Source: a candidate division Zixibacteria bacterium SM23_73_3
GTDB lineage: Bacteria > Zixibacteria > MSB-5A5 > SM1-73
Direction of reading: 5' to 3'
Length of the DNA stretch: 44,959 nucleotides
Assembly (NCBI GenBank): GCA_001304155.1
Contig: LJUX01000004.1
Location: 1-44,959, forward strand
Positions within the stretch are counted from its first letter, which is position 1; each line of letters opens with the position of its first letter. Below the pieces are notes generated by a model. It did not search any database. It was not told where the DNA came from and saw only the letters and a program-made list of their open reading frames with translations. The position numbers and the translations under genes are program-made. Of the stretch, positions 1 to 44,959 are shown piece after piece.

Positions 1-2
1 GA

Positions 3-1859
3 CTGAAAAATATTAAGCTCTCCATTGGAGACGGGCGATTCTTCAAAGAAACCGAAATTACAATTCCCTCTCTTATGCCCCTTTGTGTTAAAAAAGTTCC
101 CATTACAATAGAGATGGTTGAACCACTACACGGAATGGACACAATTTCCATTCCGGTTAGAGTTTCTTACCAGGACTTCTCATCAAAAGATCGTCTTTCA
201 TTAAGAGTAAGGGAGAAGGAAGAATCGTATAAGGTTACCTTCATATCGAAAATTGACCATTCCTGCCAATATTATGCAGTTCTCCCTCCCAAAGATTATG
301 ATCCTCAAAAGGAATATTCCCTTATCTTGACTCTTCACGGGGCAAGCGTAAAAGCTTCGGGCTTGGTGGATTGTTACAGCCAAAAAGAGTGGGCTTTCGT
401 GATTGTTCCCACCAATCGACGAAGATTTGGATTTGATTGGCAGGATTGGGGAAGACTGGATGCTCTGGAGGTTTTGGATCTGGCAAAAAGGACTCATCCT
501 ATAGATACCAACAGAATTTATCTCACCGGTCACTCCATGGGAGGACACGGAACCTGGCATATAGCTTTAGCGCATCCTGATCTTTTCGCCGCTGCCGCAC
601 CTTTAGCCGGGTGGACTTGCTTTCAACTCTATATCCCCTGGTTTCTTCAAAAAAGCTACATGTTTGCTGAGCCAAGACAGATCGCCATAAGAGATATGAG
701 CCTAAGAGAGGATTTTGCTCTCAATTTTGTGGAGAATGCTCTTAATCTTCCCATCTTCATCTCTCAGGGAGGCAACGACGATAATGTTCCCCCGGTACAC
801 TCCAGACTTTTTGCCTCTCTTTTGGAAAACTTAGGCTACCCGTTTCATTACAAGGAAATTCCGAACAAAGGGCACTGGTTTAATCTCGATACTCTGGATA
901 AGATCGTTTGTGTGGATGACCCTGAGCTCATGGACTTCCTGAAAGATAAAAAAAGAAATCTTTTTCCCAAACATGTGATTTTCAAAAGTACCAATATTGG
1001 ACAGAGTTGCAAAAGTTACTGGGTGGAGATAATTCAACAGGAGAAACCATTCTTTGAATCCCGGATCGAAGCATGGGTAAAAGAGGGACGAATCGAAGTA
1101 AAAACCAAAAACGTCCGCCAGTTTGCTTTATCTTTGTCGCAAGACCTTCTCCCTTATGGCAAGATGACCTTCCTGCTAAATGGCCAGGAGATCAACTATC
1201 GCTTCAAAAGAAACAAAAAGTTGATTTTCTCCAAAAAGGAAGATAGATTTCGCATAGTGAAAGCCCAACATCCTCGGTTGAAAAAATCACCCCAACTTTA
1301 TGGTCCCATAAAACAGGCATATTTTTCTCCCTTTGTGCTGGTTTACGGAACAAAAGGGGATTCGCTTGTCACCGAGATAACGCTTCATCAGGCCAGGCTG
1401 GAGGCGGCTCGATGGTGGAGAAGGGCAAACGGTTATGCAGAAATACTGCCGGATACCGAGGTAACTTCAGAGATAATGGAGAATTATAACTTAATTCTTT
1501 TCGGAGGAGAAGAAGAGAATTTCGTGACCACCAAATTGAGCAAAAGTTTACCCATAAAAATAAAAGATCAAAAAATCTTATTTGGGAAAAAAGAAATACA
1601 TGGTGACAAGATAGCGACCGAATACATCTATCCAAATCCTGCCAATCCAGAGAGATTCGTGTTTGTTCACCAGGGAGTTGGTCTGGAAGGACTTAAGCTT
1701 TCCACCTTCTTCACCGCGCTATACTCCGGCGCTGGATTGCCTGATTATATCATCTTTGATGATGAGGTGAAATACAAAGGTTGGGGTGGGGTTCTGTGTG
1801 CTGGTTTTTTTGACTCTGAGTGGCAGATCAACGAAAATCTATTTTACCTGCAAGAATAA
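3..1859 (+). CDS. Alpha/beta-hydrolase, prolyl-oligopeptidase/esterase type (5' partial)
   Basis: Serine hydrolase probably acting on an ester or peptide substrate. The frame is open to the left edge, so the gene starts outside the window; the first ATG at 75 is probably internal, because the upstream codons read like ordinary protein. Numbered from that ATG, an oxyanion-type HGA lies near residue 88 and the nucleophile elbow GHSMGG has Ser154 (codon 534-536). An Asp-rich GGNDDNVPP segment follows near 232 and the catalytic-His candidate in KGHWF is near 267. These fit a Ser-Asp-His triad. The C-terminal ~260 residues form a separate, unrecognised region. The substrate cannot be read from sequence. 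No signal peptide can be judged because the start is missing. Downstream lie a repeat remnant and the convergent TPR gene. Confidence 0.8.
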   Translation: MKNIKLSIGDGRFFKETEITIPSLMPLCVKKVPITIEMVEPLHGMDTISIPVRVSYQDFSSKDRLSLRVREKEESYKVTFISKIDHSCQYYAVLPPKDYDPQKEYSLILTLHGASVKASGLVDCYSQKEWAFVIVPTNRRRFGFDWQDWGRLDALEVLDLAKRTHPIDTNRIYLTGHSMGGHGTWHIALAHPDLFAAAAPLAGWTCFQLYIPWFLQKSYMFAEPRQIAIRDMSLREDFALNFVENALNLPIFISQGGNDDNVPPVHSRLFASLLENLGYPFHYKEIPNKGHWFNLDTLDKIVCVDDPELMDFLKDKKRNLFPKHVIFKSTNIGQSCKSYWVEIIQQEKPFFESRIEAWVKEGRIEVKTKNVRQFALSLSQDLLPYGKMTFLLNGQEINYRFKRNKKLIFSKKEDRFRIVKAQHPRLKKSPQLYGPIKQAYFSPFVLVYGTKGDSLVTEITLHQARLEAARWWRRANGYAEILPDTEVTSEIMENYNLILFGGEEENFVTTKLSKSLPIKIKDQKILFGKKEIHGDKIATEYIYPNPANPERFVFVHQGVGLEGLKLSTFFTALYSGAGLPDYIIFDDEVKYKGWGGVLCAGFFDSEWQINENLFYLQE

Positions 1860-1880
1860 AAAAAAGAGGAGGGTTTGCTT

Positions 1881-1921
1881 TCCTCTCTCCTTTCCGAAGG
1901 GAAGGTTAGGGTGAGATGGGG
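1881..1921. repeat. Fragment of CTCTCC/GGGTGAG dispersed palindromic repeat
   Basis: A C/T-rich stretch followed by a G/A-rich stretch (CTCTCC ... GGGTGAG) between two convergent genes. The same vocabulary recurs at 4257-4312, 20340-20386, 37916-38000 and 40977-41008. It can form a hairpin between the two stop codons and may also end transcription. Confidence 0.4.
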
Positions 1922-1976
1922 GAATGTTGGTTCAGGATACCCTTACCCCAAACCAACAGTAAAATAACCAAATTTT

Positions 1977-2990
1977 TTATTTTTTCTTCTTTACCTTTTT
2001 TAACGTCTGTTTGAATTCTTTGCTTTTGGGGTCTAATCGCACTGCTTCCTCCAGTTCTGCCATGGCTAAATCTCTCTTTCCTTGGAGGTCATAAACCATG
2101 CCCAACCTCCAGTGCGCCGCCGCCCAACTTGGGGCATTCCTTTTGGGCTCAACCTGAAGGTACCGTTTGAAACACTTCTCCGCTTTGTCCAGACTATCTT
2201 CGGCAAGGACGTAGGCTCGTCCCACCTGATACAGGGCTACCATCTCGTCGGGGTGCTTTCTGAATAACTCTTCGAAAACCTCTACCGCCTGGTGATATCT
2301 TTTTTGTCCCTGCAGAAAGATGCCCCATAGGTATGTGCCAATATGATCTGAAGTGGTGTCCAACCGAACGGCTTCTTTTAGATAACTCTCCGTCTTAACC
2401 GTATTCTTTTTGTTCTGCCAATAGAACGACCAAGCAATAGCACCGAAAAGCGAATCTATTCCTTGGATAATCTCAGCTTGCTTTTTGGCCTTCTTTTTAT
2501 CTCCTCCAGCAATTCCCGGAGCCATCAACAAATATTGCACCAGATAAAGACGGGCATTTACATTGATGGAATCCAAGAAAACTGCCTTCTCCCATTCTTT
2601 TTTTGCCCTTCTCGCCCGAAAGATAGCTTTCAATTTACTGCCCTTTTGTGCTTGAGTCGCGTGAGCTCGCCCCAGCCAGAGATGGTAATCTGAAACGGAT
2701 GCGTCCAGTTTTACCGCCTTCTTCCCGTATTTGATGGATTTGTCATGGTCGTCTAAGATCAAAAAGACTTTACACAAAAGGAAATTTGCCTCCGCATTTT
2801 CCGGCTCTTTTTCCACCATCTCTAATAGAACTTCTTTCGCCTGCTCATATTCTTCCTGTTCAACAAGCCGTTTCCCCTTCTCCAAATTGAGGTTCTCTGA
2901 CTGGATGGTTCTAACAAAAAGCAAACCGGCAGATATGAATAAGACGAGAGCTAAGTTTTTGAATCTGGTTTGAGGCAAATATGTTGACAT
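1977..2990 (-). CDS. Exported TPR-repeat protein
   Basis: A 337-residue tetratricopeptide-repeat protein, probably a periplasmic or membrane-tethered scaffold. Residues 10-27 are a hydrophobic segment (LALVLFISAGLLFV) preceded by Arg and Lys, which fits a signal peptide or anchor. The rest is helical TPR sequence: repeats near 38-105 (EEYEQAKEVLL, DDHDKSIKYGKKAV), 110-165, and 200-335 (KRYHQAVEVFEELF, GKRDLAMAELEEAV). The C-terminus is Lys-rich. The ATG follows a strong GGAGGAG ribosome-binding site. No enzymatic domain is visible. It is transcribed away from the class V aminotransferase gene's start region and shows no operon partner with a telling function. Confidence 0.85.
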   Translation of the reverse strand: MSTYLPQTRFKNLALVLFISAGLLFVRTIQSENLNLEKGKRLVEQEEYEQAKEVLLEMVEKEPENAEANFLLCKVFLILDDHDKSIKYGKKAVKLDASVSDYHLWLGRAHATQAQKGSKLKAIFRARRAKKEWEKAVFLDSINVNARLYLVQYLLMAPGIAGGDKKKAKKQAEIIQGIDSLFGAIAWSFYWQNKKNTVKTESYLKEAVRLDTTSDHIGTYLWGIFLQGQKRYHQAVEVFEELFRKHPDEMVALYQVGRAYVLAEDSLDKAEKCFKRYLQVEPKRNAPSWAAAHWRLGMVYDLQGKRDLAMAELEEAVRLDPKSKEFKQTLKKVKKKK

Positions 2991-3090
2991 GGGCTCCTCC
3001 TCTAAAAGGTCTTATTGAATAACTGTACGGAGAAAAAAATCAGTTGTTCCGTGAATGATTTGTTTTAAAAAGTGGTAATCTGATCACCTA

Positions 3091-4230
3091 TCACAAAAGT
3101 TCAATCAATCTTTCCATCTCGTCTGGGGTGTTATAAAAATGCGGTGCCACCCTTATGCTCCCTTCCCGGAGGCTGGCTATTATATTGTTCTTGCGCAACT
3201 GTTGGTATAAGTTTTTTGCGTTTTTCCCGGAAAAAGAGAGAATGGAGGAGCGATGGTTAGCATCGAGGGAGCTTGTTATCTGATAATTTTTCTCTTTCAA
3301 ATGTTCAATTAACAGATCCAGTAACGCTAAATTATGCCTTTCGATGTTTTTTATCCCAACCTCCCATAGTAATTTCAGGGAAGAGCGCATTGTCCAGATC
3401 AGAGAATAGGGATACGTTCCTATCTCGAATTTTCTGACTGACGGAAATGGCGAAAGATCAAATTTAAAAAGATCGGAAAAATTAAGTTCCCAATCCACAC
3501 CCATCCAGCCAAAAAAGGAAGGGTTTATTTTTCTTTTGGCGTCGGAAGAGAGGTAAATGAAACCGGTTCCCGGCGATGAAAGAAGCCATTTTTGACCTCC
3601 ATTGGCTAACAGGTCGATCTTGCACTCTTTGACATCCAGATCCAGACAACCCACACCCTGAATTCCATCCACCACAAAGAAAATATCCTTTTCTTCACAG
3701 ATCTTTCCGATAGTCTTCAAGTCATTTTTGAATCCGTTGAAGAATTGCACAAAACTTATAGCTAAAACCTTGGTCTTTGTGTCAATGGCTCTGACGAAAT
3801 TATCTATATCGAAGCATCTGTTTCGGCTGGGGACAAACTCAATGATCACCCCTTTTTGCTTTAGATTAGTCCAGGGGTAAGTGTTGCCGGGGAACTCCAC
3901 GTCGGAGAGCAGAATTTTGTCGCCCGGCTTCAAATCTAAGCCCCAGGCGGCGACATTGAGCCCATAGGAAGTATTGGCAGCAAAGGCTATCTCTTCCGGC
4001 TGGGCCTTAATCATGTCTGCTATCAAGACTCTGATTTCATCCAGTTTCCCGAAAGCCACCTTATCCATATTTTTTATCTTTTCCAGTTTTAAACATTTAT
4101 AATATTCCTCCGTGGCATTCCAGCTTCTTTGAGGGAGCGGCCCAAAGCTGGCATGATTGAAAAAGATGACTTTATCGGTGAAAGGGAACTCCTTTCGGTA
4201 GCTGGATAGATCCATCTTGGCTGGTTTCAT
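3091..4230 (-). CDS. Class V aminotransferase (cysteine desulfurase/isopenicillin N epimerase-like)
   Basis: Fold-type I PLP enzyme of 379 residues, the usual family length. The N-terminus (FFNHASFGPLPQRS) matches the substrate-side motif of class V enzymes. ANTSYGLN near 90 fits the PLP phosphate-binding turn, DGIQGVG near 188 holds the Asp that contacts the pyridine nitrogen, and the Schiff-base lysine is K214 in NGGQKWLL. SSPGTGF follows directly. The family includes cysteine desulfurases, selenocysteine lyases and isopenicillin N epimerase-like enzymes. No clear mobile-loop catalytic Cys of a NifS/SufS desulfurase is evident, so the reaction is left open. AAGGA precedes the ATG. No pathway partner lies next to it. 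Confidence 0.85.
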   Translation of the reverse strand: MKPAKMDLSSYRKEFPFTDKVIFFNHASFGPLPQRSWNATEEYYKCLKLEKIKNMDKVAFGKLDEIRVLIADMIKAQPEEIAFAANTSYGLNVAAWGLDLKPGDKILLSDVEFPGNTYPWTNLKQKGVIIEFVPSRNRCFDIDNFVRAIDTKTKVLAISFVQFFNGFKNDLKTIGKICEEKDIFFVVDGIQGVGCLDLDVKECKIDLLANGGQKWLLSSPGTGFIYLSSDAKRKINPSFFGWMGVDWELNFSDLFKFDLSPFPSVRKFEIGTYPYSLIWTMRSSLKLLWEVGIKNIERHNLALLDLLIEHLKEKNYQITSSLDANHRSSILSFSGKNAKNLYQQLRKNNIIASLREGSIRVAPHFYNTPDEMERLIELL

Positions 4231-4256
4231 GGTGTCCTTAAGTTTCGGTATTTAAA

Positions 4257-4312
4257 CAGACCTCACCCCTTGAACCCCTCTCCATGAAATGGAGAGGGGG
4301 AGATAGGAGGAG
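4257..4312. repeat. Dispersed palindromic repeat, CTCTCCAT-GAA-ATGGAGAG core
   Basis: A perfect hairpin core (ctctccat, loop gaa, atggagag) inside C/T-rich and G/A-rich flanks beginning with cctcacccc. The same core with loop ttc is at 37916-38000. It lies between tRNA-Arg and the class V aminotransferase gene. Confidence 0.6.
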
Positions 4313-4327
4313 AGGTAGTAGTTTAAA

Positions 4328-4360
4328 TGGAGGCCGCCAGGATTGAATCCCGGCGCCTCA
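4328..4360 (-). repeat. Hairpin 3' of tRNA-Arg, possibly a tRNA 3'-end remnant
   Basis: Read on the minus strand, this is an imperfect inverted repeat: gaggcgccggg, attcaat, cctggcggcctcc. It lies just downstream of the tRNA-Arg 3' end after a short T run. A 7-nt loop flanked by a GC stem and ending in cctcca resembles a T-arm plus acceptor, but the loop is shifted by one base against the TTC consensus. It could equally be a processing or termination hairpin. Confidence 0.3.
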
Positions 4361-4371
4361 AATCAAAAAAC

Positions 4372-4445
4372 TACGCCCAGAGGGATTCGAACCCCCAACC
4401 GTCTGATCCGTAGTCAGGCGCTCTATCCAGTTGAGCTATGGGCGC
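4372..4445 (-). tRNA. tRNA-Arg (ACG)
   Basis: A 74-nt cloverleaf. Acceptor GCGCCCA pairs with TGGGCGT (one G-T pair). The D-arm is AGCTCAACTGGATAGAGC and the T-arm GGGGGTTCGAATCCCTC. The anticodon loop is CTACGGA, giving anticodon ACG, which reads CGN codons once A34 is converted to inosine. The CCA end is not encoded. The first anticodon-stem pair is a C-A mismatch. It is a single gene with no neighbouring tRNAs. Confidence 0.95.
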
Positions 4446-4646
4446 AGGTCTATATTCTTTTACGTTGGGAATATAAGTGGAATTTCACCGAAATGAAAGA
4501 GAAATTTTGCGGTTCAGCGATGGGGGTAAAGTTGACTATATACTAGAAGAGAATTCTGGGAGTGCGAAAGCTTGCATTCGCGGTTTCAAGGACTTGTGGT
4601 TGAATTCGCATCAGCAAGCTGATGCACTCCAGTCTACCTTCCTGAT

Positions 4647-4686
4647 GCATCGGCATTAGGATTCATCCTGAAGGAAATGCCGATGC
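4647..4686. repeat. Inverted repeat GCATCGGCATT / AATGCCGATGC
   Basis: Perfect 11-bp arms at 4647-4657 and 4676-4686 around an 18-nt loop. The adjacent block 4558-4631 begins with ggagtgc and ends with gcactcc, another inverted pair. Together they fill most of the gene-free stretch between tRNA-Arg and the zinc-ribbon gene and look like small repeat elements, not coding sequence. Confidence 0.5.
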
Positions 4687-4727
4687 CAGTCATCTTCGGG
4701 AATTCCTGTCCCCGAAGCATCAAGACA

Positions 4728-5366
4728 CTACTTCCACAGTTCCTTAACCTGTTCCTCATCGAGAACAAGACGTCTATATTTTCCTATGTCCTTGTCATAG
4801 GGAAAATGGAAATATTTCTTTCGTTTATACTCCAAATTTTGAATCGTCCAAGTGTATCGAACCTCAATAAGGCATATTAAGTTAACTTTTTTTGATATGG
4901 AAACAGAATATGTCTGAGTTAGACGTCTCGCTTTTGTTATTTTAGATACTCGCGCCAAATCAACAGCTAACGTGTCTTTTGGCGCGTCTTCATATTTTAG
5001 CACTACATAAAGTAATAGGTCTTCTGCGTCTGCAAAGCCCCTGTTCTCGAAATCAACATATAATAATAGACTTGTGTCTTCAACATCAATTTTTGTAGGT
5101 ATAATTTCTATTCGAGGACGCTTTTCTTCGATAAACTGCTTCGAGAGTTCTTCCACTGATTTTCTTTGCAAATTCAACTGTTCTTGCATTCCTCGATTGG
5201 CTTGCCACATAAAATATAGCACGACAATGGCTGCTATGAAAGTGAGGAGTTCAAGAATACTTTTAACGGTAGCCCATATACGCATTCGCACTTTGACATA
5301 ACTTCCACAATGTTTACATTTTTGAGCATCGTCTTCAATTTCTTCTTTGCATCTCGGACATTTCAT
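4728..5366 (-). CDS. Zinc-ribbon, single-pass membrane protein of unknown function
   Basis: A 212-residue protein. Residues 1-25 are a zinc ribbon (CPRC then CKHC spaced by 13 residues). One transmembrane helix follows (about 33-52, ILELLTFIAAIVVLYFMW), then a short polar helix likely to be coiled-coil (MQEQLNLQRKSVEELSKQF). The C-terminal ~130 residues look like a beta-rich domain. This layout of N-terminal zinc ribbon, helix and soluble domain is common among uncharacterised bacterial membrane proteins, and no enzymatic motif is visible. It is transcribed away from the DUF362 gene's 3' end on the same strand, with a short gap that could permit readthrough. Confidence 0.75.
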   Translation of the reverse strand: MKCPRCKEEIEDDAQKCKHCGSYVKVRMRIWATVKSILELLTFIAAIVVLYFMWQANRGMQEQLNLQRKSVEELSKQFIEEKRPRIEIIPTKIDVEDTSLLLYVDFENRGFADAEDLLLYVVLKYEDAPKDTLAVDLARVSKITKARRLTQTYSVSISKKVNLICLIEVRYTWTIQNLEYKRKKYFHFPYDKDIGKYRRLVLDEEQVKELWK

Positions 5367-5399
5367 AATGTAGCACCTTCTCCGTGATTGAAAGTGAAT

Positions 5400-6524
5400 C
5401 TAAATCTCGACGAGTTTATAGTCGCTTTTCCCCAAACCCATCTTCTCCGCTGCCTCAATCTGAGTTTTGGAATCTTTTCCGTGAAGCATGGTCAAAACGT
5501 CAGAACCTTTTTTTATCTTCAGACCTTCCGCTTTGGATTGGGGCAGGGGCTGGGCTTGGGCGATCAAACCCAGGGAAGCTTGGTCAATTGCCACCATGTC
5601 ATCTGACAGCAGAATCCCCTGATCTTGCACCACCGGAGTGTCGGACATAGCCATGCAATCACATTCGGGCTGAATGTCAAAAAGAAAGTTTATGTAGAAG
5701 ACCTTACCAGGCTTAAATGTGGAGAGGACCGCCTTGGCGGCTTCAGCCAGGGAGACGGAGAAATTCTCCATGGAGGAGGGGACGGTCAATGCCCCTTCAG
5801 GACACACCCGCACACATCTCCCACATCTCCAGCAGCTTTTTTCATCTACCAGGAATGCCTTTCCTTTAATTGAGATGGCATCCAGGGGACAGGTGCGGAC
5901 GCAGATGCCACAGAAAGTGCACAAATCCTTGTTCCAGCTCATCAAATCGTCCAACTGAAAGTGCATCTTCCCTCTGCCCCCCTCCCTCCAATCACATCCC
6001 CGGGGCATTGCGGTCACGCATCCCATGGCTAAATTCTTGATAGCTCCACCTAAACCTGAGTCTATATGTCCTTTCACATGGGAGAGGACCATCATAGAGG
6101 AGGCATCATAGATAGCTGTGGGAACGGAGACTTCCTTTAATAACTTCCCCGCCTTCACCTTTATCGAATCAAACCCAAAGATGCCGTCGGCAATGACAAG
6201 CGGGGCTCCCAGACTCATGGGATTGTATCCCATGCGGTTGGCAACTTCCAGATACTCATAAGCCTTAAGCCGAACTGAGTCAGTGACAAAAGGTTTGGTT
6301 TTGATCCTCTTCAGTTGATCTATCACCACCCGGACAAAATTCGGTCTGATGGTATGATGTGCCCCGGGATTGCCCAAATGCATCTTAATGGGAACCAACT
6401 CATCCTTGGAATAGTATTTCTTCAAATCGATCTTTTCCAGGATGTGTTCCAACCTGCCCTCCACACTGTACTGGTAATCGAATCTGTCCACCTGCGCACC
6501 TATAAAATACACCTTGCTGGGCAT
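5400..6524 (-). CDS. DUF362 protein with 2[4Fe-4S] ferredoxin insert
   Basis: Iron-sulfur protein of the DUF362 family, 374 residues from the chosen start. The N-terminal half carries DUF362 features (MHLGNPGAHHTIRP, SHVKGHIDSGLGGAIKNLAMGC). A bacterial 2[4Fe-4S] ferredoxin segment follows (CTFCGICVRTCPLDAI and CWRCGRCVRVCPEGAL, near 200-245), then the rest of DUF362. The start at 6524 follows AAAGGGGAAACAAAG. An earlier in-frame start at 6581 would overlap the upstream DUF123 gene by about 40 bases and lacks a good ribosome-binding site. The family's reaction is not established; a redox role is inferred only from the clusters. It probably forms an operon with the DUF123 gene (16-bp gap). Confidence 0.85.
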   Translation of the reverse strand: MPSKVYFIGAQVDRFDYQYSVEGRLEHILEKIDLKKYYSKDELVPIKMHLGNPGAHHTIRPNFVRVVIDQLKRIKTKPFVTDSVRLKAYEYLEVANRMGYNPMSLGAPLVIADGIFGFDSIKVKAGKLLKEVSVPTAIYDASSMMVLSHVKGHIDSGLGGAIKNLAMGCVTAMPRGCDWREGGRGKMHFQLDDLMSWNKDLCTFCGICVRTCPLDAISIKGKAFLVDEKSCWRCGRCVRVCPEGALTVPSSMENFSVSLAEAAKAVLSTFKPGKVFYINFLFDIQPECDCMAMSDTPVVQDQGILLSDDMVAIDQASLGLIAQAQPLPQSKAEGLKIKKGSDVLTMLHGKDSKTQIEAAEKMGLGKSDYKLVEI

Positions 6525-6540
6525 CTTTGTTTCCCCTTTG

Positions 6541-6987
6541 TTAGAGAGAAAGAACGGCTCTGTCTGTTTCAAAAACGTCATTTAATTTCTTAAAGAAGAT
6601 CAGATGGCTGGGACAGTGGCAGTCGCTTGCCCCAAATTTCGGAACTATCACTTTCGCTTCTGATTTTTTCAACAGCTTGCGGGAGAGAGAACATTCATCT
6701 ATTTTCTTATACGGAAAGAGAAAAACCTTTTTAACCGAAGCATGATCCAGAAGATAATCAATGTGCCAGAACCTTCTCTTTTCTTTTCGAAGATGCCTTT
6801 CCATCCTTGCCTTAAGTCCATTTTTGGCACTGCCGGTATATATATAATAACCTTGGGGAAATCTGAATGTCCCTTTTTTGCCGACTTCAACATGAGTTGA
6901 CTCAGCTAGATAGATCAAGAGTTGATAGACTCCCTTTTGCCTTTTGAGGTAACTTCTTTGAATATGTTTTGATTTATTGCGGTTCAT
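6541..6987 (-). CDS. DUF123 family, GIY-YIG-like nuclease-type protein
   Basis: A 148-residue stand-alone DUF123 protein, a family related to GIY-YIG nucleases and sometimes fused to endonuclease III. Visible motifs are GVYQLLIYL near residue 19, the core GYYIYTGSA near 47 (the GIY-YIG counterpart) with ARMERHLR just after it, WHIDYLL near 75 and the family-specific FGASDCHCPSHL near 118, where Cys and His may bind metal. Catalysis has not been proven for most members. It is followed 16 bp later by the DUF362 gene on the same strand. Confidence 0.85.
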   Translation of the reverse strand: MNRNKSKHIQRSYLKRQKGVYQLLIYLAESTHVEVGKKGTFRFPQGYYIYTGSAKNGLKARMERHLRKEKRRFWHIDYLLDHASVKKVFLFPYKKIDECSLSRKLLKKSEAKVIVPKFGASDCHCPSHLIFFKKLNDVFETDRAVLSL

Positions 6988-7594
6988 AAAAATGTCGGCT
7001 TTTATAGATATATATCAGTTTTGTCTTTCCCAAAGTTACCTGCTTTATCAGGCAGAAGCTGAGTTTTGTAATTTGAGCCCCCGAGAAGATTTTGTCAAGC
7101 GTTTTTGAAAAATATGCCAGGCATTCTTCTAAAACCTTCCCTATGGTGTTGCCAAATTCTTATTCTGAGGCGCACTTTTTGTCATCACCCCTTATCTTTT
7201 TCCTTAACAGAGTGGATTCTCAAAGAAAAGTTCGAAAGGCTCATTCACATACAAGACTTTCGGACAATTAACTTACAGTTGCCTGATTCATCTGCACCAT
7301 CTTAAAATCAGGCGACGATAGCTCCTGGAATCGAGTTTCAAGATTCAAATAAAGGGGCTACAAAAAGAAATTTGGATAAAGGTGTGCCTTTTTGACCTCC
7401 TGCCTAAGAATTTCGTGGGCTTTTCGAACCCTAGCACTCTTCAATCGGAGTAGAATAGCCAACACGAATAAGACCATGAATACCAATACCTTATTTGCCA
7501 ATCGTCGCAAGAATAAATAATTTTGTCACCTATTTAGTATCCCAAAACAGAAAATCGCCATCTTATAACTGACTGCCGGATAGATGGTTAACAA
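6988..7594. other. Gene-free stretch upstream of the GH35-like gene
   Basis: About 600 bp between divergent genes, with no convincing reading frame. It turns AT-rich towards 7800, where the regulatory sites listed separately begin. Confidence 0.5.
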
Positions 7595-7608
7595 ACAAAC
7601 TTGTTTGT
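7595..7608. promoter_or_regulatory. 14-bp palindrome ACAAACTTGTTTGT
   Basis: Perfect palindrome 46 bp upstream of the -35 box of the GH35-like gene. It could bind a dimeric regulator; no regulator gene lies next to it. Confidence 0.35.
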
Positions 7609-7622
7609 ATCCACTCTCTTGG

Positions 7623-7652
7623 AAAAAATATTGTGATTGTGCAATATTTTTT
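7623..7652. promoter_or_regulatory. 11-bp inverted repeat just upstream of the -35 box (candidate operator)
   Basis: Arms aaaaaatattg (7623-7633) and caatatttttt (7642-7652) are perfectly complementary, with an 8-nt spacer. The site ends one base before the -35 hexamer at 7654, where a dimeric activator or repressor would act. Confidence 0.5.
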
Positions 7653-7653
7653 G

Positions 7654-7682
7654 TTGACAAATTGGCATTGTTGGTGTAAAAT
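7654..7682 (+). promoter_or_regulatory. Sigma70-type promoter of the GH35-like gene
   Basis: TTGACA at 7654-7659, a 17-nt spacer and TAAAAT at 7677-7682. The leader to the ATG at 7801 would be about 110 nt. Confidence 0.7.
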
Positions 7683-7800
7683 GAAAAGATTTATAGCTAA
7701 TCTCTTACACTGAACTGATCATTAGATGCTATGAAGATTTGAGATAAGTTGATGTAATTGAATAGCTTATTTGAATGACTTTCCTTGAAAAAGGAGAAAT

Positions 7801-9996
7801 ATGTTGAAAGTTACCAACAATAAACTGGTTATTGGAAAAGAAGAGTATTATCCATTTTCAGCCGAGATGCACTATTTCAGGGTCAGCAAGAGGTATTGGT
7901 CTATCTGTTTTGAGCGAATAAGAAAAGCGGGATTCAGAATTATATCCACCTCCGTACCCTGGAACCTGCATGAGCCTGTCATAGGAGACTTCGATTTTAT
8001 GGGCATCACAGATCATAGCAAGGATCTGGTGGTCTTTCTGGAGCTGGCAAGGGAATTTGGACTCAAGGTGATTCTCTATCCCGGACCGTTTATAGATTCT
8101 GATTGGAAAAATGGAGGTTATCCTGATTTTTTATATAACAGTCCTGAGATTTTGGCAAAGGACCCTCAAGGTGAGCCGTTCAAAATATATGCCGGAACCA
8201 TCGAAAAGGAATGCGTCTTCACATCGCTCCATCCTCGATTTTTATCTCACGTTAAAAGATACTTTGGCGCCCTTTCAGACACAATAAAGCACTACATCTA
8301 CCCTAAGGGTCCGGTAATTTTGGTGAAGCTGGACAATGGACTTTTATCTCTCCGTCCTGACCAGTCGCCCGAAAACCTAAACCCCTTTGGACAGGATTAC
8401 AATGAACATGTGGCCAATTTTTTGTTTCCTGAATATCTTAAAGAAAAATATGAAGATGTCAAAAAGTTAAATAAGCTTTATAAGGAGAGGCATCGCAATT
8501 TTAAGGACGTAAAACTTCCTGCTGAGTTGAAGATATCAAAGATTCAGAATCTGATCAAGTATTTCGATTGGATCAGCTTTAAGGAAAAGATTTCAGTCGA
8601 CTATGTTTCCAAGCAAAAGGAGCTATACTCATCTTTCGAAATTCCCTCTCTGTTTTCCACTGATCTCTTCTCATCTAAGCATTTCTCGTTGCCTTTTAAC
8701 TGGAGGGCTTCAGAATCGGATGATCTTTTTACTGGAATAAGCTTGCGATGGCAGGATGATTATGTGGAACTGACGCGCCATCTGCGGTATTTCGCCACCT
8801 GCTGTAAGTTTCCTTGGTCTTCGGAGTTTGCCGTGGGATCTCGGGCGGATTCACCCCGGGATGGCGAGAAATATTTTCCTGTTCCCCCCAGAAAGGTGAA
8901 GCTTCTTTTGAGTGCCGCTTTAGCATCGGGGATAAAAGGGTTTAATCATTACATGTTTGTAGAGAGGGATCATTGGTATGATGCACCTTTAGCCAATGAC
9001 GGGACCATCCTTCCCAATTTTGATCTGATTAAGAAATTCAATGAGATAACAGAAAAGATTCAACTGGAGAATCTGAAATCCTTAACTCAGCTTGGATTGG
9101 CTATCTACCGCCCATATCTGTGGTTTGATTATCTGACCCAGACGTCCGGCACAAAGGCTTCAGAACCTTTTTCCTATCTGCCATTTCTGCTTTCCAAAAC
9201 ACATAAGGGATTGAGCCAGGATTTGATCAATCTAAAGCTTTGCTTTGGGATGCCGGATTTGTGGCTTTCTGAGAGTTTGGAGAACTTCTCGGTTCTTTTG
9301 ATCCCTTGTGCCGAATTCATGGATAAGGAGACTCAACAGAACCTGATCAATTTAGCCAAAAGCGGGAAAACCTTGATCCTTTTTGGCCTCCTGCCTCGAT
9401 TTGACCTGAATATGAAGGAGTGTAAACTCCTCTCTGATTCCTTGAAACTACGCACCAAGGTTCAATCCAGCGTGGGTGAAGTCCAGGTTCCAGATCAAGA
9501 GTTCATCACCTCTCTTTATGGATACATAAGAGGTGCAAAAAAATCTCACATTCTGGCAAAGCAACAGGATCGGACAGTGGGAACAGTTTCAAAATTGGGC
9601 AAGGGACGTGTTTTTGTTTTCACCTTCGATATCTCCGCCCAACTGCACCATCACAAACTCTCTTTCTTGGAAGAGGTGCTTGCCCAAGCAAAAGTCAAAA
9701 GCCAGATATATTGTGATGCTCCCCAGGTGGATTTGGTATTGCAGAGAGACGAGAAGACCACAATCCTCTATTTGATCAATCCCTCCCAGCATAATTCCCC
9801 CATAGATGGAAAAGACCAAAGAAAGCTGATCCTGCGATTTGACCCCAGTAAGCTGGGAATAAAAGGGAAGAGACTCCGTTTGATTGATCTTCTGGGAGAT
9901 GAGGTGATAAAAACCTCACCCGCAGAACTTAAAACTGGAGTGACTATCGATATTGCTCCCCAGGATAGCCGGATGTATTTGATAGAAGCAAAATAG
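7801..9996 (+). CDS. GH35-like beta-galactosidase-family protein, acid/base Glu apparently missing
   Basis: A 731-residue protein of the GH35 beta-galactosidase type. The N-terminal TIM barrel is recognised by AEMHYFRV (residue 21), VPWNLHEP (53) and LYPGPFIDSDW (92), matching GH35 EIHYFR / VPWNLHEP / LRPGPYIcaEW. At strand 4, where GH35 has ENEYG with the acid/base Glu, this protein has LDNGLLS: Asn179 is kept but Gly180 stands at the catalytic position. The nucleophile candidate is E342 in WSSEFAVG. NHYMFVERDHW near 382 matches the GH35 NYYMFHGG region. A beta-rich C-terminal region starts near 580. No signal peptide is visible, so it is probably cytoplasmic. AAGGAG precedes the ATG. The gene stands alone behind its own promoter. 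Activity is doubtful without checking the alignment. Confidence 0.8.
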   Translation: MLKVTNNKLVIGKEEYYPFSAEMHYFRVSKRYWSICFERIRKAGFRIISTSVPWNLHEPVIGDFDFMGITDHSKDLVVFLELAREFGLKVILYPGPFIDSDWKNGGYPDFLYNSPEILAKDPQGEPFKIYAGTIEKECVFTSLHPRFLSHVKRYFGALSDTIKHYIYPKGPVILVKLDNGLLSLRPDQSPENLNPFGQDYNEHVANFLFPEYLKEKYEDVKKLNKLYKERHRNFKDVKLPAELKISKIQNLIKYFDWISFKEKISVDYVSKQKELYSSFEIPSLFSTDLFSSKHFSLPFNWRASESDDLFTGISLRWQDDYVELTRHLRYFATCCKFPWSSEFAVGSRADSPRDGEKYFPVPPRKVKLLLSAALASGIKGFNHYMFVERDHWYDAPLANDGTILPNFDLIKKFNEITEKIQLENLKSLTQLGLAIYRPYLWFDYLTQTSGTKASEPFSYLPFLLSKTHKGLSQDLINLKLCFGMPDLWLSESLENFSVLLIPCAEFMDKETQQNLINLAKSGKTLILFGLLPRFDLNMKECKLLSDSLKLRTKVQSSVGEVQVPDQEFITSLYGYIRGAKKSHILAKQQDRTVGTVSKLGKGRVFVFTFDISAQLHHHKLSFLEEVLAQAKVKSQIYCDAPQVDLVLQRDEKTTILYLINPSQHNSPIDGKDQRKLILRFDPSKLGIKGKRLRLIDLLGDEVIKTSPAELKTGVTIDIAPQDSRMYLIEAK

Positions 9997-10029
9997 AAGA
10001 TTTCCCCTTCTCGGATTAAAAAACTGAAT

Positions 10030-10051
10030 ATCAGAAATCTGCTTTTCTGAT
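10030..10051 (+). terminator. Weak stem-loop after the GH35-like gene
   Basis: Arms atcagaaa and tttctgat (8 bp, 6-nt loop) 34 bp after the stop, followed by only a few T. It may terminate transcription weakly together with the palindrome at 10062. Confidence 0.3.
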
Positions 10052-10061
10052 TTCCGAGTCA

Positions 10062-10092
10062 GTAGGTCAAGAGCCCAGGGCTCTTGACCTAC
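10062..10092. repeat. 31-bp palindromic dispersed element, copy 1
   Basis: Perfect 15-bp arms gtaggtcaagagccc and gggctcttgacctac around a single A. A diverged copy of identical length and centre is at 22527-22557, where it is bounded by direct repeats. The flanks also agree loosely (gagt before, ccNgct after). Confidence 0.8.
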
Positions 10093-10159
10093 CCTGCTGA
10101 TGAATAAGGGTTTGAGATCACATTTGCTAAGATGAAATACCTTTTAAGGAGGTTCCATT

Positions 10160-10552
10160 ATGGAGAATCAAAGTTTCGATGAGAGGAGCACGAAGCAGCC
10201 CCAGGAGGCGGAAATGACCAACAGTCACCACCTGGGTAAGAAGTTGGACGCAGTAGGATGGGGATTGTTCTTCATCTGGGTCGGGATTGCGTTTTTGGCA
10301 AATCTCGGCTACGGTGTGGGCTTGCTGGGCGTCGGGGTCATTACCCTGGGAGGACAGGTGGCTCGTAAGTGCTTCAATCTGAGGCTGGAAGGGTTCTGGG
10401 TCGTTGTTGGTTTGCTCTTTGTACTGGGCGGCCTCTGGGAACTGTTCGAACCGAAAGTAAGCTTGGTGCCCATTCTACTTATCGTGGTCGGCTTGGTGTG
10501 GCTTCTTTCGGCCATCCGGGGCAAACGTGCTCCGGAGGGATGTAGTAAGTAA
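10160..10552 (+). CDS. Small multi-pass membrane protein (DUF5668/LiaF-like TM region)
   Basis: A 130-residue protein with a polar N-terminus (1-30) and hydrophobic helices near 33-50 (GWGLFFIWVGIAFLANL), 51-66, 79-95 (FWVVVGLLFVLGGLWELF) and 98-117. The Gly-rich helix pairs ending in a LVWLLSAI tail resemble the small membrane domains found in DUF5668 and LiaF-type proteins. No catalytic residues are seen. The ATG follows AAGGAGG with a 7-nt spacer, a strong site. It is convergent with nfnB and probably monocistronic. Function unknown. Confidence 0.75.
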   Translation: MENQSFDERSTKQPQEAEMTNSHHLGKKLDAVGWGLFFIWVGIAFLANLGYGVGLLGVGVITLGGQVARKCFNLRLEGFWVVVGLLFVLGGLWELFEPKVSLVPILLIVVGLVWLLSAIRGKRAPEGCSK

Positions 10553-10578
10553 AGCGTTACCCCACAGCTATTTTTAAA

Positions 10579-11982
10579 TTAAAGCGAGCAGAGATACTCG
10601 TGGATAGATCTGGCGGCTTTACGTCCGGCACCCATGGCCAGGATAACGGTTGCTGCGCCGGTCACCACGTCCCCCCCAGCCCAGACCCTCTTTTTGGAGG
10701 TCTTACCAGTCTCCTCGTCGGCAACGATGTTTCCCTTCTTTCCCACCTCCAGACCGGGAGTAGCGGCGGCGATGAGGGGATTGGGGCTGTTACCGATGGC
10801 GCAGACCACAGCGTCCATGGGGATAATCGTCTCAGAGCCCTCAATGGGAACGGGCCTTCTCCTTCCGGAGGAGTCGGGTTCACCCAACTTCATCTTCAAA
10901 TACTCGATTTCTTTTACCCATCCGTTTTCATCCCCAATGTACCGAATGGGAAGGGTTAGAAAATCGAAGATAACTCCTTCCTCCTCTGCGTTCTCTATCT
11001 CCTCCAAGCGTGCCGGCAGTTCCTGTCTGGATCTCCTGTAGATGATCCTACTCTCTGCCCCCAGTCTCAGAGCAGTTCTGGCACAGTCCATGGCAACGTT
11101 TCCTCCGCCGATCACCGCTACCCTTTTGTGATTTTTTATGGGAGTAGAAAATTGGGGGAAGAGAAAACCCTTCATCAAATTCATTCTGGTCAGATATTCA
11201 TTTGCCGAATAAACCCCGTTTAGATTTTCGCCGGGAACGTCCATAAACCAGGGAAGTCCGGCGCCTGAGCCGACAAAGATGGCGTCGAATTCCTCCAGGA
11301 GACTGTCTATGGATCTGGTTTTGCCCACCACGTAGTCGGTCACCACCTCCACGCCCAGCTTTTTGAGATATTCAACCTCTCTTTTCACGATGACCTTGGG
11401 AAGCCGGAATTCGGGAATACCGTAAATCAAGACTCCACCCACCTCGTGCAGAGCCTCGAAGATGGTCACCTGGTGTCCTAACTTTATCAGATCTCCAGCC
11501 ACGGTGAGTCCGGCTGGTCCTCCGCCCACGACGGCAACCTTTCTTCCGGTAGAAGGTGGAATTTTGGGCATCTCCAGCTTACCCTGCTCTGCCTCCCAGT
11601 CTGCCAGGAACCGTTCCAGTCTGCCTACTGCAATCTGCCCCCCCTTCTTCACCAGAACGCACACTTCTTCACACTGCTCCTCCTGAGGGCAGACCCGGCC
11701 ACACATAGCGGGAAGACAGTTTTTATCCTTCAATATCCTGGTTCCTGCAGCGAAGTCCTTTTCTGCAATACTTTTGATAAATCCGGGGATGTCTATCTCC
11801 ACCGGACACTGGGCGACACACTTCGGGTTTTTGCACTGCAAGCATCTTTTTGCTTCTTGGACTGCAATTTCGACAGGATAACCCAGTGCCACCTCGTTGA
11901 AATTATGCCTTCGCACTTCAGGCGGTTGTTTGGGCATCTCCCTTCTATTTAAATCTAACTTCTTTTTCTGCGGCTCAGGCAT
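10579..11982 (-). CDS. nfnB: NfnB-like NADPH/FAD subunit (glutamate synthase small-subunit type)
   Basis: A 467-residue flavoprotein of the GltD/NfnB family. The N-terminal Fe-S region carries CLQCKNPKCVAQCP near 46 and CLPAMCGRVCP near 88 (two [4Fe-4S] clusters). The FAD Rossmann motif VAVVGGGPAGLTVAG is near 148 and the NAD(P)-binding VAVIGGGNVAMDCA near 290. WAGGDVVTGAATVI near the end is the second FAD contact. In NfnAB this subunit oxidises NADPH and carries the bifurcating FAD. GltD is the alternative, but no GltB gene is present and an NfnA gene lies just upstream, so NfnB is preferred. The 192-bp gap to nfnA is largely filled by a dispersed repeat element (12043-12161), which may loosen co-expression. 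Confidence 0.88.
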   Translation of the reverse strand: MPEPQKKKLDLNRREMPKQPPEVRRHNFNEVALGYPVEIAVQEAKRCLQCKNPKCVAQCPVEIDIPGFIKSIAEKDFAAGTRILKDKNCLPAMCGRVCPQEEQCEEVCVLVKKGGQIAVGRLERFLADWEAEQGKLEMPKIPPSTGRKVAVVGGGPAGLTVAGDLIKLGHQVTIFEALHEVGGVLIYGIPEFRLPKVIVKREVEYLKKLGVEVVTDYVVGKTRSIDSLLEEFDAIFVGSGAGLPWFMDVPGENLNGVYSANEYLTRMNLMKGFLFPQFSTPIKNHKRVAVIGGGNVAMDCARTALRLGAESRIIYRRSRQELPARLEEIENAEEEGVIFDFLTLPIRYIGDENGWVKEIEYLKMKLGEPDSSGRRRPVPIEGSETIIPMDAVVCAIGNSPNPLIAAATPGLEVGKKGNIVADEETGKTSKKRVWAGGDVVTGAATVILAMGAGRKAARSIHEYLCSL

Positions 11983-12042
11983 TACAGATTTTCCTATGAT
12001 TGGTTATATGGAATATCTTCAAAATAACATCTCATGTTAACC

Positions 12043-12161
12043 TGTCATTGCGAGGAGAGATCAGACGACCGCCCGTCTGGTCGCAGTGACGAAGCAATCT
12101 CGTTAGATCTCAAACAAGTAGAGATTGTTTTGCCCCGCCGTTGGCGGGACTCGCAATGACA
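12043..12161. repeat. 119-bp inverted-repeat element between nfnA and nfnB
   Basis: Perfect 12-bp terminal inverted repeats (tgtcattgcgag and ctcgcaatgaca) enclose a nested pair, caatctc (12096-12102) and gagattg (12121-12127), plus a local hairpin cagac...gtctg. It carries no reading frame and has MITE-like architecture. A half copy, with the right end only, is at 37142-37183. Confidence 0.8.
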
Positions 12162-12174
12162 AGTCGTTTTAACA

Positions 12175-13023
12175 CTATTCAGGCGACGATGTGATAGCAT
12201 GCTCTTCACATCGGCTTGTTCTCAACGGAATCACCTCTTCGCGCATGTACGTTTTACGCCGCTGCAATAGCTCTGCCCAATTCACTTCGTGCCCGTCAAA
12301 ATCCGGTCCGTGCACGCAAGCAAATTTCGTGGTCTTTCCGACCGTGACCCGACACACGCCACACATCCCTGTCCCATCTATCATTATCGGATTCAAGCTC
12401 ACCACAGTTTTTATGCCTAAAGGTCGGCTCATATCCGATCCTCTCTTCAAAAGAAAGGTACAGCCGTTAATGATGATCCGGTTAATCGGCTCTGATGATT
12501 TGATGATCTCAGTAAGCCTTCCCACATGGCCCCTGTGATCCTTTGTTCCGTCCCGGGTGATGCAGATAAGCTCGTCGGAAACTTCCTTGAGCTTCTCCTC
12601 CCAATAGAGAAGATATGAGCTTCTGGCTTCGATAACCGTTATGACCTTGTTTTTCTTCTCCTTGAGTGCCCGGGCTATGGGAAAGATGCTTCCGATCCCG
12701 TAGCATCCGCCCAGACACAGAACCGTGCCATACTCTTTGATCTCCGTGGGATTGCCCAGTGGTCCCACCACGGTGGGAATACTTACTCCAGCTCTAAGTG
12801 ATGCCAGATGGTCGGTGGTGCTCCCTATGTTCTTTACAACAACGGTTACCGTCCCCTCTTCAACGTCCCAGTCAGCGATTGAGAGAGGTATTCTCTCGCC
12901 TCCATCATCGGCTCGCACGATCACGAACTGGCCCGGCTTCATCTGGCGGGCAACCGCCGGAGCCTCCAGCATCAGGAGGTGAATATTGGGTACGATCATC
13001 TGGCTCTCTATGACCTTAAACAT
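12175..13023 (-). CDS. nfnA: NfnA-like NADH/FAD/[2Fe-2S] subunit
   Basis: A 282-residue ferredoxin-NADP reductase-type subunit. The FAD-binding barrel carries RIPLSIADWD near 44. The nucleotide-binding domain has LCLGGCYGIGSIFPIARAL near 104. The C-terminal [2Fe-2S] ligands lie in GTGMCGVCRVTVG and FACVHGPDFDGHEVNW (near 217-250), diagnostic of the NfnA/SudB family. NfnAB couples NADPH oxidation to reduction of NAD+ and ferredoxin by flavin-based bifurcation; PyrK and sulfide dehydrogenase are relatives. The ATG overlaps the stop of the NuoG-like gene by 8 nt, so the two are translationally coupled. This ties NfnAB to the NADH/H-cluster module and is an unusual arrangement. Confidence 0.9.
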   Translation of the reverse strand: MFKVIESQMIVPNIHLLMLEAPAVARQMKPGQFVIVRADDGGERIPLSIADWDVEEGTVTVVVKNIGSTTDHLASLRAGVSIPTVVGPLGNPTEIKEYGTVLCLGGCYGIGSIFPIARALKEKKNKVITVIEARSSYLLYWEEKLKEVSDELICITRDGTKDHRGHVGRLTEIIKSSEPINRIIINGCTFLLKRGSDMSRPLGIKTVVSLNPIMIDGTGMCGVCRVTVGKTTKFACVHGPDFDGHEVNWAELLQRRKTYMREEVIPLRTSRCEEHAITSSPE

Positions 13024-15547
13024 TTTTCTTCCTTATTTTCACTGGATGTGGATTAGGTCCAACCGATTCTCCCCGGAGCAGTGTGACATGCAGCGTTCCT
13101 TTTGGTTGTTCGCTTACCATTCGTGCAGGCCAGGTCTTCTCAAAATGGCTTGAGGTCACCACCACTTCGTCCCTTTCAGATATACCAGCTTTTTTAGCAT
13201 CCTCTGAGTTAATATCCACCACTCCTGGGGCAAACAATGCACTTGCCCCCTCTACCCAGGTGGAGAGAGGAAATCCCCGATACGTATGCTCAACCATTGA
13301 AGTAGTTAGGAGAAAGGGTAACTTTTTGTCTGCCTTCTTTGTCCCAGAAGACCTTCTTTGAGAAACGGTCAACTCTCCTTCACACGTCAGGGAAGTTGCT
13401 TTTCGAGCGGGATTATCAAAATCTCCAAATCCTTTTACCAGAGAAGATATCTCTTCATGAATCTCCCGGGCGCTGGAGAAATCAAAGCCTTTGGCTCCCA
13501 TCTTCTTAGCGATGCGACAGAGTATCTCCCAATCGGGCAAGGCTTCACCTGGTGGATCCACCGCTTTTCTAACTCGTTGAATTCTTCCCTCGCCGTTGAT
13601 GAACGTTCCGTCCACCTCGGTAAAAGCCGCCGAAGGAAGAACCAGATCGCCTCCATCCCAGGGAACGGGAGGATAAATGTTCTGGACAATCAAGAATTCA
13701 GAGGGGGGTCTTAAGTTCGGAGGCACCTCCCCCATAAGGTAAAGCATCTTCAATCTCTTGCCCGATGAGAATATCTCTTTATTCGAGCGAGAAGAAAGAT
13801 GGGGGATATCGGCATTCCATTTTTTTCTTAGACCAGCTATCCTCTTTTTATCAGTGGATGAAAATCCACCGGGCAGAAGTTCAGGGTAGGCACCCATGAG
13901 AATGGAACCGAATAGATTGCTCTGGGCTGGCAGGGGGAGAACCCCGGCACCGATATTTCGTGCTAATCTTTCGATAGCCTCAAGAATCTGGGGGCTTTGG
14001 TCGTATGGCAGAAATTCTGAACCCACCAGGATCACAACAGCCGAGGTCCCTTTTAGCGTCTTAGCCACAGTGGCAAGCTCGTCACCGAGACTTTCACCTA
14101 TCCCCTTTGATTTTGATCGTGTAGTCCCGGTTCTCTTTTTTTCGGTCAATCTCACAAGAGAATGGAGAAGACTAACTTCTGTGCCAGGAACTGGCTGAAT
14201 CCATTTGTCGGCGATTACGGAGAGGCTGTGATGCCGCGGATGGATGCTGATGATTTTTGCTCCCCTGGCAATGGCTTTTCGTAACTCCACCCCTACCACG
14301 GATCTTCCAAACCTTGTATCCAGCCCGATACAAAGGATAACAGAGGCTTCTTGCAGGTCCGAAAGAGGGGCACCCATCCTCATAAGGTCTAAGTATGTGT
14401 TGAAACCAGATTCGTAGAACGATCTTGCAGTGGTATCAATATTGTGCGAGCCTAAAGCCACCCGGGCAAATTTTTGAGCCAGGTATAAATCTTCATTGCA
14501 AAAGTTAGGTGGGATAAGCATGCCGAAGTCTTCGCCTGAGCAGGCTGAAAGTTTTTCAGCCGCTAACTCGATAGCCTCCTCCCAGAAGATATCCACCTTG
14601 GTGCCGTTCTGGACCTTATATGGTCTCCTCAGTCGCTGGTAATTGCCTACCAGTTCAGTTACACAGAATCTCCCTTTAACGCAAAGCTGTCCATTATTCA
14701 CCATCGGGTCTTCGGCTGGCAGACTGCCAATGACTTCCTCTCCCTTTACCTGAAGACTTATCTGGCATCCTACCCCACACAAAGGACATGTGGTGATCTC
14801 CTCTCGATCCGCTTTGCCGTCCCATTTCCTGACCTTTTCCGAGAGAGCTCCGGTAGGGCAGACTGAGACACAGGCACCGCAGAATTCGCAGCCCGCCTCC
14901 AGGTGAGTACGGTCATAAGCTGGACCAATTACGGTATAACGTCCCCTCTGTTTAAAAGCCAAGGTGTTAGCGGTGCGAATCTCCTGACACATCCGGATGC
15001 ATCTTCCGCAGAGGATACAGAGGTTATAATCCCGGTCGTAAAAGGGGTCATCTTTTTCCACTCGCAAATGGCGATAATAGACCGGATAGTCAATCTCCTT
15101 CACTTCTAACCTCTCCACCACCTCCTGCAGTTCGCACTGGCCATCGTTAGGACAATACCGGCATCCAGTGATAACCCCAGCCTTGCGAATGGTGCCCATG
15201 TATTCTTTACATTCATCCTTTTCGTCACAGATCAAGCAACTTGAAGTATGCTCGCTCAAAATCAGCTGCAAAATCTCTTTTCTTTCTGCCTGAACCTGAG
15301 CAGTGTGAGTTCTTATAACCATTCCCTCCTCCACCGGCGTGGTGCAAGCCGTGGGAAAGCCCCGCATCCCCTCCACCTCCACTATGCACATGCGACACCC
15401 TCCAAAGGGAGTCAAATCCTGATGAGCGCAGAGCGTGGGGATATAGATGTTATTCCGCTCTGCAGCTTGAAGTATGGTCAGCCCTCTTTTTACTTCAAGG
15501 ACCTGATTGTCTATATTTATGGTTACCTTCTCATTTTGCTTGCTCAT
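13016..15547 (-). CDS. NuoG/HydA-like Fe-S subunit with degenerate molybdopterin-type domain
   Basis: An 843-residue subunit resembling NuoG and the FdhA-like subunits of NADH-linked complexes. In order: plant-type [2Fe-2S] domain (C40, C51, C54, C68), NuoG-type cluster (H100, C104, C107, C113), two [4Fe-4S] motifs (177-230), a molybdopterin-oxidoreductase Fe4S4 motif (C254, C257, C261, C289), then the long molybdopterin-type domain and its C-terminal beta domain. At the formate dehydrogenase active site (ARx-Sec/Cys-His) this protein has ARSFY, with Phe377-Tyr378. It should therefore not be a formate dehydrogenase and probably relays electrons as NuoG does. No H-cluster motif is present. The start at 15547 follows GGAG and overlaps HydB by 17 nt. 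An earlier start at 15586 has a weaker site. Confidence 0.85.
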   Translation of the reverse strand: MSKQNEKVTINIDNQVLEVKRGLTILQAAERNNIYIPTLCAHQDLTPFGGCRMCIVEVEGMRGFPTACTTPVEEGMVIRTHTAQVQAERKEILQLILSEHTSSCLICDEKDECKEYMGTIRKAGVITGCRYCPNDGQCELQEVVERLEVKEIDYPVYYRHLRVEKDDPFYDRDYNLCILCGRCIRMCQEIRTANTLAFKQRGRYTVIGPAYDRTHLEAGCEFCGACVSVCPTGALSEKVRKWDGKADREEITTCPLCGVGCQISLQVKGEEVIGSLPAEDPMVNNGQLCVKGRFCVTELVGNYQRLRRPYKVQNGTKVDIFWEEAIELAAEKLSACSGEDFGMLIPPNFCNEDLYLAQKFARVALGSHNIDTTARSFYESGFNTYLDLMRMGAPLSDLQEASVILCIGLDTRFGRSVVGVELRKAIARGAKIISIHPRHHSLSVIADKWIQPVPGTEVSLLHSLVRLTEKKRTGTTRSKSKGIGESLGDELATVAKTLKGTSAVVILVGSEFLPYDQSPQILEAIERLARNIGAGVLPLPAQSNLFGSILMGAYPELLPGGFSSTDKKRIAGLRKKWNADIPHLSSRSNKEIFSSGKRLKMLYLMGEVPPNLRPPSEFLIVQNIYPPVPWDGGDLVLPSAAFTEVDGTFINGEGRIQRVRKAVDPPGEALPDWEILCRIAKKMGAKGFDFSSAREIHEEISSLVKGFGDFDNPARKATSLTCEGELTVSQRRSSGTKKADKKLPFLLTTSMVEHTYRGFPLSTWVEGASALFAPGVVDINSEDAKKAGISERDEVVVTSSHFEKTWPARMVSEQPKGTLHVTLLRGESVGPNPHPVKIRKKNV

Positions 15548-17435
15548 CAGAACTTCTCCGCTTGGATCTGATGATGATGGCATCACCGGCTATGGCGTCG
15601 AAACGGCAGATCTCATAGCAGGCTCTGCACTTTATACATTTGGATGGATCCAGGTTGTGTGGTTCTGCTCTGGGCCCGGTGATGGCACCGGTGGGGCACA
15701 CACTGACGCAACGCTGACATCCAGTACATTTTTCCGGGATAACCCGGTATTCGATAAGCTCCCTGCAGACTGCAGACGGACAGTGTTTCTCCGTCACATG
15801 CAGGAGATATTCCGGTCGGAAGTAGCGCAGAGTGGTCAAAACCGGATTGGGAGCGGTCTGTCCCAGACCACAGAGCGAGCCCCTCTTTACCGTTTCGCCC
15901 AAGGTCTGAAGCTTGGTCAGATCGTCTGCTTGACCCTGCCCCTTTATGATCCTTTCCAGAATCTCCACCATATGCCTGCTTCCCACACGACAGGGGGAAC
16001 ATTTGCCACAGGACTCCTTCTGGGTGAAGTCCAAAAAGTAGTGGGCCACGTCCACCACGCAGGTATCCTCATCCATCACGATCAGACCTCCTGATCCCAT
16101 TATGGATCCAGCCGCGTCTAAGGATTCATAATCTACCGGCGTGTCCAGAAACTCTTCAGAAAGGCATCCTCCCGAGGGTCCGCCAGTTTGCACTGCTTTG
16201 AATGGCTTCCTGGTGCCACCCCCGATATCAAAAATGATCTTTCTGAGCGTCATTCCCAAAGGTACCTCGACCAAGCCCGAGCGTCTCACCTTTCCCACCA
16301 AAGAGAACGTTTTGGTACCGTGATTTCCCCGGGTGCCGTAACCTTTATACCAAGAGGCTCCATTCCTCAGAATGTTGGGGAGAGTTCCCAGGGTTTCCAC
16401 GTTGTTGATGATGGTGGGCATGCCAAAAAGACCAGCCACTGCAGGAAATGGAGGTCGGGATTTGGGCATGCCCCTTTTCCCCTCGATGGAGGCGATAAGT
16501 GCGGTCTCCTCACCACAAACAAAAGCTCCCGCCCCTTCCCTTATGGTGATGTCGAAATTGAAGCGAGAGTTCTGTATATTCTTGCCCAGGAAACCATAAT
16601 CCTTCATCTGGGTTATGGCTTTTTTTAAACGAGCGATGGCTAAAGGATATTCTGCCCTTATATAAATATATCCGTGTGAAGCACCGATGGCATAGGCGGC
16701 GATCAGCATCCCCTCAAGAACTGAGTGTGGATCGCCTTCTATTAAGGATCGGTTCATGAACGCACCTGGATCCCCTTCATCCGCATTGCAGATCAAATAC
16801 TTGGATTCCCCGGGAGAGTTTCTACATATCTCCCATTTTTTGTACGTGGGAAACCCGGCCCCCCCTCTTCCCCGTATCCCTGCTTCGCCCACCTCTGCGA
16901 TCACCTCCTGGGGCAATTTGCTAAAGGCTTGCATGATGCCAGCATATCCTTCATTAGCCAAGTAATGGTCGATCTCCTCCGGGTCTATGAATCCGCAGTT
17001 TCTGAGCACCACTCTTACTTGGGGTTTCAACATAGGAAGATCAAAGAAGGCGGGAACTCCATTTGTGAATTCCACGTTCTCATCTCCGAAGTGCCCCACC
17101 GCAAATTGAAGGAGAGGGTCGCCTTTGATTAAATACGACTCAATTATTCTTGTTGCTTTTTCCGGGTTGACATTAGCATAGCTTATCCGGGGACGACTTG
17201 GTAGCCTAATATCCATAAGTGGTTCCAGATAACAGGGTCCGATGCACCCCACCTGGACGATTTTTGCCTTCAATCGGTTTTCTTTTAGGGTCTTTTGAAC
17301 CGACTTTAGCACCTCCATGGCGCCGGCGGCCCTGCCGCAGGAGGCTGTCCCCAAATAGATGACCGGGATTTTACTGGCCTTCAGCAAGTTCCATTTCTTT
17401 TGAGCTTCTTTTCTTTTTTTCTGGTAACTATTCAT
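15531..17435 (-). CDS. hydB: NuoF/HydB-like FMN, NADH-binding subunit
   Basis: A 634-residue diaphorase subunit of the HydB/HndC type. It has an N-terminal thioredoxin-like region (Cys near 33, 64 and 68, the last two in VGCIGPC). The NuoF core follows, with GRGGAGFPTYKKW near 188 and the FMN/NADH segment NADEGDPGAFMNR near 215. The N3-type cluster motif ESCGKCSPCRVG is near 474. A C-terminal 2[4Fe-4S] ferredoxin (CTGCQRCVSVCP near 570, CIKCRACYEICR near 600) is present in bifurcating hydrogenases and absent from most respiratory NuoF. It would bind NADH and the bifurcating FMN and pass electrons to the NuoG-like subunit. It overlaps hydC by 8 nt (ATGAATAG), indicating coupled translation. 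Confidence 0.93.
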   Translation of the reverse strand: MNSYQKKRKEAQKKWNLLKASKIPVIYLGTASCGRAAGAMEVLKSVQKTLKENRLKAKIVQVGCIGPCYLEPLMDIRLPSRPRISYANVNPEKATRIIESYLIKGDPLLQFAVGHFGDENVEFTNGVPAFFDLPMLKPQVRVVLRNCGFIDPEEIDHYLANEGYAGIMQAFSKLPQEVIAEVGEAGIRGRGGAGFPTYKKWEICRNSPGESKYLICNADEGDPGAFMNRSLIEGDPHSVLEGMLIAAYAIGASHGYIYIRAEYPLAIARLKKAITQMKDYGFLGKNIQNSRFNFDITIREGAGAFVCGEETALIASIEGKRGMPKSRPPFPAVAGLFGMPTIINNVETLGTLPNILRNGASWYKGYGTRGNHGTKTFSLVGKVRRSGLVEVPLGMTLRKIIFDIGGGTRKPFKAVQTGGPSGGCLSEEFLDTPVDYESLDAAGSIMGSGGLIVMDEDTCVVDVAHYFLDFTQKESCGKCSPCRVGSRHMVEILERIIKGQGQADDLTKLQTLGETVKRGSLCGLGQTAPNPVLTTLRYFRPEYLLHVTEKHCPSAVCRELIEYRVIPEKCTGCQRCVSVCPTGAITGPRAEPHNLDPSKCIKCRACYEICRFDAIAGDAIIIRSKRRSSDEQAK

Positions 17436-17895
17436 ACTTATCTAAAATCTCCTTTAAACGAATCACCGTCATCCGGCTGTAGATGTCGTCATTTATCTGG
17501 ATCACAGGTGCCAGAGCACAACACCCTAAGCAAGCCACTCGCTCTAAATCGAACCGTTTGTCTTTGGTTGTCTGTCCCGGGGAGATATCCAGTTCCCTCT
17601 CCACCGCTTCGCAGAGAATCTGCCCCCCCCGTACGTGGCAAGCGGTTCCCAAACAGACCTTGATGGAGTTTCTGCCAGGGGCGTCAAACCGAAACTGGGA
17701 ATAAAAAGAGGCCACTCCAAAGATTTGATTTTCGGAGATTTTCAAAAAACGGGAAATACGTTTGATGGCTTCTTCTGAGATATACCCGCGTTTTTCCTGG
17801 ACCCTTTGGAGGATGGGGATTAAGTTTCCTTCCTCACTTTTGAATCCGGAAAATATGTGGATTAAATCTTTATTAGTCACAGAACGTTCTTTCAT
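17428..17895 (-). CDS. hydC: NuoE/HydC-like [2Fe-2S] subunit
   Basis: A 155-residue thioredoxin-like [2Fe-2S] protein of the NuoE/HydC/HndA family, at the usual length. An N-terminal helical bundle (1-70, including ILQRVQEKRGYISEEAI) precedes the cluster domain with Cys ligands in VCLGTACHVRGG (near 80-86) and VACLGCCALAPV (near 120-125). It pairs with the NuoF-like subunit encoded next, with which it overlaps by 8 nt. It lies 28 bp after the H-cluster protein. The ribosome-binding site is weak, so translation may depend partly on readthrough coupling. Confidence 0.93.
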   Translation of the reverse strand: MKERSVTNKDLIHIFSGFKSEEGNLIPILQRVQEKRGYISEEAIKRISRFLKISENQIFGVASFYSQFRFDAPGRNSIKVCLGTACHVRGGQILCEAVERELDISPGQTTKDKRFDLERVACLGCCALAPVIQINDDIYSRMTVIRLKEILDKYE

Positions 17896-17923
17896 TGAAG
17901 GTTCAGAAGGGTTCGCTTTTCTG

Positions 17924-19264
17924 TTATCCCTCCTTCCCCTTTTGTGCTAGAAAGATACAATCGGTGAGTTCTACTTCTCCTCTGACAAAATCCTCCGCGA
18001 AAGCCATGCAGGTGGGTGCTCCGCAGCAGCCGCAGTCTATCTGGCGGAGTTTCTGATATACCCTGTCTCTTTCCTTCATTCTCTTGATGGACGTTTCCAA
18101 ATCGGTGTCGAAGTATTTGGTGGGACGAGGCAAAATCGGGTTTTCCAGAAAATAATATCCTTCTTTTAGCTTCCGGTCAATATCCTTATCATCGATTTTT
18201 ATGCGCTCTTCATACTTGCCTCTTTGCTTTATGCTGTTGGTACGAGCAACATATGGGTTCTCTACATTAAAAGTCCCGCCAATGCAGCCCAACATACAGG
18301 CCATAGCCTCAACGAAATCAACTTTTCGCAGTCGTGAATTCTCGATATCATCGAATATTTTCATCACGTGATCCAGGCCGGAGACGGCCAACCAATTCTC
18401 CATATCCACCGCCCGGGTTATCCCCCCAAGTGTGGCCCAGCCTGCGTTGAAGGAAAAACCTTTTGGCACCTGACTTTGATCGAACGTTTCCTTTATTGTC
18501 ACGATATGAGGGAGTAATACCGAATAAACGTCATCTATGGAGACAACCCCATCAAACCAAGATCTGGCCTTTTCCGCCGGCTGTTTGATGGAGACGATCT
18601 TTGCCGGGCAGGGAGCTATGTAAGTTATTCCGATATCCTCCGGCTTTAGTCCCAACTTGGCCGGCAACTTTTTTCTGATCTCCCGGGCAGTCACCTCCCT
18701 GGGCACGTCCAGCGGAACCACCAGTTCCACCAAGTCAGGATATTTCACTTGAATTAATCTGAGCATGGAGGGACAGTGAGATGATATGAGAGGAAGCCGA
18801 CCCCGATATGTTTTCATATATTTAACCAATGCCCTGGCCAAAGCAGCAGAGGAGGCACTCACATCTACCACTTCGTCGAAACCGAGTTCTTTAAAAGCCA
18901 GATGAATGATGTAGGGATGAACGCTCGATTCGAACTGGGAATAGAGCACCGGGGAGGGCACCACCACTTTGCATTTGAAATGGGAAATCCCCTCTACTGG
19001 ATCAGTAATCGGAACAATGGCTCCTGAGGGGCATACGGATATGCAGGTGCCGCAATCAACGCAGAGATCTTCGGAGATGACCGCTTTGCCTCCTCTTACC
19101 CGAATGGCCTGGGTAGGACAGTGACGCATACAAGTCATGTGCCCGCGACATTTTTCCAAATCTACTTTATGAGCGTGATAATACTGTGCCAATTTATCTT
19201 TTGCTCTCCTATTAAAAACAAGAGGTGGCCATTTAACGTTTCGCGGATAAAAGAAGTTGCCCAA
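17924..19264 (-). CDS. hydS: HydS-like [FeFe]-hydrogenase large-subunit-domain protein
   Basis: A 446-residue iron-sulfur protein. N-terminal double [4Fe-4S] region: C39, C45, C49 with His42 (CRGHMTCMRHCP) where a Cys is usual, then C68, C71, C74, C78. The central H-cluster domain keeps all four cluster-binding Cys: C164 (SSHCPSM, motif L1), C219 (APCPAKI, L2), C323 and C327 (EAMACMLGCIGG, L3). The proton-relay Cys preceding C164 in catalytic enzymes is His. A C-terminal [4Fe-4S] domain holds C411, C414, C419 and C436. These substitutions fit the putatively sensory or low-activity HydS-like groups and not prototypical HydA; no PAS domain is present. The TTG start has no strong ribosome-binding site and is uncertain. 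It is first in the hydC-hydB-nuoG-nfnA-nfnB series. No maturation genes are in the window. Confidence 0.85.
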   Translation of the reverse strand: MGNFFYPRNVKWPPLVFNRRAKDKLAQYYHAHKVDLEKCRGHMTCMRHCPTQAIRVRGGKAVISEDLCVDCGTCISVCPSGAIVPITDPVEGISHFKCKVVVPSPVLYSQFESSVHPYIIHLAFKELGFDEVVDVSASSAALARALVKYMKTYRGRLPLISSHCPSMLRLIQVKYPDLVELVVPLDVPREVTAREIRKKLPAKLGLKPEDIGITYIAPCPAKIVSIKQPAEKARSWFDGVVSIDDVYSVLLPHIVTIKETFDQSQVPKGFSFNAGWATLGGITRAVDMENWLAVSGLDHVMKIFDDIENSRLRKVDFVEAMACMLGCIGGTFNVENPYVARTNSIKQRGKYEERIKIDDKDIDRKLKEGYYFLENPILPRPTKYFDTDLETSIKRMKERDRVYQKLRQIDCGCCGAPTCMAFAEDFVRGEVELTDCIFLAQKGKEG

Positions 19265-19273
19265 GGCAATTTG

Positions 19274-19292
19274 GGGAAATCTTTGATTTCCC
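19274..19292. promoter_or_regulatory. 19-bp inverted repeat in the hydS leader
   Basis: Perfect palindrome GGGAAATCTTTGATTTCCC (8-bp arms, 3-nt loop), 9 bp upstream of the TTG start of hydS. It could be an operator or an RNA hairpin covering the start region. Confidence 0.45.
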
Positions 19293-19320
19293 TTTTATCC
19301 GCTGTTATGTGATGTGACAA
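19292..19320 (-). promoter_or_regulatory. Possible promoter of the hydS operon
   Basis: On the minus strand TTGTCA (19320-19315), a 17-nt spacer and TAAAAG (19297-19292). The -35 is good and the -10 only fair. It lies in the 60-bp gap after the zinc peptidase gene and would allow hydS and the following genes to be transcribed separately from the upstream genes. Confidence 0.3.
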
Positions 19321-19324
19321 AAAT

Positions 19325-20149
19325 TTATATTGCATTTAATTCTAACTGTTCCAACACCATTTCTTCAATTTTTTTTCTTGGCATACTCAGGAGCTCCTTG
19401 GCGTTTAATTTTTTGACTTTCACAATTTGGTTTATTATGCTTAGTCCAAGGAAATACCCTGCTCTGTCTTCATAGATGTTATTTGGATCATCGACTTCGA
19501 ACAATGTTGTTTTAGGATTGCTTAAAGAAAAATTTTTCAATACGAATTTGTTTAATTCTCTTTCCTTTTGTTGGCATTTCTGAAGCCAGATTTTTAATTC
19601 TCTTTTTGAAAGATAATCCGCCCATAATGCTATACCGTCGTTTACGTTCATAATATCCATGGTCAGGTATGTAGCAAGGCCTTCGGTAATCAACTGACGC
19701 GAAGTAGATCGTTTCTCAGAGAAAGTATGAAAATAAAAATCTGGTGACTGCGTATAGTGTAAAGCATGAACAATTTCGTGTGTGATAAAGACGTCGACCC
19801 GCAATAATGTTTCATATGTTTCAATTGGTATCCACGCAATAAATCTTTTACGGTCTTTGAACGCATGTCCATTCGAGGTGTTTTGACCAACAAAAAGAAG
19901 AATATCTAAATGGGATGTGTCGAACCCCAAAGAACATATATTCTTTTCAATTATTTTCAACCGTGGTTTTATCAAATCCAGCCCTCTTTTAACTTCCGTT
20001 TTGGTAAGCGTCTTTGAAAAAAATTTTCTTCTAGCCCAATATTTAAAATAGTGCCCGAACAAAGCGGGATATGATCTTTCGTAAGCAGACAAATCGTTGT
20101 TTCGCAGGATATGTTTGATGTAACTATCTGTGAGATCAATAATATTCAT
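19325..20149 (-). CDS. Gluzincin-type zinc metallopeptidase-like protein
   Basis: A 274-residue protein with the zinc motif HEIVH (in VFITHEIVHALHY, near residue 123) and a downstream Glu in LITEGLATYLTM about 30 residues later. This spacing is typical of gluzincins, as in DUF2268-type predicted proteases. A Tyr- and Glu-rich helix near 228 (IYEDRAGYFLGLSII) may complete the active site. No signal peptide is seen, so it is probably cytoplasmic. It sits on the same strand between the DRTGG genes and hydS but has AT-rich base use and no evident redox role, so it may be an unrelated insertion. Substrate unknown. Confidence 0.75.
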   Translation of the reverse strand: MNIIDLTDSYIKHILRNNDLSAYERSYPALFGHYFKYWARRKFFSKTLTKTEVKRGLDLIKPRLKIIEKNICSLGFDTSHLDILLFVGQNTSNGHAFKDRKRFIAWIPIETYETLLRVDVFITHEIVHALHYTQSPDFYFHTFSEKRSTSRQLITEGLATYLTMDIMNVNDGIALWADYLSKRELKIWLQKCQQKERELNKFVLKNFSLSNPKTTLFEVDDPNNIYEDRAGYFLGLSIINQIVKVKKLNAKELLSMPRKKIEEMVLEQLELNAI

Positions 20150-20232
20150 AAATTAAATTTTGCCATTTCATATAACTACTTCATATCCGCACTTGGAGTG
20201 CTGATATACTCCCAATTTGCCCGGATGGGCAC

Positions 20233-20271
20233 GCGTCTGCTTGGCGGTATAGACGCAATGCGGGCAGACGC
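20233..20271. repeat. Inverted repeat GCGTCTGC / GCAGACGC
   Basis: Perfect 8-bp arms at 20233-20240 and 20264-20271, with gggc / gcccgccc outside them. It forms part of the 249-bp gene-free gap upstream of the peptidase gene and is probably another dispersed palindromic repeat. Confidence 0.4.
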
Positions 20272-20339
20272 CCGCCCTTTGAAAAATCAGCTTCAATTTT
20301 GAATTTTGATTTGTAATTTTGAATTTTTCATTTTCTATA

Positions 20340-20386
20340 CTTCCCCCTCACCCTTGCCTTCTCCCCCAAGGGGAGAGGGAACCCTT
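20340..20386. repeat. CTCTCC-family dispersed repeat
   Basis: Contains cctcaccc, cttctcccccaaggggagaggg and a following aaccct; the ctccccc/ggggag core can pair. Same family as 4257-4312, located just 3' of the DRTGG-ATPase gene. Confidence 0.45.
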
Positions 20387-20398
20387 ATCGAAAAATCT

Positions 20399-21184
20399 TT
20401 AGATGAAAAACCTCATTTGCAGTGTGGTCCCTTTCTCAACCTCGCTTCTGATGTCCAACTCATCTGAGTTTTTCTTAATGTTCGGCAGTCCCATCCCGGA
20501 GCCGAATCCCATGGCTCTCATCTCTTCTGTGGCGGTGGTAAATCCCTCCTGCATAGCCAACTCCACATCCGGGATACCCTTCCCCTCATCCTCAATCACC
20601 ACCTGGATGAGCCCGGGAGTAACCGACAGATCAACTTTTGCCCTCTTGGCGTGCATAACCACGTTCATCTCCCCCTCGTAGGTGGAGATGGCAACTCTCC
20701 GCACCAGCTTGGGATCAAATCCAATTTTTTTCAGAATGGACTTCACCTTGGTGGATACCATCCCCGCATTGGCAAAATCGCTCCCTTGAATGAAGAACTC
20801 GCGGCTTAAGGACATCTCCTCAGTCCCTTGCCTCATCCAGCTGCCTTTTGCCCCCGAGTATCTCCCCCTCCTGGTTGAATCTATTCTAACGCAAGCCTCG
20901 TACATGTCCAACTTTGTGGAGAGTAAGATCAGCTGATTGTCTTTGGCAAACTTCTCCGAACCATCTTTGGGTTTTTTGCCCCGAATGAACACCACCCCCA
21001 CAAATTCAGCCATGTGGGCGGAGATTACAGCCTGCTGGGTCGCCAGTCCGGTAAGTAGAATCGAATTGGGTCTACCGAAGGCTAAAACATCGCTCATCAA
21101 ATCAGAAGCATATATATGCTCAACCTCGGTATCGAGTCTATCAACTCCCTCGATCACTGAAGCCTCCAGCGCACCTTTTATCAT
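20399..21184 (-). CDS. DRTGG domain fused to RsbT-like HATPase (anti-sigma kinase type)
   Basis: A protein of about 261 residues with two domains. Residues 1-105 are a DRTGG domain (IYASDLMSDVLAF, LLTGLATQQAV, VVFIRGKKP, LILLSTKLDMYEAC). Residues 120-261 are a GHKL ATPase of the RsbT/anti-sigma type, with N-box STYEGEMNVVMHA, G1 box DEGKGIPD and G2 box GFGSGMGLPNI. Such pairs recur beside NADH-linked [FeFe]-hydrogenase genes in anaerobes and are thought to be regulatory, possibly sensing nucleotide or redox state. That role is an inference. The start at 21184 follows GGAGATAAAA; a longer TTG start at 21235 is possible but its GGAGGG lies too far away. It follows a stand-alone DRTGG gene. Confidence 0.85.
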   Translation of the reverse strand: MIKGALEASVIEGVDRLDTEVEHIYASDLMSDVLAFGRPNSILLTGLATQQAVISAHMAEFVGVVFIRGKKPKDGSEKFAKDNQLILLSTKLDMYEACVRIDSTRRGRYSGAKGSWMRQGTEEMSLSREFFIQGSDFANAGMVSTKVKSILKKIGFDPKLVRRVAISTYEGEMNVVMHAKRAKVDLSVTPGLIQVVIEDEGKGIPDVELAMQEGFTTATEEMRAMGFGSGMGLPNIKKNSDELDIRSEVEKGTTLQMRFFI

Positions 21185-21292
21185 TTTTATCTCCACAATA
21201 TTTGCCCTGCTTCTGATCTTGACACAAACTACCAAACGGCTTGGTTCGGAAAGACCCTCCGGTGGATATTTCTACCCCATATCCGGGATTCG

Positions 21293-21628
21293 CTATTTGG
21301 CTCCCAAACCCAATCCATAAAGCTTCCCCACCAGCTCGAAGGTGGCCAGGTCGCTGGACAGGATGGCGATATTGTACTTGCTGGCAAGATCCACGGTATC
21401 TTGGGGAACCTCCTTTCCGCTGGTGATGATCACCGCGGAAACATCCACCAGATTGGCGGCAGGAACGATACTCTTATGAGTCTGAATCGTCAGCCAGAGA
21501 TTCCCAGACTTTGCGCCAGCCATAACGTCGCTTAACATATCCGAGACGAACACACCTTCCACGTCCCGGTGCTCGAACTTACTTAGTGGTTTGAGTCCGA
21601 TCTTCGTAATCAAGTCTTGAGTGGTCAT
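21293..21628 (-). CDS. Stand-alone DRTGG domain protein
   Basis: A 111-residue protein consisting of one DRTGG domain: VFVSDMLSDVMAGAK near 27, LWLTIQTHKSIVPAA near 45, AVIITSGKEVP near 66, IAILSSDLATFELVGKLY near 88. The DRTGG fold also occurs in phosphotransacetylase- and CBS-linked proteins and may bind nucleotides; its ligand is not known. AGGAGA precedes the ATG at a good distance. It lies 45 bp after the Cys-rich gene and upstream of the DRTGG-ATPase, so the three probably share a transcript. Confidence 0.88.
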   Translation of the reverse strand: MTTQDLITKIGLKPLSKFEHRDVEGVFVSDMLSDVMAGAKSGNLWLTIQTHKSIVPAANLVDVSAVIITSGKEVPQDTVDLASKYNIAILSSDLATFELVGKLYGLGLGAK

Positions 21629-21673
21629 GAAAGCTCTCCTGCTTGATTTTTTTGAAATGAACTTATGTTGAAA

Positions 21674-22231
21674 TCAAAATAGAGGTTTTCTACCGGGTGG
21701 CGGTTCCAAGGAAAGCATGCCCACGTCATGAATAAAATCACCTTTGCACAAAGAAAGATCTTCAATCAGATTGAACGAGACGATCTTGATCATGGAGCGG
21801 GATGTATCCCTCCTCTGGTTGAAATAGTCGGTGAGCATATCCAGCTTGTGTGGAGGAATTGGCTCAGTCTTTGCCTCGGGGAGGAAGCCGAATGCCACCA
21901 GAATCCAGGTCTTTTGAGCTTCATATTTCTTTCGCAGAGTCTCAACCTCACAATCGGGCAAACATCCGGTGCAGTGCAAAAGTCCCATCAGGTCGTCAAA
22001 TTTCTCCACGTGGTTGCACCTGGTGCACTTCAGGTCGAATCGAAATGACTGAGCGTTTTCTGCCCGGCTCCAGAAATGGTCACCCTCACGGTATTTATCC
22101 CCAAGAATGGGATTATCCTCCACGGAAAAATATGTTCTCAACTCATTGCAGTGAAAGCATTTCTCGAAAACCACAAATCCAAACTGGATATTTGTCATTT
22201 CCCACTGGTGCTGGCATTCAGACATTTTCAT
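21674..22231 (-). CDS. Cys-rich putative zinc-binding protein of unknown function
   Basis: A 185-residue protein I do not recognise. It carries C5/H7 near the N-terminus, CFHC near 36, CTRC near 69 and CTGC with another Cys near 87, enough for one or two zinc (or iron-sulfur) sites of zinc-ribbon type. Residues 100-120 are hydrophobic (WILVAFGFL) but short for a membrane span. The C-terminal half has no motif I know. GGGAG precedes two closely spaced ATG codons (22231 and 22225). Position immediately upstream of the DRTGG pair suggests a part in the same regulatory or redox system, by context only. Confidence 0.7.
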   Translation of the reverse strand: MKMSECQHQWEMTNIQFGFVVFEKCFHCNELRTYFSVEDNPILGDKYREGDHFWSRAENAQSFRFDLKCTRCNHVEKFDDLMGLLHCTGCLPDCEVETLRKKYEAQKTWILVAFGFLPEAKTEPIPPHKLDMLTDYFNQRRDTSRSMIKIVSFNLIEDLSLCKGDFIHDVGMLSLEPPPGRKPLF

Positions 22232-22265
22232 TTACTCCCTGTCCTGAAATGGTTAGATGAGTGCT

Positions 22266-22808
22266 TCATTTGAACTCATTTATCACGTCAGACAATATAA
22301 TTGATCGTCGCCATAACTCAAGTATATTTTCAACTTTTTGAAAAGATCTTCGGTTAAGATTGTGCGGCCGCAGAATAACCTTCGCCTCGCTCTCAACAGC
22401 AGAAATATCCAAAACTCCGATCATACAGACACGTGTTTTTAAGTCGCAATCGCTCATGAAGCCGACCCAAAGCACCATCGCTTGCCAAACATAACGCACA
22501 AGCTCCGAAAAGTCAAGTGTTGAGTAGTAGGTCAGAAGCCCAGGGCTCCCGACCTACCCGGCTTCAAAAAGTCAAGCATAGATTTGTCAACCAGTTGAGA
22601 AAGAAGACTTGACGGATGCCAAGGATCAGCCTTAGAAGAATCAAGGAGGATTGCCAGGCTTTGTCGTTCTTGTAGCCTCGTCTTCACCGTGCCAAATTTG
22701 TGCCAGGTACAAATCAAAGCAGGCGGAGAAAGTGATCTTAACTTTGGGTGGGACGTTATGGATCTCTTTCACCTGATCTCCTGCCGTTTTTTGACTTGCT
22801 TTTTGCAT
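22266..22808 (-). pseudogene. Broken gene of unknown function, interrupted by a palindromic element
   Basis: Coding remnants lie in order on the minus strand. Part 1 begins at the ATG at 22808 (MQKASQKTAGDQVKE...) and runs into a frameshift near 22690. Part 2 in another frame (TRLQERQSLAILLDSS...KSMLDF) ends at a palindromic insertion. Part 3 (LDFSELVRYVWQAM...VINEFK) runs to the stop at 22266. Removing the insertion and one 10-bp repeat rejoins parts 2 and 3 in frame as ...KSMLDFSELVRYV.... The combined product would be about 180 residues. I recognise no family. It lies 34 bp upstream of the Cys-rich gene on the same strand. At least two lesions suggest it is dead. Confidence 0.6.
22508..22576. 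mobile_element. Palindromic mini-element with 10-bp target-site duplication, copy 2
   Basis: Direct repeats aaaagtcaag at 22508-22517 and 22567-22576 bound a 49-bp insert. The insert's core 22527-22557 is the same 31-bp palindrome as at 10062-10092 (arms gtaggtcagaagccc and gggctcccgacctac, central A; the two arm mismatches would be G-U pairs in RNA). It has no coding capacity, so it would need a transposase supplied in trans. Confidence 0.75.
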
Positions 22809-23212
22809 AGTTGAGATAAGAAAAGTGTCGCCACCGTGAAATGGCGGAAAAGACCAAAAAGAGAAACAACAAGTTACGAAGTGACTCCGCCGAGGAGTCT
22901 TCTAATCTGGGCAAACACAAAAATTAAACAAAACAATAAGAAAAGATATCAAGAATCTGACTAAATGAACTTCTCAGATGAACGCCAAGCAAAACGGTCA
23001 CCCAACATGGGGCTATCAACCTGGCTACGCTTCAATCAGATCTCCTTCGTGTATCCTAATTGTTAGAATAAAATCCTGTTATCCTAAGAATTTTACCTAA
23101 TGGAAGCTGGTATCACTCTTTGATGCTCTAAACGGTTATAACTTGGATTAGAAGCGCCGAAAGTAGAGATATTTGAGTAGTTGGTGGAGTTGTATGATGA
23201 GAACGTTGCAGA
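22809..23212. other. Gene-free stretch between the broken gene and the dockerin-type gene
   Basis: About 400 bp with no supportable gene. It holds a short hairpin, gactcc-gccga-ggagtc, at about 22882-22898. The rest is unremarkable. Confidence 0.4.
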
Positions 23213-24226
23213 TTATGGACAACAGGGCGCTGGTCCACCTTTGAAAAGATAGCTGATCAGAAGGAGCAAGTCGGTGAGGTCAATTTCTCCATCACAGAAT
23301 GCGTCTCCGCTTGCTGGCGGATCCGGGTCCGGACCATCCTTATAAAGATAGCTTACGATGTAAAGGACATCTGTTAAATCCACTACTCCATCATTGCTCG
23401 GATCTCCACTCTGGAAAACTTGGAAGCTAAACGCCCGATCCTGATACGGGCTATCCTTGTCGCACAGGTTAGTGGTCTTCACATGCCAAAAGTAGGTTTG
23501 CCGGGGGAGCCAAACGGTGTAGGAGGTATCCTCTAAGTCTTCAATGATCACCACGCCCGTGGTGAAGTTTGAATCGTGAGCGTATTGAAGCGTGTAAAAA
23601 ACATCCTCTCCGGATTTTGACCAGACAAAATCAAAGGTGTCTGGCGAACATACATCCTCTTGATTTGAAGGATCTATAAGGTCGGGTACGGCAACGTATC
23701 CTGATCCCAGACAGCCCATTTTGAATTCCGGATGGAGCGCCTGACCGGTAGCACGAGGAGTGAATTCCAAAATCGTGGTAGGTGGATAAAAAGTTGTGTC
23801 AACCCTTATGCATAAGGTTGAATCCCAGTTAGATCCGATAGTGAAATAAAGATTGGCTACCACTCCATCTCCTGAGGTTAAATCGGAATCGATGAAAGCC
23901 GCATAAAAGAGCAATTTGTAGTTGGCAGTATCTATGCTTACTCCCAGATACTCAGCATCTTCAATTCTGGTTCCCACGAAGCTGACTGAATCGCAGACCA
24001 CATCCAGCCAAGGATAGCCAAATATCAGGGGGATAACCACTCCTCCTAAATCCTCATCATTATAAACGCTTACCCCAATCACTACCTGTTGCTCCGGCAA
24101 GGTGACATCCAGACATTCCACCCGGCAAGTATCCTGAATTTCTGGATCGTCTGCCAGAGTTAACCTTGGGCTCATAAGTAACAAGACCACTGCCAGAAAA
24201 ACTATAAAGGAACCTTTTTCTCTCAT
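23213..24226 (-). CDS. Secreted cohesin-like/dockerin type I protein
   Basis: A 337-residue exported protein. The signal peptide is at 1-25 (SFIVFLAVVLLLMSPRLTLA, cut near LADD). Residues 26-175 are a beta-sandwich resembling cohesin-type domains (VVIGVSVYNDEDLGGVVIPL, GDGVVANLYFTIG). Residues 180-270 are an Ig/FnIII-like domain (FDFVWSKSGEDVFYTLQYAHD). Residues 275-337 are a dockerin type I pair of Ca-binding loops (GDPSNDGVVDLTDVLYIVSY and GDAFCDGEIDLTDLLLLISY). This layout is frequent in Zixibacteria-like genomes, where dockerins often act as a C-terminal module outside cellulosomes. It is the last gene of the envelope cluster, 76 bp after the barrel gene. Confidence 0.85.
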   Translation of the reverse strand: MREKGSFIVFLAVVLLLMSPRLTLADDPEIQDTCRVECLDVTLPEQQVVIGVSVYNDEDLGGVVIPLIFGYPWLDVVCDSVSFVGTRIEDAEYLGVSIDTANYKLLFYAAFIDSDLTSGDGVVANLYFTIGSNWDSTLCIRVDTTFYPPTTILEFTPRATGQALHPEFKMGCLGSGYVAVPDLIDPSNQEDVCSPDTFDFVWSKSGEDVFYTLQYAHDSNFTTGVVIIEDLEDTSYTVWLPRQTYFWHVKTTNLCDKDSPYQDRAFSFQVFQSGDPSNDGVVDLTDVLYIVSYLYKDGPDPDPPASGDAFCDGEIDLTDLLLLISYLFKGGPAPCCP

Positions 24227-24302
24227 CTTGGACTCCTCAAGATTTTAATTTTCTAACAAAACACCTGCTCTCAGGGAGAGGGGGGGATGATAATGGTGTT
24301 AA

Positions 24303-25805
24303 TCAAAACCGGCTCAAAAGCTTTATCTCAAATCCGTCTAAAGCCGGCTTATCCACGCACACTCCTCCGGCGCAAACTTTCCCTTCTCGTCTGGAGCCGA
24401 CACTCAAACTGAGATTGTGATTTTCGCCCATGGCAAGATCCAGGGTGGCAATCAACCAATTCCTTTTGCCGGGCCAATCTTCTCTAATCTTCCATTCTGT
24501 GGTCCTCTCATGAGTAAGAGTGAGAGAGACAGTAGGGGAATGAGAAAGGGAGAGTGACAGTATCTGATCGTAATAGGAGAGTTTTCCGTCATATTTGTCG
24601 GTATACAGATGTTCCAGTATGAAATTGATGCTGTTGGCTTCTGAAACATAATAGATAACATCGACAACCGGGGCCAGCCGAATGGGCGAGCCCACCTCCT
24701 GTCTGTTTTCCTGCCTGCTGAAACCGCCTTTGAGCGTCGCCATGTCTTTGTAATCATATTCCAGTTCCCCATAGATCTCAGAAAACAACACCTCGTTCTT
24801 GCGGTTCGTGGTATAGCTGTAATTAGCCAAAAGCGACAGCAGATTAAAAGGAGAGCTAGTGATCTCAGCCTGAAATCCTTTCTCATCGATTAAATCTAAG
24901 ACATAGGCATGCCTATTTAGCAGAGTATACATATGTTCCCTGGCTAGAGGTGGAGGATTGTTGAAAGTCACATCTTGGTTGATAAAATCAAATTTATCAT
25001 ACTCTTTGTATTCTAAAGCCAGCCCCATCCCTGCGGTATATACGTTTGTCGACAGATAGATGCCTTTTCCGTCCTTTGGAATGTATTTCCCGGGTGGGTT
25101 GTCCTTTTTGGCGTATTCGGCATAAAAATCCACATGCGGGAAATTCATACTTACATTTCCACCAAACAATCTCACCAGCCCAAAATCGGTAATGTGGGTG
25201 CGAAGATAACTTCCTCCTAAATTCATCCAATCGGTGAAAGCAATCTTTCCGTCGACAGCATGCAAAGGATCGCTTAATCTCTCATACTTTCCCAAGGCAG
25301 TGCCCCCCAACATGGTTAAATCAAAACCATCCAGATCTATGGTCCCTTTCACCCCATCCAGATTGTTATCATATCTTAAGTCTCTGTTTTCATAAGAGCG
25401 AAGAATCAAGCCTCGCCCAAAAATCACATAATAATTGCCGGCGGTGATTTCAAGAAATTCACTGGATAGCTGTAAGTTTCTGAAAGAGAGTTTTTGCCAG
25501 GTCCGCCCCCAGTCGTCCGGTTGATGAGCTTCATATCTTAAGTTCACCGTATAGATTCCATGAGACAGATCCAGATCGGTCCAGTTATGAAATATGTCCT
25601 GATGAGTCTTTCTGTCCAACGAATATTCCAACTGATTGCTGGCACTTATGGTCCAGGGGTCGCTTTCACCAAACCCAAACTTCTGCGCAAAAGAAAAACT
25701 AAATTGGTAAATAGAAAAAAGCGGTAGGAGCAAAACCAAACAAATCAGAGAAGATCGCGTGCAAAAATGAGAAAAGAGACGGCAAAAGGCGAATTTACTT
25801 TTCAC
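24303..25805 (-). CDS. DUF6029-type outer-membrane beta-barrel protein
   Basis: A 500-residue exported protein. The signal peptide is at about 20-40 (SLICLVLLLPLFSIYQFSFSFA). The mature part is made of alternating aromatic and polar beta strands (NLRYEAHQ, NYYVIFGRGLILRSYENR, GMGLALEYKEYDKF) and ends in GFEIKLLSRF, with a C-terminal Phe typical of outer-membrane barrels. The segment around GRGLILRSYENRDLRYDNNLDG is what I associate with DUF6029. The start overlaps the preceding TlpA-like gene by 11 nt, indicating coupled translation and related function. Its role is unknown; the context suggests disulfide- or redox-linked envelope assembly. Confidence 0.75.
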   Translation of the reverse strand: MKSKFAFCRLFSHFCTRSSLICLVLLLPLFSIYQFSFSFAQKFGFGESDPWTISASNQLEYSLDRKTHQDIFHNWTDLDLSHGIYTVNLRYEAHQPDDWGRTWQKLSFRNLQLSSEFLEITAGNYYVIFGRGLILRSYENRDLRYDNNLDGVKGTIDLDGFDLTMLGGTALGKYERLSDPLHAVDGKIAFTDWMNLGGSYLRTHITDFGLVRLFGGNVSMNFPHVDFYAEYAKKDNPPGKYIPKDGKGIYLSTNVYTAGMGLALEYKEYDKFDFINQDVTFNNPPPLAREHMYTLLNRHAYVLDLIDEKGFQAEITSSPFNLLSLLANYSYTTNRKNEVLFSEIYGELEYDYKDMATLKGGFSRQENRQEVGSPIRLAPVVDVIYYVSEANSINFILEHLYTDKYDGKLSYYDQILSLSLSHSPTVSLTLTHERTTEWKIREDWPGKRNWLIATLDLAMGENHNLSLSVGSRREGKVCAGGVCVDKPALDGFEIKLLSRF

Positions 25806-26370
25806 TATCTTTCCCCTCTTCTTCTTTTAAGACCTCCTTTTGTTCGTCAAGAAGCTTCTCGATCTTTTTCTTGATGATCTTCTCATCCCCGGAGCGGTAT
25901 GTAGTATGGGTGTATCGAATGTTCCCTTCACCATCAATCAACACGGTATGAGGTATTCCCAGCACATGATATTTCCTGTAGATATCCCTGTTGGTGTCAA
26001 AAACCACGGGGAATTTCCATTTTAGCCCCTTCACTTTCGATTTCACCCGGGAGACGCTTCGCGGACCATCCACATCCACGGCCAAAATCTCAAAACCTTT
26101 CTCCTTATAATCCGGATAGAATTTCTGAAGCTGGTTTAACTCTTTGATACAGGGCTTACAGTGGGTGGCCCAGAAGCTGATCAGAACCGGTCCCTGCTTT
26201 AGCAGAGTTTTTAGCTCCACCCTTTCTCCATCCAAGTTGGGAGCCGAAAAATTCGGAGCCTTTGAGATCTTCTTGGCTCCGTGGGCATAACTCACCAAAA
26301 GACATGTAATAAAAAAAGTTAAGAGGACTTTTGAGAATAAACTTCGTACGAATTTGGATCCTGCAAACAT
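25795..26370 (-). CDS. TlpA-like periplasmic thioredoxin
   Basis: A 191-residue thiol-disulfide protein of the AhpC/TSA-TlpA group. It has a signal peptide or anchor at about 12-32 (KVLLTFFITCLLVSYAHG), a thioredoxin fold with active site WATHCKPC near 70-77, the cis-Pro turn GIPHTVLID near 142 and a Lys/Glu-rich C-terminal tail. CKPC differs from the CPPC of the third TlpA-like protein in this window. It is encoded between a PEGA-thioredoxin lipoprotein and the DUF6029 barrel, overlapping the latter by 11 nt. A likely role is reduction or isomerisation of disulfides in envelope proteins. Confidence 0.88.
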   Translation of the reverse strand: MFAGSKFVRSLFSKVLLTFFITCLLVSYAHGAKKISKAPNFSAPNLDGERVELKTLLKQGPVLISFWATHCKPCIKELNQLQKFYPDYKEKGFEILAVDVDGPRSVSRVKSKVKGLKWKFPVVFDTNRDIYRKYHVLGIPHTVLIDGEGNIRYTHTTYRSGDEKIIKKKIEKLLDEQKEVLKEEEGKDSEK

Positions 26371-26410
26371 GATGTTGCCTTTCGTTGAATAGCTCTATTG
26401 ACAGACGTTT

Positions 26411-27463
26411 CTATTTACCAAACAGCTCATCCAGTTTTTGTTTCAACTTTCCTGGCAGGAAGGAGTAAAATCCGACCACATAATAGTAAATCTTACCTCC
26501 TTGATCCAGGATAATAGTCACCGGGGTGTCTGTTACCTCATAATCACTTTTAACGTTGGTTCCCACTCCCCCAAGTAATGTGAAGGTGAGCCCTTTCTCC
26601 TCCCGGACTCGACGGATGACTTCAAAGCCTTCCTGGCCGAAATTTCCTCCGTAGTTGATACCGAAGATGATCAAACTGTCGGAAAGATATTCAGTATAGA
26701 TTTCTTGCAGATGCGGTAATTCTTTCATACAGTTAGGACAATCTTCTGCCCAGAAATTTATGATGGTCACAAATCCCCGATAAGCATAAAACCTGTGCCA
26801 AAAGCCGTAATCATCTTGCAATATGAAATCTGGAGTGATGTTTCCCGGCGTCTTTCCCACTTCCGTCGGATTGAGAGTAAAGTAAACTTCTGCCGTATCT
26901 CTGGTGGCTATGCTTACCACCTCTTTGGCGGGATTGCCATTGGAATGTCCCTCCTTGAACGCTGAGATTATGCGAGTCCCCACCGGAACGTTATTGAAGA
27001 ACAGATGGGGAGTAACCGCAGGTATGGGTTGATTATCTACGCAAATGGTGGCACCATCAACATTGGAGGAGACTTTAAGCGAACCCTTGTCGGTCTCCAG
27101 GAGAATAAACTCAACTGTATCTGTCTGATCTTCTTTCACCGTAATCTTCACAGAATCGGGAGAAGAAAGATATCCCGCCTTTGTGACCGAAATCACATGA
27201 TCCCCCACAGCTACGTCAAAAATCGTATCCGGCGTCTGTCTGCCGATCAGTGCATGGTCCAGCAGTATATCCCCCCCCGCAGGAGCGGAACGGACAAAAA
27301 TGGCGCCTGTCTTCTGTATGCCCACAAGATTCTTGGTGCTACAGGTGCACAAGCTAAGGGAAAAGACCAGAGATAGAGCAATGAGTTCCAAGGCTCGGAT
27401 ATGTTTCGTTGTCTTTTTTCCTTTCTCAGTCAAAATCAATACCCATCCATTCTCTGTTTTCAC
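26411..27463 (-). CDS. PEGA-domain/TlpA-like thioredoxin fusion lipoprotein
   Basis: A 350-residue lipoprotein. The lipobox-like LSLCTC lies at the end of a hydrophobic segment (about 28-40). It is followed by two PEGA-type beta repeats: GAIFVRSAPAGGDILLDHALIGRQTPDTI near 53-80, and VSSNVDGATICVDNQPIPAVTPHLF near 127-150. A thioredoxin domain with INFWAEDCPNCMKEL near 235 and cis-Pro turn TDTPVTIIL near 317 completes the protein. PEGA domains are cell-surface modules, so this would hold a thioredoxin on the envelope. The GTG start has only a weak ribosome-binding site. It begins a four-gene minus-strand run, with a long hairpin in its leader (27534-27604). Confidence 0.85.
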   Translation of the reverse strand: MKTENGWVLILTEKGKKTTKHIRALELIALSLVFSLSLCTCSTKNLVGIQKTGAIFVRSAPAGGDILLDHALIGRQTPDTIFDVAVGDHVISVTKAGYLSSPDSVKITVKEDQTDTVEFILLETDKGSLKVSSNVDGATICVDNQPIPAVTPHLFFNNVPVGTRIISAFKEGHSNGNPAKEVVSIATRDTAEVYFTLNPTEVGKTPGNITPDFILQDDYGFWHRFYAYRGFVTIINFWAEDCPNCMKELPHLQEIYTEYLSDSLIIFGINYGGNFGQEGFEVIRRVREEKGLTFTLLGGVGTNVKSDYEVTDTPVTIILDQGGKIYYYVVGFYSFLPGKLKQKLDELFGK

Positions 27464-27533
27464 CTATTATAACGATCATAGTTAAAATAACAATGGCTTT
27501 TTTTCTAAAAGGGTGTGCTTTGCCGATACCATC

Positions 27534-27604
27534 GTATCCACCCCTTCCGGTTATCCTTTTAAAAACTTCTTCTTTCATCCAAGATAACCTGCAAGGGTGG
27601 ATAC
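27534..27604. repeat. Long imperfect inverted repeat upstream of the PEGA-thioredoxin gene
   Basis: Arms of 22 nt at 27534-27555 and 27583-27604 (outer part gtatccaccc, inner part ggttatc), three mismatches, 27-nt loop. It lies about 70 bp upstream of the GTG start, so it could be a structured leader or a dispersed element. Confidence 0.55.
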
Positions 27605-27908
27605 TTTCTACCTGTTTATTCACATTTTAATAGATATTTTAGTGGTCAACAAATACCATCCATATATTTTAAATTCTTAAAGTGTGAAACAAAAGTTTAT
27701 ACTTGTGAATTTACCTGTAGGATGCAGTAAAAATTTAGGTGCAGTTTTGCTGTCAGAAGTTGATCAATTTGCGGGTTTGTTCAAACTCAGAACAGGGGTG
27801 GAGATTAAGTTCCACCCCTACACATCTACCTCAAAGGCGGGCAAAAGAAAAATTCAGATGAAGAAAGTATTTGAAACTTCCCTAACTTTCTTTTCTCCAC
27901 CTGGGAGG
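27605..27908. other. Gene-free, AT-rich gap between convergent purA and the PEGA cluster leader
   Basis: No supportable gene. It contains the hairpin aggggtgga/tccacccct at 27794-27819, about 90 bp downstream of the purA stop. The hairpin has no T run on the purA side and is at best a weak terminator. Confidence 0.4.
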
Positions 27909-29183
27909 TTATAACCGGATGGTTTGATCTCTTTTATTTCCGGTGGATATCATGAAAATCGGGGTTTTGAGTTTTTGGGAAATGAAATCTACGTACCGTT
28001 TTGCCTTATCTGGCAGTCTCTTGAAGTTAGTTATCCCTTCAGTGCTTTTCTGCCATCCCGGGATTTCTTTATACACTGGCTGACAATTCTGGAGAGTTCG
28101 TAAATCCGGGACAAATTCGGTCGAAGTTTTGCCTCTGTATCTATATCCCACACAAACCTTGATCTTATCAAACGTGTCCAAAACATCCAGCTTGGTGAGA
28201 GCGATCTTGGACACTCCATTGATCCTGAACGAATACTTGAGCATTACCAGATCCAACCATCCACATCTTCTGGGTCTGCCAGTGGTGGCTCCAAACTCAT
28301 TTCCGCTCTCCTGCAGAATTTCTCCCACCTTAGTCTTCTCCTCGGTAGGAAAAGGACCATCGCCTACCCGGGTGGTGTATGCCTTAACCACTCCTATCAC
28401 TTCACCCACTAAGGCAGGACTTATTCCCAATCCAGTACAAACCCCGCCCACCGTGGTACTGCTGGAGGTACAATAGGGGTAGGTTCCGAAATCTATATCC
28501 AATAAAGTCCCCTGCGCTCCCTCAAAAATAACGTTTTTCCCATTCCTTATGGACCGGTGCAGAAAAAGGCCTATGTCCGTTAAAAGGGGTTTTACCTTTC
28601 TTCTCAGTTTCAGAACGTTTAGGCTTTTATGTCTCAAGGAAATCAACTCGTGTTCTGGTAGAAGGGAAAGTAGCCCCTCTCTGATTCTTAAGTTGAACTC
28701 CACCCTCTGCTCGAAGCGTTGGGAATCTAAAAGATCGATGGTTCTGATTCCGCGGCGGGCTATTTTGTCTCTGTAAGCAGGTCCAATCCCCCTCCCAGTG
28801 GTGCCGATCTTCTGTTTTCCTCTTGCCTTCTCCTCCAGCCTTTCCAGCACCTTGTGATAGGGCATGACCAGATGAACATTCGGGCTGATCAAAAGTCGTT
28901 TTTGAAACGTTATCTCTCTTTTCTTCAATTCCTCCAGTTCAGAAAAAAGATGTTCTAAGTCGATCACCATCCCGTTTCCGATCACACAGACTTTGTTTTT
29001 GTGCAGGATGCCGGTGGGAACCAGATGCAATATGAATTTCTCATTATCTATGACCACGGTATGACCGGCATTAGCGCCCCCGGAATATCGAGCTACAATG
29101 TCTGCCTCTTCGGTCAGAATATCAACGACTTTCCCCTTCCCCTCATCTCCCCACTGGGTTCCAACAACCACTCGATTAGGCAT
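27909..29183 (-). CDS. purA: Adenylosuccinate synthetase
   Basis: Catalyses IMP + aspartate + GTP to adenylosuccinate, the first committed step to AMP. 424 residues from the chosen start, the usual length. The N-terminal GTP-binding signature is NRVVVGTQWGDEGKGKVVD, followed by GGANAGHTVV near 38 and the IMP-binding GTTGRGIGPAYRDK near 123. FEGAQGTLLDIDFGTYPY lies near 208 and TTGRPRRCGWLD near 290. The ATG at 29183 follows AGGAG at 8 nt; a start nine codons earlier has no comparable site. It lies 68 bp after engB on the same strand and is the last gene of the tig-clpP-clpX-engB-purA run. Confidence 0.97.
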   Translation of the reverse strand: MPNRVVVGTQWGDEGKGKVVDILTEEADIVARYSGGANAGHTVVIDNEKFILHLVPTGILHKNKVCVIGNGMVIDLEHLFSELEELKKREITFQKRLLISPNVHLVMPYHKVLERLEEKARGKQKIGTTGRGIGPAYRDKIARRGIRTIDLLDSQRFEQRVEFNLRIREGLLSLLPEHELISLRHKSLNVLKLRRKVKPLLTDIGLFLHRSIRNGKNVIFEGAQGTLLDIDFGTYPYCTSSSTTVGGVCTGLGISPALVGEVIGVVKAYTTRVGDGPFPTEEKTKVGEILQESGNEFGATTGRPRRCGWLDLVMLKYSFRINGVSKIALTKLDVLDTFDKIKVCVGYRYRGKTSTEFVPDLRTLQNCQPVYKEIPGWQKSTEGITNFKRLPDKAKRYVDFISQKLKTPIFMISTGNKRDQTIRL

Positions 29184-29251
29184 TTTTTTCTCCTGTAGAA
29201 TGTGAGTCATTTGAGCATTACGGTTACACCTGAATATGGTAGCCTGGGTTC

Positions 29252-29842
29252 TTATTCTCCTGTCCCTTGCTGAATCCAGTTAAGTATCTTATCTTTTCCC
29301 TCCCCGGTCTTGGCTGAAAATATGACCAGCGAGTCTGAGTTCAAATCCAGAGCCTGGCATGTTTCCTTTACACTCTTTACCAGTGCTGATCGAGAGAGTT
29401 TATCTGTTTTGGTCAGAACGATCAACTTTCTTTTCTGATAAAAATCAAGCCATTCCGAAAGCTGTAGATCAGGTTCCAATGGTCCTCGCCTTGAATCTAT
29501 CAAAAGCACTGTCCCAACTAGATTTTCCCTCTCCTTTAGATAATCCTCCACCAGTTTTCCCCAGCTTTTTCGCATTGACTTGGGAGCTTTAGCGTAACCA
29601 TATCCAGGCAGATCCACAAAGTAGAGATTTTTGTTTATCAAAAAAAAGTTGATAAGTTTGGTTTTGCCCGGAGTGGAACTGATTTTGGCTAAGTTCTTGA
29701 CGTTGGCCAGTCGATTCAGGGCGGAAGATTTTCCCACGTTAGAGCGACCGGCAAAGGCTATCTCTGGCAGTTGGTCTTTGGGAAGGCGTTTCAGATCAGA
29801 CAAGCTCTTGATATAGGTTGCGCTTTTTATTCTGAAAGACAT
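29252..29842 (-). CDS. engB: Ribosome-biogenesis GTPase EngB/YsxC
   Basis: A 196-residue Ras-like GTPase needed for large-subunit assembly. The G motifs are complete: G1 AGRSNVGKSSALN near 32, G2 Thr in SSTPGKTK near 56, G3 DLPGYGYAK near 76, G4 TKTDKL near 143, and G5 FSAKTGEGK near 174. Length and motif spacing match the family. It lies between clpX and purA on the same strand; the 400-bp gap to clpX suggests its own promoter. Confidence 0.95.
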   Translation of the reverse strand: MSFRIKSATYIKSLSDLKRLPKDQLPEIAFAGRSNVGKSSALNRLANVKNLAKISSTPGKTKLINFFLINKNLYFVDLPGYGYAKAPKSMRKSWGKLVEDYLKERENLVGTVLLIDSRRGPLEPDLQLSEWLDFYQKRKLIVLTKTDKLSRSALVKSVKETCQALDLNSDSLVIFSAKTGEGKDKILNWIQQGTGE

Positions 29843-30247
29843 ATCTTAGCATCCCGGGGTTCGAGGAGCAGACAGAACCCAATTCTCTGATACGAATTTT
29901 TGGCGGGATGGTTAAGGATTTTATTGGTCCTAAGTCAGAAGAAATTTCTCAAAAGCCAGGCTCGAGGCGGGATGACGGAGACCCGTCTGGGAATTCCCCC
30001 CTCTTCGCTGGATGATAATCTGTCAATTCTCAGGAAAAGAATTCACCTTGATCAAACAAGTTATTAAAAAGCTTCCAAGGTTTAGCCACATCTTGACAAC
30101 CATACAGGTTCGTTTCCACTTTGCGATTACTTAGGTCTTTGCACTTTAATGCAAGATTAAAACTTTTGGGAAGCTGGATAAATCAGGTATAAAACTCATA
30201 CCAAACAATCAACCAGAGGTGGCAATTTGTGACGTCTCATTTATATG
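29843..30247. other. Gene-free stretch between clpX and engB
   Basis: No gene seen. It includes ggcgggatg repeat-like fragments (near 29910 and 29970) similar to those at 31700 and 43130, and AT-rich DNA that may hold the engB promoter. Confidence 0.4.
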
Positions 30248-31510
30248 TTAGGCCACCTTTTCTTTCTTGATACGGTAAACCGGCGGAGCTTTAGAAAGGA
30301 TGGTCTCTTCTGGGATGATGCATTCGGCTACGTCCTTTCGTGAAGGGATCTCATACATGATATTGAGCATGGCCTCCTCCATCACCGATCTTAAGGCTCG
30401 TGCACCGGTTCCTCTTTTCTGCGCTATCTTCACCACCGCCTTTAGAGCCTCCTGTGGGAATTTAAGCTTGACCCCCTCCATCTGGAAGAACTTTTGATAT
30501 TGCTTGATTAAGGCATTTTTGGGCTTGGTGAGAATCGAAAGAAGGGCATTTGCATCCAGTTCATCTAAGACGCATACCACGGGAAGTCTTCCTACCAGTT
30601 CCGGGATCAATCCATACTTAACCAGATCATCCCCCTCCACCAAGCTCAATATCTCTCCTATCCTCTTTTTCCCTCTGCTGGTTATTTTTGCTCCAAAGCC
30701 CATGACCTTGTGGCTGACCCTTGATTGGACGATCTTCTCCAGTCCATCAAAGCCCCCTCCGCAGATGAAAAGGATGTCTTTGGTGTTGATCTGGATAAAA
30801 GCTTGCTCCGGGTGTTTTCTTCCTCCCTTAGGAGGAATGTTAGCAACCGTTCCCTCCAGAATCTTAAGCAGTGCCTGCTGCACCCCCTCGCCTGACACGT
30901 CCCGGGTGATGGAGGGATTTGCCTCCTTTCGAGCGATTTTGTCTATCTCATCGATATAGATGATCCCCTTTTCCGCCTTGGTTAGGTTATAGTCAGCCGC
31001 CTGAAGCAATCGCACTAAAATATTTTCCACGTCCTCCCCCACATATCCCGCCTCGGTGAGGGCGGTGGCATCCGCAATGGAGAAGGGAACGTGGAGCATC
31101 TTAGCCAAAGTCTGGGCTAAAAGTGTCTTCCCTGTGCCGGTGGGTCCTAAAAGGAGAATGTTACTCTTTTCCAGCTCCACCTCGTCCCCGGTTGGCGGGA
31201 GCGAGACCCTCTTGTAATGGTTATACACCGCCACCGAGATCAACTTCTTCGCCTTCTCCTGACCGATCACATACAAATCCAGAAATTCTTTAATCTTTTT
31301 GGGTTTGGGAAGCCGAAAAGATCCCTCTTTTTTTACCTTTTCTGAATCCTTATCCAGAATCTCCTGGCATACGGTGACGCACTGCTCACAGATTACGGCA
31401 TCCACCCCGGAGAAGAACTTTCTGGCTTGATCTGTTCCTCTTCCACAGAAGGAGCATGTCTGGGAGGCTGAGCTTTTCCTGTGTCTTTGGCCCTTGTGAT
31501 TCAAATTCAT
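30248..31510 (-). CDS. clpX: ATP-dependent Clp protease ATPase subunit ClpX
   Basis: A 420-residue AAA+ unfoldase that feeds substrates to ClpP. The N-terminal zinc-binding domain has CSFCGRG near 19 and CEQCVTVC near 41. Walker A is GPTGTGKT near 121, and the pore-loop region has [13 protein letters not shown] near 155. Walker B is [12 protein letters not shown] near 185, the ClpP-binding IGF loop is represented by KVMGFGAK near 275, and the sensor 2 [10 protein letters not shown] lies near 375. It follows clpP on the same strand with the usual order, although 258 bp separate them. Confidence 0.97.
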
Positions 31511-31768
31511 TTCCTTTCATCGGTTTTATATAATGAAAGCAAGAGTAAATTATAATCTATAGTTTTTCCTTTCTGATGGTGAAAATGTTCTATTCGGAAG
31601 TATTATCTTTTTTTGATTCACCAAATTCATCAACACCACGGTAAGAGCAGCTGCTTCTCACAGGCTCATTTTCGCATAGCCAAGCCTTTACACTTCGTTT
31701 CCCGCCAAAGGCGGGATGTCGAGGGATGGCATGGTCACCCAGCTAAGAACTAAGAGGCAGTTTTGGTC

Positions 31769-32356
31769 TCATTTCCCCTTCTTTTCGAAAAATTCATCTA
31801 TCAGACCGTAGGCTTTGGCTTCCTCTGCTGACATGAAGAAGTTTCGATCAGTGTCCTTTTCGATCTTCTCTAAGGGTTGTCCGGTATGCTTGGAGAGAAG
31901 TTCATTTACCGCCTTTTTCACCAGCAAAAGCTCCTTGGTATGGATCTCGATGTCGGAGACCTGTCCCTGCACCCCTCCCCAGGGCTGGTGGATCATTATG
32001 CGGGCGTGAGGCAGAGCTCCTCTTTTCCCTTTGGTTCCGGCACAAAGAAGCAGAGCCGCCATGCTGGCCGCGTGCCCCACACAGGTGGTGGCCACATCCG
32101 GCTTGACGAACTGGATGGTATCGTAAATAGCCAGTCCTGACGGGACGATCCCCCCGGGTGAGTTTATGTATAGGTTTATATCCTTCTCCGGATCATCCGC
32201 CTCCAGAAAAAGCAACTGGGCTATCACCAGATTAGCTACCACATCATCGATGGGTGAGCCGATGAAGATTATACGATCTTTCAGAAGGCGAGAGAAGATA
32301 TCATAAGCTCTCTCTCCCCTGCCGGTCTGTTCTATCACATAGGGAACTAAGGTCAT
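31769..32356 (-). CDS. clpP: ATP-dependent Clp protease proteolytic subunit ClpP
   Basis: Serine protease subunit of the Clp machine, 195 residues from the chosen start. The nucleophile Ser is in [11 protein letters not shown] (near 97) and the catalytic His in [11 protein letters not shown] (near 122). The Asp of the triad lies near 171 (in the [13 protein letters not shown] segment). The ATG at 32356 ([10 protein letters not shown], the canonical ClpP N-terminus) follows AAAGGATCAGAT. A start 19 codons earlier would overlap the tig stop and carries an atypical extension. It lies between tig and clpX. Confidence 0.97.
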
Positions 32357-32409
32357 ATCTGATCCTTTCTCTTTTGGGTTTAGACAATGGGCTTTTGCAC
32401 CGCCCCCAG

Positions 32410-33732
32410 TCATTTGGTTTGTTTATTTGAATCTTCTTTTCCAATCTCCTGGGCAGAAATGGTCTCTTCTTTTATCTTCGCATTTTGGAGAAGAAAATCT
32501 AAGACCTTCTTCTCCAGAAGGTCTTCTTTTATCCTTTTGATCTGGGAAGGATTTTCTAAAAGCCTTTTCGCCTCCTCGATTTTCATCTTATAATCATGGG
32601 CAAAATCCTCAAACCAGGTCTCCATATCCTCCTTGGTCACTTGAATGTTCTCTTTTTCTGCAATCTGGTGAAAAAGGAGGTCCCATCTTATATGACCTAT
32701 GGCTATATCCTTATGTTCTTCTCGAATCTTCTTTTCATCCACTTTCTGGTATTTTCGTTTTAAATCCTTTACCAACGAATCCATGTAGAAGTTGAAAAGG
32801 GTATCCGGGACCTCAAAGGCGTTGCGCTTTATTAACTTATTGATCAATTCGTTTTTTACTTCCGCCTCTGCGTCCTTTTGAGTTCTTTTGACCAGACCTT
32901 CTTTTATCTTATTTTTCAGTTGAGCAAGGGTGTTATACCCTCCTACGGTTTTGGCAAAATGGTCATTGGCCTCAGGCAAAACCTTTTCCTTTACCTCCTT
33001 GATTGAAATCTGATATCTCACTTTCTTCCCCGCCAGTTTCTTGTTGTGAAAGGAAGGAACATAGTCCACCTCAAATTCTTTCTTCTGTCCAGCTTTTACA
33101 CCCACTAAAGCTTCCTGAAATTCCTTAATCATGTTATGAGGATCTAAGAAAAGCGCATGATTTTTTAGCCTGTCCTCCTTACCTTCTTGATATTTGGCCA
33201 GATCCACTACCAGATGATCATAGAGTTTAGCTTCCCTTTGCACCGGATGAAGCTCGGCAAAGTCTTCTCTCAGAAAGTTTAAAGATTGCTCCACGGCTTT
33301 GTCCGTTACCTCCCTAACCCTTTTCATCGCTTCCAGACCTGTGTAGTTTTTAACCTCCACCTCTGGTTTGATTTCGAATTCAGCTTCGAACTTCAGGGGA
33401 GTTCCCTCCTTAAACTGAATTCCCTTCACCTCCGGCAGGCAGATGGGAGAAAGATTGGCTTCCTTTACCGCATCCTCATACGCTTTTGGCACCAGCGATT
33501 CCAAAACCTCCTCCTTGATCTCCTTCTGGTAGCGAAGCTTCACCAGATGCATTGGCGCCTTGCCCTTGCGGAAACCCGGGATTTTGGAATGGTTCTGATA
33601 TTTCTCATACACAGCCTCGAACTCATCATCCACCGCCTCTTTGGGCACTTCAATCTCCAGAGTTCTTTTCCATCCCCTCCCCTCCTGCACGGACATGCTT
33701 AATTTCTTTTCTTCGTTATCTGATGGGGTCAA
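32410..33732 (-). CDS. tig: Trigger factor (ribosome-bound chaperone / peptidyl-prolyl isomerase)
   Basis: About 440 residues. The N-terminal ribosome-binding domain carries the signature [11 protein letters not shown] (GFRxGK). The middle PPIase-like domain is near 160-250, here with [13 protein letters not shown] and [18 protein letters not shown]; a C-terminal helical arm domain follows. The start is set by a strong AAGGAG: the TTG at 33732 lies five bases after it and gives [19 protein letters not shown] at 33774 and an ATG at 33696 are alternatives with poorer sites. It is the first protein gene after tRNA-Leu, followed by clpP. Confidence 0.95.
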
Positions 33733-33810
33733 GTTATCTCCTTTTTCAATTGGCAGATTGCAGTCTTCAGTCAACAGTTTTCGGTCTTCCGTAATCTGTT
33801 AGTCCTTAAG

Positions 33811-33894
33811 TGCGGACGGGGAGACTCGAACTCCCACGGTCTTTCGACCAACAGCTCCTAAGGCTGTCGTGTATGCCAGTTTCACCACGTCCGC
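33811..33894 (-). tRNA. tRNA-Leu (TAG)
   Basis: An 84-nt class II tRNA with acceptor GCGGACG / CGTCCGC and discriminator A. The anticodon arm is ACAGC-CTTAGGA-GCTGT (anticodon TAG, reading CUN). It has a long variable arm, TGGTCGAAAGACCG, and T-arm GGGAGTTCGAGTCTCCC. CCA is not encoded. It lies 78 bp upstream of tig and may be co-transcribed with it. Confidence 0.97.
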
Positions 33895-34407
33895 TTTCAC
33901 AAGTGAATAACTTAACAAAAATTGTTCCAAAATCAAGCCTAAAATTAGTGCTTTTGTATAAAGCGCAGTCGCATATACGAAGTTTGAGAGCCATAAGGTT
34001 GATCCAGAGTAACCGGGGACGAGCAGAATGTTCCCCAGAGAAAAGTTTGACGCTGGGCAAGGTGTCCTTTCCTTCAACACCCCGCCTGTGACGGGGGGAC
34101 GAAGTGCAGGACCGAAAGGGTAGGATGAACCCAGCCTACGAACTCATTACAGGATCAATATCATTTATCGACAAGAACGGTGAATGGCACAACCATGAAC
34201 AGTTCGCCCTTTTCACATTTTGCTAAAGCAAGGAATGCAAAAATGGGCTTTGAAAACTCTATTGGCATGGCTAAATGCCCTTCAGAGTGGACCCCTAACT
34301 TACACCTTGGCAAGTCTTCATGGTTTGAGAGCCGAGCCATAAAGGCTCGGCTACGCGACTTTTTGCCCAAAAACGTATAACGGTGCCTCATCTCAAATGT
34401 TAAAAAC
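33895..34407. other. Gene-free stretch between tRNA-Leu and the glcF-like gene
   Basis: About 510 bp between divergent units. It holds a short hairpin ccccg-cctgtga-cgggg near 34080 and the palindrome at 34330. No protein gene is supportable; the many overlapping short frames lack ribosome-binding sites. Confidence 0.45.
34330..34352. repeat. Palindrome AGCCGAGCC-ATAAA-GGCTCGGCT
   Basis: Perfect 9-bp arms with a 5-nt loop, followed on the plus strand by acgcgacttttt. It may be a small dispersed repeat or a terminator of an unseen transcript. No gene precedes it on that strand. Confidence 0.5.
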
Positions 34408-34435
34408 TTGACAAGCCAGACTCTACAATTATATT
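34408..34435 (+). promoter_or_regulatory. Promoter of the glcF-like gene
   Basis: TTGACA at 34408-34413, a 16-nt spacer and TATATT at 34430-34435. Transcription would begin near 34442, which favours the ATG at 34475 over the one at 34451 as start. Confidence 0.6.
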
Positions 34436-34474
34436 CCAAAGAGCCGTATTATGAAAGATGAAAGGAAAGGGAAT

Positions 34475-35743
34475 ATGCAAAAGGATCATAAACATATAGC
34501 TTCCAGAGAAGATGAACTTCTTAAATGTTTGAAATGTGGCACCTGTCTTTCCGTGTGTCCGGTATACGCAGAGACAAGATATGAGCCGGCTGCACCCCGG
34601 GGTAGAATGGCTTTAATTGAGGCAGTAAACAAAGGTGAACTGGAGTTGAGTGAGGTTTTTCGCAAAAAGATAAATGTCTGTTTGAACTGCAAATCCTGCG
34701 TGGAGGCGTGTCCCAGCCAGGTGAGGGCGGATGATCTGATACTGTGCGCCAGAGCAGATTTAGTGGAGGCGGGGAAGTTCACCTTGCTGGAAAGATTGAT
34801 CTTCCGATTCTTCTTGAAGAGAGGCAGGCTCTTACCTCCAGTGGCAAGATGGGCCACCTTTGCTGGAAGAATAGCCAATAAGATTCTGCCGGCTAAAAAT
34901 CCCTTAACTCTGTTCCTGCCTTTCCCGGATGGTTGGAAGGAGAGGATCTATCCCAGGATCGCCAAAAAACCTTTGAGAAAAAGGGTGCCAGAGGTAGTGA
35001 GTGTAAAAAATCCAAGGATGAGGGTGGGCTACTTTTACGGATGCGGTACTAATATGGTTTATCCCGAGGTGGGTGAGGCTCTGATAAAAGTGCTAACTCA
35101 TAATGATATTGAAGTGGTAATACCCAAAGGGCAGATATGCTGTGCCACTTCCATCTACAATTCGGGTGATTTCAAGACCGGAGTCAAACATGCCAAAAGG
35201 AATTTGAAAGTTTTCAAAGATGCAAAGGTGGACTGCATTGTGGTTAATTGTGCCTCCGGGGGATTGACTTTAAAAAAGGAATACAAGGAACTTCTGGGAG
35301 TCAACTTTGATATCCCAACTTATGACATCTCGGAATTCTTAATCAACGTCATAGACATGAAAAAGGATTTCAAGCCACCGGAGAAAGAGATTGTCATTAC
35401 CTATCATGATCCCTGCCATTTGAATCGAGGGCAGGGAATAAAGGACGAACCCAGAAAAATTTTGAAGCAACTGCCCGGAGTTAAATTCATTGAAATGGCT
35501 GAGTCGGACAGATGCTGTGGAGGAGGAGGATCGTTTAATTTGAAATATTACCCCATCTCCAAGGGGATAATGGAATACAAACTGGAAAATATGGAATCAA
35601 TCGACCCCGATTTTCTGGTTAGCGGTTGTCCTGGCTGTATGATGCGGTTCGAAGAAACCTTTCTTCAGGGGAAAATGAGACAAAAGGTTAAACACCCCAT
35701 CCAACTCTTAGCCGATGCCTATCCCGATGGTAAAAACCAGTAA
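34475..35743 (+). CDS. glcF: GlcF/HdrD-like (Fe-S)-binding oxidoreductase subunit
   Basis: A 422-residue Fe-S protein of the glycolate oxidase iron-sulfur subunit / heterodisulfide reductase D type. The N-terminal 2[4Fe-4S] motifs are CLKCGTCLSVCP (near 18) and CLNCKSCVEACP (near 70). Two CCG domains follow. The first (GYFYGCG ... ICCATSIYNSGD ... VVNCASGGL) has CASG where CxxC is common. The second is complete (DPCHLNRG ... DRCCGGGGSF ... SGCPGCMM). It would pass electrons from a flavin dehydrogenase (GlcD-like, not in this window) to a carrier. The start at 34475 has GGAAAGGGAAT before it and fits the promoter. The electron donor is unknown. Confidence 0.85.
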   Translation: MQKDHKHIASREDELLKCLKCGTCLSVCPVYAETRYEPAAPRGRMALIEAVNKGELELSEVFRKKINVCLNCKSCVEACPSQVRADDLILCARADLVEAGKFTLLERLIFRFFLKRGRLLPPVARWATFAGRIANKILPAKNPLTLFLPFPDGWKERIYPRIAKKPLRKRVPEVVSVKNPRMRVGYFYGCGTNMVYPEVGEALIKVLTHNDIEVVIPKGQICCATSIYNSGDFKTGVKHAKRNLKVFKDAKVDCIVVNCASGGLTLKKEYKELLGVNFDIPTYDISEFLINVIDMKKDFKPPEKEIVITYHDPCHLNRGQGIKDEPRKILKQLPGVKFIEMAESDRCCGGGGSFNLKYYPISKGIMEYKLENMESIDPDFLVSGCPGCMMRFEETFLQGKMRQKVKHPIQLLADAYPDGKNQ

Positions 35744-35801
35744 ACTTGGCTTGAATAGAATTGTTTTTTAAACTTTATTTGTTCATCATATCTTATCCAT
35801 C

Positions 35802-37007
35802 TTGAAGAAATTGAACAGCCTTCAACTTCTGAGAAAACCCACCACTTTATTCTTCCTTGCAGTCCTTCAGATATTTCCTTTTCTTTTTTTCTGTTCAATT
35901 GCCCATATACCACCAGGTCAGACCTCCAAATTCGTGCTGAACCTGATAGTTGATGAGATGTCGGAGGAGAACGAGGAGAGGGGGGGAGTAATACGGACAA
36001 ACGCCGATTTCGACGAGAAAAACAGAAATGCAAAAGGCAATCCCTTATTTGATTATCAACCAGACGAAAAGCTGGGTCACAGTATCACACAAGACGATCC
36101 CAATTTAAAGGATGCATCGCTTTCAATACATGGAAAATCCGGGAGAGGGAAATGGAGACTTATCTTCCCTCAGAACATAATGGTATGGAGAAAGAAAAGT
36201 GATGATAAGTATGAGGAACTGATCTCCTCCCGGTTCTCGGATGAGATGGAAATCCCCTTCTCTTGCCAATTGAAGGTAGAAGGGATAAGAGGGAGTCAGG
36301 TTAAAAATGACGTGAAGATTGTGGCGGAGTTTGTTCCTGCTGGCTCAAAAGAGGCTTTTAAGGATTCAGTTTTTCTCACCGTTCTGGAGACAAAATTTGT
36401 AGTGACCTTTGATGATGGACCACTTCCGGAAAAAACGGAAAAGATAGTGAGGGCACTCAAGAATTTCTATTATGACGGCGAACCGATAAGGACGGCTTTT
36501 TTTCAGGTGGGAACCAAAATCCGAAAATTCGCAGATCTGACCCGGTTCGTCGATCAGAGCGGACATCTGATATTCAACCGGGCTCTTACTCTTGAACGTC
36601 AGCCGCGTAGCAGGATGAACGCACAACAAGTCGAGAGCCATATCCTTCTGTGGGAGGAAGAAATTTATAAGGCACTCGGCAGAAAGCCAGAGAGGGTCAT
36701 CCGGAGCAGGTTTTTGACGAAGGACGGTCGATTTGAAAAAGAACTTGAGAAACTGGGCGTCAGAATCTGCGGAGGCGAGCTTACCTTTGATTTCCGCGCT
36801 CCATCGGTGGAGATACTCAAAAATAGAACAGAAAAGATCCTTGAGGGCTGGAACACTGAGCAGAACCCACAGCTACACCCATATCCGGCCATTTTGATCT
36901 TCCACGAGTTCCCCGAGGTGACCTATAACCATATCGGGGAGATCATCAGCTATTTGCAAGATCGTGGATTTCTGTTGGTGAATTTTGATTTAGATCTGGC
37001 ATATTAG
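35802..37007 (+). CDS. Exported polysaccharide-deacetylase-like protein, metal-binding His motif lost
   Basis: A 401-residue protein with a signal peptide or anchor (about 15-38, TTLFFLAVLQIFPFLFFCSI). A beta-rich N-terminal region of about 150 residues is unrecognised. The C-terminal NodB-like domain has motif 1 TFDDGP at 202-207, with both Asp kept. Motif 2, normally GHEIGNHTxxH, is GHLIFNRALTL (254-264): Arg260 and Leu264 replace the two zinc-binding His. Late motifs are also weak (AILIFHEFPE near 365). It is probably not an active deacetylase and may bind carbohydrate instead. The TTG start lacks a strong ribosome-binding site. It is downstream of the glcF-like gene but functionally unlinked as far as can be seen. 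Confidence 0.7.
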   Translation: MKKLNSLQLLRKPTTLFFLAVLQIFPFLFFCSIAHIPPGQTSKFVLNLIVDEMSEENEERGGVIRTNADFDEKNRNAKGNPLFDYQPDEKLGHSITQDDPNLKDASLSIHGKSGRGKWRLIFPQNIMVWRKKSDDKYEELISSRFSDEMEIPFSCQLKVEGIRGSQVKNDVKIVAEFVPAGSKEAFKDSVFLTVLETKFVVTFDDGPLPEKTEKIVRALKNFYYDGEPIRTAFFQVGTKIRKFADLTRFVDQSGHLIFNRALTLERQPRSRMNAQQVESHILLWEEEIYKALGRKPERVIRSRFLTKDGRFEKELEKLGVRICGGELTFDFRAPSVEILKNRTEKILEGWNTEQNPQLHPYPAILIFHEFPEVTYNHIGEIISYLQDRGFLLVNFDLDLAY

Positions 37008-37111
37008 ATTGGGCAGATTTTGGTATTTACTGTCTTATGGTTTTGTCCGCATTTCAAAGTCGGCTGTCTGCCCCAAAAATATCCCACTGTTGGTAACGGA
37101 CGAGAGAAGAT

Positions 37112-37183
37112 GTAGGGGCGATTAATGAATCGCCCCTACTCAGAGATTGCTTCGTCCCACCTTTAGCGGGACTCACAATGACA
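37112..37183. repeat. Composite repeat: GTAGGGGCGATT palindrome plus half of the 12043-type element
   Basis: Perfect 12-bp arms gtaggggcgatt (37112-37123) and aatcgcccctac (37128-37139) are followed directly by agagattgcttcg...gcgggactcacaatgaca (37142-37183). That second part matches the right half of the 119-bp element at 12043-12161. The left half is missing. The remainder of the gap between 37008 and 37369 shows no gene. Confidence 0.65.
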
Positions 37184-37369
37184 AATTATTGTAATATTAC
37201 GTAGGAAACGATGTATCAATACCGGCAAGATAAATATTTCCAAGCCTGGATGGGATGAGCCCGTAACTTATAAAAAAATATCTAATTTTTCCCTTGCCTG
37301 TTTAATCAAATAGTTGTTCATTATGGAAAGTTTTGAGTAATACTTGCAGGTATAATTTAAACTGGCGAA

Positions 37370-37885
37370 TTGGCTTTGAGTCGCAGAACAAAAAAATCGC
37401 AACTTTTCATTTCAGTATTCCTCCTTTTGATCCTGTTTGAATGCGGGGAAAATCCTCACCAGGGCAATCAGAATAACGATTTTGATTTTAATCTTCCCGA
37501 TTTGGATGGAAAGATTCATGGCATGAAGGATTTCAAAGGACAGATACTGGTGCTAAACTTTTGGGCTACCTGGTGTCCTCCCTGCTTAGAGGAGGTGCCC
37601 AAACTGAATGATCTATACGATAGATACAAAAACAGAGGGGTTCAGGTGATCGGGATCGCTCTGGACAAGGACAGCCTGGAGGTGATGGAGCCATTTGTGA
37701 AAAGAAGTAAAATCAGCTATCCCGTTCTCGTAGGCAACCAAGAAGTTATCTTTAGCTTAAAAAATTTCAAAGGCGTGCCCGCCACTCTCCTTTTCGATCA
37801 GGAAGGGAAAATTCGCAAAAGGTTTGACGGCTCCTTTGACCTGGAGCAACTGGAGGAGAGTTTGCAATTACTACTTGAGGATTAA
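37370..37885 (+). CDS. TlpA-like thioredoxin, probable lipoprotein
   Basis: A 171-residue TlpA/ResA-type protein. The N-terminus is a hydrophobic stretch ending in Cys (FISVFLLLILFECGEN; the residue before Cys is Glu, so the lipobox is imperfect). The thioredoxin fold follows: FNLPDLDGKIHGMKDFKG near 40, active site FWATWCPPC near 65-73, GIALDKD near 100 and cis-Pro GVPATLLFD near 138. CPPC is the classical TlpA active site. The TTG start is followed by a second TTG two codons on. A TATAAT at 37351 could be its -10 box, but no matching -35 is clear. It stands alone between repeats. Confidence 0.82.
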   Translation: MALSRRTKKSQLFISVFLLLILFECGENPHQGNQNNDFDFNLPDLDGKIHGMKDFKGQILVLNFWATWCPPCLEEVPKLNDLYDRYKNRGVQVIGIALDKDSLEVMEPFVKRSKISYPVLVGNQEVIFSLKNFKGVPATLLFDQEGKIRKRFDGSFDLEQLEESLQLLLED

Positions 37886-37915
37886 GAAAGACAATTAAGT
37901 GAACAATTCAAAAAA

Positions 37916-38000
37916 CCTCTCCCCCTTCGTTCCCCTTCAGGGTGAATCCTTCGGGGCGAACCCCTCTCCATTTCATGGAGAGAGGGATAGGGGGTGAGGT
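37916..38000. repeat. CTCTCC-family repeat, longest copy
   Basis: Core ctctccat-ttc-atggagag with extended flanks (cctctccccc ... gggggtgagg), the best copy of this family in the window. It lies 31 bp after the TlpA-like gene and could terminate it. Confidence 0.6.
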
Positions 38001-38093
38001 AAAAACCGCCAAAGTTTTCTTTTTGTAGCAAAAATAAACTCATGCATTAGCAACTATTTAGAGAAGACCCAATAAACACAAGAGGTGTAATAT

Positions 38094-39272
38094 ATGAAAT
38101 CAAAATACAAATTCTCCACGCTTGCCATTCATGCCGGGGAGGAGGATTCTCCTTTGGGAGCGGTGACCACCCCCATATATCAGACTTCCACTTTTGCTTT
38201 CAAAAATACGGCAGAGGTGATAGAGTATCAGAAAGGAGATTCCTCCAAATATCTTTATACCAGATATGGGAATCCTACTTTAAAAACGGTCGAGGAGAAG
38301 ATGGCGGCACTGGAGGGCGGGGAGGCCGGCTTGTTGGTTTCCTCCGGCATGGCGGCTGTTTCCACAACAGCATTAACTTTGGTCTCTTCCGGAGAGGAGA
38401 TAATCAGCACCGAGCCGGTTTACGGAGGGACTTTTCATCTGTTCAAAGAGGTCTTTCCCAAACTGGGCATCGTTGTTAATTTCGTCGATCCGGAAAAGAT
38501 AGAGCAGGTAGAACTTTTGCTAAAGGCAAATACCAAACTCTTCTTCTGCGAGACGCCCACCAATCCCAATCTTAAGATAGTGGACATAAGAAGGATAGTG
38601 GAGATTGCAAAGGAGAGAAGGATACCGGTGGTGGTGGACAACACCTTCGCCACCCCTTACAATCAAAATCCCCTCTCTTTAGGAGCAGACCTGGTGGTGC
38701 ACAGTGGAACCAAATATCTGGGTGGACATAGTGACTTGGTGGCAGGGGTAATTGTGGGACTAAAGAGTGTCATAGATAAAGCCATAGAAGTCATGAAGGT
38801 GCTGGGCGGCTGTATCGATCCTTTCTGTGCTTTTCTCCTTCTGCGCGGACTGAAAACACTGGGAGTGAGGGTGGAACGACAAAATCACAATGCCTCGAAG
38901 GTGGCGGAGTTTCTCTCTGGCCAGGATAAAGTTAACCGGGTATTCTATCCAGGTCTTCCTACTTCTTCCCAGCATAATTTAGCTAAAAGCCAGATGAGAG
39001 GCTTCGGGGGGATGGTCTGCTTTGAGGTGGAAGGAGGTTTAGAATCTGCCACCAAGGTGATAGACAACCTAAAGCTTTTCATCAACGCCACCAGCCTGGG
39101 TGGGGTGGAATCCTTAGCCAGCCTTCCGGTCTTAACCTCTCACTTTGGCTTCGACCAAAAAGAGCTTCAAAGAGCGGATGTCACTCCGGGGATGGTACGC
39201 CTCTCCTGTGGCATCGAGGATGAACTGGACTTAATAGAGGACTTAAGGCAAGCCTTAGAAAAGTTGGGGTGA
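38094..39272 (+). CDS. Cys/Met-metabolism PLP enzyme (cystathionine gamma-synthase / methionine gamma-lyase family)
   Basis: A 392-residue fold-type I PLP enzyme. The N-terminal TLAIHAGEE and PIYQTSTF near 28 are family signatures. YTRYGNPT near 60 supplies the phosphate contacts from the neighbouring subunit and SSGMAAVSTT near 87 the PLP phosphate turn. VVVDNTFATP near 178 holds the cofactor Asp, and the Schiff-base Lys lies in VHSGTKYLGGHSD near 200. VESLASLPVLTSHF near 335 is also typical. The family includes cystathionine gamma-synthase, cystathionine gamma-lyase, methionine gamma-lyase and O-acetylhomoserine sulfhydrylase, and the sequence alone does not separate them here. AGAGGTG precedes the ATG. 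No sulfur-metabolism partner is adjacent. Confidence 0.92.
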   Translation: MKSKYKFSTLAIHAGEEDSPLGAVTTPIYQTSTFAFKNTAEVIEYQKGDSSKYLYTRYGNPTLKTVEEKMAALEGGEAGLLVSSGMAAVSTTALTLVSSGEEIISTEPVYGGTFHLFKEVFPKLGIVVNFVDPEKIEQVELLLKANTKLFFCETPTNPNLKIVDIRRIVEIAKERRIPVVVDNTFATPYNQNPLSLGADLVVHSGTKYLGGHSDLVAGVIVGLKSVIDKAIEVMKVLGGCIDPFCAFLLLRGLKTLGVRVERQNHNASKVAEFLSGQDKVNRVFYPGLPTSSQHNLAKSQMRGFGGMVCFEVEGGLESATKVIDNLKLFINATSLGGVESLASLPVLTSHFGFDQKELQRADVTPGMVRLSCGIEDELDLIEDLRQALEKLG

Positions 39273-39356
39273 GGTTTTTTTTGATCAATTTATGGTTGCT
39301 CACAGGTGTCTCTGAAAACTTGAACGGATCAAATGCGGGTCGGAATAAAGAGGAAG

Positions 39357-39383
39357 CCAGCACCTGATTTAGTTAGGTGCTGG
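39357..39383 (+). terminator. Stem-loop CCAGCACCT / AGGTGCTGG
   Basis: Perfect 9-bp arms with a 9-nt loop, 85 bp after the PLP enzyme stop. There is no T run, so it is either a factor-dependent terminator or a repeat. The rest of the 480-bp gap up to 39752 shows no gene. Confidence 0.35.
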
Positions 39384-39752
39384 TCAGGAATCTGATGGCA
39401 ACTCCACTGGGATGATCCCATTGAATTCCTTCCACTATATTTGACTCACCAAAGATTCGATAACTGAGTCTAAAGTCCATTCTCTGAAAAAGCCGAATCC
39501 CCGGGTTTTACTCTATAGATATTAAGATTCGTTTTCACCATTGTGTTCTTTTTTCGCTCAATTTCGGTGAATTCTGTCAAATTAACTTGTGAACGCAACA
39601 TACGAAGTCGATAAACAAAAAAAGGAAATCAACTTCTTGTAGTCCTCTTATAAGTAGTCGATTCCTGTAGATTAGATTTCGATTGCTAAAGACAAAAGTA
39701 AAAAAAGGATTGCATTCGCTTTTAGGAGATCAATTATACAAACAGTGACGGC

Positions 39753-39989
39753 ATGGAAACAATAAAAAAGATGCTTTTGATTTTTGTGGTTAACACTCTG
39801 GTGATGCTTATCTCCTGGGCAGGTTTAAGCTTGATCATCTTGGGTGTCAGAGCCTTTACCAGCCCACAAGCTAGCCTGGTGAAAATACTCTCCATTCACT
39901 CATACATCGTAGTTATGTTTTGCTATGCTTTTTTACTGATCTTTGATCTTTGCGAATATTTCTCCTCCCAAGCTCAAGGTGAGAAGTGA
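39753..39989 (+). CDS. Small two-helix membrane protein
   Basis: A 78-residue protein with two hydrophobic helices (about 8-33, LLIFVVNTLVMLISWAGLSLIILGV, and 48-67, SYIVVMFCYAFLLIFDL) and short polar ends. No family is recognised. The ribosome-binding site is weak. Its stop overlaps the GTG of the next membrane protein, so the two are likely expressed and function together, perhaps as a hetero-oligomer. Coding status rests on the hydrophobic pattern and the overlap. Confidence 0.55.
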   Translation: METIKKMLLIFVVNTLVMLISWAGLSLIILGVRAFTSPQASLVKILSIHSYIVVMFCYAFLLIFDLCEYFSSQAQGEK

Positions 39990-40309
39990 AAGCCCAGATA
40001 TTAGAAAAACTGGTTAAAGGACCATTAGAACTTAGCCCAATTCTTTGTCTCGTTCTCATCCGGGTGATAAAGGTTATTGCAGTCTGTTTGATGCTCACTT
40101 TGGTCATCTGGCTTGTGTGGCTGGGGAAGTATACTTTTGGATCCTTCCTCGGGGGTGCGGCTTTGGGGTTCTTTGTCTTTTCGATTTTACGTTTCCTTAA
40201 GCGTAATTTAACCGGCCCAAAAGCCACTGAAGGTTTGAGCACAACAGATGAGGTGAGCGATCTAACTGATCCGGACAAAATCAAGCCAAAGGCTTCGATC
40301 AACGATTGA
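39986..40309 (+). CDS. Small membrane protein, coupled to the preceding gene
   Basis: A 107-residue protein starting with GTG in a GTGA overlap with the previous stop. Hydrophobic helices lie near 20-47 (LCLVLIRVIKVIAVCLMLTLVIWLVWL) and 51-70 (FGSFLGGAALGFFVFSILRF). The C-terminal ~35 residues are polar and acidic (TTDEVSDLTDPDK). No known family is recognised. The tight overlap supports a two-gene membrane unit of unknown function. Confidence 0.55.
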   Translation: MKAQILEKLVKGPLELSPILCLVLIRVIKVIAVCLMLTLVIWLVWLGKYTFGSFLGGAALGFFVFSILRFLKRNLTGPKATEGLSTTDEVSDLTDPDKIKPKASIND

Positions 40310-40520
40310 ACTTCAATAAATAACTACGATTCTTCAAGGAAATCCCCGTCACAACACCACCGGTGGGAATCAAACATGTGTTTTTCCTGGGAGGCGGGAC
40401 AGAGCAACACGGCGCGAAAAAAAACCGGGATGGGGGAGGAGAGTCCGGCGCACGGGGCTTTTGACCTACAAGCTCTTGTGGTTAAAATCAAAGTTCGCCT
40501 CCTTTTGTAAGTTATTGATA

Positions 40521-40564
40521 TTTCGACGCTCGCACCGGACTTACTGGGTGTTCTGGGCTTTCTG
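40521..40564. repeat. 44-bp direct repeat, copy A
   Basis: Starts tttcgacgctcgcaccgg and ends ttctgggctttctg. Matches 40641-40684 at 38 of 44 positions, exactly 120 bp apart. Confidence 0.7.
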
Positions 40565-40640
40565 CCAGATCGGACAGGGGTTGCAGATCTGTTCGCCAGA
40601 AAGGGACGGGGGTGTAAGTCCCCCGCGCCCCAACAGGATG

Positions 40641-40684
40641 TTTCGACGTCGGCACCGGACGTACTGGCGGTTCTGGGCTTTCTG
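40641..40684. repeat. 44-bp direct repeat, copy B
   Basis: Starts tttcgacgtcggcaccgg and ends ttctgggctttctg. Second member of the pair with 40521-40564. Confidence 0.7.
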
Positions 40685-40976
40685 GGTTTTCTGATACCCA
40701 TTTTCAAAAATTTCCATAATCTGTAATAATGTGTTCACCTTTATCCCCTTTTTACCCAGAGGGATAGGCATATCCATACATAAGTTGATAATGGTAAGAA
40801 GGGCGATCGAAGAGATTCGACTCTTTGAATATGAACATTCTTTCCTCGAACATAACTCTCCCTAATAACAGTGGAGGTATCCGGATCAACATCAAAATTG
40901 TGGTGAGATTGCCGTTTGGGGAAGCAACTGCTGCCGGGCAAGATGCCCGGCCTACGAGCTCGTGCCCCCTCAGCTT

Positions 40977-41008
40977 AATCCTCTCCCCCTAGGGGAGAGG
41001 AAAACAAA
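40977..41008. repeat. Short CTCTCC-family repeat fragment
   Basis: Contains tcctctccccctaggggagagga, a near-perfect palindrome centred on ctag. Same family as 37916-38000. Confidence 0.5.
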
Positions 41009-41070
41009 ATTCTCCCTGAGCCCCGGCGATGGCGGGATGGGAGGGAACTAAAGGGAGGGTGAAATGGTTT

Positions 41071-41104
41071 TGCAAGTAGCCCACAGCAGAGTTGTGGGCC
41101 ACCC
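41071..41104. repeat. 34-bp direct repeat, left of lipoprotein gene
   Basis: Core cccacagcagagttgtgggccaccc. Matches the copy at 42132-42165 in the same orientation (23 of the 25 core bases identical). The inner part is a hairpin, cccaca...tgtggg. Confidence 0.7.
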
Positions 41105-41111
41105 GTCACTA

Positions 41112-42119
41112 TTATTCCACAAATCTGAATGTCAAAAACACCTCTCGCAGTTTCTGCAAAACGGCTTCTCTATCGAATCTCTTGATGCCGCTTTCTGGAT
41201 CATAACCCCCTATGTTATGATAATGGATAAGGAATGCTACCTCGTAGCAAGTATCCCTGTGGAGGGTCCGATAGATTTCTGATCGATAGAAAGAACCCGT
41301 AGCCCCCTCGGTAAACGCTCCTTTGTGGAACGTAATGGAGTTTACGATCTCCTCTCCTAGCACACGTTCGTAGCGGCCTTTTCGGGCGACGCAGTCAGCG
41401 ACGATATCCGTGTCTGCACTGGTTCCCACCATGAAATACACGTCACGCAAGTTGGTGTTTTCGAAATACTCACTTCCAACAAAAGTCAAGCTGAGGACTA
41501 GATTCCCCTTGATTAGAGGCACTGCAGGTGGGGGAGTTGACTCAACAAAATAATCCGAGTACTTCAATTCAAGGCCGTGCTCTTCATCCCGATACGTCCG
41601 CCATTGAATTGCCTCCCCCCTTGGATTGATTAGAACTGATAGTCTGAAACCCCATTTCCCCTCGACAGGATCTTTCCAAGGTAGAGCGACTTGGATGAGA
41701 TATTCTTGCGTTACGAGCAGCTCACCTCGCCAAAATGTAAGATGGTCATCTTCGGTTCTGAGCACGGTCCCGTTCTCTCCCCAAATCCTGAGATGAAGTC
41801 CCAAGGGCTCGACGAAGGCCCGCATAGTCTGGCCCGCAAAGGCGTAAAGGACGTAGCGCTTCTTCTCGCCCACCTCAAGACTATCTTCCAACGTAGCTGC
41901 GGTCGCCCCCAGCTCGAACTGAATGCGCGCCGGCTCGGGTATTTCAGTACCGGGCTCAGTGCCGGTGGCGGTTCGGGCTAGCTCGCGACCCGACGGTTGA
42001 GCCTCCGGAAATGGTGCAGGCATCTGCTGCGTCGGGCTTGGCACTTCTTGCGATTTTGCGCATGCCCACATTAGGAGGACGGTGGGTAAAATGGTCCTTA
42101 AAATGGCTTTTCTAATCAT
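41112..42119 (-). CDS. Putative lipoprotein of unknown function
   Basis: 335 residues from the chosen start (MIRKAILRTILPTVLLMWAC), giving a lipoprotein-type signal with Cys at position 20 of the precursor. A Pro/Glu-rich linker (about 25-65) leads to a beta-rich domain (about 66-160, with DSLEVGEKKRYVLYAFAGQTMRAFV). That domain resembles the sugar-binding or pre-peptidase-type domains that often follow such linkers. The C-terminal domain is unrecognised. A longer frame starting at 42176 would translate the 42132 repeat and is rejected. GC content looks higher than in neighbouring genes, and the gene is bracketed by 34-bp direct repeats. Function unknown. Confidence 0.75.
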   Translation of the reverse strand: MIRKAILRTILPTVLLMWACAKSQEVPSPTQQMPAPFPEAQPSGRELARTATGTEPGTEIPEPARIQFELGATAATLEDSLEVGEKKRYVLYAFAGQTMRAFVEPLGLHLRIWGENGTVLRTEDDHLTFWRGELLVTQEYLIQVALPWKDPVEGKWGFRLSVLINPRGEAIQWRTYRDEEHGLELKYSDYFVESTPPPAVPLIKGNLVLSLTFVGSEYFENTNLRDVYFMVGTSADTDIVADCVARKGRYERVLGEEIVNSITFHKGAFTEGATGSFYRSEIYRTLHRDTCYEVAFLIHYHNIGGYDPESGIKRFDREAVLQKLREVFLTFRFVE

Positions 42120-42131
42120 ATTATAGGTTTC

Positions 42132-42165
42132 CGCAGGTATCCCACAGTAGAGCTGTGGGCCACCC
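42132..42165. repeat. 34-bp direct repeat, right of lipoprotein gene
   Basis: Core cccacagtagagctgtgggccaccc with 7-bp arms (cccacag/ctgtggg). Partner of 41071-41104. Confidence 0.7.
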
Positions 42166-42183
42166 ACCGTCTCCATGCCGTGG

Positions 42184-42807
42184 TTAGGATCCGTTTAGAG
42201 ATCGTTGGTCTTCCGCTCGAAATCTATCAGCTTCGCGACACAACTTCGCGATATATCGGACCATTTCACGAAAACGATACCCGAAAAACACTTCGTTGTC
42301 CTCCCCCTGCTTGATGGTGACAGGGATTGCCGCATACGCAACCTGTTCTATTTCAATGCACCTCTTTGTTTCTATTACAAGCGTTCTGAAACCTGGCGGA
42401 AGGAGGTTGCCGTTTGCTGCTGAAATCTGGTCAAGACGTGTCCGTAGCCGATTAGCCTCGTGCTCGAAGAGCGGTTGGTAGCGTCTCCATGCTTCCGCCG
42501 AGAAGCTTGGAGCGGGGGCTTTTTCAAGCATTTCCCAGACGCCTCCGAACCCCTTATAATATTCTTTGAACTGTCCGGGATAGAGAGATATGTAAGCGTT
42601 CTTCCAACGATGACATGCGCGGCTGATTTCCCGATAGACCTCGCTTCTCAACCGCATCTCCTCCTCGGTGGGGCCCCGAATCCAGGGTTTCCACATAACG
42701 ACAGTAAGCAAAACTCCCAGAATTCCCACAAAGACGCCTACTGCTGTCAGTTTACTTGGCAAAGTCCACTTTTTCCACCGCCTAAGGGAGGGAAACATGT
42801 CCAGCAC
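42184..42807 (-). CDS. Membrane-anchored protein of unknown function
   Basis: A 207-residue protein. A basic N-terminus (RRWKKWTLPSK) precedes one transmembrane helix (about 20-38, LTAVGVFVGILGVLLTVVMW). The remainder is a soluble helical domain rich in Arg and Glu (EEMRLRSEVYREISRACHRW, FEHEANRLRTRLDQI). No known family is recognised. The start is either GTG at 42807 (AAGGA three bases before) or ATG at 42798. It is upstream of the lipoprotein gene on the same strand with a repeat between them. GC content is above the surroundings, as for the lipoprotein gene, and the two may have been acquired together. Confidence 0.65.
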   Translation of the reverse strand: MLDMFPSLRRWKKWTLPSKLTAVGVFVGILGVLLTVVMWKPWIRGPTEEEMRLRSEVYREISRACHRWKNAYISLYPGQFKEYYKGFGGVWEMLEKAPAPSFSAEAWRRYQPLFEHEANRLRTRLDQISAANGNLLPPGFRTLVIETKRCIEIEQVAYAAIPVTIKQGEDNEVFFGYRFREMVRYIAKLCREADRFRAEDQRSLNGS

Positions 42808-43425
42808 GATTCCTTGTCTAACGACTAATTATCTGATCTCAGTATAACACTCTAAAGGCCTCGTTGGTCAGGTAGTCTGAGCCGACCCGGACGCCCGCAC
42901 ACCCAACAGGCCTGCAGGGGGCACACCTGCGCGCAGCTGACAAATGAATAGTGTCGGGAGCGCTAAACCCCTCACCTCGTAGCCCGACTCCCAGGTACGT
43001 CCGTTATCTTACTTTGGAATATTATAGTAATTCCTGCCAGCTTGTCAACTAATTTCTGCGCTATATTCGGACTACAAATGTCTGATTTGGGTACTGGGTT
43101 TCTGCAGGGGTCGGATTTATCCGATCCCGCCCATGGCGGGATGTATCTCACTCGAGGACTTAAGAATCGAGCATCCCGCCCTATGATCCTATCGGACTGC
43201 GTAGAGAAGATACGCAATTAGTATGAGATATAGACGTATTGACAAAAAGTCATTTCATTTTGATATTTACTTCAATTACGAGGCCATGACAAGCTCGCTG
43301 CTGGAGCGGCAGACTAAGGTCTGGAGCGGATCAGCGGCTGTATTTGGAACAGGATTGATAGCAACAGCCATCCCGAACTTTCTGCGACGGCAGGGCAAAT
43401 TAGGAGGTATGGATTCATGAACTTT
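42808..43425. other. Gene-poor, repeat-bearing stretch before the perR-like gene
   Basis: A GC-rich pocket (about 42870-42960) is followed by AT-rich DNA and an inverted pair around 43130-43180 (ggcgggatg ... catcccgcc). A 65-residue frame at 43223-43420 (plus) contains a hydrophobic segment (SAAVFGTGLIATAIPNFL) but no ribosome-binding site. It is not called as a gene. Confidence 0.4.
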
Positions 43426-43440
43426 TCAGAATTATTACAA
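43426..43440. promoter_or_regulatory. PerR-box-like operator upstream of the Fur-family gene
   Basis: TCAGAATTATTACAA matches the PerR/Fur-type consensus TTATAATnATTATAA at 11 of 14 defined positions. It lies 33 bp before the ATG of a Fur-family repressor, the expected place for autoregulation. Confidence 0.55.
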
Positions 43441-43473
43441 CGTTTTCAATTTTGGATCGTATAGGATTATGAA

Positions 43474-43872
43474 ATGAACACAAAACTGAAGCAATCCAAG
43501 CAAACTCTACAAGCAAAGGGACTGGGGTATCTGGAAGAGCACGAGAATCATCCCACCGTGGAGATGATATATGAGGATCTGGTCAAGGAGATTCCCACCA
43601 TCTCAAAGACCACTATTTACAATACCTTGAATGCCCTCTTGGAAACGGGTATAATACATGCCATCACTATTACTGGAACAGAAACGAGATATGATTCCGA
43701 AGACTTTCCTCATCACCATCTTCTTTGCAAAAGCTGTGGAAAAATAATAGATATTGATATCAAATGCCCCTACGTGAACCAAAATGAAATAGATGGACAC
43801 AGAATCGACGAAAGACACGGATATTTCAAGGGCGATTGTAGGGAATGTTTGAAAAAGAAAGATAAAAGATAA
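43474..43872 (+). CDS. perR: Fur-family transcriptional repressor, PerR-like
   Basis: A 132-residue metalloregulator. Winged-helix DNA-binding region: HPTVEMIYEDLVKEIPTISKTTIYNTLNALLETG (residues about 27-60). Metal sites: TRYDSEDFPHHH near 71-82, with the HHH of the regulatory site, and CKSCGK near 84, the first Cys pair of the structural zinc site. The second pair is CRECLKKK near the C-terminus. The Asp in TRYDSED favours PerR-type over Fur-type, but this cannot be settled by eye. AGGA precedes the ATG and an in-frame TAG lies just upstream, so the start is firm. It leads a set with rubredoxin and flavodiiron genes, which fits control of oxygen or peroxide defence. Confidence 0.85.
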   Translation: MNTKLKQSKQTLQAKGLGYLEEHENHPTVEMIYEDLVKEIPTISKTTIYNTLNALLETGIIHAITITGTETRYDSEDFPHHHLLCKSCGKIIDIDIKCPYVNQNEIDGHRIDERHGYFKGDCRECLKKKDKR

Positions 43873-43959
43873 AATAAACCTTTTATGGTCCGGATATGAA
43901 TTACAGAGGTTATAAAATCATTTGGAGAAGGCGGGCTATACTGCAAAGGAAAGAACACA

Positions 43960-44655
43960 ATGAACACTAAAGCCCTGCACAAAATCAGTTACAGCTTGTA
44001 TGTTATTAGTTCAAAAAAAGGCGCCCGCCTCAACGGACAGATTGCCAACACGGTATTGCAAACCACATCAGAGCCACCCACCATAGCGGTAAGTATCAAC
44101 AAGAAGAATTTGACGCATGAGTCTATTCGGGAAAGCGAAGTTTTTTCAGTATCCATTCCATCCAAAGAAACGCCTTTGAAACTCAGAGGGCATTTCGGCT
44201 TCAGATGCGGTCGTGACATCGATAAGTTCAAGGACATAAATTACAGGGTTGGCACAAGTGGTGTCCCCATAGTTCTGGAAAATGTCATCGGTTACTTGGA
44301 GGCTGAACTCATCGATAGTCTGGATGTGGGAACGCATACTGTTTTTATCGGGAAGGTGATTAGCGCCGAAATCATCGAAGATAAGGAGCCCATAACCTAT
44401 GCCTACTATCGCAATATAAAGGGGGGTAAGGCTCCAAAAACAGCGCCAACATACAATGAAAGAGATAATAAGAAGGAGGCAAGGAAAATGGGAAAATACG
44501 TTTGCATCGTTTGTGGCTATGTTTACGACCCAGAAAAAGGGGACCCGGATTCCGGAGTACAACCAGGGACAACTTTTGACCAGTTGCCGGAAGCCTGGGT
44601 GTGTCCGGTTTGCGGGGCAGACAAGGGTCAATTCGAATTGGTGAAGGAAGATTAG
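43960..44655 (+). CDS. hrb: Flavin reductase-rubredoxin fusion (high-molecular-weight rubredoxin, Hrb type)
   Basis: A 231-residue electron carrier with two domains. Residues 1-165 are a flavin reductase-like FMN-binding domain ([39 protein letters not shown]). A linker follows at 166-180. Residues 180-228 are rubredoxin with CIVCGYVYD and CPVCGADK supplying the four iron-binding Cys. In acetogens such as Moorella the same fusion (Hrb) passes electrons from NADH to flavodiiron protein FprA, which reduces NO and O2. An FprA-type gene begins 83 bp downstream, which strongly supports this assignment. It lies 87 bp after the PerR-like gene. Confidence 0.93.
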
Positions 44656-44662
44656 AATAGAG

Positions 44663-44681
44663 AATTGACAGTCCGTCAATT
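44663..44681. promoter_or_regulatory. Palindrome AATTGAC-N5-GTCAATT between hrb and fprA
   Basis: Perfect 7-bp arms with a 5-nt centre, 7 bp after the hrb stop and 57 bp before the fprA ATG. It resembles the TTGAC...GTCAA type of CRP/FNR-family sites but has one extra central base, so it may be an operator or a short attenuator hairpin. Confidence 0.35.
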
Positions 44682-44738
44682 AAGATTGCGTTGACTATTA
44701 TCGCACGCAAGGAGAGTTATGGAAAAGGAGAAAAAGAC

Positions 44739-44959
44739 ATGGTTAGCCGAGGGTTGAGACCAAATGTTTACTCCGTAGGCGCAATAGATTGGGACAGAAG
44801 ATTATTTGACGAACTCATACCGCTTCCGGATGGAACAAGCTATAACGCCTACCTGATAAAAGGGCGTGAGAAAACAGCGCTTTTAGACACGGTTGATCCC
44901 ACCAAAGAACATGAACTTTTGGCAAATCTGGAAAAAATGGGAGTCAAAAACATAGATTA
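44739..44959 (+). CDS. fprA: FprA-type flavodiiron protein, N-terminal part (3' partial)
   Basis: The first 73 residues of an A-type flavodiiron protein, cut by the right edge. The N-terminus (VYSVGAIDWDRRLFDELIPLP) is followed by GTSYNAYLIKG and EKTALLDTVDP, the opening strands of the metallo-beta-lactamase-like domain in FprA proteins. The diiron ligands and flavodoxin domain lie outside the window. The ATG at 44739 follows AAAGGAG with an 8-nt spacer; an ATG at 44719 opens a frame that stops after 12 codons. Expected role: four-electron reduction of O2 to water, or NO to N2O, with electrons from the Hrb-type protein upstream. Confidence 0.92.
   Translation, partial: MVSRGLRPNVYSVGAIDWDRRLFDELIPLPDGTSYNAYLIKGREKTALLDTVDPTKEHELLANLEKMGVKNID

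Follow-up and report, generated by a model that had tools for sequence, protein, structure and literature searches.

A HydS-like branch of group D [FeFe]-hydrogenase homologs in Zixibacteria genomes without HydE, HydF, and HydG: a possible iron-sulfur redox sensor

The window, which is the whole 44,959-nucleotide stretch of contig LJUX01000004.1 from candidate division Zixibacteria bacterium SM23_73_3, encodes a HydS-like protein of the group D [FeFe]-hydrogenases. The real oddity of this protein is that it belongs to a conserved HydS branch without maturases and, judging from the aligned residues, without the known proton paths. On balance, we favor the reading that it is a group D descendant that lacks the [2Fe] cofactor, does not turn over H2, and acts as an all Fe-S redox sensor that signals via an ATPase. 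A wider proposal, which we hold with a little less than even confidence, is that the HydS branch in Zixibacteria, Calditrichota, Ignavibacteria, Anaerolineae, and probably Aminicenantes abandoned [2Fe] and became an Fe-S sensor controlling a bifurcating transhydrogenase. This would make it a bacterial counterpart of Nar1, with one lineage having exchanged an H-cluster Cys for His.

The HydS-like gene lies at 17924-19264 on the minus strand, as do all the features located below, and its 446 aa ORF, which opens with TTG, is intact over its whole length. The true start is probably the TTG at 19192 (422 aa), because AGGAG precedes this codon, the N-termini of relatives start about 24 residues inside the longer ORF, and the AlphaFold2 model shows residues 1-25, which relatives lack, as disordered. 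Pfam recognized Fe_hyd_lg_C (100 bits, residues 100-330), Fer4 domains, and a C-terminal FeS domain (PF04060, 44 bits), and it found no PAS domain in the protein. The AlphaFold2 model had a pLDDT of 89.6, and its predicted fold matched PDB entries of [FeFe]-hydrogenases with E values of about 1e-21 and TM scores (query) of 0.55-0.64. Against the nearest relative, dN was 0.076 and dS was 2.5, which is saturated. This codon comparison indicates strong purifying selection.

Near the N-terminus, the first ferredoxin motif reads C39-x2-His42-x2-C45-x3-C49 (19118-19150), and the second [4Fe-4S] motif, C68-x2-C71-x2-C74-x3-C78 (19031-19063), is intact. The H-domain contains the L1 motif SSHCPSM (18764-18784), in which His163 is at the relay position and C164 is a ligand, the L2 motif (18599-18610), with the ligand C219 and the CpI K358 equivalent K222, and the L3 motif E319-A-M-A-C323-M-L-G-C327-I-G-G (18275-18310). 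We take K222 to be the counterpart of the CpI Lys that contacts a cyanide ligand of the H-cluster. The alignment has four columns for H-cluster ligands, and these are taken up by C164, C219, C323, and C327. The chain ends in a further [4Fe-4S] motif, C411-x2-C414-x4-C419-x16-C436 (17957-18034), which was identified by both Pfam and alignment. The preliminary description had reported the complete ligand set, the swap at the ferredoxin ligand, and the extra C-terminal domain, and these features were all recovered. A complete Cys set does not, however, demonstrate the presence of an H-cluster.

Family membership was determined with a maximum-likelihood tree of 97 proteins that included group A, B, and C anchors, whose group labels were based on length, domain tails, and tree position. 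All 66 group D rows, including the window protein and the Firmicutes group D proteins, formed one clade at 100/100, and the A, B, and C anchors were separate. This placement agrees with the earlier suggestion of a divergent, putatively sensory hydrogenase group and answers the phylogenetic check proposed with it: the protein is in group D, apart from canonical HydA. Identity as a canonical HydA was ruled out by the tree together with scores well below the TIGR02512 and TIGR04105 cut-offs. Within group D, the window protein is inside a 22-row clade, starred on the tree, of Zixibacteria, Calditrichota, Ignavibacteria, and Anaerolineae. Group D was anchored via a Thermoanaerobacterium protein (L140), which has E, D, and E at the exact spacings of E252, D265, and E289 in TamHydS (PMC10407848), and this match fixed the TamHydS numbering. 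Intact HydS copies were found in 28 genomes of Zixibacteria, most of them 62-86% identical. Two further genomes have HydS-like gene fragments only, G023:C1:558684-558851 (56 aa) and G106:C309:3153-3401 (83 aa), each possibly a pseudogene or the result of a contig edge.

TamHydS, the group D/M2e protein of Thermoanaerobacter mathranii, shares with the window protein its clade, the PAS-less layout, the replaced relay Cys, an adjoining GHKL ATPase, and the C-terminal Cx2Cx4Cx16C motif, a group D feature (PMC8163306). The preliminary description had treated the lack of a PAS domain or kinase on the chain, next to electron-transfer genes, as an anomaly; this is, instead, the usual group D arrangement. 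The window protein differs from TamHydS in having lost E252, S249, and D265, in residing in a genome without HydE, HydF, or HydG, and in belonging to an operon without HydA. Another difference is at ferredoxin ligand 42: two complete N-terminal [4Fe-4S] motifs are a group D trait, and here His42 replaces the second Cys of the first motif.

The columns of the active site were then compared among the 28 orthologs. His163 had been read as a changed proton relay, and it does sit in the C299 (CpI) relay column, but the site is variable: F is its most frequent residue (8 orthologs), followed by Y (7) and H (6), with E and C in 2 each and Q, L, and N in 1 each. A functional proton relay at His163 was ruled out by this lack of conservation. 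The alternative group D path, E252-E289-S249-D265, corresponds to I282-E319-L279-S295 in the window protein, so that E319 is the one residue of the four that is kept. I282 (18419-18421) is at the position of the proton-relay residue E252, and TamHydS with E252V or E252D has less than 0.01% of its H2 oxidation left (PMC10407848). The enclosing clade comprises 43 rows of the tree alignment, and all of them lack E at this position. As far as aligned residues can tell, both known proton paths are lost in the window protein. In Bacteroidales and Desulfuromonas, V occupies the E252 position in some relatives whose genomes do encode maturases. HydF was present for 10 of the 13 rows with E at this position vs 9 of the 50 without it, a comparison that involves only 2-3 independent pairs on the tree, too few for significance.

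Ligand columns varied to different degrees. C323 is His in 13 of the 28 orthologs, and the C323His orthologs sampled in the tree all belong to a single starred clade of 11 rows, with the window protein outside it. The second ferredoxin ligand, position 42, is His in 22, Arg in 6, and Cys in none, and the accessory-cluster Cys are otherwise all kept. The K222 column is Lys in 26 of the 28; the equivalent residue is Ile in L010 (G086) and Arg in L007 (G017). Relaxed columns such as position 163, along with the two genomes that have fragments only, could suggest that HydS is a functionless, decaying hydrogenase relic. We find this idea hardly credible given the low dN against a saturated dS, the long intact ORFs in 28 genomes, and the retention of the accessory-cluster Cys at every position except 42.

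The absence of maturases is the other main line of evidence. A PF02906 protein was found in 29 of 133 Zixibacteria genomes, and in 28 of these 29 it was HydS-like only. The search of the 133 genomes detected HydG and HydF in none of the 28 HydS carriers, and HydE was likewise found in none of them. HydG and HydF exceeded the cut-off in a single genome, G113, which has two canonical HydA (299 and 291 bits) with HydE in the same cluster and no HydS (G113:C106, C160, C54). Recovery of these matches shows that the maturase search works in Zixibacteria. The source genome of the window is 82% complete, and an assembly gap as the cause of the missing maturases was ruled out by the 28 carriers, 16 of which have a completeness of 90% or more and a contamination of 5% or less. 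One carrier, L092, is a single-record 3.6 Mb chromosome (CP070674.1). HydE, HydF, and HydG are expected in the genome of a functional [FeFe]-hydrogenase, and none of the three was detected in the genome that encodes the window HydS.

Missing known maturases are not, however, strict proof of a missing cofactor, as seen in one Ignavibacteria family with canonical HydA and no HydF in most genomes. Most members of this family (G137, G138, and G180-G189; L179, L180, and L221-L232) have a canonical group A HydA, at about 330-341 bits, plus a group C-type homolog. HydF was present in 2 of its 12 genomes; G137 and G138 have intact HydA motifs, and HydE, HydF, and HydG were all absent from these two genomes. 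Either these HydA proteins lack the cofactor too, or they are matured by another route, or the MAGs lost these genes together. These cases limit our confidence in a HydS without [2Fe]. A few species with [FeFe] hydrogenase genes and no maturases were also noted with ProPhylo (PMC3226654), and, beyond this remark, we found no report of a maturase-free HydS clade in the openly searchable literature.

These observations bear on the possibility that HydS does sense H2, by means of a complete H-cluster that unrecognized machinery assembles. The four H-cluster Cys and K222 still form a classical site in the window protein, which is a counterpoint to the loss of [2Fe], and both the Ignavibacteria HydA without HydF and the ProPhylo genomes leave room for a maturation route that escapes detection. 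We nevertheless regard a true H2 sensor as rather unlikely, since all 28 carriers lack the maturases, both known proton-relay sites are lost, and close orthologs with the same operon have C323 replaced by His.

Upstream of HydS, its constant partner is a protein with a DRTGG domain and a GHKL (anti-sigma-F-like) ATPase domain (20399-21235), which is a separate chain encoded two genes upstream. In all 88 loci with sufficient sequence ahead of HydS, a gene matching the DRTGG/GHKL ATPase precedes it on its own strand at a distance of no more than 1.2 kb. In the window, the ATPase gene is preceded by that of a DRTGG-domain protein (21293-21628), identified by Pfam and gene-order comparison, and by that of an uncharacterized Cys-rich protein of 185 aa (21674-22231), which is the first gene of the cluster and is conserved in this clade. 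The 185 aa protein has no Pfam match, is the first cluster gene in 31 loci, and has lost its Cys pairs in Acidobacteria. Between the ATPase and HydS, the window has a DUF2268 gene (19325-20149), predicted to encode a Zn protease-like protein, which is at that place in no other locus. Our literature search found nothing on an [FeFe] hydrogenase together with DRTGG.

Downstream, domain and gene-order evidence identified a NuoE/HydC-like [2Fe-2S] subunit (17428-17895), a NuoF/HydB-like FMN/NADH subunit (15531-17435) whose N-terminal region is of the [2Fe-2S] type and whose C-terminal region is ferredoxin-like, an NfnA/FNR-like FAD-NAD(P) subunit (12175-13023), and an NfnB/GltD-like NADPH-FAD subunit (10579-11982). 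Between NuoF and NfnA is a NuoG-like subunit, NuoG', with a formate dehydrogenase (FDH)-like molybdopterin domain (13016-15586). NuoG' resembles FDH alpha subunits, and the catalytic Cys is replaced by Phe in the window (ARSFYES) and by Phe or other residues across the clade. Formate dehydrogenase activity was ruled out by this replacement. The gene order of the window clade is u185-DRTGG-DRTGG/ATPase-HydS-NuoE-NuoF-NuoG'-NfnA-NfnB, with an exception downstream in the Anaerolineae locus L099. In Firmicutes bifurcating HydABC operons with HydS, the order is ATPase(s)-HydS-(DRTGG)-NuoE-NuoF-HydA. The part from the ATPase to NuoF is shared with the window, where NuoG'-NfnA-NfnB replaces the catalytic HydA.

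NuoG' matched PDB 8oh5 of the Stn family. The Stn transhydrogenase of Sporomusa ovata (StnABC) pairs HydB/C-like subunits with a GltD-NuoG fusion (PMC10482914), and the combination of a HydB/HydC-like module with NuoG-like and GltD/NfnB-like parts is the same in the window. The two systems differ in that StnC is a GltD-NuoG fusion without NfnA, whereas the window has NuoG' and NfnB as separate genes and also has NfnA. The window operon, in addition, has the dead FDH-like domain attached and HydS and the GHKL ATPase at its head. Based on its likeness to Stn, NuoEFG'-NfnAB probably transfers electrons among NADPH, NADH, and ferredoxin, and it may do so by electron bifurcation.

Another possible explanation for HydS is that it belongs to the NuoEFG'-NfnAB complex, with a structural or electron-transfer role in which its clusters extend or dock the electron wire without any signaling. 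NuoE begins only 28 bp downstream of HydS in a tight operon, the gene order is common to Zixibacteria, Calditrichota, Ignavibacteria, and Bacteroidales, HydS is rich in Fe-S clusters, and the operon lacks the hydrogenase subunit seen in Firmicutes. Nevertheless, NuoF was found within 4 kb downstream of HydS in 49 of 72 loci, vs the GHKL ATPase in 88 of 88, and Firmicutes HydS adjoins a complete HydABC yet is none of its named subunits. We consider a subunit role unlikely, while giving it some weight.

For the favored sensor, we propose that this branch kept the sensor-ATPase cassette and lost the [2Fe] cofactor. The H-domain site would then contain no more than a cubane or, like Nar1, some other Fe-S cluster, and it would be electronically linked to the C-terminal cluster and to both N-terminal ones. 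The redox or occupancy state of HydS may be read by the upstream DRTGG/GHKL-ATPase proteins, which could in turn adjust the downstream Stn-like, predicted bifurcating NADH/ferredoxin/NADPH module. The gene order is what suggests signaling through the ATPase.

Nar1 works without HydE, HydF, and HydG. Nar1 has no [2Fe], yet it binds [4Fe-4S] clusters and an unexpected [2Fe-2S] cluster that was proposed to occupy the empty [2Fe] cavity, and, therefore, the H-domain fold tolerates the loss of [2Fe] (PMC12621388). Nar1/IOP1 and the window HydS are set side by side here by description, as a functional analogy between H-domains that lack, or are proposed to lack, [2Fe]. They differ in that Nar1 acts in the CIA pathway and the window HydS is encoded together with a GHKL ATPase in a redox operon of a bacterium. 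An H-domain with Fe-S sites and no maturases, as in Nar1 (PMC12621388), could also mean that HydS carries or scaffolds Fe-S clusters, a role that has been proposed for the eukaryotic protein. This seems very improbable to us because the constant partner is a GHKL ATPase and the operon is fixed around one redox module and contains no Fe-S assembly genes.

Group D proteins are proposed H2 sensors, and the sole characterized member takes up an H-cluster when matured artificially. That selection maintains a large clade in maturase-free genomes suggests that what is conserved in the cassette may be Fe-S redox sensing linked to a GHKL ATPase, and H2 may be only one input among others. PF02906 proteins should, thus, not be annotated as hydrogenases from the Cys set alone. 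The HydS proteins of this branch also offer bacterial material for studying how the H-domain may evolve after [2Fe] is lost.
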